The notes under the pieces were generated by a model. The model was not told where the DNA came from. It searched no databases and saw only the letters and a program-made list of their open reading frames with translations. The translations under genes and the position numbers were made by a program. DNA of 64,000 bases from Thermodesulfomicrobium sp. WS (lineage in GTDB: Bacteria > Desulfobacterota > Desulfovibrionia > Desulfovibrionales > Desulfomicrobiaceae), in NCBI RefSeq assembly GCF_027925145.1, contig NZ_AP027130.1, positions 1,674,001 to 1,738,000 on the forward strand, given 5' to 3'. Position 1 is the stretch's first letter. Each line of letters opens with the position of its first letter. This document shows positions 1-64,000 of the stretch, piece by piece.

Positions 1-500
1 AACGCGCACTCCTTGCGACCATCCGCGAGGGCGCGCACCTGGTCATCGACACCACCCAGTATTCTATCCATGACCTGCGCCGTGCCATCCAAAGCCGCTG
101 GGAAACGCTGAGCGCCGCGCCCCAAGGCATGCGGCTGCACCTCATCACCTTTGGCTTCAAACACGCCGTACCCGCGGAGGCGGATACCATTGTGGACGTA
201 CGCTTTCTGCCCAATCCCTACTTCGAGCCGTCCCTGCGGCCAGGCACCGGGCAGGACCCCGAGGTGGCCAGCTACGTACTCGACACCCCTGCCGGGCAAG
301 CATTTCTTCCCAAGTTCATGGATTTTCTCGACACCATCATTCCACTCCTCGAGGCCGAAGGACGCTTTCGCTTCACCCTGGCACTGGGGTGCACTGGAGG
401 ACGGCATCGCTCGGTGGCAGTGGCGGAGCGCGTGGCCGCCCATTTCCGCGCCCAAGGCCGCACCGTCACTGTGGAGCACCGGCATTGGACATTGCCATAG
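1..500 (+). CDS. rapZ: RapZ, RNase adaptor / nucleotide-binding protein (5' end outside window)
   Basis: The reading frame is open from the first base, so the N-terminal P-loop half lies outside the window and only about the last 165 residues are visible. The visible part is the RapZ C-terminal domain, recognised by the motif GCTGGRHRSVAVAE near residue 95 of the visible in-frame Met segment (which starts at 129). In enterobacteria RapZ binds small RNAs and directs RNase E; in other bacteria the role is less clear. It lies 59 bases ahead of PTS genes, an arrangement typical of RapZ/PTS regulatory clusters. An internal ATG at 129 could be mistaken for the start, but the frame and family similarity continue upstream. 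Confidence 0.85.
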   Translation, partial: RALLATIREGAHLVIDTTQYSIHDLRRAIQSRWETLSAAPQGMRLHLITFGFKHAVPAEADTIVDVRFLPNPYFEPSLRPGTGQDPEVASYVLDTPAGQAFLPKFMDFLDTIIPLLEAEGRFRFTLALGCTGGRHRSVAVAERVAAHFRAQGRTVTVEHRHWTLP

Positions 501-559
501 CGCAGGAGAAGAGGTAGTCGCACCACTGTCCATGCGGGGCTTTTCCCCAAGGAGGAATC

Positions 560-967
560 ATGATCGGTGTGCTGCTGGTCACCCATGGCGCCTTTGGCGA
601 ACATCTTCTCGATGCCGCCCAAACCATCCTCGGTCCTCAAGGAGGATGTGCCGTGGTGGCAGTAGATGACTCCCGCCCCATGGATGCAATCCTTGAAGAC
701 ATCAAAAATGCTGTCCGCCACCTCGACCACGGCAGTGGAGTACTCATTCTCACGGACATGTTCGGCGGCACACCATCGAACCTCAGCCTGTCACTGCTGC
801 TCCAGGGGAAAGTGGAAGTCGTCTCGGGAGTCAATCTGCCCCTGCTCCTCAAGGCGCTCACCAGCCGTTCGGGGGCATTGCACCAAGTGGCCTTGGAAGC
901 AAAGTCCGCCGGCAAACAGGGGATCCTGGTGGCCGGCGAGGTCCTCCGGCGCAAGGTTTCAGAATAA
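560..967 (+). CDS. PTS mannose/fructose-family EIIA component
   Basis: A 135-residue protein of the EIIA-Man fold. The N-terminus has the phosphorylatable His9 in the context LLVTHGAFGEHLL, and the conserved loop MFGGTPSNLS lies near residue 70. The family takes phosphate from HPr and passes it to EIIB. A strong AAGGAGG ribosome site at 549-555 fixes the start. The stop overlaps the start of the next gene by one base (TAATG), indicating coupled translation with EIIB. No HPr or enzyme I gene is seen in the window, so substrate transport versus a purely regulatory role cannot be decided. Confidence 0.88.
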   Translation: MIGVLLVTHGAFGEHLLDAAQTILGPQGGCAVVAVDDSRPMDAILEDIKNAVRHLDHGSGVLILTDMFGGTPSNLSLSLLLQGKVEVVSGVNLPLLLKALTSRSGALHQVALEAKSAGKQGILVAGEVLRRKVSE

Positions 968-1431
968 TGCTCTGGTTTCGTATCGATAACCGCCTGGTAC
1001 ACGGCCAGGTCATCGAAGCATGGATGCCTTATGTGGGGGCGAGCATCCTCGTGGTGGCCAACGATGATGTGACGGCAGATCCTTTACGCCAAGAAATCAT
1101 GCGGCTCGCCATCCCCCATGACGTGACCTTTCTCTGCTGCCGGGTTGCGGAACTGGCCTCTGTCCTCGACGGGCTGCGAAATCAGGCCGCGGATCCCCAC
1201 ATCATGGTGCTCTTCGCCTCTTGTGCGGACGCCCGACTCGCCTACACCAGCGGCTGCCGCATCCACAGCGTCAACATCGGCAACCTTCACGACGGCCCCG
1301 GGAAACAGCAACTCTGCGCCCATGTGTGCGTGTCGGAAGAGGATCGCTCATGCCTGATCTTCTTGCACAACCACGGCGTAGAACTCGATTTCCGGTGCGT
1401 GCCGGGAAAATCCGTCACGGTGCTTTTATGA
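967..1431 (+). CDS. PTS mannose/fructose/sorbose-family EIIB component
   Basis: A 154-residue EIIB of the mannose family. The opening WFRIDNRLVHGQV carries the expected phospho-accepting histidine (His12) at the family position. The family relays phosphate from EIIA to a sugar bound by EIIC/EIID. The start overlaps the EIIA stop, and its TGA stop overlaps an ATG (ATGA at 1428-1431) that I take as the start of EIIC. The length is normal for the family. The sugar specificity cannot be read from the sequence. Confidence 0.87.
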   Translation: MLWFRIDNRLVHGQVIEAWMPYVGASILVVANDDVTADPLRQEIMRLAIPHDVTFLCCRVAELASVLDGLRNQAADPHIMVLFASCADARLAYTSGCRIHSVNIGNLHDGPGKQQLCAHVCVSEEDRSCLIFLHNHGVELDFRCVPGKSVTVLL

Positions 1432-2110
1432 GTTTCGATCCCCATTGGCCGACCCTCATGATCAGCGCTTTTTTTTTGCCCTTCTCAATCTCTCGCGCTT
1501 TTGTATTGACACTTCGCTCCTGCACCGACCAATAGCCGCAGCCCTGCTCTGGGGCGCAGCCACGGCCGATGCCTCGGTCATCCCCATTGGGATCTTCTTC
1601 GAGCTCCTCTGGCTCGATCTCTTCCCTGCCGGCGCGTACGTCCCCCCCAACGGCCTTCTGGCCTTCACCCTCGCCGCAGCCACCCTGCGCCATATTCCGC
1701 ATCCATCCATGTTCCTCGCCTTGGCCGTCCTTCTTGGATCCGCCATGTGCGCCCACGGAGCGGCAGGAATCGAACTCTTCTCCCGCAAACGCCAAGACAG
1801 CGCCATGATGCGTCTTGCCGATACCAACCGCCGCTCCCGGATGATCTTCTTCAACCCCGATTCCATCGTCTTCCGCGCCGTAGCCGAGCAATGGGTCCTC
1901 GGCTGGGCACTTTTTCTCGCCTGCGCCCTCGTCATGGGCATCGGGCTGCGAATTCTCGGACTTTTCTCGCTTCCCCCCACGCCGGTATCCTGGCCGGTGC
2001 TTCTGGCTCCAGCCTTCATGGGCGGCGTCCTCTCTCTACGCACCCACCGCGCCCTGGCCACCGCAGCCGCGGGTCTCGTGATGGCTGCCGCCGCAATACA
2101 ATTATCTTAA
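1428..2110 (+). CDS. PTS mannose-family EIIC membrane component, apparent frameshift at a T9 run
   Basis: The ATG at 1428 overlaps the EIIB stop and reads MSFDPHWPTLMISAFF, then runs out of frame to a stop at 1533-1535. The frame entered after the nine-T run at 1469-1477 reads on to 2110 and encodes the recognisable EIIC body (SRPxVAA-like segment LLHRPIAAALLWG, a PxGxxxPPN-like loop, several hydrophobic helices). One extra T, or a -1 slip on the T run, would join the two into about 227 residues. Alternatively a TTG at 1445 could start the second frame directly, but this would lose the coupled ATGA start and has no clear ribosome site. No EIID gene follows. It is either a slippage-expressed gene, a recent frameshift mutation or a sequencing error. 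Confidence 0.7.
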
Positions 2111-2152
2111 TTTACTATATTTTTGAAAAACATGCTCTTTTGCGCGTGTTTA

Positions 2153-2181
2153 TTGACAAAACATTATCCTTTCTTCATACT
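2153..2181 (+). promoter_or_regulatory. Sigma-70-like promoter for the ABC importer operon
   Basis: A perfect TTGACA at 2153-2158 is followed after 17 bases by CATACT at 2176-2181 (four of six consensus matches). It sits in a strikingly AT-rich 100-base gap upstream of the substrate-binding-protein gene, whose start is 33 bases further on. Confidence 0.65.
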
Positions 2182-2213
2182 AAATTTTATTAGGTATGCA
2201 AAAGGAGGGCGGT

Positions 2214-3809
2214 ATGTTGCGAAAATTACGCTTTTTGGTAACATCTTGTTTGGGTTTGTTTCTCTCCATGTCCCTCGCGCTGCCTCCAGGAGCCCAGGCG
2301 GCCAAGGACTCTCTTGTGCTCGCTGTAGGTGGGGAAAATGCCGAAGGGTATGATCCCCTGTTGGGGTGGGGAAGTTATGGTAATCCCCTCTTTCAAAGCA
2401 CTCTGCTTCGGCGCGATGCCGATCTCAACATCGTTCCAGACTTGGCGCAGTCCTGGAATCTTGCCCCTGACCGTGTGACCTGGACCATCACCATCCGTCC
2501 TAACGCACGTTTTTCCGACGGCAGTCCCCTCACGGCCAAGGACGTCGCCTTCACCTTCTCCAAGGCCCTGGAGGCAGGGGGAAAAATCGACGTCAGTCCG
2601 TTGGAGTCTGCCACGGCCGTCAATGACACCACTGTCGTCCTCAAACTCAAACGCCCAGACATTACCTTTATCCAACATCTCATTGGCCTGGGCATCGTCC
2701 CGGAAAAACATTACGGCCCAGAATATGGGAGAAACCCGATTGGCTCTGGGCCATACAAATTGGTGCGCTGGGATGAAGGGCAGCAGATGATCGTGGAGGC
2801 CAACCCGTACTACTACGGCCCCAAGCCCGCCATTGGCCGCTTGGTGTTCCTCTTTGCCGATGAAGACGCCGCCCTTGCCGCTGCCCGAGCTGGCCAAGTG
2901 GATGTGCTGAGTCTGCCTTCGAGCTTGGCGCGGCAACAGCTGCCCGGCATGCGTCTGCACGTGGTCAAAAGCGTAGACAACCGTGGCCTCATGTTTCCCA
3001 CGGTACCCGACGAAGGCAAAACCACCCCCAACGGGGTGCCGGTGGGCAATACCGTCACTGCGGACGTGGCCATCCGCAAGGCCGTCAACTACGCCATCAA
3101 CCGCAAGGCATTGGTGGACGGCGTGCTCAACGGCTTTGGCCGCCCCGCCTTTGGCGTCGCCGACGACCTGCCCTGGGACAACCCCGCCATCCGCTTCCAG
3201 GACAATGACCAGGAGAAAGCCAAGGCCATCCTGGAGACAGCAGGTTGGGTGGATCATGACGGCGATGGCATTCGCGAAAAAAATGGCCGCAAAGCGCAAT
3301 TCACCATTGTCTACAATGCCAAAGATTCTCTACGCCAGGGTCTTGCCCTTGCAGTGGCGGATATGCTCAAACCTATTGGGATTCAGGCCATTCCCCATGG
3401 AGATAATTGGGATCGCATCAAGACCCAGCTCACCCATACCAATGTGGTAGTGTACGGATTTGGAGATCACAGCCCACTAGAAATGTACAAGCTCTACCAT
3501 ACTCCAGGACCAGAGCCAATGTACTGGAATGCAGGATTTTATTCCAATCCTACTGTAGATAGTTATCTCGATCAGGCAAAAGGATCAGCTTCTTTTGAAG
3601 AATCCATCCCATTTTGGCAGAAAGCGCAGTGGGATGGAACCACTGGATTTTCCACACAAGGAGATGCTGCCTGGGCATGGATGGTCAATTTGGACCATAC
3701 CTATTTTATCAATGAATGTCTGGATATTGGAAAATCTCAAATGGAGCCCCATGGCCATGGATGGCCGATCACAGCGAATATTCATGAATGGAAATGGACA
3801 TGCAAGTAG
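2214..3809 (+). CDS. ABC transporter substrate-binding protein, peptide/nickel (DppA/NikA) family
   Basis: A 531-residue periplasmic binding protein of the SBP_bac_5 family. The start at 2214 is preceded by AGGAGG at 2203-2208; an in-frame ATG at 2196 lies upstream of that site and is less likely. A Sec signal peptide spans about residues 1-29, ending near AQA-AK. The mature part has the family layout: an N-lobe with LFQSTLLRRDADL, the RFSDGSPLTAKDVAFTF segment typical of this family, and the IGSGPYKLV motif. The cargo could be nickel, a metal chelate or oligopeptide; sequence alone does not decide. The last third is visibly AT-richer than the first two thirds. It heads a five-gene importer operon. 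Confidence 0.85.
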   Translation: MLRKLRFLVTSCLGLFLSMSLALPPGAQAAKDSLVLAVGGENAEGYDPLLGWGSYGNPLFQSTLLRRDADLNIVPDLAQSWNLAPDRVTWTITIRPNARFSDGSPLTAKDVAFTFSKALEAGGKIDVSPLESATAVNDTTVVLKLKRPDITFIQHLIGLGIVPEKHYGPEYGRNPIGSGPYKLVRWDEGQQMIVEANPYYYGPKPAIGRLVFLFADEDAALAAARAGQVDVLSLPSSLARQQLPGMRLHVVKSVDNRGLMFPTVPDEGKTTPNGVPVGNTVTADVAIRKAVNYAINRKALVDGVLNGFGRPAFGVADDLPWDNPAIRFQDNDQEKAKAILETAGWVDHDGDGIREKNGRKAQFTIVYNAKDSLRQGLALAVADMLKPIGIQAIPHGDNWDRIKTQLTHTNVVVYGFGDHSPLEMYKLYHTPGPEPMYWNAGFYSNPTVDSYLDQAKGSASFEESIPFWQKAQWDGTTGFSTQGDAAWAWMVNLDHTYFINECLDIGKSQMEPHGHGWPITANIHEWKWTCK

Positions 3810-4846
3810 AGAATATCCATGGCAGCGAGAAAAATTCAAACGCTGCCATGGATTTCACCATTTCTCTACTATACTTCGTAGTACGAAAGATCATTCGCCT
3901 ATTACTTTTGATCGGTGCAGTGGCGATACTTTCGTATACTCTGATGTGTTTTTCTCCGGTAGATCCTATTGACGCCTACCTCGGGCCAGCCATCATGCGG
4001 ATATCCCCACACCAGCGCGAGGTGATCGCCCAACGCTGGGGGCTTCATCAGCCACCGCTGGAGCGCCTGACCCGTTGGGTCCACAACGTCGCCCAAGGGG
4101 ATCTCGGGATTTCGACTATCTATAACGAACCGGTGCGCGCAGTCATTGGCAAACGCTTCGCCACGTCGTCGTGGCTCATAGCCATTGCCTGGACCTGCTC
4201 GGGGGTGCTTGGTTTTAGCCTGGGCATCGTGGCTGGAGTGCACCGAGATTCTCTATTGGATTACAGCATCCGACTCTACGCCTATATCGTCGCATCTGCC
4301 CCGACCTTCTGGATAGGGATGCTCATGCTCACGTTTTTTTCCATATATCTCGGTTGGGCGCCCATTTGCTGCGCCTGGCCCGTAGGAAGCACACCGGAAG
4401 AAGCGACGTTGCTTCAACGCCTCCATCATCTCATGCTCCCAGCCGCTACCCTGACTCTCGTGGGCATTGCCCCCATCGCCCTCCATACCCGAGAAAAAAC
4501 CGTGGAAGCCATGCACAGTGACTACGCCCTCTTTGCCCGCGCCTTGGGAGAGCGCGAATGGGGAATTGCCATCCATCATGCCCTCCGTAACCTTGCACTT
4601 CCTGCCATTACCCTCCAATTTGCCTCCATGGGGGAACTCTTTGGAGGCGCCATTTTGGCCGAACAGGTATTTGCCTACCCTGGGCTTGGTAAAGCTACCG
4701 TAGAAGCCGGCTATCGGGGCGATATCCCGCTCCTTCTCGGCATCGCCCTATACACAACGATCTTCGTGTTTATCGGCAATACCCTGGCAGACCTAATCTA
4801 TCTCCTCATAGACCCCCGCATGCGCCAGCGCCGAGGTTGGTTATGA
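3788..4846 (+). CDS. ABC transporter permease, DppB/NikB family
   Basis: A binding-protein-dependent inner-membrane permease with about six hydrophobic helices. The first helix is around LLLLIGAVAILSYTLM, and the EAA-type loop near GEREWGIAIHHALRNLALP is where ATPase subunits dock. The SPVDPIDAYLGP segment and the C-terminal GYRGDIPLLLG match the DppB/NikB family. The start is uncertain: 3788 overlaps the binding-protein stop, while the in-frame ATG at 3848 gives a more usual short N-terminus but lies in the arm of a hairpin and lacks a clear ribosome site. The 3' end overlaps the next permease gene by ATGA. Confidence 0.85.
   Translation: MEMDMQVENIHGSEKNSNAAMDFTISLLYFVVRKIIRLLLLIGAVAILSYTLMCFSPVDPIDAYLGPAIMRISPHQREVIAQRWGLHQPPLERLTRWVHNVAQGDLGISTIYNEPVRAVIGKRFATSSWLIAIAWTCSGVLGFSLGIVAGVHRDSLLDYSIRLYAYIVASAPTFWIGMLMLTFFSIYLGWAPICCAWPVGSTPEEATLLQRLHHLMLPAATLTLVGIAPIALHTREKTVEAMHSDYALFARALGEREWGIAIHHALRNLALPAITLQFASMGELFGGAILAEQVFAYPGLGKATVEAGYRGDIPLLLGIALYTTIFVFIGNTLADLIYLLIDPRMRQRRGWL
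3815..3853 (+). promoter_or_regulatory. Intercistronic hairpin between binding protein and first permease
   Basis: A perfect 13-bp inverted repeat (arms 3815-3827 and 3841-3853, loop of 13 bases) begins six bases after the binding-protein stop. No T run follows, so it does not look like a full terminator. Such hairpins after binding-protein genes often protect the upstream mRNA from 3' decay and lower expression of the permease. The right arm contains the ATG at 3848, one of the possible permease starts. Confidence 0.65.
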
Positions 4847-5670
4847 AAATTTTCGCAAATCCCCACACCCGTCTCGGACTTGCCATTGGGGCAAGCCTGC
4901 TCTTTTTTGCGGCAGTGCTTCTGTTGGCTTGGGCCATGGGGGAGCGGGGAGAAATCACTCGGTTAGAAATACGCAACAGCGCTCCAAGCATTGCGTATCC
5001 TTTTGGGACCGATTGGCTCGGCAGGGACGTGCTGGCCCGGACGCTTCAAGGGCTGCGCACAAGCCTCGGAATTGGGCTTTCCGCAGCCCTCGCTTCTGCC
5101 CTGCTCGCCTTGGTACTGGGGGTCTCGGCCGCGACTCTGGGGCGCACGGGAGACACCGTGATCACCTGGCTGGTCGATGTGACCATCGCCACGCCGCACA
5201 TGGTACTGCTCATCTTGATTGCCTTTGCCTGCGGAGGCGGAGCCAAAGGGGTCATCATTGCGGTGGCCGCCACCCATTGGCCCGCATTGACTCGCGTCAT
5301 CCGTGCCGAAGTGCTCCAAGTACGCACGGCCCACTTTGTCCGCCTCTCTTCCAAATTCGGCAAAAGCACCTTTTTCATTGCTACCCGCCACATCCTTCCC
5401 CATGTGCTCCCGCAATTTCTCGTAGGCCTCGTGCTCCTCTTCCCCCATGCCATCCTCCATGCAGCAGCACTCACCTTTCTCGGTTTTGGCATGTCCCCGC
5501 ACACCCCTGCCATCGGCGCACTCCTGGCGGAATCCATGCGCTATCTCTCCTTGGGCCTCTGGTGGCTCGCCGTCGCCCCAGGAGCGATACTGATGGCGAC
5601 CGTGATGATGTTCGACCTCTTGGGCAATAGCCTTCGAGAAATCCTCAACCCACGCATTTCCCAAGGATAA
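4843..5670 (+). CDS. ABC transporter permease, DppC/NikC family
   Basis: A 275-residue second permease of the importer. It has an N-terminal helix followed by the family marker FGTDWLGRDVLART, then a run of helices and a C-terminal SFLGFG-like segment (TFLGFGMSPHTPAIGALL). The start is taken at ATG 4843, which overlaps the preceding TGA (ATGA), so translation is coupled. It should form the heterodimeric channel with the upstream permease. Confidence 0.88.
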   Translation: MKIFANPHTRLGLAIGASLLFFAAVLLLAWAMGERGEITRLEIRNSAPSIAYPFGTDWLGRDVLARTLQGLRTSLGIGLSAALASALLALVLGVSAATLGRTGDTVITWLVDVTIATPHMVLLILIAFACGGGAKGVIIAVAATHWPALTRVIRAEVLQVRTAHFVRLSSKFGKSTFFIATRHILPHVLPQFLVGLVLLFPHAILHAAALTFLGFGMSPHTPAIGALLAESMRYLSLGLWWLAVAPGAILMATVMMFDLLGNSLREILNPRISQG

Positions 5671-5677
5671 CGCCCGC

Positions 5678-6580
5678 ATGCTCCAGGTACACCACCTGGC
5701 GGTTCGATTCCGCTCGCCCCGGGATCCCGAGAAATCCATCTGCGCCGTCCGCTCGCTAGATCTTCGGATCGAAGCAGGCGAACTCGTGGCCGTCATCGGC
5801 CAATCCGGGGCTGGCAAAAGCCTCCTCGCCCATGCCATACTCGGGCTCTTGCCCAGCAATGCTACCCTCTCAGGGACCATCCTCTTTCATGGTCGCAACC
5901 TTACACCTGATGAAATTCGCCGCCTCCGCGGCCGCCACATGACCCTCATTCCCCAATCGGTAAGCGCCCTCAATCCGCTGCGACGGGTAGGCGACCAATT
6001 GGCCCGAGCAGCACGCCGAGACGGACACCCCTCTCCTCGGCATGCCGTCTTCGATGCCCTTGAGCGATTCTCGTTGGCTCCCACGGTAGCCAAGCGGTTT
6101 CCCTTTCAGCTTTCGGGCGGAATGGCCCGGCGAGTACTCACCGCACTTGCCACCATGGGCGGCGCGGAGCTCATTTTGGCCGACGAGCCGACCAACGGCC
6201 TTGACCCGGAAACCGCGCAAGAAAGCCTCGCCATCCTGCGCCAACTGGCGGACCAGAACAGAGCCGTCATGGTCATCACCCACGACATCGAGGCCGTCCT
6301 CCCAGTGGCAGACCGCATCGTGGTCTTTTGCGCAGGCATGACCCTCGAAGACGGCCCTGCCGCCGTGTTTGCAACCGGCGCCCCGCACCATCCCTACTCG
6401 CAAGCACTCCTCGCCGCCCTGCCTTCCCGAGATTTTCGGGCCGCAAGCACCCTTTCTACCGACCCAACAGGGTGCTTTTTGACGGATTCCTGCCCCCATG
6501 CCTTCGACTCCTGTCATCACGAAATCCCTCCCATGCGGCCCATGGGGGCTGGATGGGTCCGGTGCTGGCGCCATGCTTAA
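5678..6580 (+). CDS. ABC transporter ATPase, DppD/NikD family
   Basis: A 300-residue ATPase with Walker A GQSGAGKS (about residue 48), signature LSGGMARRV and Walker B ILADEPT, followed by the switch histidine in ITHDIE. The C-terminal tail carries spaced cysteines (CFLTDSC, DSCHH, WVRCW) as in the oligopeptide-transporter C-terminal domain, where related proteins bind an iron-sulfur cluster. It energises the two upstream permeases together with the next ATPase. The gap to the previous gene is seven bases and the 3' end overlaps the next gene by eight. Confidence 0.88.
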   Translation: MLQVHHLAVRFRSPRDPEKSICAVRSLDLRIEAGELVAVIGQSGAGKSLLAHAILGLLPSNATLSGTILFHGRNLTPDEIRRLRGRHMTLIPQSVSALNPLRRVGDQLARAARRDGHPSPRHAVFDALERFSLAPTVAKRFPFQLSGGMARRVLTALATMGGAELILADEPTNGLDPETAQESLAILRQLADQNRAVMVITHDIEAVLPVADRIVVFCAGMTLEDGPAAVFATGAPHHPYSQALLAALPSRDFRAASTLSTDPTGCFLTDSCPHAFDSCHHEIPPMRPMGAGWVRCWRHA

Positions 6581-7178
6581 AGGCATCAACCTCGGTTTCC
6601 ACTACCCCAACGGTCCATGGCTCTTTCGTGGATACGACCTGAAGATCCATCCAGGAGAAATCGTTGGTCTTGCCGGACCCAGCGGCCAAGGCAAATCGAC
6701 CTTGGGTATGGTGCTCTCTGGATTCCTCTGCCCTACGGAAGGGACCATCTCAGTGGACAGCGCTCCACTGCCTCAGCGCGGCCCCACTCCAGTCCAGCTC
6801 CTCTTCCAGCACCCCGAACTGGCGGTGAACCCCCGTTGGACCATCAAAGCCATCCTTCATGAAGCGTTCTCCCCTCCATCCCAACTCCTTGAGCGTCTCG
6901 CTATTTCCAGACATTGGCTCAGTCGCTACCCCCACGAACTCTCGGGCGGAGAACTCCAACGGGTATGCCTGGCGCGGGCCTTGTATCCACAGGTCCGCTA
7001 TCTGATCTGTGACGAGATGACCTCCATGCTCGACCCGCTCACCCAAGCCCACATTTGGGAAAAACTCTTGGAAATCACTCGGGAAAGAAATCTTGGACTT
7101 CTAGTCATCAGCCACGAGAGCGCCCTGCTTGGCCGCTTGTGCCATCGTATGCTGCCCGCCCTTGGAGAGCCCAAGTAA
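6573..7178 (+). CDS. ABC transporter ATPase, DppF/NikE family, short form
   Basis: A 201-residue ATPase with Walker A GPSGQGKST, signature LSGGELQRV, Walker B YLICDEM and the switch histidine in VISHES. The start is set at ATG 6573, where homology to the ABC domain begins (MLKGINLGFHYPNG); an upstream in-frame ATG at 6498 would overlap 83 bases of the previous gene. At 201 residues it is shorter than most DppF/NikE proteins (about 260-330) and lacks the C-terminal oligopeptide-transporter tail, so it is a minimal ABC domain. It is the last gene of the importer operon. Confidence 0.85.
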   Translation: MLKGINLGFHYPNGPWLFRGYDLKIHPGEIVGLAGPSGQGKSTLGMVLSGFLCPTEGTISVDSAPLPQRGPTPVQLLFQHPELAVNPRWTIKAILHEAFSPPSQLLERLAISRHWLSRYPHELSGGELQRVCLARALYPQVRYLICDEMTSMLDPLTQAHIWEKLLEITRERNLGLLVISHESALLGRLCHRMLPALGEPK

Positions 7179-7207
7179 GGATTTTCAAAAAACTCCCCTG
7201 TCGGGGC

Positions 7208-7236
7208 TTGGCATCCGCGAGAGGTTGTGATATTTG
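7208..7236 (+). promoter_or_regulatory. Candidate promoter for ppaC
   Basis: TTGGCA at 7208-7213 (five of six) is followed after 17 bases by TATTTG at 7231-7236 (three of six). It lies in the 103-base gap before the pyrophosphatase gene. The weak -10 match keeps confidence low. Confidence 0.35.
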
Positions 7237-7281
7237 GAACAAAGTTTTGGTTCATACTTCAACCTTGGAGGAGGAAACCCC

Positions 7282-8205
7282 ATGTCCGTGTTCGTATTCG
7301 GTCACAAGAGCCCTGATTCCGATACCGTCTGCAGCGCCATCGCCCTGGCCGATCTCAAGACCAAGCTGGGCGTTCCCTGCACCCCGGCTGCCCTGGGCGA
7401 ACTGAATCCCGAGACCAAATTCATCCTGCAAAAGTTCGGCGTTCCGGCCCCGGCGGTCAAGACCACCTACGCCGGCGAGAAGGTCTTCCTGGTGGATACT
7501 TCGGATCTGGCGCAGTTGCCGGATGACATCAAGCAGGCCGAAATCCTAGGCATCGTGGACCATCACAAGCTGGGTGACGTCACCACCCCCAATCCCTTGG
7601 AGTGCTGGATCTGGCCCGTGGGCTGCACTGCCACGGTGATCAAGTCCATGTACGACTTCTACGGTGTGGAGATCCCCAAATCCATCGCCGGCATCATGCT
7701 CTGCGCCATCCTGAGCGACACCGTCATCTTCAAGTCCGCCACCTGCACCGACAAGGACAAAAAGGCCGCAGAAGAACTGGCCAAGATCGCTGGTGAGAGC
7801 GACCTTAGCGCCCTGGGCATGGCCATGTTCAAGGTCAAGTCCGCAGTGGAAGGCACCCCGGCCCGCGACCTGGTCATGCGCGACTACAAAGACTTCAACA
7901 TGAGCGGCAAGATGGTCGGTATCGGCCAGTTGGAAGTGGTGGACCTCTCCATCCTGGACGGCGTCAAGGCCGACCTGGAAGCGGACATCAAGAAGCTCAA
8001 AGAGGAAAAAGGCAACCACTCTGTGTTCTTGCTCCTGACGGACATCATGAAGGAAGGCTCGGAGATGCTCATCGTCTCCGACGACGAGTCCGTGGTGGAA
8101 AAGGCCTTTGGCGTGAAGCCGCAAAACGGCCGCGCCTGGCTGCCTGGGGTCATGTCCCGCAAAAAACAGGTGGTCCCCAACTTCGAGAAGGCCTTCAGCG
8201 CCTAA
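7282..8205 (+). CDS. ppaC: Manganese-dependent (class II) inorganic pyrophosphatase
   Basis: A 307-residue DHH-family enzyme that hydrolyses pyrophosphate to phosphate. The N-terminal DHH domain shows the metal motifs GHKSPDSD (residues 7-14) and IVDHHK, and SDT further on. The C-terminal DHHA2 domain holds the substrate-binding SRKKQ near the end. The start is fixed by GGAGGAGG-like ribosome site at 7267-7274. The gene stands alone between a weak promoter and a strong terminator. In sulfate reducers cytoplasmic pyrophosphatase pulls sulfate activation forward, which fits the proposed lineage. Confidence 0.95.
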   Translation: MSVFVFGHKSPDSDTVCSAIALADLKTKLGVPCTPAALGELNPETKFILQKFGVPAPAVKTTYAGEKVFLVDTSDLAQLPDDIKQAEILGIVDHHKLGDVTTPNPLECWIWPVGCTATVIKSMYDFYGVEIPKSIAGIMLCAILSDTVIFKSATCTDKDKKAAEELAKIAGESDLSALGMAMFKVKSAVEGTPARDLVMRDYKDFNMSGKMVGIGQLEVVDLSILDGVKADLEADIKKLKEEKGNHSVFLLLTDIMKEGSEMLIVSDDESVVEKAFGVKPQNGRAWLPGVMSRKKQVVPNFEKAFSA

Positions 8206-8231
8206 CGCGCCCACGCCCTTTGGGTACCCAG

Positions 8232-8266
8232 CGAACCGCCAGGACTCTCCTGGCGGTTCGGGTTTT
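8232..8266 (+). terminator. Rho-independent terminator of ppaC
   Basis: A perfect 13-bp stem (8232-8244 with 8248-8260) closes a three-base loop and is followed by GGTTTT. It begins 27 bases after the ppaC stop. Confidence 0.85.
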
Positions 8267-8283
8267 GAGCACCGACGAAAAAC

Positions 8284-8565
8284 TCAGTCCACGAGCCCCG
8301 CACAGAGGGTATCTGCGGGAGAAGCCGCCGCATCCGCCACGCCTTTCTCCACGCACCGCGTCAGCTCCCGGATGCGCCGCAAGGCCTCGCCGCGCTCCTG
8401 GGCCAGATGTTGCCATTTCTTTTTTTCTTTTTTCAGGGCCTCGATGGTGTGGAGCAAATCCTGAATGGTATGCGCCGGATAGCCGTGCTTGGCATAACGG
8501 CCTTTGCGCAGTTCTTCGTCATTGCGCTCCTTGATGGCCCGCAACTGACTCGCCGAGAGGATCAT
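8284..8565 (-). CDS. Small coiled-coil protein of unknown function, coupled to pilB
   Basis: A 93-residue charged protein with no signal peptide or membrane segment. Residues about 38-75 (TIEALKKEKKKWQHLAQERG and on) look like a coiled coil. I do not recognise a family. Its ATG overlaps the stop of the upstream PilB-type ATPase (ATGA at 8562-8565), so the two are translated together, and a role linked to pilus assembly is plausible but only inferred from position. Confidence 0.65.
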   Translation of the reverse strand: MILSASQLRAIKERNDEELRKGRYAKHGYPAHTIQDLLHTIEALKKEKKKWQHLAQERGEALRRIRELTRCVEKGVADAAASPADTLCAGLVD

Positions 8566-10661
8566 CCTGCCACAGCTCGCACTTGTTCAATGTCCGTGCG
8601 ACCTTGAAGCACCTTGAGAATGCCGTCTTGCTTGAGGGAGAGCATGCCGTCTGCCACCGCCTGGGAGCGGATCTCCTCCGTAGGCTTCCGATATTTGATG
8701 GAGGTCTTGATGCCCTCGGAGCTCAACATGAGCTCGTGGATGCCGACCCGGCCTTTGTAGCCACTGCCCATGCATTGGGCGCAGCCCACCTTGCGGTAGA
8801 GTGTGCGCTCCGACGCAAGAAACTCCGCCGCGTGGACATCGAAGCCGGGACCAAACTCCATGCGCAGTTCCTCAATCTCGCGGTCCGAAGCTTGATATGC
8901 CTCCTTGCAGTTCGGACACAACGTCTTCACCAGGCGCTGCGCCAATACACACAAAAGCGAGTCGGCAAAATTGAAGGGGTCCAAATCCATGTCCAGAAGA
9001 CGGGTCACCGTCTCCGGCGCTGAGTTGGTATGCAGCGTGGAGAAGACGAGATGGCCCGTGAGCGAGGCCTCCACGCCGATATGCGCCGTTTCCTTGTCCC
9101 GCATCTCACCGATCATGATGACATCCGGATCAGCGCGCAAAAAGGAACGCAATACCGCGGCAAAAGTCAGCCCGATCTTGGGCTGCACCTGTACCTGACG
9201 CAGCCCCTCCTGGGTGATTTCCACCGGATCTTCCGCGGTCCAGATTTTGCGTTCCGGCGTGTTGATGTAGCTCACCGCCGAGTGCAGAGTCGTGGTCTTT
9301 CCAGAGCCCGTGGGCCCGACCACCAAGATCAGGCCATAGGGTTTGCGGATCATGGCCTCAAAGGCGGTCTGGTTGCGAGGCAGCAGCCCGAGCTTCTCCA
9401 AAGGCAGCGGTTTTCCCGAGGCCAAGACGCGCAGCACCACGTCTTCCTGATTCTCGATGGTGGGGATGGTCGCCATGCGGTACTCCACCACCTGATTGCG
9501 GTCCGGGAGCTTGATCTTGATCTTGCCGTCCTGGGGCAGGCGACGCTCCGCGATATCAAGGTGCGCCATGATCTTGAGGCGGGAGACGATAGGCCGGGCC
9601 AAGGCGAGACGAATCTTGCGAAACTCGTGACAGGTGCCGTCCACGCGGAAACGAATGAGGCAATAGCGACTAAAAGGATTGGGCTCGATATGGATATCCG
9701 AGACGTTCTTGCGCCAAGCCTCCACCAAGAGAGCGTTGACCATGCGCACCACTTCGCTGTCCTGCTCCGAGAGTCCTGCCTCAAGAGTATCCTCCGGGGC
9801 CACCTCCCCCGCCGAGACATCCTCATCAAAGGCGGAGGCCAAATCCTCGCCGCCGGTGATCTGGCGATAAAAATGGTCAATGTACTGTTCGAGATCCTGG
9901 GCAAGGGTGACTTTAGGCACGATGCTCGATGTCCCATAAATGAAACGGATCTCGTCAAGCCGCCCCAAGTCATAGGGATTGAGCATGAGCACGACAATTT
10001 GGTTCCCCTGCTGCTCGAAGGGGACCCACCCGAAACGCTTGAGAAACTCCGGATCCAGCCGTCGTTTTTCAAAGAGTTCAAAAGGAGGTTCCTTACTTCC
10101 CGAGAAGGAAACGAACTCCGTCTTGTAGAACCGAGCGAGGCTTTCTCCCAGCTCATCCTTCGGTACGCCGAGCTCGCCCAAGAGTATCGCGTCGGGGTCC
10201 TTGGATTCGAGGGCCCGAGCCAAGGCCTCTTGAGAAACGATGCCGTGCTCCACGAGGTACGAGTACCGACTACTAGCCACCGCAGGCTTAGGAGCCAAAG
10301 CCTTGATGCGCTGCTCAATACCCGGGAAAGACGGATCCAGGGCTAAAACTTTCTCGAAAAGCTCTCGGGCCTCGTCATACTTGTGTTGATGCTGAAGGAT
10401 GAGCCCTGCACGGAAATAGAGTTTGGCGGCGATAGCTGGTGGGTATGCATTCTCCGCCAAGATTTTCAAAGTCAGGTCCGCCTGCTCACTGATACGCCCC
10501 ATTTTATTGAGGCTATCGAGGAGCAGCCGCACCAAATCATAGCTGCGGAAGCCCCGCTCATATCCAGCAAGGCAAAGGTCATGGGCGCCGACAAAATTCT
10601 CTTGCGAGAACAGATTCCACGCCTTGGTGAGGAGCTGCGTCTCAGTGTTGGGAACTTCCAT
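8562..10661 (-). CDS. pilB: PilB/GspE-type secretion/pilus assembly ATPase with TPR-like N-terminus
   Basis: About 699 residues. The first ~130 residues are helical and TPR-like (AKLYFRAGLILQHQHKYDEA), then comes an MshEN/GspE N-terminal domain (about 130-280), then the hexameric ATPase core. The core has Walker A GPTGSGKTTT, the Asp box IWTAEDPVEI, Walker B VIMIGEMRDKETA and a zinc-binding CPNC...CAQC pair. It should power pilus extension. The ATG at 10661 is chosen because the longer frame (GTG at 10727) would begin inside the ilvC terminator. It is separated from pilMNOPQ by about 13 kb, and no PilC or PilT lies beside it. Confidence 0.87.
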   Translation of the reverse strand: MEVPNTETQLLTKAWNLFSQENFVGAHDLCLAGYERGFRSYDLVRLLLDSLNKMGRISEQADLTLKILAENAYPPAIAAKLYFRAGLILQHQHKYDEARELFEKVLALDPSFPGIEQRIKALAPKPAVASSRYSYLVEHGIVSQEALARALESKDPDAILLGELGVPKDELGESLARFYKTEFVSFSGSKEPPFELFEKRRLDPEFLKRFGWVPFEQQGNQIVVLMLNPYDLGRLDEIRFIYGTSSIVPKVTLAQDLEQYIDHFYRQITGGEDLASAFDEDVSAGEVAPEDTLEAGLSEQDSEVVRMVNALLVEAWRKNVSDIHIEPNPFSRYCLIRFRVDGTCHEFRKIRLALARPIVSRLKIMAHLDIAERRLPQDGKIKIKLPDRNQVVEYRMATIPTIENQEDVVLRVLASGKPLPLEKLGLLPRNQTAFEAMIRKPYGLILVVGPTGSGKTTTLHSAVSYINTPERKIWTAEDPVEITQEGLRQVQVQPKIGLTFAAVLRSFLRADPDVIMIGEMRDKETAHIGVEASLTGHLVFSTLHTNSAPETVTRLLDMDLDPFNFADSLLCVLAQRLVKTLCPNCKEAYQASDREIEELRMEFGPGFDVHAAEFLASERTLYRKVGCAQCMGSGYKGRVGIHELMLSSEGIKTSIKYRKPTEEIRSQAVADGMLSLKQDGILKVLQGRTDIEQVRAVAG

Positions 10662-10714
10662 GGCAGTGCCTACGTTTACACCGCTCCTAACGCAAACATC
10701 GCGCCCATGCAAAC

Positions 10715-10749
10715 AAAATCCCGCCACGGGACACCCACGGCGGGATTTT
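10715..10749 (-). terminator. Rho-independent terminator of the ilv operon
   Basis: An 11-bp inverted repeat (10715-10725 and 10739-10749) ending in TTTT on both strands lies nine bases past the ilvC stop. It marks the end of the ilvBHC transcript and separates it from pilB. Confidence 0.8.
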
Positions 10750-10757
10750 GCCCATTC

Positions 10758-11747
10758 CTACTTTCCAAGCCAGCTCATCATGGAGCGCAGGCGATCCCCC
10801 ACCTGCTCGATGGCATGCTCGTGCGCTTGGCGCCGCTTGGCCAAAAAGGAAGGCAACCCTGCCTTGTTCTCCAAGATCCAGTTGCGGGCGAAGGTCCCAT
10901 CTTGGATTTCGCGCAATACCTGGCGCATGGCCTGACGAGATTCCGCGTTGATGACTCGGGGGCCGGTGCAATAGTCGCCGAACTCCGCGGTATCACTGAT
11001 GGAATGATGCATCTTCTTGAATCCACCCTCGTAGAGCAGATCCACGATGAGTTTGAGTTCATGCATACACTCGAAAAAGGCAATCTCTGGCTGATACCCG
11101 GCTTCCACCAAGGTCTCGAAGCCTGCGCGGATGAGCTCGCTCACCCCACCGCAAAGCACGGCCTGCTCGCCAAAGAGATCGGTCTCCGTCTCCTCGGCGA
11201 AGGTGGTTTCGATAACCCCGGAGCGAGCACCACCGATCCCCGCTGCGTACGCCAAGGCCTTCGCCAAGGCCTGGCCGGTAGCATCCTGATGTACCGCCAC
11301 CAAACACGGAACTCCACCGCCCTTTTCGAACTCCCGACGCACCAGATGCCCTGGTCCTTTAGGAGCGATCATGGCCACATCCACGTCCGCAGGCGGTACA
11401 ATCTGGTGGTAGTGAATATTGAATCCATGACCAAAAAGCAGAGTCTTCCCCGCAGTAAGCCCCGGCAGGATTTCCTGCTGGTACACTTGAGGCTGATACT
11501 GGTCCTGCACCAAGATCATGATGAGGTCCGCCTGCGCCGCGGCCTCGGCAGCGCTCACCGGCGCAAAACCGTGCTCCTGAGCAAGGCGCCAATTGGGTCC
11601 ACCCGGCCGCTGGCCGATGATCACCCGCACCCCAGAGTCCCGCAAGTTCTGGGCATGAGCATGCCCCTGGCTCCCGTAGCCAATGATGGCCACGGTTTTG
11701 GCCTCCAATATATGTAAGTCCGCATCTTTCTCATAATAAATCTTCAT
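10758..11747 (-). CDS. ilvC: Ketol-acid reductoisomerase
   Basis: A 329-residue class I enzyme that rearranges and reduces acetolactate or acetohydroxybutyrate with NAD(P)H in valine, leucine and isoleucine synthesis. The Rossmann motif [10 protein letters not shown] lies at about residues 23-32; the C-terminal knotted domain holds the metal-binding acidic residues (ETDLFGEQ, and FECMHELK). A ribosome site AAGGAG lies seven bases ahead of the ATG. It follows ilvH by 18 bases and is last in the operon, with a terminator behind it. Confidence 0.96.
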
Positions 11748-11765
11748 AAAAACTCCTTATTGATG

Positions 11766-12254
11766 TTAATCAGCAAGCTGCATGCTACGACGCATGGCAA
11801 TTGGTCCGCTGCGCACAAATTCCTTAATACCAAATCGCTGAAGAAGTGTGATGATCGCCTTTATTTTATTCTTATCACCCGTAATTTCCACGGTCAGCTC
11901 ATCCACACTCACATCAACGACTTTGCATCGAAAAATATCGACAATGCGAAGTACTTCAGCACGCTTGGAGTCTTCAGCACCGACTTTGACCAAGACAATT
12001 TCTCGCTCCACCGCCTGCTCTTCCGACAGGTCTACCACCTTGATCACAGAGATGATCTTATGGAGCTGTTTGATGATTTGCTCAATAATTTGGTCATCTC
12101 CGATGGTGACAATAGTCATATGCGACACTGTCGGGTCCAGCGTGGGCCCTACATTGAGGGACTCGATATTGAATCCTCGGCCGCTAAAGAGTCCGGCCAC
12201 ACGAGAGAGCACGCCGGGTTCGTTTTCCACCAAAATCGAGAGCACATGCCGCAT
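11766..12254 (-). CDS. ilvH: Acetolactate synthase, small (regulatory) subunit
   Basis: A 162-residue subunit with an N-terminal ACT domain (HVLSILVENEPGVLSRVAGL) and the family C-terminal domain. In this family it binds valine and mediates feedback inhibition and activation of the catalytic subunit. It starts nine bases after ilvB. The gene is visibly AT-richer than ilvB and ilvC. Confidence 0.95.
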   Translation of the reverse strand: MRHVLSILVENEPGVLSRVAGLFSGRGFNIESLNVGPTLDPTVSHMTIVTIGDDQIIEQIIKQLHKIISVIKVVDLSEEQAVEREIVLVKVGAEDSKRAEVLRIVDIFRCKVVDVSVDELTVEITGDKNKIKAIITLLQRFGIKEFVRSGPIAMRRSMQLAD

Positions 12255-12263
12255 GACCGCCTC

Positions 12264-13952
12264 CTACACCAAGAGCATTTCCGACAACGCCGCGCCTGCA
12301 GGCACCATGGGAGCCACATTCTCCTCGGGTTCGACCCGCACATCCACGAATACCGGCCCAGGATAGTCAAAGGCCTTGCGGAGCACCGGCTCCACGTCCT
12401 CAGCGCGTTCCACCCGGAACCCCTCAGCGCCGTACGCCTTGGCCAACGCCACGAAATCCGGATTGATATGCAAGCAGGTGGCGCAATAATTCTTGTTATA
12501 GAACAACTCTTGCCACTGCCGCACCATGCCGAGGTAGCCATTGTTCAAGATGACCACCTTCACCGGGATCTGATAACTGACTGCTGTGGCCAACTCCTGG
12601 ATATTCATCTGAATAGAGCCGTCGCCGGCGATGTCGATGACCAAGCGGTCGGGGAAGGCCAATTGGGCGCCAATGGCAGCGGGGAAGCCATAGCCCATGG
12701 TGCCGAGGCCGCCGGAGGACAAGAAGGTACGCGGCCGGTTATAGCGATAAAATTGGGCAGCCCACATCTGGTTCTGTCCCACCTCGGTGGCGATGATGGC
12801 CTCGCCTTGGGTGATCTCGTAGATTTTCTCCACCACCCATTGCGGTTTGATGTACTCGCCACCTGGGGCATAGGTCAGGGGATGTTCACGCTGCATGGTC
12901 GCAAGCTCCGCAAGCCAGGTCGCGTGCTTACCCCGCCAATCGACGCCGGAAACGCGGGCCAGCTCCTCCATGAGCCCCACTAGCCCTTGGCGGCAATCGG
13001 CCACAATGGGCACGTCCACCATCACGTTCTTACTGATGGATGTGGGATCGATGTCAAAATGGATGATCTTGGCCCGCGGCGCAAAGGCATCCACTCGGCC
13101 GGTGACCCGATCGTCGAAGCGGGCCCCAATGGAGATGAGGAGATCGGCATTGTTGATGGCCATGTTGGCGGTATACGTCCCGTGCATCCCCAACATGCCG
13201 AGCCACAAAGGATCGGTCCCCGGAAAGGCCCCAAGCCCCATGAGCGTTGTGGTCACCGGCAGGTGGTGCGTCCGGGCAAGCTGTGTGAGCTCCCCAGCCG
13301 CGTCAGCAGCAATCACCCCGCCACCCGCATAGATCACAGGCCGCGAGCTCGCAGCAATAAGCTCCGCTGCCCGGCGCAACTGCTTGCGGTTGGGCGAGTA
13401 TCTCGGATTATAGCTGCGCATAGACATGGTCTCCGGGTAGTGGAACTCCGCCGTGGCGCGAATGACATCCTTGGGCAGATCCACCAACACCGGCCCTGGT
13501 CGGCCCGTGCGAGCCAGATAGAAGGCCTGCTTGATGGTGAAGGCCAGATGCCGCACATCCTTCACCAAATAATTGTGCTTGGTACACGGCCGGGTGATGC
13601 CCACGATGTCGGCTTCCTGAAAGGCGTCGTTGCCGATGAGTTGCGTGGGCACCTGCCCGGTAAAGATCACAAGAGGCACCGAATCCATGTACGCGGTGGC
13701 GATGCCGGTCACCGTATTGGTGGCACCAGGCCCCGAGGTGACCAAACATACACCGACCTTGCCCGACGCCCGCGCATAGCCGTCAGCGGCATGGACAGCG
13801 CCCTGCTCATGCCGCACGAGAATATGCCGAATGGGATGATTGGGGAGTTCATCATAGATATCGATGATCGCTCCTCCCGGAAAGCCGAAGATGAGATCCA
13901 CGCCTTCCCGTTGCAAGCATTCCAAAAGAATTTGGGCGCCGGTCCGCACCAT
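12264..13952 (-). CDS. ilvB: Acetolactate synthase, large (catalytic) subunit
   Basis: A 562-residue thiamine-diphosphate enzyme making acetolactate from pyruvate. The catalytic glutamate sits in [16 protein letters not shown] (about residue 48-63); the ThDP/Mg motif is [15 protein letters not shown] through [12 protein letters not shown] in the C-terminal third. The length is normal. It starts five bases after a DUF465-like gene and is first of ilvB-ilvH-ilvC. Confidence 0.96.
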
Positions 13953-13957
13953 GGTCC

Positions 13958-14185
13958 CTACTCCTTGCGTTTATATTTCTTGAGCAACTCTTGAATCTTG
14001 GTCTTTCCTGCCAACTTTTTCTTCTTATACTCCTTCATCTCCATTTCCTCGGAAGGAGTGAGCGCTGGTTTCGCAGCATATTTCTCGAGGATTTTCTCGA
14101 ACATCACATGCTCTTCCCACAACGCCTTGAGCTCAGGATCCGTGGCAACATGTGCGGCGATGAGTTCAAGTTCCTGCTGCTCCAT
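13958..14185 (-). CDS. DUF465/YdcH-like small helical protein
   Basis: A 75-residue, charged, helical protein. ATG at 14185 is preceded by a good AAGGAG site; a longer in-frame start would overlap low-quality sequence. The pattern of a short hairpin of two helices ending in [19 protein letters not shown] resembles DUF465 proteins, whose function is unknown. It lies between yggT and ilvB on the same strand, five bases from ilvB, and probably shares their transcript. Confidence 0.75.
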
Positions 14186-14279
14186 ACAGTACTCCTTAGT
14201 TTTGGTGTTTTCCGATCCTTGCCCAGAATTTCTAGGCCCCAGTGTCTCTACCCGAGCCGACGATATCGGCGTCATACCA

Positions 14280-14576
14280 TCAAAAAAACATCATTCTTCC
14301 AAGTAGTTGTGCAAGAAAAACCTGCACGAACTTGATGGCCAACATCACAACGACCGGAGAGAAATCAATACCGCTCATGAACGTGAACGGCATCCACTTC
14401 CGGACGCGATAAAAGACAGGTTCGGTCAAGGAGCGGATTCCACGAACGATCGGATTGTATGGATCAGGATTTACCCATGAAAGCACCACTGCTGCCAAAA
14501 TGATCCAAAAATAGAGCGAGAGAACCGTATCCAAAACAAAATATACAGCACTCACCAAACTCGTAATCACTGCCAT
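14280..14576 (-). CDS. YggT-family integral membrane protein
   Basis: A 98-residue protein with two hydrophobic segments and the family marker SWVNPDPYNPIVRGI at about residues 33-47, followed by LTEPVFYRVRKWMP. ATG 14576 has an AAGGAG site upstream. YggT proteins are linked to membrane organisation, osmotic stress or division in various bacteria; the role here is unknown. It is followed after 94 bases by the DUF465-like gene. Confidence 0.85.
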   Translation of the reverse strand: MAVITSLVSAVYFVLDTVLSLYFWIILAAVVLSWVNPDPYNPIVRGIRSLTEPVFYRVRKWMPFTFMSGIDFSPVVVMLAIKFVQVFLAQLLGRMMFF

Positions 14577-14601
14577 GCCGACTCCTTGGCAAAGATTTCG
14601 T

Positions 14602-15291
14602 TCAGCGCGGCACTCCGGAGGCACCACCCAAAACGTATGCAAACCAATGCCGCAGATCGGCAAAACTGTCCACATGGAGCTTGGCTGGAAGTTCAGGGTT
14701 CCGGTACGCCCACAGGGGCACACCCGCTGCGGCGGCGGTAGCGGCATCCACCTCCGAATCCCCCACATAGGCCACCTGATCCGGGCCCATGTCCCAATGG
14801 GCCAAAATCCGCAGCAGCCCTTCCGGGTCCGGCTTGGGCCGTACGACCTTGGCCGCGGTCATGACCGGGGCGAACAGATGGGCCATCCCGAACCGTTCCA
14901 ACACCATCTCCATGGAGTTTTTGCGGTTCGTATTGACCGCCAAACGAATCCCCCACCCGTGGAGCGCTTCGAGCACGTCATGGACACCCGGGGCCGGAAT
15001 CATGCGATCGAGAAAATCCCCATAGGTCATATGGCCTTGCAGCGCCTTGGCCTGAGGGAGCAGGTGCGCAGGCACCAAGTAGGCCAGGGCAGCGTCCACG
15101 GTGTGCATGTAGGCGTACTCTTCGGCCTCCGGGCTCATGGGAGGCAGGCCCAAACGCTCCAAAATGAAATTGTAGTACGCCCGGTTCACGTCCCGGGAGT
15201 CGAAGAGTACGCCGTCACAATCAAACACCACGCCCCGCACGCGCCGCACTTCGGCGAGCACGTGCGCCGGGGGCGCCACAGGGTCCGTCAT
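14602..15291 (-). CDS. HAD-superfamily hydrolase, phosphoglycolate-phosphatase-like
   Basis: A 229-residue HAD enzyme. Motif I is [12 protein letters not shown] (nucleophile and acid/base Asp), motif II is AVNTNRK, motif III Lys is in RPKPDPEG, and motif IV is [12 protein letters not shown] helical cap lies between motifs I and II. Gph-like phosphatases act on 2-phosphoglycolate or similar small phosphates; the substrate is not certain. The start overlaps the acyl-CoA ligase stop by four bases. Confidence 0.85.
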
Positions 15292-16940
15292 TTCATGGCC
15301 TCGGGGAACATCTGCGCAGCCAGTTCGCGCAATTTGTATTTCTGGATCTTTCCGCTTGCCGTCATGGGATATTCGTCAAGAAAAGCGATGTATTTGGGAA
15401 TCTTGTAGCGGGCGATCTTGCCGCGACAAAAATCCTTGATGTCTTCCGGCGCGTAGTCGAACCCTTCTTTGAGGATGATGAACGCGCCCACCTCTTCGCC
15501 ATATTTGCGGCTGGGGACCCCAACCACCTGCACATCCTTGATGCCTTCCATGCGGTACAAGAACTCTTCGATCTCCCGCGGATAGATATTCTCACCACCA
15601 CGGATGATCATGTCCTTGAGGCGGCCGGTGATACGCACGTATCCCTGCTCGTCCATGGTCCCCAAATCACCGGAATGGAGCCATCCCTCCACGTCGATGG
15701 CCGCGGCCGTGGCGTCGGGGTTATTGTAATACCCTTTCATGACGTTGTAGCCGCGACAGCACACCTCGCCCTGCACCCCAAAAGGAACCGGCTGGTTGGT
15801 CTCCGGATCACGGATAGTCACCTCGATCTCCGGCATGGCCCGGCCCACGGTTTGGGTCCGATGCTCGATACTATCGTCCACCCGAGTCTGCGTCATAACC
15901 GGCGAAGCCTCGGTGAGGCCATAGCAAATGGTGATTTCCCGCATATGCATCTTGTCGATGACCTTTTCCATCACCGGCACCGGACAGGGAGCTCCGGCCA
16001 TAATGCCTGTTCGGAGCGAAGAAAGATCATAACGGTCAAAAGAACGATGCTCGAGTACGGCAATGAACATGGTAGGCACTCCATAGAGTGCCGTACATCT
16101 TTCTTCTTCCACCGAAGAAAGGACCATGAGGGGATTGAAGCTCTCCAGGATCACCAGGGTTGCCCCATGGCTCACTGCGGCAAGCACCCCAAGGACGCAT
16201 CCAAAGCAATGGAAGAGCGGTACCGGCAAACAAATGCGATCCTTGTTCGTGAAACGCTGGTTTTCGCCAATCCAAAAACCATTGTTGCCGATGTTGTAAT
16301 GGGTGAGCATCACTCCTTTGGGAAATCCTGTGGTTCCCGATGTATACTGCATATTGACCACATCGTGCGGAGAAAGGCTTGCCTGACGCGCTAGGTATTC
16401 ATCCTCACCCACCATGCGGGCAAGACTCACCACCTCCGGGATGGAGTACATGCCCCGGTGTTTTTCCGGCCCCATGAAAATGACCCGCTTGAGATCGGGG
16501 AAACGCTCGCTCTGCAAGTAGCCGCGCTGCTGCGTCTTGAGCTCAGGCACCAGGTCGTAAACAATCTGCACATAATCCGTGTCGCGGAACGAATCGATGA
16601 GCACGAGGTTCTCGGCTTCCGATTGCTTGAGAAGATACTCCAACTCCGCTGACTTATAAAAAGTGTTCACCGTGAGCAAAATAGCGCCAATTTTTGCTGT
16701 GGCGAATTGGAGCACCACCCAATACGGCACATTGGACGCCCAAATAGCAACTTTTTCACCCTTTTGGACGCCAAGGGCCATAAGTCCTTTGGCGACATCA
16801 TCAACCAGCTTGCCGAACTCCCGGTATGTCAGCCGGAAATTGCGATCCACATACACGACCACTTCGTTGTCGGGATACTGCGCAATGGCCTCATCGAGCA
16901 TCTGGCCCAGAGTAATTTCTCGCAGAGTAGGCCTTTCCAT
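15288..16940 (-). CDS. AMP-forming acyl-CoA synthetase
   Basis: A 550-residue ANL-family ligase that activates a carboxylic acid as its acyl-AMP and then forms the CoA thioester. The P-loop is [16 protein letters not shown], the acyl-binding segment [12 protein letters not shown], the hinge region [16 protein letters not shown], and the catalytic Lys is in [11 protein letters not shown] near the C-terminus. The fatty-acid chain length preferred cannot be read. It follows an HTH-cupin regulator by nine bases, a recurrent pairing in Desulfovibrio relatives, and overlaps the HAD gene by ATGA. Confidence 0.92.
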
Positions 16941-16949
16941 AGTGATCTC

Positions 16950-17519
16950 CTATTCAGGGAAATACAATACTGCGTAGATGGATGCCGGCGTGTTCCCATG
17001 ACAACGCACTTCATGGGGCACAATGGAATTGAGATAAATAGAGTCCCCCGCGCTCAGCACATAGGTATCCCGGCCATAAACGATCTCCACCTCGCCGCTC
17101 ACCACAACGATGAATTCTTCGCCCTCATGACTGGAGAGCGCAGTGTCACCGCGCGCAGGCTGCGGGGCGAGCTCGATGAAAAACGGTTCCATGTGCCGGT
17201 CTTTTTTGCCTTTTCCAAGTGAATAGAAAGTGAGACCCACGGAGCAGTCTTTGCCCCGCATGTGCAGCTCATCGCGGCGCTCGCCCTGACGCACGACCAC
17301 CGGGTCCTGCCCCAATTCGTCATCGAGAAAGGTTCCCAAGCGCACGCCAAGGGCCCGGGCAATCTTGAGCAGCGGCCCCAAGGAGGGATAAAGGGATTCC
17401 TCTTCCAAACGCTGGATAAAATCGAGGGCAAGGCCGCTGCGCTCGGCCAGTTGCTCCCGCGTCATCTCCGCCATTTCCCGAAACCGCTGGATTCGCGTAC
17501 CCAACTTGTCCGTGTTCAT
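16950..17519 (-). CDS. Transcriptional regulator, XRE helix-turn-helix plus cupin
   Basis: A 189-residue regulator. Residues 8-62 form an XRE HTH (MTREQLAERSGLALDFIQRL), and residues about 110-185 a cupin barrel (SSHEGEEFIVVVSGEVEIVY, SIYLNSIVPHEVRC). Such proteins sense small ligands and often control the adjacent acyl-CoA ligase; that is the inferred target here. Its ATG overlaps the stop of the upstream gene (ATGA). Confidence 0.9.
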   Translation of the reverse strand: MNTDKLGTRIQRFREMAEMTREQLAERSGLALDFIQRLEEESLYPSLGPLLKIARALGVRLGTFLDDELGQDPVVVRQGERRDELHMRGKDCSVGLTFYSLGKGKKDRHMEPFFIELAPQPARGDTALSSHEGEEFIVVVSGEVEIVYGRDTYVLSAGDSIYLNSIVPHEVRCHGNTPASIYAVLYFPE

Positions 17520-18274
17520 ACTGCCTCACATTCTGGTTGAGTCATCATCACCATGCGCCCAGAGGGTGAGCCGCGGAATGCCACTCCCAAAGCGCGCACC
17601 ACCGTATCATCCAAATGGCACACGAAGCGCCCGTGTTCTCCCATGGTCCAGGGGACACCAGCCTCGCGCCATTGCGTCGCTACCGCCGCATCGGCCACCA
17701 TAAAAGGAATCTGGACAGGCACCACCGCATCCATAGCCCAGAGCAACTGCTGCCAGTCCAATTCTTGTGCCGGACGCACCACGTCCACCTCCGGCACCTC
17801 CAAGGACATCAGATCGTCGGCCTCCACTCCCAAGCTCGCCTTCCACTGATGGCGTGCTTGGGCGAGGCGAGTTTGCTCCGCAATGAGATCCACCACCGCC
17901 TCTTCTCGAGTGAATTCCAAGGCCAAAAGCACCTGAATCTGCCGCAAACGCCCCTGCTCGGGATCCTGGACGGGGGCACCACCCGTGAGCTGGGAGCGGA
18001 TATCCAAAGCGGTATCGGTATAGAAATCTTCCGCACCCGCAGCCATACGGGCCGCCAGATCCGCAGGCCGCGCGGCCTCCGAAGCCTGACGCAAAAACTC
18101 GGCGATAATACGGCGAATCTGATCATCCGTGTAAGGCCACTGCGGCCGCCACCGGGGGACATCATATCCCTGCACGGCAATGCCAGGATCGAGTACTGCG
18201 CACGGCACAGGCAGTCCTGATGGTACCAGGGCTGGATGGAGCCACGGAAAATACATGAATGTCGGTTGATGCAT
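17516..18274 (-). CDS. Conserved-looking protein of unknown function
   Basis: A 252-residue soluble protein. The ATG at 18274 has a strong AAGGAG site; a longer open frame reaches 18454 but would overlap the upstream gene. It opens HQPTFMYFPWLHPALVP and contains a helical central part (ARMAAGAEDFYTDTALDIRS; LEFTREEAVVDLIAEQTRLA). No signal peptide, membrane helix or motif that I recognise. It is coupled to the HTH-cupin regulator by a four-base overlap and follows the Cys-rich gene by eight bases. Confidence 0.7.
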   Translation of the reverse strand: MHQPTFMYFPWLHPALVPSGLPVPCAVLDPGIAVQGYDVPRWRPQWPYTDDQIRRIIAEFLRQASEAARPADLAARMAAGAEDFYTDTALDIRSQLTGGAPVQDPEQGRLRQIQVLLALEFTREEAVVDLIAEQTRLAQARHQWKASLGVEADDLMSLEVPEVDVVRPAQELDWQQLLWAMDAVVPVQIPFMVADAAVATQWREAGVPWTMGEHGRFVCHLDDTVVRALGVAFRGSPSGRMVMMTQPECEAV

Positions 18275-18282
18275 ACTGCTCC

Positions 18283-18648
18283 TTACGAACGACGAGGATG
18301 AAAGTGCGGGCAACGACCTGCACATGAGGGCAAGCGCAACACACACACCGAGTGCCGCAAAAAGCGGCAGACCACGCCATCTTCCCCTGTCTGGGACTGG
18401 AAGTCCAGACAATCCCACGGGGATGCCAGCACGCTCTCTCCCCACCGCGACCACGCCGCCAAGGCGCCAGATACTCCAGACTCCTGCGCCGCCAGGGCGC
18501 CATCATAGGTGCGCTCCAACGCCGCCAGCACCAAACAGATAACACCCTGGTCCCAGCCCGGATTTTCCGCCTCGGGCCGCCAACAATGGCCATGTGTCCA
18601 ATACTGACACCCCTGGCCGGACAAGCGAAGCACTGCAGCGGACATCAT
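18283..18648 (-). CDS. Cysteine-rich small protein of unknown function
   Basis: A 121-residue protein with two cysteine groups: CQYWTHGHC near the N-terminus and CVLRLPSCAGRCPHF near the C-terminus, with an intermediate single Cys in QGVICLVL. The spacing suggests a metal or iron-sulfur site. The start is one of two adjacent ATG codons (18648 or 18645) just after GAGGAGG. It is the first gene of the long minus-strand cluster and has a good promoter immediately upstream. I do not recognise the family. Confidence 0.65.
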   Translation of the reverse strand: MMSAAVLRLSGQGCQYWTHGHCWRPEAENPGWDQGVICLVLAALERTYDGALAAQESGVSGALAAWSRWGESVLASPWDCLDFQSQTGEDGVVCRFLRHSVCVLRLPSCAGRCPHFHPRRS

Positions 18649-18665
18649 CCTCCTCGCGAAAATCG

Positions 18666-18694
18666 ATTATACATAACTTCACGCAAAAAACCAA
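18666..18694 (-). promoter_or_regulatory. Sigma-70-like promoter of the minus-strand cluster 18.6-10.8 kb
   Basis: On the minus strand the -10 box is a perfect TATAAT (18671-18666) with an extended TG element two bases upstream. A partial -35 TTGGTT (18694-18689) lies 17 bases away. The predicted start of transcription is only about 11 bases before the first gene's ATG. Confidence 0.6.
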
Positions 18695-18880
18695 GTCACA
18701 GAGTTGGGAAGCGTTCGGGCGCCTCCGCTGTCCGAACTTGCACCCCATGATGTGTCCGGAGTCCTGCTCGCCAAAGAGGCTCCGACTTCCAGAGCAACTC
18801 CGACATGCCCGCGGGCATCCTCGTATTGACCACGCCTGCAGGGCGCACTAGGGAAAGGCATCCATCCCAAGGAGGTAGGC

Positions 18881-19078
18881 ATGTTCGGCATCGGCATCCC
18901 GGAGCTTCTCGTTATCTTGGTTATTGTGCTTGTTATCTTTGGCGCCAATCGGCTGCCGGAGATCGGAGCGGGCATGGGCAAGGCGATCAAAAATTTCAAA
19001 AAGGCCACGAGCGAGCCCGAAGAAATCGACGTCAGCCCCAAAAAGAACGACACCCCGTCGGAAACCAAGCAAGCCTAA
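18881..19078 (+). CDS. tatA: Twin-arginine translocase subunit TatA/TatE
   Basis: A 65-residue protein with one N-terminal membrane helix ([16 protein letters not shown]), the FG-hinge and an amphipathic helix ([19 protein letters not shown]), then an acidic tail. This is the TatA signature for the pore-forming subunit that exports folded proteins. The ribosome site AAGGAGG lies at 18870. No tatB or tatC is in the window. Confidence 0.95.
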
Positions 19079-19083
19079 CGCAC

Positions 19084-19100
19084 CGCCCCGCTGCGGGGCG
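19084..19100 (+). terminator. Possible short terminator between tatA and miaA
   Basis: A 7-bp GC-only stem (19084-19090 with 19094-19100) and three-base loop lie just past the tatA stop, in the space between two convergent genes. There is no clean T run, so termination would be weak. Confidence 0.35.
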
Positions 19101-19107
19101 CGGCAGT

Positions 19108-20028
19108 TTACGCCTCTTCTTCCAGCGCTCGGCGCGCCCACTCCACCATGCGGGCATGGTCGGTGGGCGCAACCCAATGCACCTTCTCTTTGCGAAACCA
19201 CGTCATCTGCCGCTTGGCGTAGGCGCGTGTATTGGCCAGCCAAGTGGTTTGGGCTGTGGCCAAATCCATCTCTCTATGGATCACCGCCAAAAGTTCCGGG
19301 CAACCGATACCAGAAAACCCCGGCGCGCTGCGGTTGGGACAAATACGCCAGGCCTCGTGCATTTCTTCGAGCGCGCCCGCAGCAAGCATGGCCTGAATAC
19401 GCTGGGCGAGCCGCGGAGTCAGCTCCGGCAACGTCGCGGAAAGACCGAGAATGATTCCCCGCACCGCAGCCACCGGCACGGTGCGCGCATGCCAGCGCGA
19501 AAGGGGCTCGCCGGTGCCCTCGAAGACTTCCAGGGCGCGACAAATACGCTGGCTGTCACGCGGATGAATGCGGGCGGCGCTCACAGGGTCCACTTCCGCC
19601 AGGCGTCGATGCAGCATCTCCGGGCCATGGGTCTGGCAGCGGGAAAGCACCGCCGCACGCACTGCATCGGCAATGGGCGGCACCGGGGCGATCCCCTGCA
19701 AAAAGGCGCGTAGGTACAGGCCAGTACCGCCCACGAGAATCGGGGTCCGTCCCATGGCTCTCGCCGCATCCACGGCGTCTGCCAGCTGGCGGGCAAAACT
19801 TCCGGCCTGGACCGGCTTGTCCAACGGGAGATATCCGTAGAGCAGATGCGGGCACTGGGCCTGCTCCTCGGGCGAGGGCTGAGCGGTGACGATGGGGATG
19901 TGGGCGTAAACCTGGCGCGAATCCACATTGATCACCGCCCCATGCAGGGCATCGGCCAAGGCCAAGGCCGCAGCGGTCTTTCCGGTACCCGTTGCCCCCA
20001 CGACACAAAGCACTGGAAGACGCTTCAT
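19108..20028 (-). CDS. miaA: tRNA dimethylallyltransferase
   Basis: A 306-residue enzyme that prenylates A37 of tRNAs reading codons starting with U. The P-loop GATGTGKTAAAL is at residues 11-22, DSRQVY at about 36-41, and the family segments GGTGLYLRA and GYPEL-like GIGCPELL follow. It overlaps the coaD stop by four bases and is last of a four-gene minus-strand group. Confidence 0.95.
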   Translation of the reverse strand: MKRLPVLCVVGATGTGKTAAALALADALHGAVINVDSRQVYAHIPIVTAQPSPEEQAQCPHLLYGYLPLDKPVQAGSFARQLADAVDAARAMGRTPILVGGTGLYLRAFLQGIAPVPPIADAVRAAVLSRCQTHGPEMLHRRLAEVDPVSAARIHPRDSQRICRALEVFEGTGEPLSRWHARTVPVAAVRGIILGLSATLPELTPRLAQRIQAMLAAGALEEMHEAWRICPNRSAPGFSGIGCPELLAVIHREMDLATAQTTWLANTRAYAKRQMTWFRKEKVHWVAPTDHARMVEWARRALEEEA

Positions 20029-20513
20029 GCCGCGAAGAGCCGCTCCCGGATGCGTCCGGCCACCACTTCAGGCACCAATCCATCAATGCTGCCCCCAAGC
20101 CTGGCCACATCCTTGATGATGGTGGAGCTGATATACAACCACTTGTAGTCCGTCATCATAAAGACGGTATGGATATTTGGAGCAAGTTTTCGATTCATAA
20201 GCGCCATCTGAAATTCATACTCAAAATCGGAAACGGCGCGCAGACCACGAATGATTGTGTTGACTCCACGTGAATGCGCATATTCTACCAGTAATCCGGA
20301 AAATTCTTCCGCAATGACTCTGGTATTTTTTTGAAATACTTCCCGCACCATATCTACACGCTCTTCTAAAGAAAAAAGCGGATTTTTTCCCGAATGCATT
20401 GCAACCGCAACAATGACCTTATCGAAAATATCCAAACTCCGGCGTACGATACTCACATGACCATTGGTCAAAGGATCGAACGTTCCGGGATAAATAGCTA
20501 TTCGTTCTGCCAT
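20025..20513 (-). CDS. coaD: Phosphopantetheine adenylyltransferase
   Basis: A 162-residue enzyme of coenzyme A synthesis, transferring AMP from ATP to 4'-phosphopantetheine. The nucleotidyltransferase motif is YPGTFDPLTNGH (residues 8-19), and ISSTIIKD is the C-terminal signature. The start at ATG 20513 gives the usual family length. It overlaps the rsmD 3' end by 16 bases. Codon use is AT-richer than its neighbours. Confidence 0.95.
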   Translation of the reverse strand: MAERIAIYPGTFDPLTNGHVSIVRRSLDIFDKVIVAVAMHSGKNPLFSLEERVDMVREVFQKNTRVIAEEFSGLLVEYAHSRGVNTIIRGLRAVSDFEYEFQMALMNRKLAPNIHTVFMMTDYKWLYISSTIIKDVARLGGSIDGLVPEVVAGRIRERLFAA

Positions 20514-21040
20514 ACACGTATCCTCGTTTGTCCGTAGAGCGTATCTCGAACCAAATTCCACGGGGTGGATGCAATTTCCAACGCGGCCTCGGTTTCCGCC
20601 ACCACTATGGCGTCCGGAGCAAGCAGCGCAGGAAGCGCCGCAAGTACCGGCGCCAAAAGTCCGCGTCCATACGGCGGGTCCACAAAAACCACATGATAGG
20701 GCCCGGAGGGTTGCTGCACCCAGCGCAGGGCGTCCATGCGCACCACCGAGGCCTGCTCCGGCGTCAGTCCCAAGGAGCGGATATTGTCCTGCAGCACCCG
20801 CGCCGCAGCCGCCGCGCGTTCCACGAAGACCGCCCGGGATGCCCCGCGGCTTAGGGCCTCAAGCCCAAGGGCACCGCTACCGGCAAAGATATCGGCCACC
20901 TGGATCCCCTGCCACCGCACACCGAGCGATCCAAGGGCCGAAAAAAGCGCCTCCCGTACCCGCCCAGTGGCAGGCCGATACCCCGGACCGCGAGCAGTAC
21001 CCAGCACCCGTCCTCCAAACGTACCGGCAATGATCCGCAT
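20498..21040 (-). CDS. rsmD: 16S rRNA (guanine966-N2)-methyltransferase
   Basis: A 180-residue SAM-dependent methyltransferase. It opens MRIIAGTFGGR, has the SAM motif DIFAGSGALGLEALSRGA and the catalytic DPPYGRG. The family methylates G966 of 16S rRNA. It overlaps coaD, a pairing very common in bacteria. Confidence 0.93.
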   Translation of the reverse strand: MRIIAGTFGGRVLGTARGPGYRPATGRVREALFSALGSLGVRWQGIQVADIFAGSGALGLEALSRGASRAVFVERAAAAARVLQDNIRSLGLTPEQASVVRMDALRWVQQPSGPYHVVFVDPPYGRGLLAPVLAALPALLAPDAIVVAETEAALEIASTPWNLVRDTLYGQTRIRVWQNE

Positions 21041-22690
21041 CTATACATCCGCTTGCGAAGCCTGCGGCTGGGCTTCCACCATACGTAGTTCGGAGAGAAT
21101 TTCCAGGAGCTTGGAGTTGATATCCACAATAGTGCCGCGGATTTCCACCTGACTGGTATACCCGAGACGATCCAGGTGACGCACCCGATCCTGCACCTGA
21201 GCAAGTTTGCAGTGCGTCTCTTCCAGCAAGAAATCCCAATCGATGCGCGGGGCAAGATCGTGATGGGAAGTCAGTTGGAAAACGCCGCCCGGCTCCAAAG
21301 TGCACTCATCCAGGTAGTCGGGGATATGCACCGTGTATCCCAAGCGCTCCTTAATGAGGCGGGCGAACTCCTGCTGCGCCGCATACTCACCATGAATTAA
21401 ATACACCTGCATGGATGGCGAGCGGAAATGTCCGAGCCACTCCAAGAGTTGGCTCTGGCCCGCATGCGCAGAAAACCCGCCGATGGTGAACACCTTGGCC
21501 CGGACCGCCAATTGTTCGCCCAAGATGCGGATGGACGGGGCCCCGTCCACAATGCGCCGCCCTGGAGTCCCTTGGGCTTGAAATCCCACGAAAACCACCG
21601 ACGCGCCTTCCCGCCAGATATTGTGGCGCAGATGGTGCTTGATACGCCCGGCATTGGCCATACCACTGCCCGCAATAACGATGGCAGGCCCCTGACGGGT
21701 ATTGATCTCCCGTGACTCTTCCACGGTTTGGGCGAGTTGCAGCCCCGGGACCGAGAGGGGATCTTCCCCGGCATCGAGTACGGCGCGGGCGTCGTCATCG
21801 TAAAAGCGCGCATGTTTCCGGAAGATCTCCGTGGCCTTGATAGCGAGGGGACTATCCAAAAATACCGGCATGTCCGCTGGCAGTTTCCCTTCCTTGGCAA
21901 GCAGGTGCAGCGAGAAAAGAATTTCTTGGGTGCGTTCCACGGCAAAACTCGGGATCAAGACCTTTTGGCCGTGGCGATAGCTGTACGCGATGGCCTCCGC
22001 CAATTCCTGGCGGCTGGAATCCTCGTTTTTGTGATCACGATTGCCGTAAGTGGATTCCAAAAAAAGGAAATCCGCTTGATCGATGGTCCAAGGATCCGGG
22101 ACCAACAGCTGATGGGGTCGGCCCAAGTCTCCGGAAAATACGCATTTGCTCTCGCGCCCCTCATCCTGCACCCAAATTTCCACAAAGGCGGAGCCCAGGA
22201 TATGCCCGGCATTGCGAAACATCACCCGCACGCCGGGCTTGGGAGAAAATTCGCGGTCATACTCCACCACCTGGAGCTTTTGCACCGCAGCCACGGCATC
22301 CTCGACGGTGTAGAGCGGCTCCTCAGGCAGCCCTCCGGCGCGCTGTTTTTTGGAGCTGCGCCAACGGGCTTCCATCTCCTGGATATACGCGCTGTCTTCC
22401 AAAAGGATTTCCACCAAGTCCCGGCTGGGCGCGGTGGTGTACACAGGGCCGGCAAAGCCCTGCTTCACCAAGCGCGGCAAAAGCCCGCAGTGGTCCACAT
22501 GGGCATGGGTGAGGAGGATGAAATCGAGTTCTCTTGGGCGGTACCTCCCGGCCTCGTCCCAATTGCGCAGCTCCATGGCCCGGTTTCCTTGATGCATACC
22601 GCAATCCACGGCAAAACGCGTTGCGCCCGTTTCCAACACATAGCACGAACCTGTCACTGTCCGCGCCGCCCCCAAAAATGTTACTTTCAT
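21041..22690 (-). CDS. Metallo-beta-lactamase/beta-CASP hydrolase with RNA-specificity domain
   Basis: A 549-residue protein. The zinc motif THAHVDHCGLLPRL lies at about residues 62-75, with GHILGSAFVEI and FSGDLG further on; beta-CASP and Zn-dependent specificity motifs include SGSGMANAGRIKHH and the C-terminal IHGEYAAQ. Relatives are RNA-processing nucleases of the CPSF/YsgA type. The start at ATG 22690 is preceded by GAGGAG. About 85 residues follow the RMMBL domain (helical, from about 465), which is longer than usual. It is immediately upstream of rsmD. Confidence 0.88.
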   Translation of the reverse strand: MKVTFLGAARTVTGSCYVLETGATRFAVDCGMHQGNRAMELRNWDEAGRYRPRELDFILLTHAHVDHCGLLPRLVKQGFAGPVYTTAPSRDLVEILLEDSAYIQEMEARWRSSKKQRAGGLPEEPLYTVEDAVAAVQKLQVVEYDREFSPKPGVRVMFRNAGHILGSAFVEIWVQDEGRESKCVFSGDLGRPHQLLVPDPWTIDQADFLFLESTYGNRDHKNEDSSRQELAEAIAYSYRHGQKVLIPSFAVERTQEILFSLHLLAKEGKLPADMPVFLDSPLAIKATEIFRKHARFYDDDARAVLDAGEDPLSVPGLQLAQTVEESREINTRQGPAIVIAGSGMANAGRIKHHLRHNIWREGASVVFVGFQAQGTPGRRIVDGAPSIRILGEQLAVRAKVFTIGGFSAHAGQSQLLEWLGHFRSPSMQVYLIHGEYAAQQEFARLIKERLGYTVHIPDYLDECTLEPGGVFQLTSHHDLAPRIDWDFLLEETHCKLAQVQDRVRHLDRLGYTSQVEIRGTIVDINSKLLEILSELRMVEAQPQASQADV

Positions 22691-22725
22691 CCAGCGCTCC
22701 TCAAGCCATGAGTCCAACATCGCCC

Positions 22726-22754
22726 TTGAGCTTCCTGCCCAAGGCACCTACACT
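22726..22754 (+). promoter_or_regulatory. Candidate promoter for the HDOD gene
   Basis: TTGAGC (22726-22731) and TACACT (22749-22754) are separated by 17 bases, each with four of six matches. They sit in the 100-base divergent gap between the beta-CASP and HDOD genes. Confidence 0.4.
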
Positions 22755-22790
22755 GCACCATGTGGACATCGTTCCCGCCAAGGATATCCC

Positions 22791-23636
22791 ATGCTTCGTC
22801 TCGATACCTTAAGCGACCACGACCTTCCGCCCATCAAGCCAGCGGTCCTTCGCTTATGGCAACTTCTCGGATCCCGCAACGCCACCTTGGAGGAGATCGC
22901 CGAGGCCATGAGCGCCGAGCCGGTACTCTGCGCCCGCATCATGGCCATCGCCAACTCGCCCCTGTACCGAGGCGTGGAAAAAATCACCTCTCCCCATAAG
23001 GCATTGGTGCGCCTCGGGCTGCGGGAAGTGCGCAGCATCGTCTACTACCTCACCCTTACTCAATCTCTCGCTGAGGCAGGGCTCCCCAAGGGTTTCCCAC
23101 TGCGCAAACTCTGGGGCCATAGCCTCGCCACCGCGTACCTGTGCCAGCAAATTCCTGCCTACTTTCCGGCGCTTCTTTCCCTTACCGAAGAAGAACAAGA
23201 AAGTGCCTACATCATAGGTCTCCTCCACGATATCGGCTATCTCATCATGGCCAAATTGGCGCCCGAGGCCTTTGCGGAACTCATGACCATCTGGATCACG
23301 GCCGAAGAGCCGCCGCTGGATGCCGAAGAGCGCCTCTTCGGCATGACGCACCCGGTGGTGAGCGCCAAGGCCCTCAAGTTATGGGGATTCTCCAAGGAAA
23401 TTCAGCTTGCGGTCTACGGCCATCACCGCCTGGTGCGCGACGACGCCCCGGCGGCGATCTTTCTCCTCAAGCTTGCCGACTGTCTGGCCACGGAAAGCGG
23501 ATATGTCTTCAATCCCGCCATCAGCCCCATCCAAAAACGGGCCCTTATCCCCGAGCGACTCTTCTCCGTGGACTTCACGCCCACCATCCAGGACGTCAGT
23601 ATCAAAACCGACGCGCTCCTGGGCCAAATGCACTAG
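22791..23636 (+). CDS. HDOD-domain signalling protein
   Basis: A 281-residue protein composed of one HDOD domain (about residues 10-210). The HD-type metal residues are partly kept: GLLHDIGYL is present, and YGHH follows later. HDOD proteins take part in signalling, often with cyclic nucleotides or two-component systems, but the biochemical activity is not known. It stands alone between divergent and convergent neighbours and faces the pilQ terminator. Confidence 0.88.
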   Translation: MLRLDTLSDHDLPPIKPAVLRLWQLLGSRNATLEEIAEAMSAEPVLCARIMAIANSPLYRGVEKITSPHKALVRLGLREVRSIVYYLTLTQSLAEAGLPKGFPLRKLWGHSLATAYLCQQIPAYFPALLSLTEEEQESAYIIGLLHDIGYLIMAKLAPEAFAELMTIWITAEEPPLDAEERLFGMTHPVVSAKALKLWGFSKEIQLAVYGHHRLVRDDAPAAIFLLKLADCLATESGYVFNPAISPIQKRALIPERLFSVDFTPTIQDVSIKTDALLGQMH

Positions 23637-23671
23637 AGCCGCCAATCTCTCTTCCCGATCTTGCCTCCAAC

Positions 23672-23700
23672 AAAAAAGGCCCTTCCGTGCAGGAAGAGCC
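23672..23700 (-). terminator. Rho-independent terminator of pilMNOPQ
   Basis: On the minus strand a 9-bp stem with one G-U pair (23700-23692 with 23686-23678, five-base loop) is followed by six T. It lies 26 bases past the pilQ stop. Confidence 0.8.
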
Positions 23701-23725
23701 CTGGGGGCATCGCGACGCCCTCGCC

Positions 23726-25831
23726 TTACAGGATGCGTGGATGCAGGAAGATCAAAAGCTCCTGTTTGGAAGAGGCGGTCTCGTCCTGGCGGAAGAGGCG
23801 GCCGAGCAGAGGCACGTCCCCCAGCCCGGGAATTTTCTCCGTTGCCGAACGGTCCGAAGCCTTCAGCACCCCGCCGATGACGATGGTTTCCCGGTCTCCG
23901 ACGATCATCTTGGTGCGGGCAGACTTGGTTTCGATATCCCGTCCCGTGGCTGTCGGACTGTCGTCGCTGATCTCCACATCCAAGATCAGCTTGTTATCAG
24001 GAGTAATCTGGGGCTGCACCGAAATCTTGAGCACCGCATCCGTATACTCCGTGGTGGTGCCGCCGCTTTGCGACTCACCACTCGTGGCGAGCTTGATACC
24101 CTGCTTGATCTCGGCGCGATTGTTGTTGAGGGTCACGATCCGCGGGGAAGAAACCGTTTTCACCAAGTTCTTGGTCTCGCCAAGACGGAGAGAGACGTCC
24201 AAGGACCACAAATCCTTGCCCAGGATCTTGCCGATATTGCCCGCCAAGCCGAGGCCTGTGGTACCAAAGGGCGCATTGAATCCCGACGCCGACGAATCCC
24301 ATTGATATTGCTCATCGTCTCGTTTGGATTCATCCTGCATGGTCGCGCCCCACTTGATGCCAATATCCCGCTGAAAATCATCGGTGGCATACACGAGACG
24401 CGCCTCGATGAGCACCTGCCGCTCAGGGCGATCGAGCTTGGCGATATAACTCTGCACCCGTTGCAATACAGGCTCGATGTCCGTCACGATCAGCGTATTG
24501 GTACGGCTGTCGGCAGAGACCTTGCCTCGGGGAGAAAGCAGTTCCCGCACCTTCTGCTCGAACTCCGCCGCAGTGCTGTAGTTGACCTGGATAAACTCCG
24601 CGCGGGTGGGGAGGACGTTTTCCAGGCTTTCTTTGGCCTTGGCCTCAGCCTCACGAGCGCGCTGCAATTCCTCGTTTTCCCGCCGCAATTGTTCCATGGT
24701 CGCAACGCGCAGTAAATTGCCTTGCTGCACCATGCCCAAGTTCTTTTGCAGCAATATCAGATCCAATGCCTGATCCCAAGGGATATCCACCAGTTTCAGA
24801 GACACCGTTCCGGAGACCCCTTCATCGAGGATGAGATTGTATCCTGCGATTTCACTGAGCAGCCGCAATACATGCTCTACCTTGGCCTCCTGAAGATCCA
24901 AGGTAACAGGCGCGCCATGGTATTCTTTTTTCATGCCCGGAAAGATGGTGCCGGGGTCTTGAGAGGCTGGCGCGGCCTGGGCGGCGGACGAAACTTTTTT
25001 CTGGGCCATATTTGCCGGAGAAGACACACCACGCTCCACGGCCAACCGTAACCGGGTCACTCCCCCTTCCCGGGCGACGGTAAAGGCGGGCCGGGTGATC
25101 CCGGTAAACACTAGCTGTGCGTCACTACCTACGTTGAGGGCCTGAACCCGCTCGATGGGCTGGCTGCCTTCCACACGATACACCTTGGCGACCGTAGGCG
25201 AAAACTTCGCTCCAGGCAGGACGACGGTAAAGACATCCCCCTTGGGTCCAGGCAGCACCCGCAAAGGTTCCGAAGACGAAAGGAGTACAGAGAAATCACG
25301 CTCCGAGGCGGCAAACTCGACTGCATCCACCACCGCTGGCGTGGCAGATGCCGATGACGGAGTCATCTCGCGGCCAGCCTCTGCCGGGGCGAGCAAAAGA
25401 CGCGCCCGAGCACCTTCACGAGAGAGGAGATAGCGCACGGGGGCCGAGAGTTCCACCGCCACAGAAGCGACCTTGCCTTCCCGCGCCTCGAGGTCCACCC
25501 GTTGGACTACCCCGGCAGGCGTGGCAGGAATGAATTCCGGGACCGCCGGGGTAAAACGCACCACAAAGCGCCGGGCCATGTCATAATCGACGAATACTTC
25601 CGAAGGCGCCGCGGCAGGGAACTCGAGCAGCGTACCTTCCGCCACCGGCTGCAGCGTCATGGCTTCCAACAGAGGGCGGGACGCAACGTCCGAACTGGCT
25701 TGGCTTACAGATGCCGCACGCTCTGCAGCATGCACCTCCCCTTCCGGCGTAGGCCCAACAGGGCGAACGGTTGTGCACCCGCAAACCCAAAAAAACGCCA
25801 CCATCACAGCCCATGTGTATATCTTCTGCAT
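23726..25831 (-). CDS. pilQ: Type IV pilus secretin PilQ
   Basis: A 701-residue outer-membrane secretin. The N-terminus has a lipoprotein-like signal (FFWVCGC), followed by AMIN-like repeats (about 55-290), an STN/N0 domain (VTLDLQEAKVEHVLRLLSEI), an N1 domain and the secretin core with VPLLGRLF near the C-terminus. It forms the pore through which the pilus exits. It is last in pilM-N-O-P-Q and 12 bases after pilP. Confidence 0.93.
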   Translation of the reverse strand: MQKIYTWAVMVAFFWVCGCTTVRPVGPTPEGEVHAAERAASVSQASSDVASRPLLEAMTLQPVAEGTLLEFPAAAPSEVFVDYDMARRFVVRFTPAVPEFIPATPAGVVQRVDLEAREGKVASVAVELSAPVRYLLSREGARARLLLAPAEAGREMTPSSASATPAVVDAVEFAASERDFSVLLSSSEPLRVLPGPKGDVFTVVLPGAKFSPTVAKVYRVEGSQPIERVQALNVGSDAQLVFTGITRPAFTVAREGGVTRLRLAVERGVSSPANMAQKKVSSAAQAAPASQDPGTIFPGMKKEYHGAPVTLDLQEAKVEHVLRLLSEIAGYNLILDEGVSGTVSLKLVDIPWDQALDLILLQKNLGMVQQGNLLRVATMEQLRRENEELQRAREAEAKAKESLENVLPTRAEFIQVNYSTAAEFEQKVRELLSPRGKVSADSRTNTLIVTDIEPVLQRVQSYIAKLDRPERQVLIEARLVYATDDFQRDIGIKWGATMQDESKRDDEQYQWDSSASGFNAPFGTTGLGLAGNIGKILGKDLWSLDVSLRLGETKNLVKTVSSPRIVTLNNNRAEIKQGIKLATSGESQSGGTTTEYTDAVLKISVQPQITPDNKLILDVEISDDSPTATGRDIETKSARTKMIVGDRETIVIGGVLKASDRSATEKIPGLGDVPLLGRLFRQDETASSKQELLIFLHPRIL

Positions 25832-25843
25832 ACCCCACCACCT

Positions 25844-26368
25844 CTATTCGCTTGGACGCAGCGAGAGCGTCACCGTTTGCGTCTGCTCTTCGCCAAGAAT
25901 ATCATAGGTCTTTTCTTCCACAATAAGGGATCCGTCACGAATCTCTTTGATAATGCCCCCATAGAGGCCGATCCCCATTCCCGGGCGGACGATAAAGCTC
26001 TTGCCATCGGGCATCTGGACCACGCCCACAGCAGCGCTATCTTTCGGCGTCATCACCCCCACAAGCTTGAGGGTACGCAGATCCACGGTCTCCAGCGGTG
26101 TTGCGGGTTCCCGCTTCTCCTGCTGTTTTTGTATGACGCTGCGCGTCTGCTCCACGGCGCGAAGCTGGATAAACGACATAAACGGATCCGTGCGGCCCGC
26201 AGGATCATATGGAGCAAAGCGCGGACGAATCCATTCCGGCAGAGGGACTTGGGTGGCATTTTCCGTGGCATTCCCGGCGTCCTGCCCCCCTGGGGTCTCC
26301 GGAAGCGGATCTGCAGCCCATACCAAGCCCGGAAGAACAAGCAGAGCGACAACAAGGTGACGCGTCAT
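25844..26368 (-). CDS. pilP: Type IV pilus assembly protein PilP
   Basis: A 174-residue periplasmic protein with an N-terminal signal (LVVALLVLPGLVWAA) and the PilP domain (RTDPFMSF; LKLVGVMTPKDSAAVGVVQMPDG). PilP links the inner-membrane PilNO complex to PilQ. Typical PilP proteins are lipoproteins; this one has no clear lipobox Cys. It overlaps the pilO stop by four bases. Confidence 0.9.
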   Translation of the reverse strand: MTRHLVVALLVLPGLVWAADPLPETPGGQDAGNATENATQVPLPEWIRPRFAPYDPAGRTDPFMSFIQLRAVEQTRSVIQKQQEKREPATPLETVDLRTLKLVGVMTPKDSAAVGVVQMPDGKSFIVRPGMGIGLYGGIIKEIRDGSLIVEEKTYDILGEEQTQTVTLSLRPSE

Positions 26369-26988
26369 TTCTTCTTTTCCTGTTGCTTTTTGCGCGCTTC
26401 CATTTCTGCATCCGTGAGCGCCCGATACACCACCAGGCTGACATTGGCGTTGAGGCGCTTTTCCGTCGGGGAAAAATCCGCCACTGGAGCGAACTGCACA
26501 CTTTGAATAGCCACCAGACGATCCAAACGCGCCAGTTTATCGAAATAGCTCATCAGGCGATGAAATGGACCGGAAACCTGAATGGAAACTGACCGTGTGG
26601 CGTAAAAATCTGCTTGGGTCTCGCCTCCTGGCTGAAACAGTAAAAACTCGATCCCTTCATCCCGACCCAGCTTCTCGAAAGACGCCAAGAGCCGTTCCAA
26701 CGCCTGGGCGTCTTCAGGGAGCAAGGTTTTAGCATACAGAAATTCCATCTGCCGGCGTTTGATGTCCCGCTCCAAATCCGGAAGCTGAGCAGCTTGGAGT
26801 CGGTATTTGGCGATCTCCCCGTCCAAAGTCTCCACTTGGCGTTGCAATTGGGCAATTTCCGCCGTTTGGGGATCAATGACGAAATACCACCATCCAGCCC
26901 CCAAGAGCAGCAAGCCCCCCATCCACACCAAAGCTTTCTTCCACCAGGCGAGCCCCTGCCACGCTGCATACAATGCCGCTTTATCCAT
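26365..26988 (-). CDS. pilO: Type IV pilus assembly protein PilO
   Basis: A 207-residue protein with one N-terminal membrane helix (about residues 18-38), then a coiled coil (EIAQLQRQVETLDGEIAKYR) and a ferredoxin-like PilO domain ending in a Lys-rich tail. The start is ATG 26988, overlapping the pilN end by eight bases; ATG 26997 is a near alternative. It partners PilN in the inner membrane. Confidence 0.9.
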   Translation of the reverse strand: MDKAALYAAWQGLAWWKKALVWMGGLLLLGAGWWYFVIDPQTAEIAQLQRQVETLDGEIAKYRLQAAQLPDLERDIKRRQMEFLYAKTLLPEDAQALERLLASFEKLGRDEGIEFLLFQPGGETQADFYATRSVSIQVSGPFHRLMSYFDKLARLDRLVAIQSVQFAPVADFSPTEKRLNANVSLVVYRALTDAEMEARKKQQEKKK

Positions 26989-27568
26989 GGCTGCCATCCT
27001 TGGAGGTCGATGCTTCGTCTCCTGGGTCTTTGCCCACGACAGAACAGACAAAGGCCACCAGGCCACGGCCTTGCACATCGCGCCGCGAGGTCCGTTGCGT
27101 GTCCACCCATGCGATGAACGGTGATTGGCGCAGGGCTTCCACGTACGCGGCAAAGGCCTGGTTGTCTAAGGCCACGCCGGAAAGATTCATCTGGCCGCCA
27201 GCGCCCAGGGATAGGGATTCAAACCACAATCGCTCCGGCGGCATGGTGGCGACCAAAGCGTCAAGGAAACGCACCGGCAACCCCTGGCGCATACGCACTT
27301 CCTTGATGACCTGGATGCGCTGCTCAATGGCCTTGAGCTCATCCACGAACTGATTGGCTTTGCCGATCTGCGCCAAAAGGAGCCTTTTGGTCTGATTGCG
27401 TTCCTGAATCGCTTGCTGCAACGCTTGAATCTGGACATCGAAGTACCAATAGGAGCCCGCCAAAAGCCCCCCGACCACCACAATGCCCAACGCTGTCACA
27501 AAAATGGCTCGGCCCTTGTCCGAGACCCTTGCCCGCTTGGGTTGCGGCCAAAGATTGATGGTAATCAT
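26981..27568 (-). CDS. pilN: Type IV pilus assembly protein PilN
   Basis: A 195-residue protein. The cytoplasmic N-terminal INLWPQPKRA is the PilN peptide that inserts into PilM. A single membrane helix follows (about 22-45), then a periplasmic coiled coil and PilN domain. It overlaps pilM by four bases (ATGA). Confidence 0.92.
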   Translation of the reverse strand: MITINLWPQPKRARVSDKGRAIFVTALGIVVVGGLLAGSYWYFDVQIQALQQAIQERNQTKRLLLAQIGKANQFVDELKAIEQRIQVIKEVRMRQGLPVRFLDALVATMPPERLWFESLSLGAGGQMNLSGVALDNQAFAAYVEALRQSPFIAWVDTQRTSRRDVQGRGLVAFVCSVVGKDPGDEASTSKDGSHG

Positions 27569-28620
27569 ACGATCCCCCGCAGGGATAAACCAAAAGGCAC
27601 CACGAATTGCGGCGCCACAGCACGCACAAACTCCGGCTGAAAGCGCGACTCCGGCACATCCACCCGTCGGAAGGGATCAAGCAGGTCCACCGTGATCCCC
27701 ATCTCCGCAGCAAAGGCATCGGCAATGCCCGGCAAAAGGGCCCCGCCGCCCGAGAGAAAGAGCTGCTCCGCCACCACGGCATCCAATACAGAAGACTCGT
27801 AGAAACCGATGAGGCGCTTGACCTCGTCGCACCACCCGGTGATGGTCTGCCGCACAACATCCATGACCAGCGCATTGTCCGCTGCATTCTCGCTCTCGGG
27901 GCCTTGGATCTTCAAACGTTCCGCCTCGCCGCGGTTGACTCCAAGCCGCTTGGCGATGCCTTCGGACAGGCTCCGGCCTCCGAACCCTACTTCCCGTAAA
28001 AACACCGGCTCAAAACCCATCAGAACACACAAAACGCTCTGGGTCCCGCCGATGTCCAAAAGATAGGCTGGCTTGGTTTTGAATTCCGGATAGTTGAATT
28101 CAAAGGCATTACACACGGCAAAGGCATCCACGTCCACCACACTCAAGGAAAGGCCGGCCTGGGCCATGGCCTCTCCGAGCCCCTGCACCGCCTTTTTCTT
28201 GCTCGCCACCAAGAGCACTTCGTGGGTTTTTTCCTTGGTTCCGGGGGCGAGATACTGATAATCGAGAAAGACATCGGTAATGTCGAAGGGGATGTACTGC
28301 CGGGCGTCCCGATGGACGACCTCGCCCAAAAGCTTGGGGGAGTCGGCTTCACACACCACCCGCTTCACGATGACCGAATGCCCGGCCACCGAAGACACAA
28401 CAACCTTGTCTTTGACCTCCAAGTGCTGGAGCAAGGCCGCCACTTTGGCTCCTGCCGTACCTGGGGCGTCCAACTCTCCAGGCAACCATAGCGCTCGGGC
28501 CAGGTGCTCCAATCGCGCCTGACTCCCACGCATCGAAATCTTGAGGACCTTGAGCCATTCACTGCCAAGGTCCACGCCGAGACCGACTTGCGTCTTGGAG
28601 AAAAAACTGAGTCCTTTCAC
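27565..28620 (-). CDS. pilM: Type IV pilus assembly protein PilM (actin-like ATPase fold)
   Basis: A 351-residue FtsA/actin-like protein. Phosphate loops are LGVDLGSEWLKVLKI (residues about 14-28) and LLDIGGTQSVLCVL; LSGGGALLPGI marks the second nucleotide loop. It binds the N-terminal peptide of PilN on the cytoplasmic face. I take a GTG start at 28620, ten bases after GAGGAG, because homology begins there; the open frame extends further upstream without similarity. Confidence 0.9.
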   Translation of the reverse strand: MKGLSFFSKTQVGLGVDLGSEWLKVLKISMRGSQARLEHLARALWLPGELDAPGTAGAKVAALLQHLEVKDKVVVSSVAGHSVIVKRVVCEADSPKLLGEVVHRDARQYIPFDITDVFLDYQYLAPGTKEKTHEVLLVASKKKAVQGLGEAMAQAGLSLSVVDVDAFAVCNAFEFNYPEFKTKPAYLLDIGGTQSVLCVLMGFEPVFLREVGFGGRSLSEGIAKRLGVNRGEAERLKIQGPESENAADNALVMDVVRQTITGWCDEVKRLIGFYESSVLDAVVAEQLFLSGGGALLPGIADAFAAEMGITVDLLDPFRRVDVPESRFQPEFVRAVAPQFVVPFGLSLRGIV

Positions 28621-28741
28621 AAAGATATCTCTCCTCGGCCAAACATTCCCGAACTCTACCGATGAAAGCTGGAGCGTTGCTAGCAAGTGTCGGCAAGCAA
28701 CGCAAGCAGAAACCCGAAAGAAAACCAAAAATGCGTCTTTC

Positions 28742-28758
28742 TGGCATACCCCCTGCTT
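28742..28758 (+). promoter_or_regulatory. Sigma-54 (RpoN) promoter of flgE
   Basis: TGGCA with GG at 28743-28744 and GC at 28755-28756 gives the exact GG-N10-GC spacing of the -24/-12 elements, with TGC at the -12. It lies about 45 bases before the flgE ATG. Flagellar hook genes are classic sigma-54 targets in this group of bacteria. Confidence 0.7.
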
Positions 28759-28799
28759 AGGGTATTGCAACGGCATCTTTTTCCCAGTGGAGGTCTCCC

Positions 28800-30326
28800 A
28801 TGGGTCTGTCCCCATCCCTGTATATCGGCACGACCGGCATTATGACGCACCAAACCGGGTTGGACGTCGTGTCCCATAATATCGCCAATATGAATACCAC
28901 CGGATTCAAAGCATCCACCGCGCATTTTGCAACCCTCATGAGCGAGACCATCTCCAGCGGGACTTCTGCATTCCATCAAGTAGGGCAGGGGTCTTCGGTG
29001 AGCTCCATCCTCCACGACATGGACGTGGGCCCATTGGAGACCACAAACATCGGTACGGACGTGGCGATAGGCGGTGAATACGGATGGTTCGTGCTCACAG
29101 ACGCCGCAGGCGCCATACGCTACTCCCGGGCAGGCAATTTCCGTTTCGACCACGAGGGGTATCTGCGCAATCCGGCAGGACTCATGGTGCACGGAGCGCC
29201 CGCAGGCTCCACCCAGGCCGGCACAGGGGAACCCATCCGCCTTACTTTGAGCCCAGACCCCCAGGATCCCACTGCCAGTGTGGCCGCATCTCCTGGGCAG
29301 GCCACGAGTTCCATCACCTTTGTTGCCAACCTCAATGCCGCAAGTCTGGACACCGCTCCTTCGAGCACCTCACCTTTCACCGCCCTCTTCGATGCCTGGG
29401 ATGCCAGCACCAATGCGCTCCCCAGCGGGGCTTATCTTTCGAGCCTGACGGTCTACGACGCCGCAGGCACTGCCCACCCCATTTCCCTGATCTTCGACCC
29501 GGCAAAAGGCGCTCAGCCGCAACAAAACGGGCAGCGGATCATGGAGTTTCTCGTTACCACAGATCCCGCCCTCGACGGCAGCGCTGGCAAGAACATCAAA
29601 AAGGGCATCCTTGGCGCAGGCACGCTCACTTTTTCCCCGGAAGGCAATCTTCTTTCCATGAGTCTTTTTTCCGGCACGAGCGATGACCCGGCAGCGTGGA
29701 CCCCAGTGCCGCTGGACGAAGACGGCTATCCGCTTCTACCGGTAACCTTTTCCGGGGCAGAGACGCAAAATATCCGCCTCGACATGGGCCTGCGCGATAC
29801 CCAAGCGCAGCCCGGCTGGATCAATCCCTCCGCCACCCTGGCGAGCTTGGGAACCGATGCCGCCAACCTTCCCGCCCTAGGCTCCCCAAACAAAAAAGCC
29901 CTGGCTATGACCAATTATATGGCCCCTTCGGCCACCATCACCCAATCTCAGGACGGCTTTGCCGTAGGCTACCTCCAGGATGTCTTCGTGCGGGCGGACG
30001 GCACCTTGGTGGGTAAATACACCAACGGCCAGGATCTCGACCTCTACCGACTGGTGCTGGCGGACTTCACCAATCCCCAGGGACTGCGCAGCGAGGGCGG
30101 CAATCTTTTCTCTGCCGCTCCCGAGGCGGGCAGCATCCGCTACGGTTTTGCCGGTACCGGGCGACTGGGGCAGGTGCGAGGCAGCACTCTGGAACAAGCC
30201 AACGTGGACCTGGCCACGGAGTTCGTCCACATGATCATCTACCAGAAAGGCATCGAGGCCAATGCCAAGGTCATCACCACCGCGGATCAGGTCATCCAGA
30301 CAGCCATCCAGAGTAAACGCGTCTAA
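28800..30326 (+). CDS. flgE: Flagellar hook protein FlgE
   Basis: A 508-residue hook protein. The N-terminal rod/hook motif is LYIGTTGIMTHQTGLDVVSHNIANMNTTGFK (residues about 7-37; key residues SHNIAN and TTGFK), and the C-terminal matching helix is QANVDLATEFVHMIIYQKGIEANAKVITTADQV. A variable Ser/Thr-rich middle lies between. The ribosome site GGAGG is seven bases upstream. It is alone here, with no other flagellar genes in the window, and uses its own sigma-54 promoter. Confidence 0.94.
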   Translation: MGLSPSLYIGTTGIMTHQTGLDVVSHNIANMNTTGFKASTAHFATLMSETISSGTSAFHQVGQGSSVSSILHDMDVGPLETTNIGTDVAIGGEYGWFVLTDAAGAIRYSRAGNFRFDHEGYLRNPAGLMVHGAPAGSTQAGTGEPIRLTLSPDPQDPTASVAASPGQATSSITFVANLNAASLDTAPSSTSPFTALFDAWDASTNALPSGAYLSSLTVYDAAGTAHPISLIFDPAKGAQPQQNGQRIMEFLVTTDPALDGSAGKNIKKGILGAGTLTFSPEGNLLSMSLFSGTSDDPAAWTPVPLDEDGYPLLPVTFSGAETQNIRLDMGLRDTQAQPGWINPSATLASLGTDAANLPALGSPNKKALAMTNYMAPSATITQSQDGFAVGYLQDVFVRADGTLVGKYTNGQDLDLYRLVLADFTNPQGLRSEGGNLFSAAPEAGSIRYGFAGTGRLGQVRGSTLEQANVDLATEFVHMIIYQKGIEANAKVITTADQVIQTAIQSKRV

Positions 30327-31111
30327 TCCCAGAAAAGCCGGGCCCGGGCGGTCACCCGGGCCGGACCGCCGAGCCACCACCCGGCGGGTGTTGCCGTAAG
30401 CTCCAAAGCTGCGCCGCTGGGCTGCAGCACCGCCACACCGTGCGCCCACGGCAAATGCGGGAGCACAGACGCCAAGGCCATGGTGCCGGAACCACACGCC
30501 GTCTCCAAGAGGGTAGTACCCGTGGCCTGCACCCAAACCACAGGATGGATACGCAGCACGCCGTCCGCATGAGAAAACCAGATACACCCCACCGCGGCCT
30601 CGGTTTCCAAGCCCAAACGCATACGCCAGCGGGCAGCGTCTTCCACGCAGGTCTGCGCGGAAAAGAAAAAGCGCTCTGCATCCAAAAGCAGGTGGACAAT
30701 CCCGGGAAGCCGCACCAGCCATGCCCCCGGTTCCACGTGCCGCGCCTGACCCACGCCCGAAGGAAGACGCACCCATGCCTGCCACACCCCGTCATGGAGG
30801 ATCGCCCGCAGCGCCACCGGCTCCAAGGCGCCCGCAGCATGGATCAGGACCTCCTCTCCTGAGGCAGTCAGCCCTTCTTCCGCTAGCAGCACCGCCAGCG
30901 CCCGGCAGGCATTGCCGCAAAACTCCCCGCCCATCATGGCAAGCTGTGGCAGCGGACCCGCAAGGTCCACAAACCCGACCTGCTCCCCGCCGATGCCCAA
31001 GTCTCCCATGATCCACAGCGCCGCCGCAGCCCGCAACTCGCTGGGCACCGGGGTGCGCACCAGCACCGTGGGATTTCCTCCAGGCACGATCTTCACGCAG
31101 TCCAATTCCAT
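30323..31111 (-). CDS. Cofactor-independent amino acid epimerase/racemase, DapF/CntK-like
   Basis: A 262-residue two-domain epimerase fold with both catalytic cysteines: GGEFCGNACRAL (N-domain, about residue 67) and ETACGSGTMALA (C-domain, about residue 210). True DapF has CGNGxR at the first site and GxGNDF near the start; here the start reads KIVPGGNPTVLV and EQVGFVD precedes the first Cys. These features are closer to CntK, the histidine racemase of staphylopine-type metallophore synthesis, than to DapF. The substrate is therefore uncertain. No nicotianamine-like synthase or opine dehydrogenase is adjacent. Confidence 0.75.
   Translation of the reverse strand: MELDCVKIVPGGNPTVLVRTPVPSELRAAAALWIMGDLGIGGEQVGFVDLAGPLPQLAMMGGEFCGNACRALAVLLAEEGLTASGEEVLIHAAGALEPVALRAILHDGVWQAWVRLPSGVGQARHVEPGAWLVRLPGIVHLLLDAERFFFSAQTCVEDAARWRMRLGLETEAAVGCIWFSHADGVLRIHPVVWVQATGTTLLETACGSGTMALASVLPHLPWAHGVAVLQPSGAALELTATPAGWWLGGPARVTARARLFWD
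30331..30362 (-). terminator. Possible terminator at the end of the epimerase gene
   Basis: An 8-bp GC-only stem (30341-30348 with 30355-30362, six-base loop) lies inside the last codons of the epimerase gene and is followed on the minus strand by CGGCTTTT. It could also help end flgE from the other side. Confidence 0.4.
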
Positions 31112-31128
31112 GGCCTTTCCTCAAAACG

Positions 31129-31152
31129 AAAAAAGGGCCAGAAGTCCGGCCC
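31129..31152 (-). terminator. Rho-independent terminator of the selB transcript
   Basis: On the minus strand a 5-bp core stem (31152-31148 with 31139-31135), extendable by wobble pairs, is followed by six T. It lies ten bases past the selB stop and before the epimerase gene. Confidence 0.7.
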
Positions 31153-31161
31153 CGATAGCGC

Positions 31162-33066
31162 TTAGCGGCGGCGAAGCTGCCGCCGGTCCCCCACCCGCAA
31201 GGTAACCTTGGTCTTGTCCAGATATTCCAAAAGGGGAATGGAGTATTTGCGGGTAATGCCGCCAGCAAGTTCACGAAACTCCGCAGGCCCCATGTCGGCA
31301 TGTTCCGTGAGATAGGCCTGTACCCGCTCCACCAGGGCCGCCACGGCCGGGGCGTGAAACACCAAGTCCTCGCTCACCTTGATGAGCACCCCCTCCTCCA
31401 GCAGCATGCGCACCATGGGCGCTGCGGCCTTGGGGTCGATATCATGCTCGCCAAGGGCCTTGAGACTGGGCGGCATCAGCGCCGTCTCTGCAAAAAGATA
31501 CACCAAGCGTTCCTTGAGCTCGCTTTGGCGCTCCCCCAACTCCACCTGGTGCGAAAAAAGCCGTACCCCGTCTCCTTCGGCCGCCAGGGCGCCACTGCGC
31601 ACCAAACGCTCGATCACGAAATGGGCAAGCCTTGGGGAAAGCTCCCGACCCCAGCTGGAGACGAGCTCAGCCCGGGAAATCGTCGCCCGCAAAGGCTCCT
31701 TGGCGTGGAGTGCGGCCACGACGGCAAGGCACTCGGCCTCGAGTCGGGCCACCACCGCGGCACCCACCCAGCGCCGCTCGTCCCGGTCAAAGAGAAAGGC
31801 CTGCTGGCGGCTGGCCAAAAGCTGCAGCGCCCGCTCCAAGGCCTTGGTCTCCACATCCGTGAGCACGCGCAGTTCCGCAAAGCTTCGGCCTGCGGCTGCG
31901 GCCAATTCCAATTGAGCGAGGATGAGCGTTTCGCCTTCAGCCTGGGCCAACGCCTCCAGGGCGGCCACGGCCTCGGGCTTGCGCCGCAATCGTCGTCCCA
32001 ACGGGTTGACGATGCGGCCGCCCGCGATGGTGCGCAGCGGGGAAAAAGAACGGACGATGCAGCGATCTCCAAAGACCGAGGGCAAAGGTTCGGGCAAATG
32101 CATCTGGACCATGGCCCGCTCGCCCGGCAAAAGCCGCTCCCGGTCCAGAAGGTGCACCCGAGCCAAGATCTCCCGGGCGCCGTGGTGGAGATGTACCTCG
32201 GTGCGGTGGCGAATACCCCGCGGCGCCGAGGGCAAGCAGGAAATCTCCACGTCCCACACCGCTGACGGGAACAAGGAGTCTGGAGCGGCAAGCACGTCGC
32301 CACGGGCAATATCCGCCACTTCCACCCCTTGGAGGTTGATGGCCGTGCGCTCTCCAGCCAGGGCCACATCCGCCGGCCGCCCATGCACCTGAATGGCGCG
32401 CACCTTGGCCCTGTGCGTCCCGGGATAGATGCGCACCTCTTCCCCCACGTGCACCGCCCCCGAGATGGACGTCCCGGTCACCACGGTGCCGTGCCCCTTC
32501 ATGGTAAACACCCGATCCACAGGTAGCCGAAAGAGGTCGGATCGACGGTACGGTCCAAAGCCTGCCGCTACCTGCGCAATGGCCGCACGCAAGGCATCTA
32601 ACCCCTGGCCGGAATGCGCCGATACCGGGATCATCGGGGCTTCGGCCAAAAAAGTCCCCGCCAGGTAGCCACGCACCTCGTCCTGCACCAACTCCAGCCA
32701 CTCAGGTTCCACGGCGTCCACCTTGGTCAGGGCCACGATACCGGTGCGGATCCCCAAAAGGGTACAGATTTCCACGTGCTCGCGAGTCTGAGGCATGACG
32801 CCCTCATCGGCAGCCACCACCAAAAGCACGAAATCGATACCCGCTGCCCCGGCCACCATATTCTTCACGAAACGCTCATGACCCGGCACGTCCACGATGC
32901 CGATACGTGTCTGTGGGGCTACATCGAGGTAGGCAAATCCCAGCTCGATGGTGATGCCGCGCTTCTGTTCCTCAACGAGGCGATCACAGTCGATACCCGT
33001 CAAGGCCTTGATGAGCGACGTCTTACCGTGGTCCACATGTCCGGCTGTGCCCATGATCACCGGCAT
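31162..33066 (-). CDS. selB: Selenocysteine-specific translation elongation factor SelB
   Basis: A 634-residue GTPase that delivers Sec-tRNA to UGA codons marked by SECIS elements. The G motifs are [19 protein letters not shown] and LTKVD; EF-Tu-like domains II/III follow (to about 350), then SelB winged-helix domains to the C-terminus that bind the mRNA hairpin. The ATG at 33066 has GGGAGG seven bases upstream and overlaps the aminopeptidase stop by ten bases. selA, selC and selD are not in the window. Confidence 0.95.
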
Positions 33067-34427
33067 GGAAAGCCTCCCGAGCCATAAAACGCCGTGTACG
33101 CATCCACTGTAGCTATCAGGTCAACCACGGAACTCACCTCAAAGGGGCTATGCATGGAAAGTACGCCTGGGCCAAAATCCACTACCCGCATGCCGTAGGC
33201 CGCCAAATCCTTGGCCACCGTACCGCCCCCGCCAATATCCACCTTGCCCATGACCGCCATCTGCCAGGGAATATCGCCAAGGATATGGCGAAACCAGGCT
33301 ATGTATTCGGCGTCTGCGTCGCTGGCGCCGTATTTGCCGCCATGGCCGGTGTACTTGGAAAACACCGGCCCATGTCCAAGCAGGGAGGCGTTGGCTTTGT
33401 CATGCACGTCCTGATAGTCCGGATCCAACGGACAATGCACGTCTGCAGACACCGCCAGGCTCGCCAAAAATACCTGCCGCAGTGGGGTCCCCGGGGCCCA
33501 AGCATCTACCAAATCTTCCAAGGTGTAGCGCAGAAACCGGGATTTCGCACCGCTGGCCCCTTCCGAGCCGACTTCCTCCCGGTCCCAAACTACAAGGACT
33601 TGTGTAAATTCCGGCTCTGGCACAGCAAAAAACGCCGTGGCTGCAGCAAAGACGCAAAGCCGGTCGTCCTGGCCGTAAGCGCCGAGCATGGAGCCATCGA
33701 GCCCCACTCTCCGAGCAGGTCCTGCTGGTACGGCCTGGAGCTCCGCACTCATGAGGTCCTGTTCCGCAAAGCCAAAACGGTCATGCAAGACCGCAAGAAC
33801 GGCGTGACGAACGCTTTCCTCCTCGGCCTTTCCTGGACGATGTCCCACGGCAAGGTTGAGCTTCTCGCCCTCAAAGGCCTTGTCCACGGACTGCTCTTTT
33901 TGGGCCTTGGCCAAATGGGGCAAAAGGTCCAGAATGGTCAGCACCGGATCCTCTGGGGCTTCGCCCACCACCACAGGGTGTACGACCCCATCGCGGGTCA
34001 CCACCACCCCATGCAGGGCCAACGGCCGGGCCAGCCATTGGTATTTCTTGATTCCGCCATAATAGTGGGTCTTGAAGAGGGCCACCTGGGCCTCTTCCAC
34101 CAAGGGGCGCTGCTTGAGGTCCAAATGCGGGGTATCCCCGTGGGCCGCCATCAGACGCACCCCATGGGCAAGCGGACGCCGACCGCGCCGGGCAAGGATG
34201 ATGGCCTTGTCCCGAAACGGAAAACAGGCCGTGCCCTCGCCTATGCCCTGGGGGAACCCCTGCGAGGCCGCCTGTGCCAGCAGCCAATGCACGGTCTCGC
34301 GCTCGGTCTTGCACTGGGAAAGAAACGCCGCACACTCCCGGACGAGTTCCTCACGCCGCGCCTCGTGCGCAGGCGATGCGTACCGGCGCCAGGCATTCAC
34401 CGGCTGGTATTCCCATGTCTTAGCCAT
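33057..34427 (-). CDS. M18-family aminopeptidase
   Basis: A 456-residue zinc aminopeptidase. The co-catalytic metal residues are seen in [28 protein letters not shown] (catalytic Glu pair), [11 protein letters not shown] and the C-terminal [13 protein letters not shown]. The family removes acidic or other N-terminal residues and is normally dodecameric and cytosolic. It overlaps the rubredoxin 3' end and selB, so the three are on one transcript. Confidence 0.92.
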
Positions 34428-34651
34428 GGCTTCCTCGCCTCTCCGGCCTGCCCCACCAGGGAGCAGGCCGGATACGGATCAATCGATTTTTTCGAATTTT
34501 CGAAGTAGGACTTTTCCGCCCCGCACTTGGGGCAGACCCAATCCTCAGGCAGGTCCTCAAAGGCCGTGCCTGCCTGGATGTTGTGCTCGGCGTCGCCCTC
34601 GGCAGGGTCGTACACATAGCCACACGGACACTCCCAACGCTCCATCGCCAT
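34397..34651 (-). CDS. Rubredoxin with unusual first metal-binding pair and C-terminal tail
   Basis: An 84-residue protein. Residues about 6-50 are a rubredoxin domain: [14 protein letters not shown], then the hallmark [17 protein letters not shown]. The second knuckle is canonical (CPKCG), but the first is C-P-C-G, one residue shorter than the usual C-x2-C-G. About 33 residues follow the domain, overlapping the aminopeptidase start by 31 bases; the tail has no known function. ATG 34651 is seven bases after AAGGAG. Rubredoxins carry single electrons in oxygen-stress defence and related pathways of sulfate reducers. Confidence 0.88.
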
Positions 34652-34655
34652 ACGC

Positions 34656-35840
34656 TCACTCCTTACGCTTTTTCTGGTGCATGGCCTTGGCCAAGGCTTG
34701 CCCCAGACTCCCCAACCCTTGGGAAGCAGAAGCATACCGACGCCAATCGTCGGCACGATCTTCGGTCTCGCGCGCCCCGGCGGGGCTTTCGGCCAAGGCC
34801 AGAGAAAGCCTGCGGGCCTCCAGGTCCACCGCCAAGATCCGCACGCGCACCGCGTCTCCTGGCCGCACCACCTCGTCGGGACGCCGTACCCGCCGCCCCA
34901 TCTCGCTCACATGGATCAGGCCCTCCACCCCTGGCCAAAGCTCCACGAAGGCGCCAAAATCCGCCAAGCGGGTGACCGTCCCCGCAGAGATCTCCCCTTC
35001 GCGCGCCTCCTGCGCCACCCGCTGCCACGGGTCTTCGCCCGCTTGCTTGAGGGAAAGGGAAATGCGCTCTCCCCCGCTCTTGGCGTCCGGACTGCGGCCC
35101 AAAAATTTCACGCGCACCCGCTCGCCCACGGCCAGGATGTCTTCGGGCTGCACCCCCCGGCTCCAGGAAAGCTCAGAGACGTGCACCAGCCCTTCCAAAC
35201 CCGGGGCCACTTCCACAAAGGCCCCAAAGGAGGCCAAGCGCGTCACGGTCCCCTCCAGCACGTCGCCCTCGCGCACGCGGGCAAAAAAGGTTTCCTGACT
35301 CTGGCGGCGCTCCTCTTCCAAGAGCTTGCGTCGAGAAAGCACGATGTTGCGGCCACGCTCGCCCAAGGTGGTGATCACAAAACGAAAAGTTTGCCCCACC
35401 AGGGTCGAGAGGTCCTCCACGGAGCGGTCGCCGATCTGCGATGCCGGACAAAAGGCGCGGCGGCCAGCCACCTGGACCTCTACTCCGCCCTTGACCACCG
35501 CGCTCACCCGACCTTCCACAGGCAGTCCCGCAGCAAAGGCCTCCTCCAAGAGGCCCAAACCGGCAACGCCAGAAACCGAGCGCGCCAGGCGCAGCTCCGA
35601 TTCCCCTGCTGCCACCACATACAGATCGAGCACATCCCCTTCGGCAACAGCAAGCTCCCCCTGCGCGTCCAGAAGGTCTTCCCGCAGCACCACGCCGTCC
35701 ACGCCGGCGCCCACGTCCACGAACACGGCATGCTCGCCGATGGCCACCACCGTAGCCTGCACCCGGTCCCCGACCTTCGGCCGCGCCCCTGCCCCCCGCT
35801 CTTCGTATTGGGCCAGCAGGGAAGCAAAATCCTCACTCAT
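34656..35840 (-). CDS. S1-domain RNA-binding protein (ribosomal-protein-S1-like)
   Basis: A 394-residue protein with four S1 (OB-fold) repeats, roughly at residues 22-90, 100-170, 190-262 and 278-350. The last two carry the strongest signatures ([54 protein letters not shown]). It resembles shortened S1-type proteins that bind RNA or ribosomes rather than full-length RpsA (about 550 residues). It lies nine bases after the cyclophilin gene and four bases before rubredoxin. Confidence 0.88.
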
Positions 35841-35849
35841 GACAACCTC

Positions 35850-36350
35850 TTATTCAAAACGAGAGATACTGTTGATGGAAACCTGATCCGCAGGAACATG
35901 TTCATGCCCGGCAAAAGGACGCACTCGCACCTTTTCGATCTTTTTGACCACATCCATACCGTCAATGACCTGACCAAAGACGCAGTACCCATAATTGGAT
36001 TCGTCCACATAATCGAGGTCAGGATTATCCACAGTATTGATAAAGAATTGCGAGGTAGCGCTATGGGGATCTGCAGTACGGGCCATGGCAATGGTGCCTT
36101 CGAGATTTTTGAGCCCATTATGAGCTTCATTGGGAATGGGCGGATGCGTGGGTTTTTCGCGCATCATGTTGTCCAGACCGCCGCCTTGAATCATAAATCC
36201 ACGGATGACGCGGTGGAACAATGTGCCCACGTAAAAATCTTCATCCACGTAGCGCAAAAAATTGGCCACCGTCTGCGGCGCCTTGTCCGCAAAAAGCTCC
36301 ACCAAAAACTCTCCTTTGGTGGTGTCGACCAATACCAGAGGGTTGCTCAT
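35850..36350 (-). CDS. Cyclophilin-type peptidyl-prolyl isomerase
   Basis: A 166-residue cytosolic cyclophilin without a signal peptide. Catalytic-site residues are visible in FHRVIRGFMIQGG (FHR and the QGG) and MARTADPHSATSQFFIN. The ATG at 36350 is eight bases after AAGGAG. It accelerates proline isomerisation in protein folding. Confidence 0.94.
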   Translation of the reverse strand: MSNPLVLVDTTKGEFLVELFADKAPQTVANFLRYVDEDFYVGTLFHRVIRGFMIQGGGLDNMMREKPTHPPIPNEAHNGLKNLEGTIAMARTADPHSATSQFFINTVDNPDLDYVDESNYGYCVFGQVIDGMDVVKKIEKVRVRPFAGHEHVPADQVSINSISRFE

Positions 36351-36386
36351 TTCTTTATCTCCTTGACGATAATCGCTTTTCAAACA

Positions 36387-36539
36387 TTATTGCCCCCGGC
36401 CCTTGGCATACCCGGCCTTGAAATCCTGAACCGCCTCGTTGGTTGTCCGCACCGCCTTGCCGGTCCACTCTCCCATGGCGGCGCAGCCCGCCACCAGCAT
36501 TACGAGCACGATGCCGACGAGGATTTGGTGGTATCGCAT
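36387..36539 (-). CDS. Small lipoprotein
   Basis: A 50-residue protein with a signal peptide and lipobox LVAGC (Cys at about residue 19), leaving a mature part of about 32 residues (GEWTGKAVRTTNEAVQDFKAG) that is likely an amphipathic helix. A GGAGG site precedes the ATG. It sits three bases after the cation transporter. Function unknown; it resembles entericidin-like or other tiny envelope lipoproteins only in size. Confidence 0.75.
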   Translation of the reverse strand: MRYHQILVGIVLVMLVAGCAAMGEWTGKAVRTTNEAVQDFKAGYAKGRGQ

Positions 36540-36541
36540 AG

Positions 36542-37468
36542 CTATTCCTCCTGTACTCCCTGTCCTTGCGCGCTCTCTGTGTGTCCGTCGCGCGGCTCCA
36601 CATGGATGACCGTCTGGGTGCCGGGCAACCGCCGCTCGATGGACGCCTCCAGTTGCGAACACAAGGCGTGCGACTCCTGCACGCTCATATGTCCGGGGAC
36701 GAGCAAATGAAAGTCCACAAAACGCTGGCGCCCTGCCCGCCGCGTGCGCAGGGCGTGGTAGTCGACGTTGGCGTCCCGGAGCACGCCGTCAAGGGCGGCA
36801 AGTTCGTCGTCGTCGAGCCCGGCATCCAGCAAACCATGGATGGAGCGCAGCACGATATCGCCGCCCGTCCAGGCGATATGCCCCGCCAAAGCCCACGCCA
36901 CGACAGGATCCACGATCCACCAATCTGGACGCGTCCACATGATGGCCAGGGCCACCAGCAGGCCCGCCGAAGACGCCACGTCCGTAAACAGATGACGGGC
37001 GTCGGCCTCCAAGGCCAAGGAGCGATGGCGCCGGCCTGCGCGCAAAAGCACCCAGCCTACGGCCCCGTTGATTCCGGCGGCCAGGAGCACACACCCCATG
37101 CCGACGTCCAGGGAAGTCAGCGTCACTGGCTGCTGCAGCCGCTCGAAGGCCGCCAGGGCGATGCCGGCCGCAGCCGCCAGGACGAGCAGTCCTTCCACGC
37201 CGCTGACCAAAAATTCCAGTTTCCCATGGCCGTAGGCATGGGTGCGGTCCGCCGGTTTGCGCGCCCCGCGCAAAGCAACAAGCAGGAGCACTGCGGCGGC
37301 GAGGTTGACCGTAGATTCCAAGGCATCGGCGAGAAGCCCCACCGAAGAGGTCAAAAAATAGGCTGCCGCCTTGATCCCCAGGGAGGCCACCGCCGCTGCC
37401 ATGGAAAGGAACGCATACCGATCCAGCACCACCACCGCAAATGCCCCTTGCGTTGACAAAACCCACAC
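36542..37468 (-). CDS. Cation diffusion facilitator family metal exporter
   Basis: A 308-residue CDF transporter, with six membrane helices in about the first 210 residues. Metal motifs include GLLADALESTVN in helix II, HAYGHGKLEF in the loop, and DARHLFTDVASS in helix V (HxxxD). The C-terminal cytoplasmic domain (about 215-300) has HALRTRRAG and VDFHLLVPG. The frame opens with GTG at 37468; ATG at the residue-22 position ([11 protein letters not shown]) is an alternative but would shorten the first helix. It is divergent from a TetR regulator and leads the following minus-strand genes. Confidence 0.88.
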   Translation of the reverse strand: MWVLSTQGAFAVVVLDRYAFLSMAAAVASLGIKAAAYFLTSSVGLLADALESTVNLAAAVLLLVALRGARKPADRTHAYGHGKLEFLVSGVEGLLVLAAAAGIALAAFERLQQPVTLTSLDVGMGCVLLAAGINGAVGWVLLRAGRRHRSLALEADARHLFTDVASSAGLLVALAIMWTRPDWWIVDPVVAWALAGHIAWTGGDIVLRSIHGLLDAGLDDDELAALDGVLRDANVDYHALRTRRAGRQRFVDFHLLVPGHMSVQESHALCSQLEASIERRLPGTQTVIHVEPRDGHTESAQGQGVQEE

Positions 37469-37482
37469 CCCCCGGCATGCAC

Positions 37483-37501
37483 GCGAGCCACCGGTGCTCG
37501 C
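37483..37501. promoter_or_regulatory. Candidate TetR-type operator
   Basis: A near-perfect palindrome, GCGAGC and GCTCGC flanking ACCGGT with one extra C, lies in the 91-base gap between the divergent cation-transporter and TetR genes. This is the size and symmetry expected for a TetR-dimer site. Confidence 0.45.
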
Positions 37502-37559
37502 GGCAGCAGAGGAGTGTGACCGAGAGCGCCGCGTTTTTCAACTCCGGAAATCTTCCAAT

Positions 37560-38156
37560 ATGTGCGCAAAAACAGCTTCATCCCGAAAAGAATCGCTCCT
37601 TGCCGCAGCCAAAGCCCTCTTTGGGGTGCATGGATATGCGGAAACCACTTTCAAGAAGATCGCCCAGGAAGCCGGTGTGGCACTGGGGCTGCTCACCCAT
37701 TATTTCGGCACCAAAGAGCGCCTGTTTTTGGCCGCAGGCCTCGACGTGCTCCACGACCTCATCCGCACCGAAGAAGCGGCCCTGGCCCAAGCCACCACCG
37801 GACTGGAGGCGGTGCGCATCTTTGCGGAGACCTACTTCGCCTTTGCCACGGATCCCAAACGCCACTTCCTCATCCTCATCCGCTGCTCGCCGTTTAGCGA
37901 CCTCAAAGGCATGGCGGAGCGGGAAATCATGGAGCGTGACTTTGCAAAGCTCTATCTCCTTCTGGAAGAAGCCTTGGCCAAGGGGATGGCTGACGGCAGC
38001 ATCAAGCCCGCAGACCCCCACCGCACCAGCCGGGTCATCTTCTGCAACCTGGTAGGCGGGGTGCGGCACCATTTGCTCACTCCGTACGCCACCCCCACCC
38101 TGCTGCACGATCTCGTCGCGTTCATCATCAACGGTATCGCCGCGCCCACGCCATGA
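37560..38156 (+). CDS. TetR-family transcriptional regulator
   Basis: A 198-residue regulator. The N-terminal HTH is KESLLAAAKALFGVHGYAETT then KIAQEAGVALGLLTHYFGTKE (residues about 10-55), followed by an all-helical ligand-binding domain. ATG 37560 is chosen because the HTH lies 10 residues in; the open frame reaches back to 37371 without similarity. It is coupled to the ABC permease by an ATGA overlap, so it probably controls its own operon and perhaps the divergent metal exporter. Confidence 0.9.
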   Translation: MCAKTASSRKESLLAAAKALFGVHGYAETTFKKIAQEAGVALGLLTHYFGTKERLFLAAGLDVLHDLIRTEEAALAQATTGLEAVRIFAETYFAFATDPKRHFLILIRCSPFSDLKGMAEREIMERDFAKLYLLLEEALAKGMADGSIKPADPHRTSRVIFCNLVGGVRHHLLTPYATPTLLHDLVAFIINGIAAPTP

Positions 38157-39037
38157 CCACTGCCGCGCTGCTTGCCGCCCTGGAACAGGGATGCCTCTAT
38201 GGCATCATGGCCCTCGGGGTGTATATCACCTTCCGTGTCCTGGATTTTCCCGATCTTACCGTGGACGGCAGTCTGCCTCTGGGCGCGGCGGTGGCTGCAG
38301 TGGCCATCAGCGCCGGTATCGATCCCTACCGCGCCATGGCCCTGGCCAGTGCGGCAGGATTCGTGGCCGGCGCCTGCACCGCCCTGCTCCACACCCGCCT
38401 CGGGATCTTGGGGCTGCTCGCCTCCATCCTCACCATGATCGCCCTCTACTCCATCAATATCCGCATCATGGATGGCCCCAACCGCACCCTTTTGGGGCAG
38501 CCCACGTTTCTCGACGATCTCGAGGCCCTGGGGCTCCCCCTCTATCAAGTGACCCCGTGGGCCATGGCCGCCCTGGTGCTGGTCATCGCCTGCGGACTCA
38601 TTTGGTTCCTGCGCACCGAATACGGCCAAGCCATGCTGGCCACCGGCGACAATCCGGCCATGATCCGCGCCTTGGGAGTGAATACCGACCGGGTGCTCCT
38701 TGTGGGCGTTGGCATCTCCAACGCCTTGGTGGCCCTGTGCGGCGCCGTAGTGGCTCAAAATCAAGGCTCGGCAGACGCTACCATGGGGGTGGGCACCATC
38801 GTGGCGGGGCTGGCCTCGGTCATCCTCGGAGAGACCATCGTGGGCGCCTCCACCGTGGCCCGCGCCTGCCTGGCAGTGATCCTCGGCTCCATCCTCTACC
38901 GCGTTGCCATCGCCCTGGCGCTCAGCATCCACGTGGGCCCCTGGTCCCTTTCCCCCAGTGACCTCAACCTGGTCACCGCCATTTTGGTGGTGCTGGCCAT
39001 GACCTCCCCCCGACTGGCCCGAAGACGCACGTCATGA
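38153..39037 (+). CDS. ABC transporter permease, branched-chain/TrpY type
   Basis: A 294-residue hydrophobic protein with eight to nine predicted helices, of the BPD_transp_2 permease group. The FPDLTVDGSLPLGAAVAAVAI segment and GLIWFLRTEYGQAMLATGDN loop (residues about 25-45 and 145-165) match permeases of the TrpXYZ or unknown-substrate type. ATGA overlaps at both ends couple it to TetR and to the ATPase. No matching periplasmic binding protein follows. Confidence 0.85.
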   Translation: MTTAALLAALEQGCLYGIMALGVYITFRVLDFPDLTVDGSLPLGAAVAAVAISAGIDPYRAMALASAAGFVAGACTALLHTRLGILGLLASILTMIALYSINIRIMDGPNRTLLGQPTFLDDLEALGLPLYQVTPWAMAALVLVIACGLIWFLRTEYGQAMLATGDNPAMIRALGVNTDRVLLVGVGISNALVALCGAVVAQNQGSADATMGVGTIVAGLASVILGETIVGASTVARACLAVILGSILYRVAIALALSIHVGPWSLSPSDLNLVTAILVVLAMTSPRLARRRTS

Positions 39038-39819
39038 TCTCCATCCGTGGCATCCACAAATGGTTTCACCGAGGCACCCCACAGGAAGTCCATGCCTTAC
39101 AGGGCGTGGACCTCACCGTGGCGCCCGGGGACTTCATCACCATCATCGGCTCCAACGGCGCGGGCAAGTCCACTTTGCTCTCCTGCGTGGCCGGGGCCCT
39201 GACCATCGATGCTGGCAGCATCCATTTTCACGATACCGATGTCACCTCCTGGCCCGAATACCGCCGCGCCCGGCTGGTGGCCCGAGTCTTTCAAGACCCG
39301 CTGCGCGGCACCTTTGGCGGCGGCACCATCGCCCAGAACCTGGCACTGGCCCTGCGCCGGGGAGCGCCGCGCGGCCTTCGCCCCGGGGTGCGCCGCCAGG
39401 AGCTGGCCTTGTTTCAAGAACGCCTGGCGTGCCTCGGCCTGGGGCTGGAACACCGCCTGCACGACCGCGTGGCGCTGCTGTCCGGCGGCCAGCGCCAGGC
39501 CCTCACCATGGTCATGGCCACCCTGCGCCGGCCGGAACTCCTGCTTCTCGACGAGCATACCGCGGCCCTGGACCCCAAGACCGCCGCGCACATCCTGGAG
39601 CTTACCGAGCGCACCGTGGCGGAGCACGGCATCACCACCCTCATGGTCACCCACAACATGGCCCACGCCATCGCCCTGGGAAACCGCCTCGTGATGATGC
39701 ATCACGGCCGCATCGTGCTCGAGGCCCGCGGCGAGGAAAAGGCCGCGCTCACCGTCGCCACCCTCCTCGACCGCTTCCACGACCTCAATGCCGCCTCGGA
39801 CCGGATGGTCCTGAACTGA
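39034..39819 (+). CDS. ABC transporter ATPase, TrpZ type
   Basis: A 261-residue ATPase with Walker A GSNGAGKST (about residue 41), signature LLSGGQRQALTM, Walker B LLLLDEHTAALDPK and switch histidine in VTHNMAH. The EHTAALDP wording is typical of the group that pairs with BPD_transp_2 permeases of unknown substrate. It begins at ATG 39034, overlapping the permease stop. Confidence 0.88.
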   Translation: MISIRGIHKWFHRGTPQEVHALQGVDLTVAPGDFITIIGSNGAGKSTLLSCVAGALTIDAGSIHFHDTDVTSWPEYRRARLVARVFQDPLRGTFGGGTIAQNLALALRRGAPRGLRPGVRRQELALFQERLACLGLGLEHRLHDRVALLSGGQRQALTMVMATLRRPELLLLDEHTAALDPKTAAHILELTERTVAEHGITTLMVTHNMAHAIALGNRLVMMHHGRIVLEARGEEKAALTVATLLDRFHDLNAASDRMVLN

Positions 39820-39870
39820 GGTCCTCGTCCACTCCGCCTCCAATCAAGGCCGCCCATACTCTGGGAAGAT

Positions 39871-39982
39871 GCCGCGTCCGCCTGGGCGCAAAAACCCTTC
39901 CAGCGCATCCCCTTGGTTTGTCCATATATGCCTGACCGTACGGCCGCGTCCGCCTGGGTGCGAAACCCCTTCCAGCGCATCC
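39871..39982 (+). repeat. Pair of 40-base direct repeats, 72-base period
   Basis: Two copies (39871-39910 and 39943-39982) match at 37 of 40 bases and are separated by 32 bases. They lie in the 204-base gap between the ABC ATPase and the PhnD-like lipoprotein. The 72-base period is a multiple of three and both copies are open in the lipoprotein's frame, but no start codon precedes the first copy, so they are probably not translated. Confidence 0.75.
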
Positions 39983-40023
39983 AGCCCTTGCCCAGAGCCC
40001 CACTCCTCCGTAAAGCGTCTGCC

Positions 40024-40947
40024 ATGCACTTCCTTCTGCGCGTTGGCATTCTCCTGCTGGTGTGCGCCGGCGGCGTTGGCTGCTCCGGGCAAGAGGACGC
40101 GCGCTTCGTGGACTGGAACAAGCGCGCCCCCGTGGCCTTGCCGCGCCAAGAGCCCGCCATCACCTACGCCTACCTTCCCCAGTACACCCATGCAGTGTCC
40201 TTCGAGCGCCACCGCCGGATCCTCGAATACCTGCGCCAAGCCACGGGACTGCCTTTCCGTCAGGTCTTCCCCGCCACCTTTGCCGAGCACATGGCCATGG
40301 TGGAGCGTGGAGACATCGATATCTCCTTCACCAACCCCTTTGTGTACGTCCTCCTCCACCACCGCGCCGGGGCGCAGGTCTTTGCCCGAGCCGTGGAAGA
40401 GGAGGGCGGCGCGGACTTTCAGGGGCAGGTCATCGTCCGCGCGGACAACGCCGCCATCACCTCCCTGGAGGACTGCCGGGGCAAGACCTGGATCGCGGTG
40501 GAGCCCACCTCTGCTGGCGGCTACCTCTTCCCCTTGGCGCTGTTTCACGAGCACGGCATCACCCTGGACCAATTCGCCCGCGTGGAATTCGCCCGCGGTG
40601 TCGGCGGCAAGCAGGAGCAGGTGGTGCTCGCCGTGCTTTCCGGTGCCTATGACATCGGCTCCATCCGCAAAGGCACCCTGGATATCGTTGCCCGACGCTA
40701 CGACACCTCCGCCATCCGGGTGCTGGCGGAAACGCCTCCATACCCGGGCTGGCTCTTCTGCGCCCGCAAAGACCTCTCCCCAGAGGTCACCCAGCAGGTA
40801 GCCCAGGCCCTGACCGCCCTGCGCCGACCCAAAGACGAAAGCATCCTCGCCCCTGCGGGACTCACGGCCATTATCCCTGCCAGCCACGCCGACTACCGTC
40901 CCATCGAAAAACTCATGCATACCCTGGGGATGGAGACGGTCCCATGA
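40024..40947 (+). CDS. PhnD-like periplasmic binding lipoprotein
   Basis: A 307-residue lipoprotein with signal peptide and lipobox (residues about 5-20, GGVGC). The mature part is a phosphonate-binding-like fold (YLPQYTHAVSFERHRRILEYL; FTNPFVYVLLH; CRGKTWIAVEPTSAGGYLFP). The ATG at 40024 gives the clean signal peptide; the frame is open further upstream without similarity. It overlaps the histidine-kinase start by ATGA. That coupling suggests it senses a ligand for the kinase rather than feeding a transporter. Confidence 0.85.
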   Translation: MHFLLRVGILLLVCAGGVGCSGQEDARFVDWNKRAPVALPRQEPAITYAYLPQYTHAVSFERHRRILEYLRQATGLPFRQVFPATFAEHMAMVERGDIDISFTNPFVYVLLHHRAGAQVFARAVEEEGGADFQGQVIVRADNAAITSLEDCRGKTWIAVEPTSAGGYLFPLALFHEHGITLDQFARVEFARGVGGKQEQVVLAVLSGAYDIGSIRKGTLDIVARRYDTSAIRVLAETPPYPGWLFCARKDLSPEVTQQVAQALTALRRPKDESILAPAGLTAIIPASHADYRPIEKLMHTLGMETVP

Positions 40948-42848
40948 AGCGCCTCTTTAGCCGACTCTCCTTCGAGACCAAGCTCAATCTCGGCATCACC
41001 ACCATCATCGCCACCATGGCCCTCACCCTGCTCCCCCTTGTGGTGAGCATCACCAAAGACGCCCTGCTGGAAGAACACCGCAAGCGCGGCGCAGACATCG
41101 CGGCATCCCTGGCTGTCCGCGCCGTCGACCCGCTGCTCGCCCTGGACTTTTTACGCCTGCGGGAACTGGTGGCCGAACCCCGGGACGTGACCTACATCTT
41201 CATCCAAGACCGGGCCGGCCGCATCCTCGCCCACTCCTTCGGCCCAGACTTTCCCGTGGATCTTGCGACCGCCAACCATGCCGATCCCCAAAACCCCATG
41301 CGCATCCAACTCATCGACAACGGCATGGAACGCATCGACGACATCGCCACCCTCATCCGCGTGCACGACGAGCCCATCGGCACCGTACGCCTGGGTCTTT
41401 CCCGGCGCGCGGCCTCCGAGATCCTCGACCACCTCGTGGCCACGCTCATGATCATCTTCCTCACCGGCCTGACCCTGGCCTCCGCCGCCGGGACCCTCTT
41501 TGCCCGCACCATCACCTCCCGCCTGGATCGCCTCCAGTCCCGGGCCGGGGCCTTGCGGCAACGCCACCTGCCCGAGACTTCGCCCACCCTGCCCGATCCG
41601 CCGCACCAAGGGGACGAAATCAGCGCCCTGGAGCACGCCTTCTCCGCCATGGCCCGCGAGCTCGATCACCGCATGGGCGAGCTCCTCCAAGCCCAGCGTC
41701 GGCTGGAAGAACAGACCCGCCTGCTCTCCACAGTGCTCGACGCCAACCCGGACCGCATCTGTCTGCGCGACACCCGCATGATCTACCACGCCGCCAACGA
41801 AGCCTTCTGCCAGGCCGTCGGTGTCTCCAAGGAGGACATCCCCGGCCGCACCGACTTCGACCTCTTTGCCGAAGACGAGGCCGAACGCCGCCACCTGGAG
41901 GGCCGAGACGTGCTTGCCAGCGGCCAGCGCATGGAACGTCAAGAGCAGGAGACCACTGCCCAGGGTTCCCGCTGGTTTCACGTCATCCAAATTCCGGTGC
42001 GCGGGGCCCGGGGCCGCATCCTGGGTCTGCTGCGCATGGAACGGGATATCACGGCCATGAAAGACTATGAGCGCCAACTCATCCAGTCCCAGAAGATCGA
42101 ATCCCTGGGCAAGCTCGCCGGCGGCGTGGCCCACGAGATCAACACCCCGCTGGGCATCATCCTCGGCACCACCCAACTGCTCCTCGACGATGTGCCCGCA
42201 GACTCCTCCATGGCCGAAGACCTGCGCACCATCGAGCGCCACACCAAGGCCTGCCGCAAGATCGTGGCCGATCTCCTGGAGTTCTCCCATGCCTCCACCT
42301 CGGAAAAGGTGGAGATGTGCTTCAACAATTCCGTCATGGAGGCGGTCAGCCTGGTGCGCCACACCTTTTCCCTGGACCAGGTGACCATTGCCACAGACCT
42401 GGACGACTCCTTTCCCATCATCTACGGGGACCCCGAAGAGCTCAAGCAAGTGTGGATCAATCTCCTCACCAATGCCCGAGACGCCCTCCCCCAAGGGGGC
42501 ATCATCGCCGTGCGCACCACCTTGCTGCGTGCGGAGAGCTGCGTGCGCCTGGAGGTGGCGGACACGGGCATCGGCATCGATGCCGCAAGCATCTCCAAGG
42601 TGTTCGACCCATTCTTCACCACCAAGCCCGTGGGACAAGGCACCGGCCTGGGGCTCTCGGTGAGCTATAGCATCATTGAAAAACATAAAGGCCAGATCCA
42701 GGTCCACAGCCCGGTGCCCGAGACCTTTCCCTGGCCTGTGCCTGTGGATGGGCCGCATTGCGGCCCCGGCACCCTGTTTACCGTGACCATCCCCCTCGAT
42801 CACGCTTCCCTGGAGGACCACCATGGCCCACATTCTCGCCCTCGATGA
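40944..42848 (+). CDS. Membrane sensor histidine kinase (HAMP, PAS, HisKA, HATPase)
   Basis: A 634-residue kinase: two membrane helices (about 15-37 and 165-188) enclosing a periplasmic segment, HAMP (about 190-245), PAS (about 260-370), HisKA with the phospho-accepting His in GGVAHEINTPLGI, and HATPase_c (NLLTNARDA, VADTGIGID, GTGLGLSVS). It is coupled to the PhnD-like lipoprotein upstream and overlaps the receiver gene by 26 bases. Confidence 0.92.
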   Translation: MKRLFSRLSFETKLNLGITTIIATMALTLLPLVVSITKDALLEEHRKRGADIAASLAVRAVDPLLALDFLRLRELVAEPRDVTYIFIQDRAGRILAHSFGPDFPVDLATANHADPQNPMRIQLIDNGMERIDDIATLIRVHDEPIGTVRLGLSRRAASEILDHLVATLMIIFLTGLTLASAAGTLFARTITSRLDRLQSRAGALRQRHLPETSPTLPDPPHQGDEISALEHAFSAMARELDHRMGELLQAQRRLEEQTRLLSTVLDANPDRICLRDTRMIYHAANEAFCQAVGVSKEDIPGRTDFDLFAEDEAERRHLEGRDVLASGQRMERQEQETTAQGSRWFHVIQIPVRGARGRILGLLRMERDITAMKDYERQLIQSQKIESLGKLAGGVAHEINTPLGIILGTTQLLLDDVPADSSMAEDLRTIERHTKACRKIVADLLEFSHASTSEKVEMCFNNSVMEAVSLVRHTFSLDQVTIATDLDDSFPIIYGDPEELKQVWINLLTNARDALPQGGIIAVRTTLLRAESCVRLEVADTGIGIDAASISKVFDPFFTTKPVGQGTGLGLSVSYSIIEKHKGQIQVHSPVPETFPWPVPVDGPHCGPGTLFTVTIPLDHASLEDHHGPHSRPR

Positions 42849-43191
42849 CGTCTCGGACGCCGCAGTCTTGATCCGCCGCATCCTGGAGCGTCGCGGGCAC
42901 ACCGTCAAAGCCATGACCGATGAAGACGACGCCATTCGCTACGTGGAAAATCAGCCCGTGGACATGGTCATTTTGGATATGAAGCTCAAACGTATGAGCG
43001 GTGTGGATGTGCTGCGCAAAATGAAAGCCCTCCGCCCCGCGCTCAAGGCCATCATGCTGACCGGATATCCGACGCTGGACACGGCGCACGCCGCGCTGCG
43101 GCTGGGGGCCAGCGCATATTGCGTCAAACCCATCGACAAGACCGAGCTCGAAGACACGGTGGCGCGGGTGCTGGCCGAACCTGCTGCATGA
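42823..43191 (+). CDS. Stand-alone response-regulator receiver
   Basis: A 122-residue CheY-like domain. The acidic pair is DD at residues 8-9, the phospho-accepting Asp is in MVILDMKLKRMSG, and the conserved Lys is in YCVKPID. No output domain is present, so it probably acts by protein contact. ATG 42823 follows GGAGG and overlaps the kinase 3' end. Confidence 0.92.
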   Translation: MAHILALDDVSDAAVLIRRILERRGHTVKAMTDEDDAIRYVENQPVDMVILDMKLKRMSGVDVLRKMKALRPALKAIMLTGYPTLDTAHAALRLGASAYCVKPIDKTELEDTVARVLAEPAA

Positions 43192-43246
43192 AGACGCTGG
43201 CCTTTCCCCACGCCCTCAGCTATACGTCCCTTTCCGGGAGGACATC

Positions 43247-43723
43247 GTGAACGACACCATCCAAGGCATCATCAAGCAATTTGTGGACGCCACGGCCAGC
43301 GTGCTCGGCACCATGGCCAATACTCCGGTCACCCCCAAGGCCCCCTACGTCAAAAAAGACTCCGTGGCCCAAGGCGACATCACCGGCGTCATTGGCTTTT
43401 CCAACCCCAAAGGCAAAAGCAAAGGCACCATGTCCATCACCTTCACCAAAAAGGCGGCCTTGGGGATCATCGGCGGCATGCTCTTTGAGGAACTCACCGA
43501 GATCACGCCCGAGGTAGAAGACGCCGTGGGGGAACTCACCAACATGATCTCGGGCCAGGCGCGCAAAGGTCTGGTGGAGCTGGGACTTGTCTTCGAAGGC
43601 GCCATCCCCTCGGTGGTCACGGGCCAGGGACACACCATCCGCCACGTATCCACCAACGCCATCCTGGCCATTCCATTCGACACTCCCCATGGCCCCATCA
43701 TGGTGGAAGTGTGCTTTAGCTAA
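43247..43723 (+). CDS. cheX: CheX-like phosphatase of receiver domains
   Basis: A 158-residue protein of the CheX/CheC/FliY phosphatase fold. The motif ExxN with a Pro near N+22 is present (GELTNMISG ... GAIP). The GTG start at 43247 follows GGGAGGA. CheX dephosphorylates receiver Asp, and here its most likely substrate is the adjacent stand-alone receiver. Confidence 0.82.
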   Translation: MNDTIQGIIKQFVDATASVLGTMANTPVTPKAPYVKKDSVAQGDITGVIGFSNPKGKSKGTMSITFTKKAALGIIGGMLFEELTEITPEVEDAVGELTNMISGQARKGLVELGLVFEGAIPSVVTGQGHTIRHVSTNAILAIPFDTPHGPIMVEVCFS

Positions 43724-43737
43724 GGGTCTTCTCTTCA

Positions 43738-45132
43738 ATGACGACGAATTCTCCTTTGGACAGGCGCCTCGACAAGGCGCCGTATGCCGCTATTTTCGCC
43801 CTCACCTGGCCCCAGGCCCTGATGATGGTATTTCATTTTCTCATCGGCTTCGCTGACGTGTGGGTGGCAGGCCGACTGGGACGAGAAGTACAGGCCGCAG
43901 TAGGGTTCATGACCCAGGCCATGTTCTTTTTTCTCGTGGTGGCCGTGGCTGTGGCCAATGGCAGCGTGGCGGCGGTGAGCCAGAGCGCTGGGGCCGGACT
44001 CACCCGCCGCGTGCAGCGCTTTGCGGGTCTGGGGATCGGTCTGGCCATGGTGCTCGGCGCCGTGATGCTCCTTACGGGTCAGGCGCTGGACCGGGTGTTT
44101 TTACGCCTGCTCCAGCTTCCCCCGGCGATCTTTCCCGTGGCTGCGGACCTACTGCACATCTTTCTCCTCATCCTCCCCGGCTACTACCTCTTGACCGTCA
44201 GCAACGCTCTGTTCCGCGCCGGTAAAGACGTCATCACGCCCCTCTGGGGCATGATGCTCGTGACGACCGTCAACGCCCTGGGGGATTTTGGACTTGGTCT
44301 GGGGTGGTGGGGACTGCCGCGCCTCGGCCACGTTGGGCTGGGCTGGTCCACCTTTGGCTCCATCCTCTGCGGCACGCTCTTCAATATGCTCATGCTGGTG
44401 CGCCGGGGCACGCTGACCCGCCGAAGCCTGCCTCCATGGCGCTGGGTCCGCCGCGCCCTGCCCTATCTGGTGGCCGTGGCCTGGCCAGCAGGGCTCATGC
44501 AAATTGTTTGGCACTCGGCCTATATGGTGCTTTTTGCCCTGGTGGCGAGTCTTCCGCGCGAGAGCGTGGCCGCTATGGCAGGCATGAGTGCCGGCATGCG
44601 GGTGGAATCGTTTTTGTTCCTCCCCGGATTTTCTTTCAATTTCACCGCCTCGATCCTCATCGGCCACTTGCTCGGCCAAGGCCGGATTGAGGATGCCCGG
44701 CGCATGGGACTGCGCATCATGAAGCTCGGGGTCTTCGCCATTTCGGTGCTCACCCTGCTTTTGTGGTTTGTGATCGAACCCATCGTGGCCTTCATCGCGC
44801 CAGATCCCACCGCAGCGCCCCATGCCATTTCCTACCTTGCCTACAACATGGCCGGCACGCCGCCCATGCTGGCGGCCCTGATCTTGAGCGGCGCCTTCGT
44901 GGGCGCAGGAGCAACCCTCTACCAAGCCCTGATCTTCGGCGGCGCAGCCTGGCTCGTGCGCCTGCCTCTGGCCTATCTCCTCGGCCACCGCCTTCTTGGA
45001 AGCGCCGAGGGCATCTGGATGGCTATGCTCGCCTCCATCCTCGTCCAATGCGCGGCCATGTTCTGGTTCTACTTCAAGACCCCGTGGTGGCGATTCACCT
45101 TGCGCAAAGAGCGGTGCCAACGCCCGCGTTAG
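43738..45132 (+). CDS. MATE-family multidrug/sodium antiporter
   Basis: A 464-residue protein of twelve membrane helices in two homologous halves. The first half opens with APYAAIFALTWPQALMMVFHFLIGFADVWV. MATE proteins exchange cationic compounds for Na+ or H+. It is 14 bases after cheX; whether it belongs to that operon is unclear because its ribosome site is weak. Confidence 0.9.
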   Translation: MTTNSPLDRRLDKAPYAAIFALTWPQALMMVFHFLIGFADVWVAGRLGREVQAAVGFMTQAMFFFLVVAVAVANGSVAAVSQSAGAGLTRRVQRFAGLGIGLAMVLGAVMLLTGQALDRVFLRLLQLPPAIFPVAADLLHIFLLILPGYYLLTVSNALFRAGKDVITPLWGMMLVTTVNALGDFGLGLGWWGLPRLGHVGLGWSTFGSILCGTLFNMLMLVRRGTLTRRSLPPWRWVRRALPYLVAVAWPAGLMQIVWHSAYMVLFALVASLPRESVAAMAGMSAGMRVESFLFLPGFSFNFTASILIGHLLGQGRIEDARRMGLRIMKLGVFAISVLTLLLWFVIEPIVAFIAPDPTAAPHAISYLAYNMAGTPPMLAALILSGAFVGAGATLYQALIFGGAAWLVRLPLAYLLGHRLLGSAEGIWMAMLASILVQCAAMFWFYFKTPWWRFTLRKERCQRPR

Positions 45133-45161
45133 TTGACGCCTCAGCCCCCCGTCTTTACAAC
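45133..45161 (+). promoter_or_regulatory. Promoter for the aspartate kinase gene
   Basis: TTGACG (45133-45138, five of six) and TACAAC (45156-45161, four of six) are separated by 17 bases, in the gap between the MATE and aspartate-kinase genes, with the ATG 41 bases further on. Confidence 0.5.
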
Positions 45162-45201
45162 CCCCGCAACTCTCCAACTCCAACCCAGCGGAAGATTTGC
45201 C

Positions 45202-46611
45202 ATGCCCATGTGCCCTTCCCCTGCCCTGCCCCAGCGCGCCCTGCGTGTGGAAAAAATCGGCGGCACCACCATGTCCCGGTTTGCCGAAGTCATCGACAAC
45301 GTCATCCTCCGCAATCCCGATGACATCTATGGTCGCATCTATGTTGTCTCGGCCTACGGCGGCGTTACCAACCGACTTTTAGAACATAAAAAGACCGGCG
45401 AGCCGGGAGTCTACACCCTTTTCAAAAACCAGGGCAACTACATCCGCGCCCTGCTCGATCTGCGGGACCATCTTTGCGAGATCAACGCCTCCTTTGCCCC
45501 CATCGGTCTCAATCTCGCGGTGGCGGACGAATTCATCGCCGATCACATCGACCTCACCATCAATATCCTGCGCAGCATGGAGAACGTGCTCGCCTCGGGC
45601 TATGTCTCCCGCACCGAGCTCTTGCTCGCGGCTCGCGAACTGCTCGCCTCCATCGGCGAGATGCATAGCGCCTTCAATTCCACCAACATCCTGCAAAACC
45701 GCGGCTACGACGCCACCTTCGTGGACTTGAGCGGCTGGGAAGACAGCCGCCAGCTCACCATCGACGAGCGCATCCGCGAAAGTTTTCAAGATATCGACCC
45801 GTTTCGCACCATTTGCTTCGCCACCGGCTACACCAAGGGCACCGAAGGCATCATGCGCGAGTTCGACCGCGGCTACTCCGAAGTGACCTTCTCCAAGGTA
45901 GCGGTCATCCTGGGGGCAGCCGAGGCGGTCATCCACAAAGAATACCACCTCTGCTCGGGAGATCCCCTCATCATCGGTCTCGATAAGATCCGCCCCGTAT
46001 GCAACACCAATTTCGATGTGGCCGATCAGCTCGCCGATGTGGGTATGGAGGCCATTCACCCCAAGGCATCGAAACCACTGGAAATCCGCAACATCCCCAT
46101 CCGCGTGAAAAACGCCTTCGACCCCGATCACGCCGGAACACTCATCACCAAAGATTTCATCGCCCCGCGCTCCAAGGTGGAGATCGTCACGGGATCGGCC
46201 AAGGTGACCTGCATCGAGATCCACGACACGCGGATGGTCGGCGAGGTGGGCTTCGACCTGCGCATCATGCAGGTCCTCGCCGCGCACGGGGTATCCTTTA
46301 TCTGCAAGGCCACCAACGCCAACACCATCGACGTCATCATCAATGACCGGGACTGCCAGGAAGCGCTCCTTGCCGACCTGCGCGCCCGCTTCGAACAAGT
46401 GCAAGCCATCCCGGTGGCCATCGTGTGCGCCATTGGCTCCAACATCGCCCAGCCTGGGATCCTCGCCAAGGCCGCCAATGCCCTTGCCAAGCACGGCATC
46501 AACATCCTGGCCATGTCACAGACCGTGCGCCAGACCAACATGCAGTTCGTGGTGGAGCGGGAACATTTCGCCACTGCCCAAAGGGCGTTGCACGAGTCCC
46601 TGTGCATGTAG
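45202..46611 (+). CDS. Aspartate kinase
   Basis: A 469-residue enzyme phosphorylating aspartate in lysine, threonine and methionine synthesis. The kinase motif is VEKIGGTTMSRF (residues about 17-28), with the YGRIYVVSAYGGVTN segment and the substrate motif ATGYTKGTEG. Two C-terminal ACT domains follow (from about 325). The wording resembles the Ask_Ect/archaeal-like subgroup (VEKIGGTxMSR, LEHKKTGEPGVY) rather than E. coli LysC. The ATG at 45202 follows a GGAAG site. Confidence 0.9.
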   Translation: MPMCPSPALPQRALRVEKIGGTTMSRFAEVIDNVILRNPDDIYGRIYVVSAYGGVTNRLLEHKKTGEPGVYTLFKNQGNYIRALLDLRDHLCEINASFAPIGLNLAVADEFIADHIDLTINILRSMENVLASGYVSRTELLLAARELLASIGEMHSAFNSTNILQNRGYDATFVDLSGWEDSRQLTIDERIRESFQDIDPFRTICFATGYTKGTEGIMREFDRGYSEVTFSKVAVILGAAEAVIHKEYHLCSGDPLIIGLDKIRPVCNTNFDVADQLADVGMEAIHPKASKPLEIRNIPIRVKNAFDPDHAGTLITKDFIAPRSKVEIVTGSAKVTCIEIHDTRMVGEVGFDLRIMQVLAAHGVSFICKATNANTIDVIINDRDCQEALLADLRARFEQVQAIPVAIVCAIGSNIAQPGILAKAANALAKHGINILAMSQTVRQTNMQFVVEREHFATAQRALHESLCM

Positions 46612-46630
46612 CCCTCGCGCCGCCTCCCCT

Positions 46631-46674
46631 CAAAAATACCGCGGCCCGTCTCCTTGGCGCAGGAAACGGGCCGC
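46631..46674 (-). terminator. Terminator between convergent genes at 46.65 kb
   Basis: A 9-bp stem (46641-46649 with 46666-46674) with an inner 4-bp stem is followed on the minus strand by TATTTTT. It most likely ends the 46703-47668 gene and may also help end the aspartate kinase transcript. Confidence 0.75.
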
Positions 46675-46702
46675 TGCATCAAAAGGCCACGGAGCAGCGC
46701 GT

Positions 46703-47668
46703 TTACTCGACTCCCTCCACGGCCAGCGCTACGTGAAAAAGCGGGTCTGCCGCGCCCACGAAAGCCAGCACGCCTTCGGACGCCGGCAAGGCCGACTGTT
46801 CCTCCAGCCACCCCCACAAAGAATCGGCCACGGACCCAAATTCCGCGTACGAAGCCTTGATGCGCACGCTTAGCGCACGTGCTGCCAAGGTGAGCGGCAA
46901 GGCGGTATCCGCTCCTGCCACGTGGTACTCGGCCACCATGCGGGAGAGCCGCTCCAAAAGCCGGCTCATCCCCGTCATGTCCAAATCCGGGGCAACCAAA
47001 CATACGGTGCCGTTTTCCAGGGTCCCCATGCGGTCATAGTTCCGAAGCCGCCCCCGCACCGATGCCCACACCCCGCTGGCGAACCACGTGGTCCACGCCT
47101 TGCCGTAGCTTACCTGCAGGCCCGAGAGCGCCGGAATACCGAGCACCGCCAGCGACAGCCAGCCGCTGCGGCGGCCCACCCGGTTGACCTCCTCGGCCAC
47201 AAATGCCCGCAGCTCTTGGACGGAAAGCAGGCCGCCACGGTCTTCGTGGGTATGGGCAATCCGTCGCAAGACCATGACTTCCCGTGCGAGCCGCAGCTTC
47301 CAGGCGATCTCCGCCGAAGACCAGCTTCCCACGAGATAGTCATCGGCCCCGCACTCCGTGGCAACCACGAGCTCCTCGCGGTCCGCCTCCCGGCCCAAGA
47401 GCAGGACAAACCGGGACATCTCCTCGGAACGCCGCTCCCAGGAGCGAATCATGGAACATACGGTGGCGCCGTCCACGTCCATCCCATGCCAGGCCACCCA
47501 AACGGCATCATACGGCTCGTCCTGAACGCGCACAAATCCCTGCAATCCTTCCCGCACCCGGTCCACCGATGCCCCATGGGCAGTGAGTAACGGCATGAGG
47601 TACGCGCACGCAGCGTCGTCCGGCTCCACGAGCAGGAGGCGAAAAGGAAGGCCAAGGGCTTGCGTCAT
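46703..47668 (-). CDS. Degenerate receiver plus degenerate GGDEF-like protein
   Basis: A 321-residue two-domain protein. Residues about 8-130 form a receiver fold, but the phospho-acceptor position is Ala59 (in VWVAWHGMDVDG) and the conserved Lys is Gly114 (DDYLVGSW), so it cannot be phosphorylated in the usual way. Residues about 140-310 resemble a GGDEF domain in pattern (RLRNYDRMGTLENGTVCLV) but the GGDEF motif is absent. It probably acts as a protein- or nucleotide-binding module. Stand-alone gene, convergent with aspartate kinase. Confidence 0.75.
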   Translation of the reverse strand: MTQALGLPFRLLLVEPDDAACAYLMPLLTAHGASVDRVREGLQGFVRVQDEPYDAVWVAWHGMDVDGATVCSMIRSWERRSEEMSRFVLLLGREADREELVVATECGADDYLVGSWSSAEIAWKLRLAREVMVLRRIAHTHEDRGGLLSVQELRAFVAEEVNRVGRRSGWLSLAVLGIPALSGLQVSYGKAWTTWFASGVWASVRGRLRNYDRMGTLENGTVCLVAPDLDMTGMSRLLERLSRMVAEYHVAGADTALPLTLAARALSVRIKASYAEFGSVADSLWGWLEEQSALPASEGVLAFVGAADPLFHVALAVEGVE

Positions 47669-47716
47669 GCCCTCCCCCGTAGCCTATGCCGGGCAGGCTT
47701 GTCCACGCACCGCCCT

Positions 47717-47745
47717 TTGCCCTGAAACCCCATTTGCGCTATACG
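47717..47745 (+). promoter_or_regulatory. Candidate promoter of the Smr gene
   Basis: TTGCCC (47717-47722) and TATACG (47740-47745) are spaced by 17 bases with four matches each. The -10 box ends only seven bases before the ATG at 47753, which would make a nearly leaderless message. Confidence 0.35.
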
Positions 47746-47752
47746 TGGATCC

Positions 47753-48421
47753 ATGAAGTTCACTTCGTTTCGCGACCTCCCTCGCCATCCCCGGGTGCGA
47801 CTGCTTTTGGCCCAGCGCGAGGCCAAGGCCAAGCGCTCCCACGCCGCCGTGCCCTCCGAAGACGATCTCTTCCACCAGGCCATGCGCGGGGTCACGCCGC
47901 TGTCCCAAAGCGGTCCCCAAGTGCCCAAAAGCCCGCCGCCAGCCCCCAAGGAGCGACGCCGCAAGGCCTTTGCCGACCTGTTGGCGGAAAACGGCGACTT
48001 CGACGTCGAGCTCACCCACGAATACCTCCATGGCAAGGTGCATGACCTCGACCCACGCATTTTCCAGCAACTGCGATCCGGCCAGATGAGCATCGAGGCG
48101 CACCTGGATCTGCACGGCATGAACCGCATCCAGGCCAAGCTTGCCGTGGCCGAATTTTTACGCTCTTGCTTCCTCCAGGGCATGCGCTGTGTGCTCCTGG
48201 TACCGGGGCGGGGTAAGAATTCCGAGGGCGGCACCAGCGTGCTGCGCGAAGAGCTCTCCCTGTGGCTCACCCAGGCCCCGCTCAAGCGCATCGTGCTCTG
48301 CTTTGCCACAGCCCAGCCGCGCCACGGCGGTGCCGGGGCCGTGTACGTGCTCTTGCGGCAGCAGCGCAAAGGCAGGGGCAAGATCATCTGGGACGAACTC
48401 CTCCTCGATGTGGATGGCTAG
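47753..48421 (+). CDS. Smr-domain protein
   Basis: A 222-residue protein. A variable N-terminal 100 residues precede a C-terminal Smr domain: HLDLHGMNRIQAK, then RCVLLVPGRGKNSEGG and HGGAGAVYVLLRQ. Smr domains cut nucleic acid at branched or stalled structures; SmrB rescues collided ribosomes in E. coli. Which role applies here is not known. It is convergent with pgm. Confidence 0.85.
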   Translation: MKFTSFRDLPRHPRVRLLLAQREAKAKRSHAAVPSEDDLFHQAMRGVTPLSQSGPQVPKSPPPAPKERRRKAFADLLAENGDFDVELTHEYLHGKVHDLDPRIFQQLRSGQMSIEAHLDLHGMNRIQAKLAVAEFLRSCFLQGMRCVLLVPGRGKNSEGGTSVLREELSLWLTQAPLKRIVLCFATAQPRHGGAGAVYVLLRQQRKGRGKIIWDELLLDVDG

Positions 48422-48449
48422 GCCACACTCAGCCGTCCACCCTGCTTTC

Positions 48450-50090
48450 TCAAATCCCGGCGCGGGCAAAAGCGGCGGCCACCAGGGCCTGGGCCTCTTC
48501 CTGCAAGCGCGCCAGGTGATCTTCGCCTACAAAACTCTCGGCGTAGATCTTATACACGTCTTCCGTGCCCGAAGGCCGGGCCGCAAACCAGCCATTGGCA
48601 GTCACCACCTTGAGTCCGCCAATGGAGGCACCATTGCCCGGGGCATGGGTGAGCACCGCTTCGATGGGCTCGCCCGCCAACTCCCGCGCCTGCACATCCT
48701 CGGGCCGCAAACGCATCAAGGCCTCTTTTTGCGTGCGGGATGCCGGGGCGTCCATACGGCGGTAGCAGGCGGCTCCATGGCAGGCTTCCAAGTCGCGGTA
48801 GATATCCCCAGGATCCACGCCGGTGACCGCACGGATCTCCGCCGCCAAAAGCCCCAAGATGATGCCGTCCTTGTCCGTGGACCACGGGGCGCCGTCCATG
48901 GCCAAAAACGAAGCCCCAGCGCTCTCTTCTCCGCCAAAGCAGAGATCTCCGGCCAAAAGCCCTTCCACGAACCATTTGAACCCCACCGGGGTCTCGTACA
49001 CACTGCGGCCATGCGCTGCGGCCACCCGGTCCACCATGGCACTGGTCACCAAGGTCTTGCCGATGCGCGCCCCTTGAGGCCAGCCGGGACGATGGGTCAA
49101 GAGGTAGTCCACGGCTACGGCAAGGTAGTGATTGGGGTTCATGAGCCCGTGGCGCTGGGTGACGATGCCATGCCGATCCGCATCCGGATCATTGGCGAGC
49201 CCCAAGGCAAAGCGATCCTTCAAGCCCACCAGCGGGGCCATGGCCGCAGGCGACGAGCAGTCCATGCGAAGTTTGCCGTCCTTGTCCACCGCCATGAACA
49301 TGAAGGTCGGATCGATGGTGCGCGAGACCAACTGGAGATCCACGCCGTAGACTTCAGCGATCCGCTCCCAATAGGCGAGGCTGCTGCCCCCCAAAGGGTC
49401 CACGCCCACACAGATCCCGGCCTCCCGGATGCGGTCCATGGCCACCACAGCGCGCAACCCTTCCACGTACGGCGTGACAAAATCAAACGGCCGGCACCAC
49501 GGAGAGGCCAAGGCTCGGCTCCACGGCAAACGACGGATGGCCTGCGGCTGGGCGAGCAAGGCGTTGGCCCGGGCCTCGATGGCCTTGGTGACCTCGGTGC
49601 CCGCCGGCCCCCCATGAGGCGGGTTGTATTTGATGCCGCCGTCTTCCGGTGGGTTGTGGGACGGGGTGATCACGATGCCGTCGGCCTGGTCGCTGTGGCT
49701 CCGATTGTAGGCCAAGATGGTGTGGGAAATCACCGGGGTTGGAGTATAGCCGAACCCTTCCTGGTAGCAGCACGCCACCGCATTGCCGGCCAGCACCTCG
49801 AGCGTCGTCACCAGCGCCGGTTCGGAGAGGGCGTGGGTGTCCATGCCCACGAAAAGGGGGCCGCGCGTACCTTGGCTTTGACGGTACTCGCAGATGGCCT
49901 GGACAATGGCCGCCACGTGCCGCTCGGTGAAGGAAGCATGGGCCGCGCTGCCCCGGTGTCCCGAGGTGCCAAAGGCCACCCGCTGGCCCGGATCGTCCGG
50001 GTCCGGCGTCGTGGTATAATACTGCGTCACGAGGCGGGGGATGTTGATACGGTACGATTCGGGCGGGGTTTTGCCTGCCAAGGGGTGCAT
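48450..50090 (-). CDS. pgm: Phosphoglucomutase, alpha-D-glucose specific
   Basis: A 546-residue enzyme interconverting glucose 1- and 6-phosphate. The catalytic serine is in ITPSHNPPEDGG, the metal-binding loop is NDPDADRHG, the sugar loop GGEESAGAS, and the phosphate loop RPSGTEDVYKIY is near the C-terminus. The ATG at 50090 follows AAGGAGG. The length matches the family (about 545). Confidence 0.95.
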   Translation of the reverse strand: MHPLAGKTPPESYRINIPRLVTQYYTTTPDPDDPGQRVAFGTSGHRGSAAHASFTERHVAAIVQAICEYRQSQGTRGPLFVGMDTHALSEPALVTTLEVLAGNAVACCYQEGFGYTPTPVISHTILAYNRSHSDQADGIVITPSHNPPEDGGIKYNPPHGGPAGTEVTKAIEARANALLAQPQAIRRLPWSRALASPWCRPFDFVTPYVEGLRAVVAMDRIREAGICVGVDPLGGSSLAYWERIAEVYGVDLQLVSRTIDPTFMFMAVDKDGKLRMDCSSPAAMAPLVGLKDRFALGLANDPDADRHGIVTQRHGLMNPNHYLAVAVDYLLTHRPGWPQGARIGKTLVTSAMVDRVAAAHGRSVYETPVGFKWFVEGLLAGDLCFGGEESAGASFLAMDGAPWSTDKDGIILGLLAAEIRAVTGVDPGDIYRDLEACHGAACYRRMDAPASRTQKEALMRLRPEDVQARELAGEPIEAVLTHAPGNGASIGGLKVVTANGWFAARPSGTEDVYKIYAESFVGEDHLARLQEEAQALVAAAFARAGI

Positions 50091-50141
50091 GAGTCCTCCT
50101 TATGGGTGCAGATCGCCTGCGGCCTGTTGTCAAAAACGTCC

Positions 50142-51482
50142 TTACATGGTTGCCGGAGACTGCGACGAAACGCCGCGCCCGGGCGAGTCTTCGCGGGCGT
50201 CGTGCCCCAGGGCCAAAAGGCCGGGGGGAAAGGCCCGGCCGGCACGGGTAAAAATGGTCCGCATGGAGGCCGCCACATTGGGGTTTTCCCGCGCCAGATG
50301 CGGGGCTGCCTGCAAGGCAGCTTCCAGGGCGCTTGCCGCATCCGCAAACGCCCCGCCTTCTGCATAGGCCAAGGCCATGTTGTAGAGCACCACCGGATGA
50401 CCGGGCTCCACCGCCAAGGCGCGGCGGTATTCCGCCACCGCCTCCCGCCAGCGGCCTTGACGGCGCAGGGCCAGCCCCAACAGGTTGAAGGTCTCCACAT
50501 CGGCGCTGGAGAGCTCCCCGCCTTTGGCATCCAAGGCTTGGCGGGAATAGCGAATGGCCAAGCCGGGATTGCGGGACACGCACGCCTCGGCGATCTTGGC
50601 CGAAAGCCGCGAGAGGTGCTCCGCCGCCTCGCGCCTGGCGGTCTGCATGGCCTGCTCGAAATAGCCCTCCGCCGCCGTCGGGTCACCGACTTCCATCTCC
50701 AAGGCCCCCATTTCGAGGAGCCGCTGGGTGTTGAGGGGGCTGATCTCATGCAGCCGCTTGAGGGCTTCCAATTGCTTGGACTTGTCTCCCGCCTCTTCAT
50801 ACAGGCTGGATAGGCGCTTGAGCGGCTGGATGTAGAGCTTGGCCACTTCCGAGGCCTTGAGATACATCTCCTCCGCCTTGGAGGTCAGCCCCATGCCCTT
50901 GTAGGCATCGCCCATGAGCATGTAGGCCACGGCGCTCTCCGGCTTGAGCTGGAGCACCACCGAGGCGATGCGCATGGCTTCTTCGTAGGAGCCCATCTCC
51001 AGGCTGCGCCGAGCCCGGTCGATGTAGCGGCCCATCTGCCCCTGGGGGGCGATGGTGAACGCCATCTTCTCAATCACCGAAGCCACGGAGATAGGCTTGG
51101 TGATGATATTGTGCGCCCCATATTCAATGAGCAGCGCCGCGCTCCCCTGGTCGATCTCCGTGGTGAGGACAATGATGGCCGCCTCCCCGCAAATCTGCCC
51201 GATACTGCCCAAAAGCGGGGCCAGCGACTGGCCGGAGAGCATGCGCTCCAAAAACACCAGCACCCGGTTATGGGCCTCCTCGCGCAGGTCGGTCAAAAAG
51301 GTCTCCACGCTGCGGTGATGGCGCAAAACCTGCCGCGGGGCCTGCACCATGTCCAATGCCCGGCGCAGCACATCGGCAAAGATGGCGTCCGTGCTCAACA
51401 AAAAGACCACACCGCCGGTCCGGGCAAAGGAGCGCACCGTATTGGCATAAAGTTCGGCTTTATCGAGCTTGGTGTCGTTCAT
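50142..51482 (-). CDS. Receiver-like domain plus tetratricopeptide repeats
   Basis: A 446-residue protein. Residues about 22-150 form a receiver-like fold (VVFLLSTDAIFADVLRRALD; ALLIEYGAHNIITKPISV), in which the acidic site is poorly kept. From about 160 onwards come TPR repeats (AMRIASVVLQLKPESAVAYM; AVAEYRRALAVEPGHPVVLY). Such REC-TPR proteins are common in Desulfovibrionales as scaffolds; the partner is unknown. It lies between pgm and a tRNA gene. Confidence 0.8.
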   Translation of the reverse strand: MNDTKLDKAELYANTVRSFARTGGVVFLLSTDAIFADVLRRALDMVQAPRQVLRHHRSVETFLTDLREEAHNRVLVFLERMLSGQSLAPLLGSIGQICGEAAIIVLTTEIDQGSAALLIEYGAHNIITKPISVASVIEKMAFTIAPQGQMGRYIDRARRSLEMGSYEEAMRIASVVLQLKPESAVAYMLMGDAYKGMGLTSKAEEMYLKASEVAKLYIQPLKRLSSLYEEAGDKSKQLEALKRLHEISPLNTQRLLEMGALEMEVGDPTAAEGYFEQAMQTARREAAEHLSRLSAKIAEACVSRNPGLAIRYSRQALDAKGGELSSADVETFNLLGLALRRQGRWREAVAEYRRALAVEPGHPVVLYNMALAYAEGGAFADAASALEAALQAAPHLARENPNVAASMRTIFTRAGRAFPPGLLALGHDAREDSPGRGVSSQSPATM

Positions 51483-51579
51483 CTCGAGTATCTCCCAAAA
51501 GCGCGTTCCGACCACCGACCCCAAAGGAAGACAGCGCCCTTGATTTGCCCCGGCCTCTTGAGTAGGCATGCGCTTTCGC

Positions 51580-51657
51580 GCCCCCATAGCTCAGGTGGAG
51601 AGAGCACGGGATTCCTAATCCCGGTTTGCCCAGGTTCGAGTCCTGGTGGGGGCACCA
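51580..51657 (+). tRNA. tRNA-Arg (anticodon CCT), CCA encoded
   Basis: A 7-bp acceptor stem (51580-51586 with 51647-51653), D arm (51589-51605), anticodon arm with CCT at 51614-51616 in the loop TTCCTAA, and T arm with TTCGAGT at 51635-51641. The 3' CCA is encoded at 51655-51657. It decodes AGG. No integrase or attachment-site repeat was seen next to it. Confidence 0.93.
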
Positions 51658-51661
51658 CCCC

Positions 51662-53554
51662 TTACTTCGATTCGCCGCCCAAAGCCTGCGCCACTGCCCG
51701 GACCCGTTCCAGCTCGCCACACAAGTCCTGCACCAAGGCCAGACACTTGCGGCCATCGCCGCGCCGCGCCGCCAGCTCGACCATCTCCGCCCGCAAGGCC
51801 ATGGTGGCTGCCCGTACGTTCCCCGCCATGCCCCGCAACGACCACGCCTTGTCCGTGGCCGTGACAAAGTCTTCTTGAGCAATGGCCTGCGCCAGCTCGT
51901 CGATGCGCCCTGCCGCCTCGCGCACGAAGTCCTGCACGATGTCCCGCAAGGCGGCGCGGTCCTGATCCAGTTGCTGCAAAAGCGCCTCGACGTCGAGCAC
52001 CGACTCCCGGCTCCGCTCGCCCCGCTCCCCACCGGCCATAGGCACCACGGCGTCCAAAACCCTCGAGAATTCCACGACATCGACAGGAAGGGTCAAGGCG
52101 GCGACACACTCCGGCGGCACCTCGCCAGGCTGGGAGCGCACCAGCACCACAGGCACATCCCGTCCACTTTGGCGCAGCGCCCGCAGCGAGGCATCCACTT
52201 CCGCACCCTCTTCCTCCACCCAAAAGACGATGCCCGGGCGCTCCTGGGCAAGGCGCAGCACCGCCTCATTCCAAGACTCCACGGTCTGAAAAGAAAATTC
52301 CGCCTGGGAGAGCAAGAGCTCGAGCTGCCGGGCCGCGGCCCCCCGCGCCACCACCAGGGCGCCGCACCTCCATTTGCGGGCCTCGGCCACGGTGTGGCGC
52401 GTAATGAGCATCGGGCTCTGGCCAACGCTGGCGCTGCCGAGCACCAACTCCAAGGCCTCGCGCAGGCTATCGCGGTCCATGGGTTTGACGAAGTAGCCGT
52501 CAAAGCCGGCGTCATACATGCGCTGGGCATCCCCCGGCCGGGAAGCCGAGGTCAGACGCACCAAACGCATCCCTTCCCACGCGGGATCCCGGCGAATGCC
52601 CCGGGCGAAATCTTCGGCAGGCATGTCTTCCGGATCGTCCACCACCGCCACATGAAAACACTGCCCCGCTTCCCGGGCACGGTGCAGGCTCTGGACCGCC
52701 TCCCTGCCCGAAGTCACCTCTTCCAGGGTGCATCCCCACAAATAGGCATACTCCCGCAGCACCTCCCGCCAGGACTCCTCTTGATCCACCACCAGGATCC
52801 GTCTGCCGGCAATGGACACCGGGGCGGGAAGTTCCGGCGATCCAGACTGCGGGAGCCCGAGAGGGATATCCCAAGAGACATCGAAGCCTTGGGGATGCTC
52901 GACCACCGCGGCCACGATGTGCGCCTCCTGCGCCTTGTGCGCGGTGGAGGCATCGGCAAAGGGGGTCACCTCTTCCAGCGCCCGCACCTCGCCGCGCACC
53001 TCCAAGGTCACCCGGACCACGATCTCTTCGCCTTGGACCTGCAGCAGCCGCACCACACAGCGCATCTGCCCCCGCCGCAGCCCCCCCACGATCCGCTGGG
53101 CAATAGATCCGATCATGCGGCGCAAAAGCCCTGGATACCCCCGCACCAGCCCAGGGACAGCTTCGTCAATGGCTACGGCACACCCAGTCTCCGCCAGGCG
53201 CGCCCCCTGCAGGTGGCACAATTGCATGATGTCATCCACCACCAGACGCAGATCGAAGGTCTGCGCCGCCCCAAGACGGGGCCGTGGGGACAGATCGGTC
53301 TCATCGAGCAACGAACTGAGTATCGAGCGGATGGTCTCTGCAGAGCGCCGGGCGGTGAGCACGTACTCCACCTGGGCAGCCCCAAGCCCCGAGTCCTGGA
53401 GCAAATCGAGCATGGCCACGAGTGCCGCCATGTTGGTTTGCAAATGCCGCTCCACCGTTTCGCGGATGCGCACCAAACGGTCCTGCACTGCATCGCGTTC
53501 GGCACACACCCGGGCCAATTCTTCGTGCAGCCGCTGCTGGCTTTCCTGTGTCAT
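51662..53554 (-). CDS. Pseudo-hybrid histidine kinase (degenerate kinase, REC, degenerate REC, Hpt-like)
   Basis: A 630-residue multi-domain protein without membrane helices. Residues 1-35 are a coiled coil, 36-90 a HisKA-like dimer region lacking the His (LQTNMAALVAMLDLL), 95-240 a degenerate ATPase domain without N or G boxes. Residues 252-375 are a receiver that keeps Asp306 and Lys357; 398-505 is a second receiver without Asp (GIVFWVEEE). Residues 520-630 are Hpt-like, but the His is Trp571 (AWSLRGMAGN). It has no complete phosphorelay. It is last of the DUF4390-ntrY-ntrX operon and starts 62 bases after ntrX. Confidence 0.82.
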   Translation of the reverse strand: MTQESQQRLHEELARVCAERDAVQDRLVRIRETVERHLQTNMAALVAMLDLLQDSGLGAAQVEYVLTARRSAETIRSILSSLLDETDLSPRPRLGAAQTFDLRLVVDDIMQLCHLQGARLAETGCAVAIDEAVPGLVRGYPGLLRRMIGSIAQRIVGGLRRGQMRCVVRLLQVQGEEIVVRVTLEVRGEVRALEEVTPFADASTAHKAQEAHIVAAVVEHPQGFDVSWDIPLGLPQSGSPELPAPVSIAGRRILVVDQEESWREVLREYAYLWGCTLEEVTSGREAVQSLHRAREAGQCFHVAVVDDPEDMPAEDFARGIRRDPAWEGMRLVRLTSASRPGDAQRMYDAGFDGYFVKPMDRDSLREALELVLGSASVGQSPMLITRHTVAEARKWRCGALVVARGAAARQLELLLSQAEFSFQTVESWNEAVLRLAQERPGIVFWVEEEGAEVDASLRALRQSGRDVPVVLVRSQPGEVPPECVAALTLPVDVVEFSRVLDAVVPMAGGERGERSRESVLDVEALLQQLDQDRAALRDIVQDFVREAAGRIDELAQAIAQEDFVTATDKAWSLRGMAGNVRAATMALRAEMVELAARRGDGRKCLALVQDLCGELERVRAVAQALGGESK

Positions 53555-53616
53555 GGTGTTCTCCCCTGGCCGCTGCGTCGCTGGTGATGCCCTCCGCTGA
53601 AAACCATACCAGGCAC

Positions 53617-54963
53617 TCACGCAATGCCATACGTCTTGAGTTTTCGATACAAATACGTCCGCTCAAGCCCAATGGCCTCTGCCATGTGGGTCATGTTCGC
53701 CCCAAACCGCGCATAAGCGGCGCGCAGATACTGCTCTTCGAAACGGGAGCGCGCCTCTTTGAAAGGGAGGGACGAAAGGTCCTCCGCGGCCGCCGCGCTG
53801 CATGTCTGCCGGTACTCGGGCGGGAGCATGGCCTTGGTGATGGTCTGACCAGGATACAGGATGCAAAGCCGCTCCACCATGTTTTTGAGCTCCCGCACAT
53901 TGCCCGGCCACGCATAGACCATCAAGGCCTCCACCGCATCGGGCGCAAAGGCGATGGTCCCCCCACGCTGGCGCCCCAAGTCTTCGACAAAATGCGTGAG
54001 CAGCAGCGGGATATCCTCGGTGCGCTGGCGCAGCGGCGCAAGAGAGAGCGGAAAGACATTGAGCCGGTAGAACAAATCACTGCGAAAACGCCCCTGCGCC
54101 ATCTCCAGCTGCAAGTCTTTGTTGGTGGCCGCGATGACGCGCACATCCACTTCCACGGTTTTGGATCCCCCCACCCGTTCCAGGCGCCGCTCCTGCAGCA
54201 CCCGTAAGACCTTGGCCTGTGTTTTGAGACTCATGTCACCAATTTCGTCCAGGAACAAGGTCCCTTTGTCCGCCAGCTCGAACTTGCCGCGCCGCGCCTT
54301 GTCCGCGCCGGTGAAGGCCCCCTTCTCGTGCCCGAAGAGTTCGGATTCGATGAGCTCTTCGGGGATGGCGGCGCAATTGACGCACACCATGGGCCGCTGG
54401 CTGCGATGGCTCAAGGCGTGGATGCTCCGCGCCGCTACTTCCTTGCCGGTGCCGTTTTCCCCACAAAGGAGCACCGTGGCATCGGTGGGTGCTACCTGCG
54501 CGATGAGCGTCCGCAGCTCCACCATGGCCGGGGAAACACCGATGAGCTGCGGCTCCTCTTCCCGAAAACGCCGCAGTTCCCGGTTTTCCCGCTTGAGCCG
54601 CGCCACCTCCAAGGCTTTGGCCGTGGCCATGAGCACGGCATCCAGGGACAATGGCTTCTCGATGAAGTCAAACGCCCCCATTTTCATGGCACGCACCGCG
54701 CTCTCCACATTGCCATGGCCGGAAATGACCACCACCGGCGCATCACACCCTTTGGCCTTGAGGGCGGCCAGGGTCTCCATGCCGTCCATGCCCGGCATCC
54801 AGATATCGAGAAAGATGAGGTCCACGTCCTCGGCCAGGGCGGTGGCGAGCCCCTCTTCGCCCGAGGCGGCCTCCAGGACTCCGTGCCCCTCGTCCTCGAG
54901 GATCCCCCGCAGAGACAAGCGGACATCGGTTTCGTCGTCGATGATGAGAATCGTGGCACTCAT
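53617..54963 (-). CDS. ntrX: Sigma-54-dependent response regulator, NtrX-like
   Basis: A 448-residue regulator. The receiver (1-120) has DDET and the Asp in LIFLDIWMPGMDG; the AAA+ domain has GENGTGKE (Walker A), the sigma-54 contact loop GAFTGA, and LFLDEIGD (Walker B). A C-terminal Fis-type HTH (HMAEAIGLERTYLYRKLKTY) binds DNA. It activates sigma-54 promoters when phosphorylated by NtrY. The ATG overlaps the kinase stop by four bases. Confidence 0.93.
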   Translation of the reverse strand: MSATILIIDDETDVRLSLRGILEDEGHGVLEAASGEEGLATALAEDVDLIFLDIWMPGMDGMETLAALKAKGCDAPVVVISGHGNVESAVRAMKMGAFDFIEKPLSLDAVLMATAKALEVARLKRENRELRRFREEEPQLIGVSPAMVELRTLIAQVAPTDATVLLCGENGTGKEVAARSIHALSHRSQRPMVCVNCAAIPEELIESELFGHEKGAFTGADKARRGKFELADKGTLFLDEIGDMSLKTQAKVLRVLQERRLERVGGSKTVEVDVRVIAATNKDLQLEMAQGRFRSDLFYRLNVFPLSLAPLRQRTEDIPLLLTHFVEDLGRQRGGTIAFAPDAVEALMVYAWPGNVRELKNMVERLCILYPGQTITKAMLPPEYRQTCSAAAAEDLSSLPFKEARSRFEEQYLRAAYARFGANMTHMAEAIGLERTYLYRKLKTYGIA

Positions 54964-57170
54964 GCTCTGCCTCCGGCGCGCCGCACTGCTGGAAGCTCCA
55001 CGGTGAAAATCGTCCCCCGGGGCCGGGCCGGCCGCACCGAGACGCGGCCATGGTGCTCCGTCACCAGGGATTTGACAATGGCCAGCCCCAGTCCTGTTCC
55101 TCCGCGCTTGGTGGAATAATACGGCTCGAACACCCGTTCCTGCTCGCCCGGGTCGATGCCTGGACCATTATCCGCCACGTCCACGCATACCCGTTGCCGG
55201 GCCGCATAGATGCGCACCTGCACCTGGGGGGCCTCGGTCTCGGACAGGGCCTCTGCCGCATTGAGCACCAGATTGAAGAACACCCGGCGCAAGGCTTCGG
55301 GGTCCCCCAAAACGGGACGCACCGGCGCAGCCACACATTGCCAGTGGATATGCGGGTGACTGCCCCGAAAGACCTCCACGGTCTCCTGCACGACGGGGGG
55401 AAGATCCATTTCCTGGATCCGGATCTCCGGCAGTTTTGCAAAGGCGGAAAACTCCGTCACCATGGCCTGCAAGGCCTCCACCTGACGCACGATAAGCCCC
55501 GTGCACTGAGAAAACACCTCGGGATCCCCTACCTCATGGCCGAATTTTCGCTCCAAGCGCTGTGCCGAAAGCTTGATGGGGGTCAAGGGGTTTTTGATCT
55601 CATGGGCAATGCGTCGGGCCACTTCCTTCCAGGCATCGAGGCGCTGCATCTTCTCCAGTTCCGAAATGTCCTCAAACACCACCACCACCCCACCGTCCCC
55701 ACCGTGGGCATCCATGATGGACACCGCAGTGACCAAAAGACGCAGGGGCCCCATTGGGGTGCGAACCTCCATGCGGCGCTGCCACTGCGACCCCAACGAG
55801 CCGCGCAGCACCCGCCGGGCCTCCTCAATGGCTTCGCGCTGCTCTTCGCCCAACACTTCGAGCACCGAGGCCCCGCGGGCGCTCTCGGCGTCCCGCCCGA
55901 GGATACGCTCGGCCGCAGGGTTCAGCGTCACCACCCGCCCCTGGCTATCCAAAGAGACCACCCCGGCGGTCACGTTGTCGAGGATGGCCTGGACGTAGCG
56001 GTTCTGTGCCTCCAAGGCCATGTACTGCCGGGCGAGCTGCTCGTTGGCAGCGCTCACCCGGGCGTGGCTCGCCTCCAGGTCCTCGGCCATGCGGTTGAAG
56101 GAACGCACCAAAAGCCCGAGCTCATCCCGGGAGTCGTCCTCAATGCGCACCGAGAGATCCCCCTGGGCGATGCGTTCCGTAGCTTGGGCCAAGGCCTGCA
56201 CCGGAGCGGAGATCTCCCGCGCCAGGCGAAAGCCAAACCAGAGCGCCCCCAGGAGCACCAAAAGACTCATGAGGGCGAGGACCAAATACAGGGTAATCTT
56301 CAAGGGATACTTCAAGTTTTGGAGCTGCCGGTATTCCCCCACCCCTTGGCCCACTTGATCCAATCGGGCCATGAGCCCTGGCTCCACGCTGATCCCCAGT
56401 ACCAAAAATCCATCCCGGCCGCCTGGACGCGCAGAGACCCCAGCGAGCACGTCGGCGTGCTTTCCTCGCTTGGTCCCCACCCACAGATGTCCCGGCTCCA
56501 GCTCCGCCCACGGCACTTCCGGCTCCAGCTCCGCCCAGCGCTTGCCCCATTCCGGGGCGGCAATCCATACCTGCCGGGACCGATCCGAGCCCAACATTCC
56601 GCAGAGCGAAAGTCCATATTCTTCGCGTTTGCGCGCAAGCCACTCCTCCAAGGCCCGACCGTCGCGGCGATGGGCCTGCAGTTCCTGGGCCAGGAAGGCG
56701 GCCTGGCGCTCCAATTGGGCGCGCATCTGGGAGTAGGCGGTCTGGCCCACGCTCAAGGCCTGTTCCATGGAGGTCTCCACCTGGGCCCGAAACCAATAGT
56801 CAATGGAGGTCTGCACAAAGCGCACGGACAAAAGGAACATGACCAGGGTGGGGACAAAGGAGAGGAGCATGAACACCCCCACCAACTTGGCCCGAAGCCC
56901 AGAGCCCAGAACCCGGCGGCGACGCTCGAGCAGGAGTTTCACCACATTGCGGCCCACCACGAAAAGGACCACGATGAGGAGGATCAAATTGATGTTGAAG
57001 AGGGCGAGAAAGAGATAGGAATTGACACCAAGGAAACGCAATTCGGCCCAGGTGAGGGCCACCACCACCACCACAGCGGCAATCACCAAGACCATCTCAC
57101 GCCGCCGCTTGCTGCGCTCCTTGGAATCGAGACGCGGGATGCGGTGCGGACGACGAAGCAGGGCTGCCAT
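54960..57170 (-). CDS. ntrY: Membrane histidine kinase, NtrY-like
   Basis: A 736-residue kinase. Several N-terminal membrane helices (about 25-110) precede a periplasmic region and another helix (about 295-320), then HAMP (about 325-375), PAS (about 395-500), HisKA with the His in EVARRIAHEIKNPLTPIK, and HATPase_c (NLVLNAAEALS, VADNGPGID, GGTGLGLAIVK). The start is taken at ATG 57170; a TTG nine bases upstream overlaps the DUF4390 stop. It should phosphorylate the downstream NtrX. Confidence 0.92.
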   Translation of the reverse strand: MAALLRRPHRIPRLDSKERSKRRREMVLVIAAVVVVVALTWAELRFLGVNSYLFLALFNINLILLIVVLFVVGRNVVKLLLERRRRVLGSGLRAKLVGVFMLLSFVPTLVMFLLSVRFVQTSIDYWFRAQVETSMEQALSVGQTAYSQMRAQLERQAAFLAQELQAHRRDGRALEEWLARKREEYGLSLCGMLGSDRSRQVWIAAPEWGKRWAELEPEVPWAELEPGHLWVGTKRGKHADVLAGVSARPGGRDGFLVLGISVEPGLMARLDQVGQGVGEYRQLQNLKYPLKITLYLVLALMSLLVLLGALWFGFRLAREISAPVQALAQATERIAQGDLSVRIEDDSRDELGLLVRSFNRMAEDLEASHARVSAANEQLARQYMALEAQNRYVQAILDNVTAGVVSLDSQGRVVTLNPAAERILGRDAESARGASVLEVLGEEQREAIEEARRVLRGSLGSQWQRRMEVRTPMGPLRLLVTAVSIMDAHGGDGGVVVVFEDISELEKMQRLDAWKEVARRIAHEIKNPLTPIKLSAQRLERKFGHEVGDPEVFSQCTGLIVRQVEALQAMVTEFSAFAKLPEIRIQEMDLPPVVQETVEVFRGSHPHIHWQCVAAPVRPVLGDPEALRRVFFNLVLNAAEALSETEAPQVQVRIYAARQRVCVDVADNGPGIDPGEQERVFEPYYSTKRGGTGLGLAIVKSLVTEHHGRVSVRPARPRGTIFTVELPAVRRAGGRA

Positions 57171-57175
57171 AAGGA

Positions 57176-57727
57176 TCAATAATCAAAGGTCACATCATAG
57201 CGCGTGCGCGGGACCAAGTCCCAATCCAGAAAAAAGAGCGGGACCGTCAACCACACCGGCATGTCCGAACGCACCACCCGAAAATCCACCTGAACGACGT
57301 ACTGCTGCTGGCGCAAGGAAGGATCGAAGGGACCGAGCAGGAGATCCCGGTGGCGCCACAGGCGCAGCAAGGCGCGCCCCAGTTCCGCACAGGCAAAGGC
57401 ATGGGTCTGGTTGGCCTCGGTCACCACGCATTCCTGGCGCACGGGGTCGGCCTGCACGCGGGCCCGGTACTGGGCGCTGCCCACTTCCTGGTTCCACAGC
57501 CCAAGGCGCCGCCGGCTGGCGGTGGCGTCCACCCGGACTTCCACGGCCTCGCCGCGCTTGAGCAGGTCCCACAAGGGCGCGGCGTCCACCACGTCCACAT
57601 CAAAGCCGAGATGCAGCCCCCGCGTGTCCGCAGACACTCCAAGATTGCGCAACTCCAAGGGAGCAGCAGCGGCTCCCATGCAGGAGAGCACCATCAGCGA
57701 CGATACCAAAGCCACCATCAAAGGCAT
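57176..57727 (-). CDS. DUF4390 protein, ntrY-linked
   Basis: A 183-residue protein with an N-terminal signal peptide (ALVSSLMVLSCMGAAAA) and a periplasmic beta-rich domain. The gene's place immediately before ntrY and the pattern WDLLKRGEAVEVRV, then DWDLVPRTRYDV near the C-terminus match the DUF4390 family. It may modulate the NtrY sensor. The start is uncertain: two closely spaced ATG codons (57727 and 57718), no clear ribosome site. Confidence 0.75.
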   Translation of the reverse strand: MPLMVALVSSLMVLSCMGAAAAPLELRNLGVSADTRGLHLGFDVDVVDAAPLWDLLKRGEAVEVRVDATASRRRLGLWNQEVGSAQYRARVQADPVRQECVVTEANQTHAFACAELGRALLRLWRHRDLLLGPFDPSLRQQQYVVQVDFRVVRSDMPVWLTVPLFFLDWDLVPRTRYDVTFDY

Positions 57728-57849
57728 AGCGAAGACTGCCTCGGGGAGTTTCTTTTTGGATCAAGGCCATGTATGGGCCGGGGCCGACACCCCGAGGCGA
57801 TATGCCATGGCCTCAATTTTGACAACCAAAGGCAAGAAGCGGAGTCCCC

Positions 57850-59919
57850 ATGCGTTTCGACGAACACACCAGCAAAGTCCTCTTGGAACAGATCGGTATC
57901 CCCGTGCCTCCCGGTCTGCTCGCCCCGGAACGCGGGCCGATCACGGCCCCTTTTCCCTTGCCCTGGGTGCTCAAGGCCCAAGTCCTCACCGGCGGCCGTG
58001 GCAAGGCAGGCGGTATCCGTATCGTCCAGAGTAGGGAAGAAGCCGAAGCGGCGCGGGGCGCCATCCTGGAGTGCACCATTGGCGGCAAAAGGCCCACGGC
58101 CATCCGGGTGGAGCCCTGCCTCAAGGTGGAACGGGAGATGTACCTCTCGTTCACGGTGCACCGGGCAAGCGCCCGGCTTGTGGCCACCGCTGGACGCCAC
58201 GGCGGGATCGAAGTGGAGTCCGCGCCCAAGGACTCCCTGCGCGTCGAGCCTTTTTCCGCGGCCTTGGGGCTGGAAGAATACCACATCCGCAACCTCTTTT
58301 TCCATCTGGACCTCCCCATGGCGCTGCTGCGCCCCTTTGCCGAGCTCGTGTGCGCCCTGGCCCGCCTCTTTCTCGAAGAGCGGCTGCTGGTGCTGGAGAT
58401 CAACCCGCTGGCCGTCACCGCCGAAGGCAGCCTCGTCGCCCTGGACGCCAAGATCGAGGCCGACGACCACCGCGTAGCCCAATCCCCCCGGCTTGCGGCC
58501 CTCGTGGATCCCCGCCACGACGATCCCGTGGAGGTCCGGGCCAGACAAGCAGGCCTCAGCTTCCATAAACTCCAAGGCCGGGTGGGGATGATGGTCAACG
58601 GTGCCGGGCTTGCCATGGCCACCATGGACCTCCTCCACGCCCACGGGATGCCGGCGGCGAACTTTCTCGATCTCGGCGGCGGGGCGGACGCCGCCGCCAT
58701 GCGCCAGGCCCTCGACCTCCTTCTGGAAGATCCCCAGGTGGAAGCGGTGTGGATCAATATCTTCGGCGGCATCCTCTCCTGCGCTGACGTGGCCGGGGCG
58801 CTTCTGCGCGCGGTGAGCGAGGCTCCGCCGGTCAAGCCTGTGGTGGTGCGGCTCTCGGGTAACCGCGCCGAAGAGGGACTGCGCCTTCTCGGCGCGGCGC
58901 AGCTCTCCAACGTCCACCCGGTAGAGACCTTGGATGCGGCCATGGAAAAACTCCACGCCCTCACCGGGGTCCGCGCTCCGGCCCACGACCATGGCAGCCT
59001 CCCGCCCGCCCCGATGCGACGCACCCCACCCGTATCCCCCGCGCCCTTTCCCCTGGGCGCCGGCACCCGAGTGCTCGTCCAAGGCATCACCGGCAAACAG
59101 GGCCAGCTCCACACCCGACTCATGCAGGAGTACGGCACGCAGGTGGTGGCCGGGGTGACTCCGGGCAAAGGCGGCACCAGCGTGCTCGGCGTGCCGGTGT
59201 ACCATACCGTGGAAGCGGCCTGCGCCCGGCATGCCATCGACGCCTCCATCCTCTTCGTGCCCGCGCCCCTGGCCCCGGACGCCATGCTCGAGGCCGCGGC
59301 CTGCGGCATCCCCTGGATCGTGTGCATCACCGACGGCATCCCGCAGCAGGACATGCTGCGCGTGCTGGAAAAAACCCGCTCCATGGGCTGCCGCATCATC
59401 GGGCCCAATTGCCCCGGGCTCATCGTCCCGGGGGGCACCAAGATCGGCATCATGCCCGCCGCCATCTTCCGCCCCGGCCCCATCGCCGTGCTCTCGCGCA
59501 GCGGCACCCTCACCTACGAGACCGTGGCCCGGCTCTCCGCCGCAGGTTTCGGCCAAAAGGTCTGCATCGGCGTGGGCGGGGACCCCTTCGTGGGTTCCAG
59601 CTTTACCGACCTCGCCCCGCTTGTGGTGGCAGACCCGGACGTGCAGGCCCTCGTGGTCCTCGGCGAGATCGGCGGCCGCGCCGAAGAAGATCTGGGAGCG
59701 TTCCTCCAGGAGGCTGGGATTGGCATTCCGCTGGTGGGGTTTATTGCCGGCAGGACCGCACCCCGGGGCAAGCGTCTGGGACACGCCGGCGCCATCCTCG
59801 AGGACACCGACCCCGGTGTGGAAGCGAAGATCACCCGCATGCACGAGAAGGGCTATGCCATGGCCCCCACCTTGGACCATATCCCTCAGCTGGTCGCCCG
59901 CCTGCTTGCCGCCTCTTGA
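57850..59919 (+). CDS. Succinyl-CoA/acyl-CoA synthetase (ADP-forming) with beta and alpha parts fused
   Basis: A 689-residue fusion. Residues about 1-390 correspond to the beta subunit (ATP-grasp; VLKAQVLTGGRGKAGGI and GAGLAMATMDLL, INIFGGI). Residues about 395-689 are the alpha subunit (Rossmann CoA-binding, VQGITGKQGQLHT; ITDGIPQQDM; GPNCPGLIVPG; and the phospho-histidine in GHAGAILE). The fused order beta-alpha in one chain is unlike the separate sucC and sucD genes. It makes ATP from an acyl-CoA, most likely succinyl-CoA or acetyl-CoA. Confidence 0.9.
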   Translation: MRFDEHTSKVLLEQIGIPVPPGLLAPERGPITAPFPLPWVLKAQVLTGGRGKAGGIRIVQSREEAEAARGAILECTIGGKRPTAIRVEPCLKVEREMYLSFTVHRASARLVATAGRHGGIEVESAPKDSLRVEPFSAALGLEEYHIRNLFFHLDLPMALLRPFAELVCALARLFLEERLLVLEINPLAVTAEGSLVALDAKIEADDHRVAQSPRLAALVDPRHDDPVEVRARQAGLSFHKLQGRVGMMVNGAGLAMATMDLLHAHGMPAANFLDLGGGADAAAMRQALDLLLEDPQVEAVWINIFGGILSCADVAGALLRAVSEAPPVKPVVVRLSGNRAEEGLRLLGAAQLSNVHPVETLDAAMEKLHALTGVRAPAHDHGSLPPAPMRRTPPVSPAPFPLGAGTRVLVQGITGKQGQLHTRLMQEYGTQVVAGVTPGKGGTSVLGVPVYHTVEAACARHAIDASILFVPAPLAPDAMLEAAACGIPWIVCITDGIPQQDMLRVLEKTRSMGCRIIGPNCPGLIVPGGTKIGIMPAAIFRPGPIAVLSRSGTLTYETVARLSAAGFGQKVCIGVGGDPFVGSSFTDLAPLVVADPDVQALVVLGEIGGRAEEDLGAFLQEAGIGIPLVGFIAGRTAPRGKRLGHAGAILEDTDPGVEAKITRMHEKGYAMAPTLDHIPQLVARLLAAS

Positions 59920-59979
59920 CCCAAGGCCAAGAGCACGGCACAGGCCGCGCCCCCAAACGATGCTTCGGGAGGAAAGTCC

Positions 59980-61344
59980 ATGCGTATCCTCATCGTCGGT
60001 GCCGGCGAGGTCGGGTTTCAGACCGCCCAGCGCCTGGCCCAGGAAGACAAAGAAGTCGTGGTGGTGGACACCAACCCCGCGGCGCTCAAACGCTGCACGG
60101 AGCTCCTGGATGTCCAGGCCATGGAAGGTTCCGGCAGCGACCCGCACGTGCTGATGCACGCCGGCGTGCGCGAATCCCAGGTGCTGCTTGCGGTCACCGA
60201 CAGCGACGAGACCAACCTCATCGCCTGCATGTTCGCCCACAGTCTGTCCCCGGGCATCCGCAAACTCGCCCGCATCCGCAACGAAACCTACACCTCGTTT
60301 GCGCCGGATTTTCTCCAGCGCACCCTGGGGCTCGATACCGTGGTCAACCCGGACGAAGAGGCCGTGCGCGCCATCGAGCGCCTCATGGCCGTGCCGGACG
60401 CCGAAGACGTCCTGGAGTTCGCCGGCGGCCGCCTCAAGGTCGTGGGCCTTCGGCTGCGGCCCGAGGCCGCGGTCACCGGACAGAACCTCGCCGAACTGCG
60501 CCAGCGCCCTGCCACCGCCCCCTTGGTGGTGGCGGCCATCTTTCGGGAGGAGCGCCTCATCGTGCCCTCTGGAGAAGACACCCTCCAGCCCGGAGACCTC
60601 GTCTACCTCGTGTGCCGGAATGCCGACCTTGCCGTCACCTTGAAGTCCTTCGGCTACCGGAGCCAACCTCCGGCATCGGCGCTCATCGTGGGCGGCGGCG
60701 ACATCGGCCTGCGCCTGGCCCAACGCCTGGAACCCACTGCCATGCACGTGCGCCTGGTGGAGCGCGATCCCGCCCGCTGCGAATATCTTTCATCAGTCCT
60801 GCACCGCACGGTCATCCTCCACGGCGACGGTACGGACCAGGAGCTCCTCCAGGAAGAAAACGTGGGTGAGCTCGATCTGGTGGTGACGCTTACCGGTGAC
60901 GAAGAGACCAATATCCTGTGCTCGCTTTTGGCCCGGCGCCTGGGCACCGACATGGTCATCACCCGCATCAGTAAATTCGCCTACATGCCCATTGTCCAGG
61001 CCATCGGCCTGGGACATGTGGTCAATCCGAGGCTTGCCGCCATCGATTCGGTGCTACGCCACATGCGCCACAGCAAGATCTTCTCCCTCTCCTCCCTCAA
61101 GACCGAAGACGTGGAGGTGCAGGAAATCGAGGTGGAAGACGGCGCGCCGGTGACCACCACGGCCCTGCGCCACCTGCTGCTTCCTCGCGGCGTCCTCGTA
61201 CTCGCGGTGCTGCGCGGGGAAGAAGCCATCATCCCCCAAGGAGATACGATCCTCCGACCTGGAGATCACGCCGTGGTGCTGTGCCGACGGGAACGGATCG
61301 CAGCCATGGAAGCGGCCTTTGGCCCAGCGGGGCATCACGCATGA
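59980..61344 (+). CDS. trkA: Potassium uptake system peripheral component TrkA
   Basis: A 454-residue cytosolic regulator of two RCK halves: N-terminal NAD-binding motifs VGAGEVGFQTAQRL (residues about 6-19) and, in the second half, LIVGGGDIGLRLAQRL (about 233-248), each followed by a TrkA-C domain. The ligand binding gates TrkH. Its stop overlaps the trkH start (ATGA). Confidence 0.95.
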   Translation: MRILIVGAGEVGFQTAQRLAQEDKEVVVVDTNPAALKRCTELLDVQAMEGSGSDPHVLMHAGVRESQVLLAVTDSDETNLIACMFAHSLSPGIRKLARIRNETYTSFAPDFLQRTLGLDTVVNPDEEAVRAIERLMAVPDAEDVLEFAGGRLKVVGLRLRPEAAVTGQNLAELRQRPATAPLVVAAIFREERLIVPSGEDTLQPGDLVYLVCRNADLAVTLKSFGYRSQPPASALIVGGGDIGLRLAQRLEPTAMHVRLVERDPARCEYLSSVLHRTVILHGDGTDQELLQEENVGELDLVVTLTGDEETNILCSLLARRLGTDMVITRISKFAYMPIVQAIGLGHVVNPRLAAIDSVLRHMRHSKIFSLSSLKTEDVEVQEIEVEDGAPVTTTALRHLLLPRGVLVLAVLRGEEAIIPQGDTILRPGDHAVVLCRRERIAAMEAAFGPAGHHA

Positions 61345-62789
61345 TCCGCCTCAGTATCGTCTGCCGGATTTTGGGGGCGCTCATCCTCTGTGTGGGCGCG
61401 GCCATGCTCCCTGCCGCTGTCCTCGGGGCTGTGGAAGACGATCCTGGCGCCCATGCCCTCTTCACCGCCATGGCCGTGGCCGCACTCAGCGGCGGCGGAC
61501 TCTTTGTCCCGTGGCGCGCCGCACGGCCCACGAACATCTCGCACCGCGAAGGCATGCTCATCGTCACTCTGGGCTGGGTGATCGTTGCCGCCCTTGGGGC
61601 CTTTCCCCTGTGGTATGGCGCCCAGCTCTCCTTCACGGACGCCTATTTCGAATCCATGTCCGGATTTACCACCACGGGCTCGTCCATCCTCACCGACATC
61701 GAGGCCCTGCCGCGCAGCCTGCTCCTTTGGCGCAGCACCACCCATTGGCTGGGCGGCATGGGGATCATCGTGCTGTCGCTCGCCATTCTCCCTTTTCTCG
61801 GGGTCGGCGGCATGCAGCTCTACAAGGCCGAAGTGCCCTCCCCAGTGCCGGACAAACTCCAGCCCCGCATCCGAGACACCGCCGCCAGTCTCTGGAAAGT
61901 GTACGTTGCCTTGAGTGGCATCGAAATCCTCCTCCTCATGCTCTGCGGCATGGGGGGCTTCGATGCCGTGTGCCACACCTTCGGCACCCTGGCCACGGGC
62001 GGCTTTTCCACCAAGAACACCTCGGTGGCCTACTACGCGAGCCCAGCCATCGACACCGTGATCACAATCTTCATGCTCGCCTCGGGGATCAACTTCGCCC
62101 TGTACTTTCAGACTATCCAGGGGCGCCCCCTGGCCCTGTGGCGCGACCCGGAATGCCGCTGCTTTCTGGGTATCGTCGCCCTGCTTACCGCCCTATGCAC
62201 CTGGGACATCTGGAGGAGCGTGTACCCCTCCCTCTTGGAGAGTCTGCGCTACGCTGCATTTCAGGTGGTCTCCATCATCACCACCACCGGATTCGCCACC
62301 GCGGATTTCGAGTCCTGGCCGCCCCTTTCCCAAGCCCTGCTCGTCCTCTGCATGTTTTTCGGCGCCTCCACCGGCAGCACCGGCGGCGGCATCAAGACCA
62401 TGCGCCTCATGCTCCTTGCCAAACAGAGTCTGCGCGAGCTCTTCCGCCTCATCCATCCGCGCAGTGTGGTGCAGATCAAGCTCGGAGGCAAACCCGTGCC
62501 CGCTGACGTGCAGGCCAGTGTGTGGGGATTTTTCACCCTCTATGCGCTGGTATTCGTGGCCGCGAGCCTTGTGCTCGCCCTCATGGGCCAGGACCTGGCC
62601 ACGGCTTTTACCGCCGTGGCGGCCACCTTGGGGAACATCGGCCCAGGACTTGGCACCGTGGGGCCGGCAGAAAACTTCGCGCACCTGCCCATGGCCGCCA
62701 AGTGGCTGCTTTCGCTGTGCATGCTTCTCGGACGCCTGGAGATCTATACGGTCCTCGTCCTCCTCGTCCCCGAGTTCTGGCGGCACTAG
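61341..62789 (+). CDS. trkH: Potassium uptake channel TrkH
   Basis: A 482-residue membrane protein of the SKT family, with repeated pore loops (SGFTTTGSSILTDIE; TFGTLATGGFSTKN; TTTGFATADFESWP; ATLGNIGPGLG). It forms the K+ channel with TrkA. The start at ATG 61341 overlaps the trkA stop. The 3' end overlaps the convergent glycosyltransferase gene by four bases. Confidence 0.94.
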   Translation: MIRLSIVCRILGALILCVGAAMLPAAVLGAVEDDPGAHALFTAMAVAALSGGGLFVPWRAARPTNISHREGMLIVTLGWVIVAALGAFPLWYGAQLSFTDAYFESMSGFTTTGSSILTDIEALPRSLLLWRSTTHWLGGMGIIVLSLAILPFLGVGGMQLYKAEVPSPVPDKLQPRIRDTAASLWKVYVALSGIEILLLMLCGMGGFDAVCHTFGTLATGGFSTKNTSVAYYASPAIDTVITIFMLASGINFALYFQTIQGRPLALWRDPECRCFLGIVALLTALCTWDIWRSVYPSLLESLRYAAFQVVSIITTTGFATADFESWPPLSQALLVLCMFFGASTGSTGGGIKTMRLMLLAKQSLRELFRLIHPRSVVQIKLGGKPVPADVQASVWGFFTLYALVFVAASLVLALMGQDLATAFTAVAATLGNIGPGLGTVGPAENFAHLPMAAKWLLSLCMLLGRLEIYTVLVLLVPEFWRH

Positions 62790-64000
62790 CGCGCTTCGTT
62801 GCCCTGGAGCCGGCTCGAAGCGGCCATGACCACCCAGTCTGCCCACGACACGGTGTGCAGGTCCGCCGCCTGCAAGCGCGCCTGCACCACCGCGGCGCGC
62901 TTGCGCGCCACCACCGCCACACTGCCCGGAGCAAGCGGCCCCAGGGCATCGACTGCAACACGCTGCACCGGAATGCCGGCAGCATTGGCGTAGGCCTGCA
63001 AGCCGTAGAGTTCGTCTTCCTCTACGAAGAGCACCCTCTGGGGCGCACAGGACTGCACGACGCCGAAGAGCTGGCGCATGTTGGGGGTAAGCGGCACGTA
63101 TGTCAGCACGAGACGGCCGGCGAGGACGAGGACCAGCACGCCTGCCAGCATCCCGGACACAGTTCTCCCGGATAGCGGGGCGCGCGTCAGGGGGCCGGCC
63201 AGCATCACGACCAGGGGGATGGAAAGGGGCAGGACATAGAGCGGCAAGCGGCTCTTGGCCACAAAGAAGATCCCGAGGGGGATGAGCACCCATAAGGCCA
63301 AAAAATCCCGGCCGGGCCGCGCTCCCTGCTGCCACCATTGCCGCAAGGGAAGACGCGCCGTCAGCATCCACGGCAACGGTCCTGCGGCCAGAAGCGGCAG
63401 ATAGAGGACAAAAGGCTTCCACCACTGGGGGTTGCGGTGAAAAGTGTCCGAGGTAAGGCGCGCCACCACTTCCTGCCCCAACCAATAGGAGACCAACTCG
63501 GGATGCCGCAGGGCCTCGACAACGTACCAGCCAAGGCCCACCACCGCAAAAAGGCCGAGCCCAACCGCAGTGACCACAGGCCGATGGCGATGGCGCCACC
63601 AATGCCACGGGAGGATAGCCGCAAGCGGCACCAGGGCCGGCGGCCCCTTGGTGAGAAAGGCAAGGCCCCAGAAAAGCCCCATACCGGCAAGCCAGATGCG
63701 CGGCCGGGGCCGCTGCAGGCTCCCCAGATAGCAGGCCACAGCCAAGGTCTCCCACAGGGTCAGCAGTAAGTCGGTGGAAACAAAGGTGACTCCAAGCAGC
63801 GGCAAGAGCGAGGTCAAAGTCACCACCACCGCCCACCACGCCAACCGTGCATCCCCCCATTGACGGGCAAGGAGCACCACGGCCCCCACAAGGGCCAAAA
63901 ACACCACCGCCTGGGCCAGGCGTGCGCCCTCCTCCACCTGGCCCACAGCAGCCATGCCCGCGGCCAGCACCCAATAGGTGAGCGGCGGTTTGGTCCAGTG
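62786..64000 (-). CDS. GT39-family (ArnT/PMT-like) glycosyltransferase, N-terminal end outside window
   Basis: The frame stays open to the window edge, so the N-terminus is missing. The visible part starts HWTKPPLTYW, the substrate-loop motif that follows the catalytic Asp region of ArnT-type enzymes. About nine membrane helices follow, with the FLTKGPPALVPLA and FVAKSRLPLYVLPL motifs. These enzymes transfer sugars from a polyprenyl-phosphate donor to lipid A or other envelope molecules; the acceptor here is not known. At least 404 residues are visible. Confidence 0.88.
   Translation of the reverse strand, partial: HWTKPPLTYWVLAAGMAAVGQVEEGARLAQAVVFLALVGAVVLLARQWGDARLAWWAVVVTLTSLLPLLGVTFVSTDLLLTLWETLAVACYLGSLQRPRPRIWLAGMGLFWGLAFLTKGPPALVPLAAILPWHWWRHRHRPVVTAVGLGLFAVVGLGWYVVEALRHPELVSYWLGQEVVARLTSDTFHRNPQWWKPFVLYLPLLAAGPLPWMLTARLPLRQWWQQGARPGRDFLALWVLIPLGIFFVAKSRLPLYVLPLSIPLVVMLAGPLTRAPLSGRTVSGMLAGVLVLVLAGRLVLTYVPLTPNMRQLFGVVQSCAPQRVLFVEEDELYGLQAYANAAGIPVQRVAVDALGPLAPGSVAVVARKRAAVVQARLQAADLHTVSWADWVVMAASSRLQGNEAR

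Follow-up and report, generated by a model that had tools for sequence, protein, structure and literature searches.

The genome of Thermodesulfomicrobium sp. WS carries four genes on one strand that overlap or lie close together in the stretch analysed here (the window, 64,000 nucleotides), and they encode, in order, a periplasmic binding lipoprotein (SBP), a membrane sensor histidine kinase, a lone receiver and a CheX-type phosphatase (Table 1). The lipoprotein and kinase genes overlap by 4 bp, the kinase and receiver genes overlap by 26 bp, and a gap of 55 bp precedes cheX. An initial annotation had described four reading frames of these kinds, one of them a receiver lacking an output domain, and the coordinates and domain matches bear this out. 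A promoter and terminator scan returned one site of each kind, against 0.7 expected for promoter-like and 2.9 for terminator-like sites.

Table 1. Genes of the four-gene set, with positions in the window and Pfam domain matches.
Gene product	Coordinates	Strand	Domain matches
PhnD/PtxB-like periplasmic binding lipoprotein (SBP), 307 aa	40024..40947	+	PF12974, E 1.4e-64
Membrane sensor histidine kinase, 634 aa	40944..42848	+	sCache_3_2, HAMP, PAS_4, HisKA, HATPase_c
Single-domain receiver, 122 aa	42823..43191	+	PF00072 only
CheX-type phosphatase, 158 aa, GTG start	43247..43723	+	PF13690

The named domains of all four proteins score above the Pfam gathering cut-offs, and other genomes have conserved counterparts; therefore, the four-gene set is not a chance arrangement. 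The lipoprotein has a lipobox-like GVGC ending at C20, and its nearest solved relatives are HtxB (2.3e-20) and PtxB, with AioX at 6.2e-7. The sense-phosphorylate anatomy recognized in the initial annotation is intact, with H397 within HEINT and the ATP-binding boxes in the kinase (whose HAMP domain is barely above its cut-off, 25.3 vs 25), and D8/D9, D52, T80 and K102 in the receiver, whose family is very strongly conserved (71% mean column identity over 28 sequences). The window kinase is without the Cys-rich HAMP-PAS insert that is common among the orthologues searched, being present in 42 of 53 full-length sequences according to a simple regular expression that misses variants such as L139. 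The CheX domain reaches 75.4 bits (Pfam cut-off 27) and contains E96-x-x-N99, both residues of which are conserved in the alignment with 3h4y; we take ExxN to be the catalytic motif of CheX phosphatases. Structural relatives of this protein include 3h4y, 3hm4 and 6vpw.

Upstream of the set lies an ABC permease-ATPase pair (38153-39819), of which the lipoprotein could be the binding protein, with transport and sensing coupled as in PstS systems. The end of the ATPase gene is 204 bp from the lipoprotein gene with no binding-protein gene between them, and the same arrangement is found in G001 and G002. However, the upstream permease is of the PF02653 type, and PhnD-type binding proteins normally serve permeases of other types. 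We also searched 40 SBP stretches of other genera: five from genus g4, which is probably Desulfomicrobium, with more than 5 kb upstream, and the remainder mostly with about 3 kb. The search turned up no homologue of the permease or the TetR gene, and the only ATPases, in four of the 40, were distant ones (27-32%). We consider such a coupling very improbable.

In related genomes, the set normally extends into a longer operon, a point absent from the initial annotation. The usual order is lipoprotein, kinase and receiver, followed by a pyruvate-phosphate-dikinase-like (PPDK-like) phosphotransferase and a dual-specificity phosphatase (DSP), often with a TauE permease upstream. SBP orthologues were found in 57 of the 101 genomes searched, own genome included (weak matches, namely second hits in G023 and G026 and one in G059, were left out of the counts). 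With module genes counted on one strand within 1 kb, the kinase gene follows the lipoprotein gene in 54 of the 57, and the kinase start is visible before the contig end in the remaining three (G006, G014 and G020). In 48 of the 57 receiver-bearing genomes among the same 101, the module gene that follows the receiver is the PPDK-like one, at a distance of less than 300 bp in 45 and of about 950 bp in G033, G049 and G053; all five genes are consecutive in 39 of 60 genomes examined. Co-occurrence across the 101 genomes, kinship ignored, gives phi 0.92 for SBP and receiver and 0.82 for receiver and DSP, against 0.50 for receiver and CheX and 0.47 for CheW and CheX, and in a phylum sample of 297 genomes SBP was found in 19, DSP in 27 and both in 12 (1.7 expected), four of the 12 being from the own order. 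In G367, the PPDK-like protein and DSP are fused in one 1272-aa frame. In G011 and G013, the SBP-kinase pair and the receiver are present, DSP and a close PPDK-like gene were not found, and therefore the receiver can have another job there. The initial annotation had proposed a complete circuit with no DNA-binding output, which does not agree with the gene order after the receiver, nor with the retention of PPDK-like and phosphatase genes at another locus of the own genome. The neighbourhood search that it had suggested for the four genes showed the lipoprotein-kinase-receiver order to be conserved, whereas operon-borne CheX copies were found in two genera and the longer operon is usual.

A PtxB-like binding protein, a histidine kinase and a lone receiver, contiguous and in the same order, are also found in the nitrate cluster of Desulfovibrio (DVU0251-DVU0245 / Dde_0597-Dde_0605), in which most single-gene disruptions give nitrate resistance, as described in the available part of Korte et al. 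2014 (PMC4001038). According to the same text, permease, SBP, receiver and PPDK-like mutants show high fitness under nitrate in each of the two Desulfovibrio species, and in D. alaskensis this holds for all listed genes, kinase and DSP included. For D. vulgaris, the annotation gives the kinase gene as a pseudogene, with a pooled fitness of 1.43 and a preliminary single-mutant effect of little or none, the DSP mutant is not resistant, and the pooled and single-mutant results for DVU0250 are opposite; DVU0249 (SBP) is not among the single mutants shown in that part of the paper (PMC4001038). Transposon polarity is a possible factor in these phenotypes. We equated the module genes with DVU/Dde genes through gene order and domains, and the lipoprotein is taken as the orthologue of the nitrate-cluster SBP; the published length of DVU0246 (2235 bp; PMC4001038, available part) is shorter than that of its likely L172 counterpart. 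In the literature searched, tags of the cluster appeared only in PMC4001038 among the matches listed; the available parts contain none of the tested cluster tags in PMC10102598, none of the tested Dde tags in PMC4215793 and PMC6052904, and no mention of CheX in PMC3333781.

The own genome, like the nitrate cluster, has PPDK-like, DSP, TauE permease and DVU0250-like genes. Unlike in the cluster, the output pair and the permease are found at two other loci and CheX stands behind the receiver. The PPDK-like and DSP genes adjoin each other at C1:2331825-2335290, about 0.6 Mb from the window set, and the TauE and DVU0250-like genes lie together at C1:737.9-739.4 kb, about 1 Mb from it, with 65% and 35% identity, respectively, to their L172 counterparts. 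We consider it probable (about 60%) that the four-gene set constitutes the sensory half of the nitrate-cluster pathway of sulfate reducers, rearranged and bearing CheX.

The resident PPDK-like protein combines ATP-grasp and phospho-His domains, which fill the matches in fold searches (for 5hv3, Z 38.6, 389 aligned, rmsd 3.0), while a helical N-terminus and a C-terminal part of about 270 residues lie outside the matches. In the tree, it groups with the protein of g4 (100/99), which argues against a horizontal or paralogous origin, a possibility that we rejected, although both sequences from the window's genus carried a flag for unusual composition. The own DSP copy is not placed by the DSP tree. 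The window's genus has long stems in the trees of the receiver (2.09), the PPDK-like protein (1.56) and DSP (1.17), and therefore the predicted contact between receiver and PPDK-like protein may be altered or lost in this genus. A connection between the splitting of the module and the loss of the Cys-rich kinase insert was also considered and found inconsistent, because some split genomes retain the insert. For the Cys-rich pattern of the phosphatase, there was one weak CxxCxxCC match, below cut-off, in a homologue.

The addition of CheX to the module is real but specific to one lineage. The 14 copies found in operons all fall into a single clade (100/99), spread over two genera (the window's and g4) of one family, and CheX was not found in the module stretch of any of 38 genomes sampled from the order's other families; G018 and G019 are among the module versions without it. 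In the three genomes of the window's genus, CheX adjoins lipoprotein-kinase-receiver, the intervening genes of the sister genus being gone from the operon; in G000, G001 and G002, it stands behind the receiver and the PPDK-like and phosphatase genes are not contiguous with the receiver. The operon linkage of CheX reported in the initial annotation is thereby upheld. Its target is a separate matter. The own genome also has a second, solo CheX and chemotaxis genes, so other CheX targets are possible, and CheX may be a passenger that serves the chemotaxis CheY, or all receivers, while the kinase alone resets its receiver. The co-occurrence of CheX with CheW (phi 0.47) is close to that with the receiver (phi 0.50; 101 genomes, kinship ignored), and close CheX relatives (56-69% identity) occur apart from SBP-kinase-receiver in family f2, also in G027, where searches for SBP, receiver and DSP found nothing. 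The module is also present without CheX in G023, G061, G070 and G083, and a comparison of the window's genus with g4 shows higher conservation for CheX (71-80%) than for the receiver (62-67%), as if the target of CheX were slower to change. On the other hand, the operon copies of CheX form one clade of their own, separate from the solo copy in the same genome, and the operon CheX still adjoins SBP-kinase-receiver after the departure of the PPDK-like and DSP genes. We therefore hold the passenger role somewhat unlikely, while giving it real weight.

The receiver could also belong to a stand-alone circuit with control over motility, pili or an enzyme that has no relation to the PPDK-like pair, with CheX as a dedicated eraser. 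No module gene other than CheX is linked behind the receiver in the window's genus, the PPDK-like/DSP pair was not found in G002 (an assembly 85% complete), and, of the 63 receiver positions with at least 85% conservation among 47 others, nine are changed in all three genus members, which is compatible with a new partner; clustering of these changes on one face was considered and rejected, as they are scattered along the chain. However, the receiver-PPDK-like order in most relatives and the pair kept in the own genome speak against such a circuit. Control of motility, which the initial annotation had suggested, is unsupported, because three genomes without CheW matches (G023, G061 and G070, also without a CheX match) have the module. 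We judge a stand-alone circuit to be quite unlikely.

If the four genes are indeed the sensory half of the nitrate-cluster pathway, the lipoprotein would bind a periplasmic anion of the phosphite, phosphonate or sulfur-oxyanion kind, as its family suggests, and would dock on the sCache domain of the kinase, as proposed for AioX-AioS. The kinase would autophosphorylate on H397 and pass the phosphate to D52 of the receiver, which would in turn act, through direct protein contact, on the PPDK-like ATP-grasp/phospho-His phosphotransferase, whose gene lies at another locus of the genome. This enzyme is predicted to transfer phosphate from ATP to a putative acceptor, and DSP, to judge from the gene linkage and the one fusion, may oppose it or act on the same target. 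The outcome would tune how anions enter or are handled, by way of the TauE-like permease, to which the published mutant phenotype shared in Desulfovibrio points. In this lineage, CheX, together with a motif of the kinase that we take to be a phosphatase motif of its own, probably speeds the loss of phosphate from the receiver. More tentatively, the output of this two-component system may be a writer/eraser pair of a phosphohistidine 'dikinase' and DSP that is switched by the lone receiver and gates oxyanion uptake through a modified acceptor, rather than acting on DNA, cyclic-di-GMP or a motor, split and given a CheX reset in the window's lineage.

Nitrate is used against sulfide production by sulfate reducers, and disruption of the nitrate cluster lets Desulfovibrio grow in nitrate, the native role of the cluster being described as unexplained in the available part of PMC4001038. 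The conserved sensor-receiver-phosphotransferase-phosphatase order and the gene fusion make the signalling chain explicit and testable; if true, it would extend two-component systems by an output of the enzyme type. The lineage with CheX is also a natural experiment on which receiver CheX serves once its gene is linked to a receiver outside chemotaxis.

Several known systems resemble parts of this module. In AioX-AioS-AioR and ArrX/ArxX, a PhnD-fold periplasmic binding protein is likewise found together with a sensor kinase and response regulator, and AioR binds DNA upstream of an RpoN promoter, as described in the available part of Badilla et al. 2018 (PMC5908839). Unlike AioR, the window receiver has no DNA-binding output domain, and the window lipoprotein is closer in sequence to HtxB/PtxB than to AioX. 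In TtrS-type kinases (NF040750), a PhnD-like sensing domain also feeds a kinase and is fused to it, whereas the window lipoprotein is separate (36.3 bits vs a cut-off of 750 for NF040750). PEP synthase, PPDK and rifampin phosphotransferase share ATP-grasp and phospho-His domains with the PPDK-like protein; unlike in PEP synthase and PPDK, no PEP-binding domain was reported in its Pfam scans, the fold comparison hardly covering residues 530-800, and it scores below both NCBIfam PEP synthase equivalog cut-offs (208.5 vs 598 and 205.7 vs 739.75 bits). Finally, the CheX proteins of Desulfovibrio and Shewanella (presumably 3h4y, 3hm4 and 3h2d) and of Thermotoga and Borrelia belong to the same family as the window CheX, which has ExxN and is below the Thermotogales equivalog cut-off (49.3 vs 280 bits); unlike them, it is encoded behind a non-chemotaxis kinase-receiver pair.

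The four genes described in the initial annotation as lipoprotein, kinase, receiver and CheX-type phosphatase are all present and form a conserved unit. The genome is a single contig (C1) of 2.36 Mb that includes the window. Its closest named contigs are from MAGs of the Desulfomicrobiaceae, a family of the Desulfovibrionales (Thermodesulfobacteriota): DPEO01000125.1, with a CheX that is 99% identical, and CALKRN010000014.1 (CheX 90%).

Features of the four-gene unit at 40024-43723 of the window
Feature	Position	Strand
PhnD-like lipoprotein (SBP)	40024-40947	+
Sensor kinase	40944-42848	+
Lone receiver	42823-43191	+
CheX	43247-43723	+

The catalytic features of the kinase (H397 within HEINT, N box, G1 and G2) were all found, as were D8/D9, D52, T80 and K102 of the receiver and E96 and N99 of CheX; ligand binding by the lipoprotein and phosphotransfer to the receiver are presumed. 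Because HEINT agrees with the kinase-phosphatase motif known from HisKA kinases, the receiver may be reset by the window kinase itself. Of 53 full-length kinase orthologues, 42 (e.g., L172:3900-5987) carry, by a simple pattern, a Cys-rich insert (CW..C..CP) that separates HAMP from PAS; the window kinase is without it.

Stretches of relatives were drawn from searches based on CheX (61 genomes), the pyruvate-phosphate-dikinase-like (PPDK-like) phosphotransferase (101) and the SBP (101), and module genes were counted when on the same strand and at most 1 kb apart. The full order is SBP, kinase, receiver, PPDK-like protein and dual-specificity phosphatase (DSP), of which the first three are the head, and this row is intact in 39 of the 60 genomes examined. 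The circuit had been called complete; the neighbourhood search instead makes the window trio a front half, normally followed by the PPDK-like and DSP genes. The kinase follows the SBP in 54 of 57 genomes, contig ends cutting the other three. Of the 57 receiver-bearing genomes (of 101, own included; 52 from the main order count and five from additional stretches), 48 have the PPDK-like gene next after the receiver, with a gap below 300 bp in 45 and of about 950 bp in G033, G049 and G053. The remaining nine comprise the three members of the window's genus plus G026, G011, G013, G095, G099 and G100. Co-occurrence in the 101 genomes, uncorrected for kinship, agrees with this linkage (phi 0.92 for SBP-receiver and 0.82 for receiver-DSP).

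Some relatives depart from this order. In G011 (L249:7447-7875) and G013 (L250:7149-7577), the receiver adjoins, by eye, an apparent inorganic pyrophosphatase gene, and genome searches found no DSP orthologue in either. A PPDK-like paralogue stands behind SBP-kinase at L179:5962-7926 and in L139, L181 and L183. The L179 copy retains its N- and C-terminal parts, but visual inspection shows neither a His domain nor the VRSSA motif of ATP-grasp; a Pfam scan found no mobile domain in it, and it may serve as a scaffold or decoy. In G088, the PPDK-like gene (L178:7161-9647) is split over two frames, being either broken or affected by a sequencing error.

The strain's own PPDK-like and DSP orthologues lie together on the minus strand at C1:2331825-2335290, about 615 kb from the receiver. 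Within the genus, G001 also holds the pair (L148), and genome searches of G002 (85% complete) returned no DSP and only distant PPDK-like matches. Most parsimoniously, the two genes moved out of the operon in the common ancestor of this genus. The own PPDK-like protein clusters with those of the sister genus g4, probably Desulfomicrobium (100/99), yet on a stem of 1.56, both PPDK-like rows of the window's genus being flagged for letter make-up. Stems of this genus are also long for the receiver (2.09; G001 and G002 included, the window's own row left out) and the DSP (1.17; own copy without settled placement). Faster later change could have weakened or re-tuned the presumed receiver-dikinase contact. 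About 1.2 kb from the relocated pair is a CheA gene (L136:2098-4641; Hpt, H-kinase_dim, CheW), preceded by a receiver-like ORF.

The own PPDK-like protein (800 aa) has ATP-grasp and His domains matching rifampin phosphotransferase, PEP synthase and PPDK. It falls below the PEP synthase cut-offs, and its model (pLDDT 85.7) aligns with 5hv3 (Z 38.6, 389 aligned, rmsd 3.0). H479 and ATP-grasp R224, S225 and S226 are invariant in 37 sequences. Pfam scans reported no PEP-binding domain; the C-terminal part, with invariant H, R and D residues in the same alignment, might be an acceptor-handling domain. The own DSP (352 aa, model pLDDT 90.7) has a predicted dual-specificity fold at residues 4-148 (5z5a: Z 20.6, 143 aligned, rmsd 2.0), P-loop residues H95, C96, G99 and R102 that are invariant in 33 sequences, and a Cys-rich C-terminus.

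Across 297 genomes of the phylum (SBP E up to 1e-60, DSP E up to 1e-40), the SBP occurs in 19, the DSP in 27 and both in 12, where simple multiplication would predict 1.7. Of the genomes with both, four belong to the window's order. The receiver adjoins the PPDK-like and/or DSP gene in 8 of 20 hand-chosen stretches (19 such genomes). A single 1272-aa frame in G367 holds both PPDK-like and DSP domains, which supports their working jointly. A convergent CheX gene, the only one in the 20 stretches, lies 59 bp from this fusion, possibly by chance.

Two CheX genes occur in the own genome. Of the 14 copies found within the operon, three are from the window's genus (the own one among them) and 11 from g4; together they make up a single clade (100/99), and CheX therefore probably entered the operon once, behind the DSP gene. 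Solo copies lie outside this clade, with many forks among them unsupported. In G018 and G019 of g4, CheX is absent behind the DSP gene; in the window's genus it still adjoins the receiver, though the genes once between them are gone. In none of 38 genomes outside the family does the module stretch examined carry CheX (contig ends truncate some of these stretches). The presence of CheX tracks that of the receiver (phi 0.50) to much the same degree as that of the chemotaxis marker CheW (0.47; 101 genomes, kinship uncorrected), and G023 (100% complete), G061 (89%) and G070 (96%) carry the module without CheX or CheW matches. These observations fit a useful but optional reset of the module, its presumed target, and also a passenger that serves CheY.

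Directly upstream of the SBP gene, at 37545-39819, are genes for a TetR regulator, a PF02653 permease and an ABC ATPase, with no binding-protein gene between ATPase and lipoprotein. Each of the three genomes of this genus shows the arrangement. Since 40 SBP stretches of other genera yielded no homologue of the permease or of the TetR regulator, the constant partner of the lipoprotein is the kinase. Just before the lipoprotein gene are two 40-nt direct repeats (39871-39910 and 39943-39982; 93% alike, spacing 72). Within the window the repeat is matched twice; a search of the own genome with the 121-base stretch holding both copies hit nothing but that stretch.

In 22 SBP stretches of relatives (L139, L140, L152, L156, L158, L162, L163, L165-L172, L174, L175, L178, L179, L181, L183 and L186), a TauE permease and a small gene lie upstream on the same strand; the own homologues of both are at C1:737.9-739.4 kb, and a permease effect is presumed. 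The relatives' order is that of the Desulfovibrio nitrate cluster, DVU0251-DVU0245 and Dde_0598-Dde_0605: TauE, small gene, PtxB-like SBP, kinase, receiver, PPDK-like, DSP (PMC4001038). The clusters are equated by gene order, domains and a 360-bp receiver gene, without direct sequence comparison, and at a published 2235 bp DVU0246 falls short of the L172 frame.

In that study (PMC4001038), permease, SBP, receiver and PPDK-like mutants of both species had high nitrate fitness, as had, in D. alaskensis, kinase (2.34), small-gene (2.88) and DSP (2.08) mutants. Single D. vulgaris mutants in DVU0246, DVU0247, DVU0250 and DVU0251 grew equally with and without 100 mM nitrate, and with nitrite no tested mutant outgrew the control. 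A simple picture is opposed by three D. vulgaris results: the DSP mutant was not nitrate-resistant, pooled and single-mutant results for DVU0250 conflict, and the kinase, annotated as a pseudogene, had little effect alone in the authors' unpublished preliminary data. The authors proposed leaky entry via a thiosulfate transporter; the term CheX is nowhere in their paper. The most likely reading, with a probability of roughly 0.6, is that the window set is the sensory half of a rearranged nitrate-cluster pathway to which CheX has been added.
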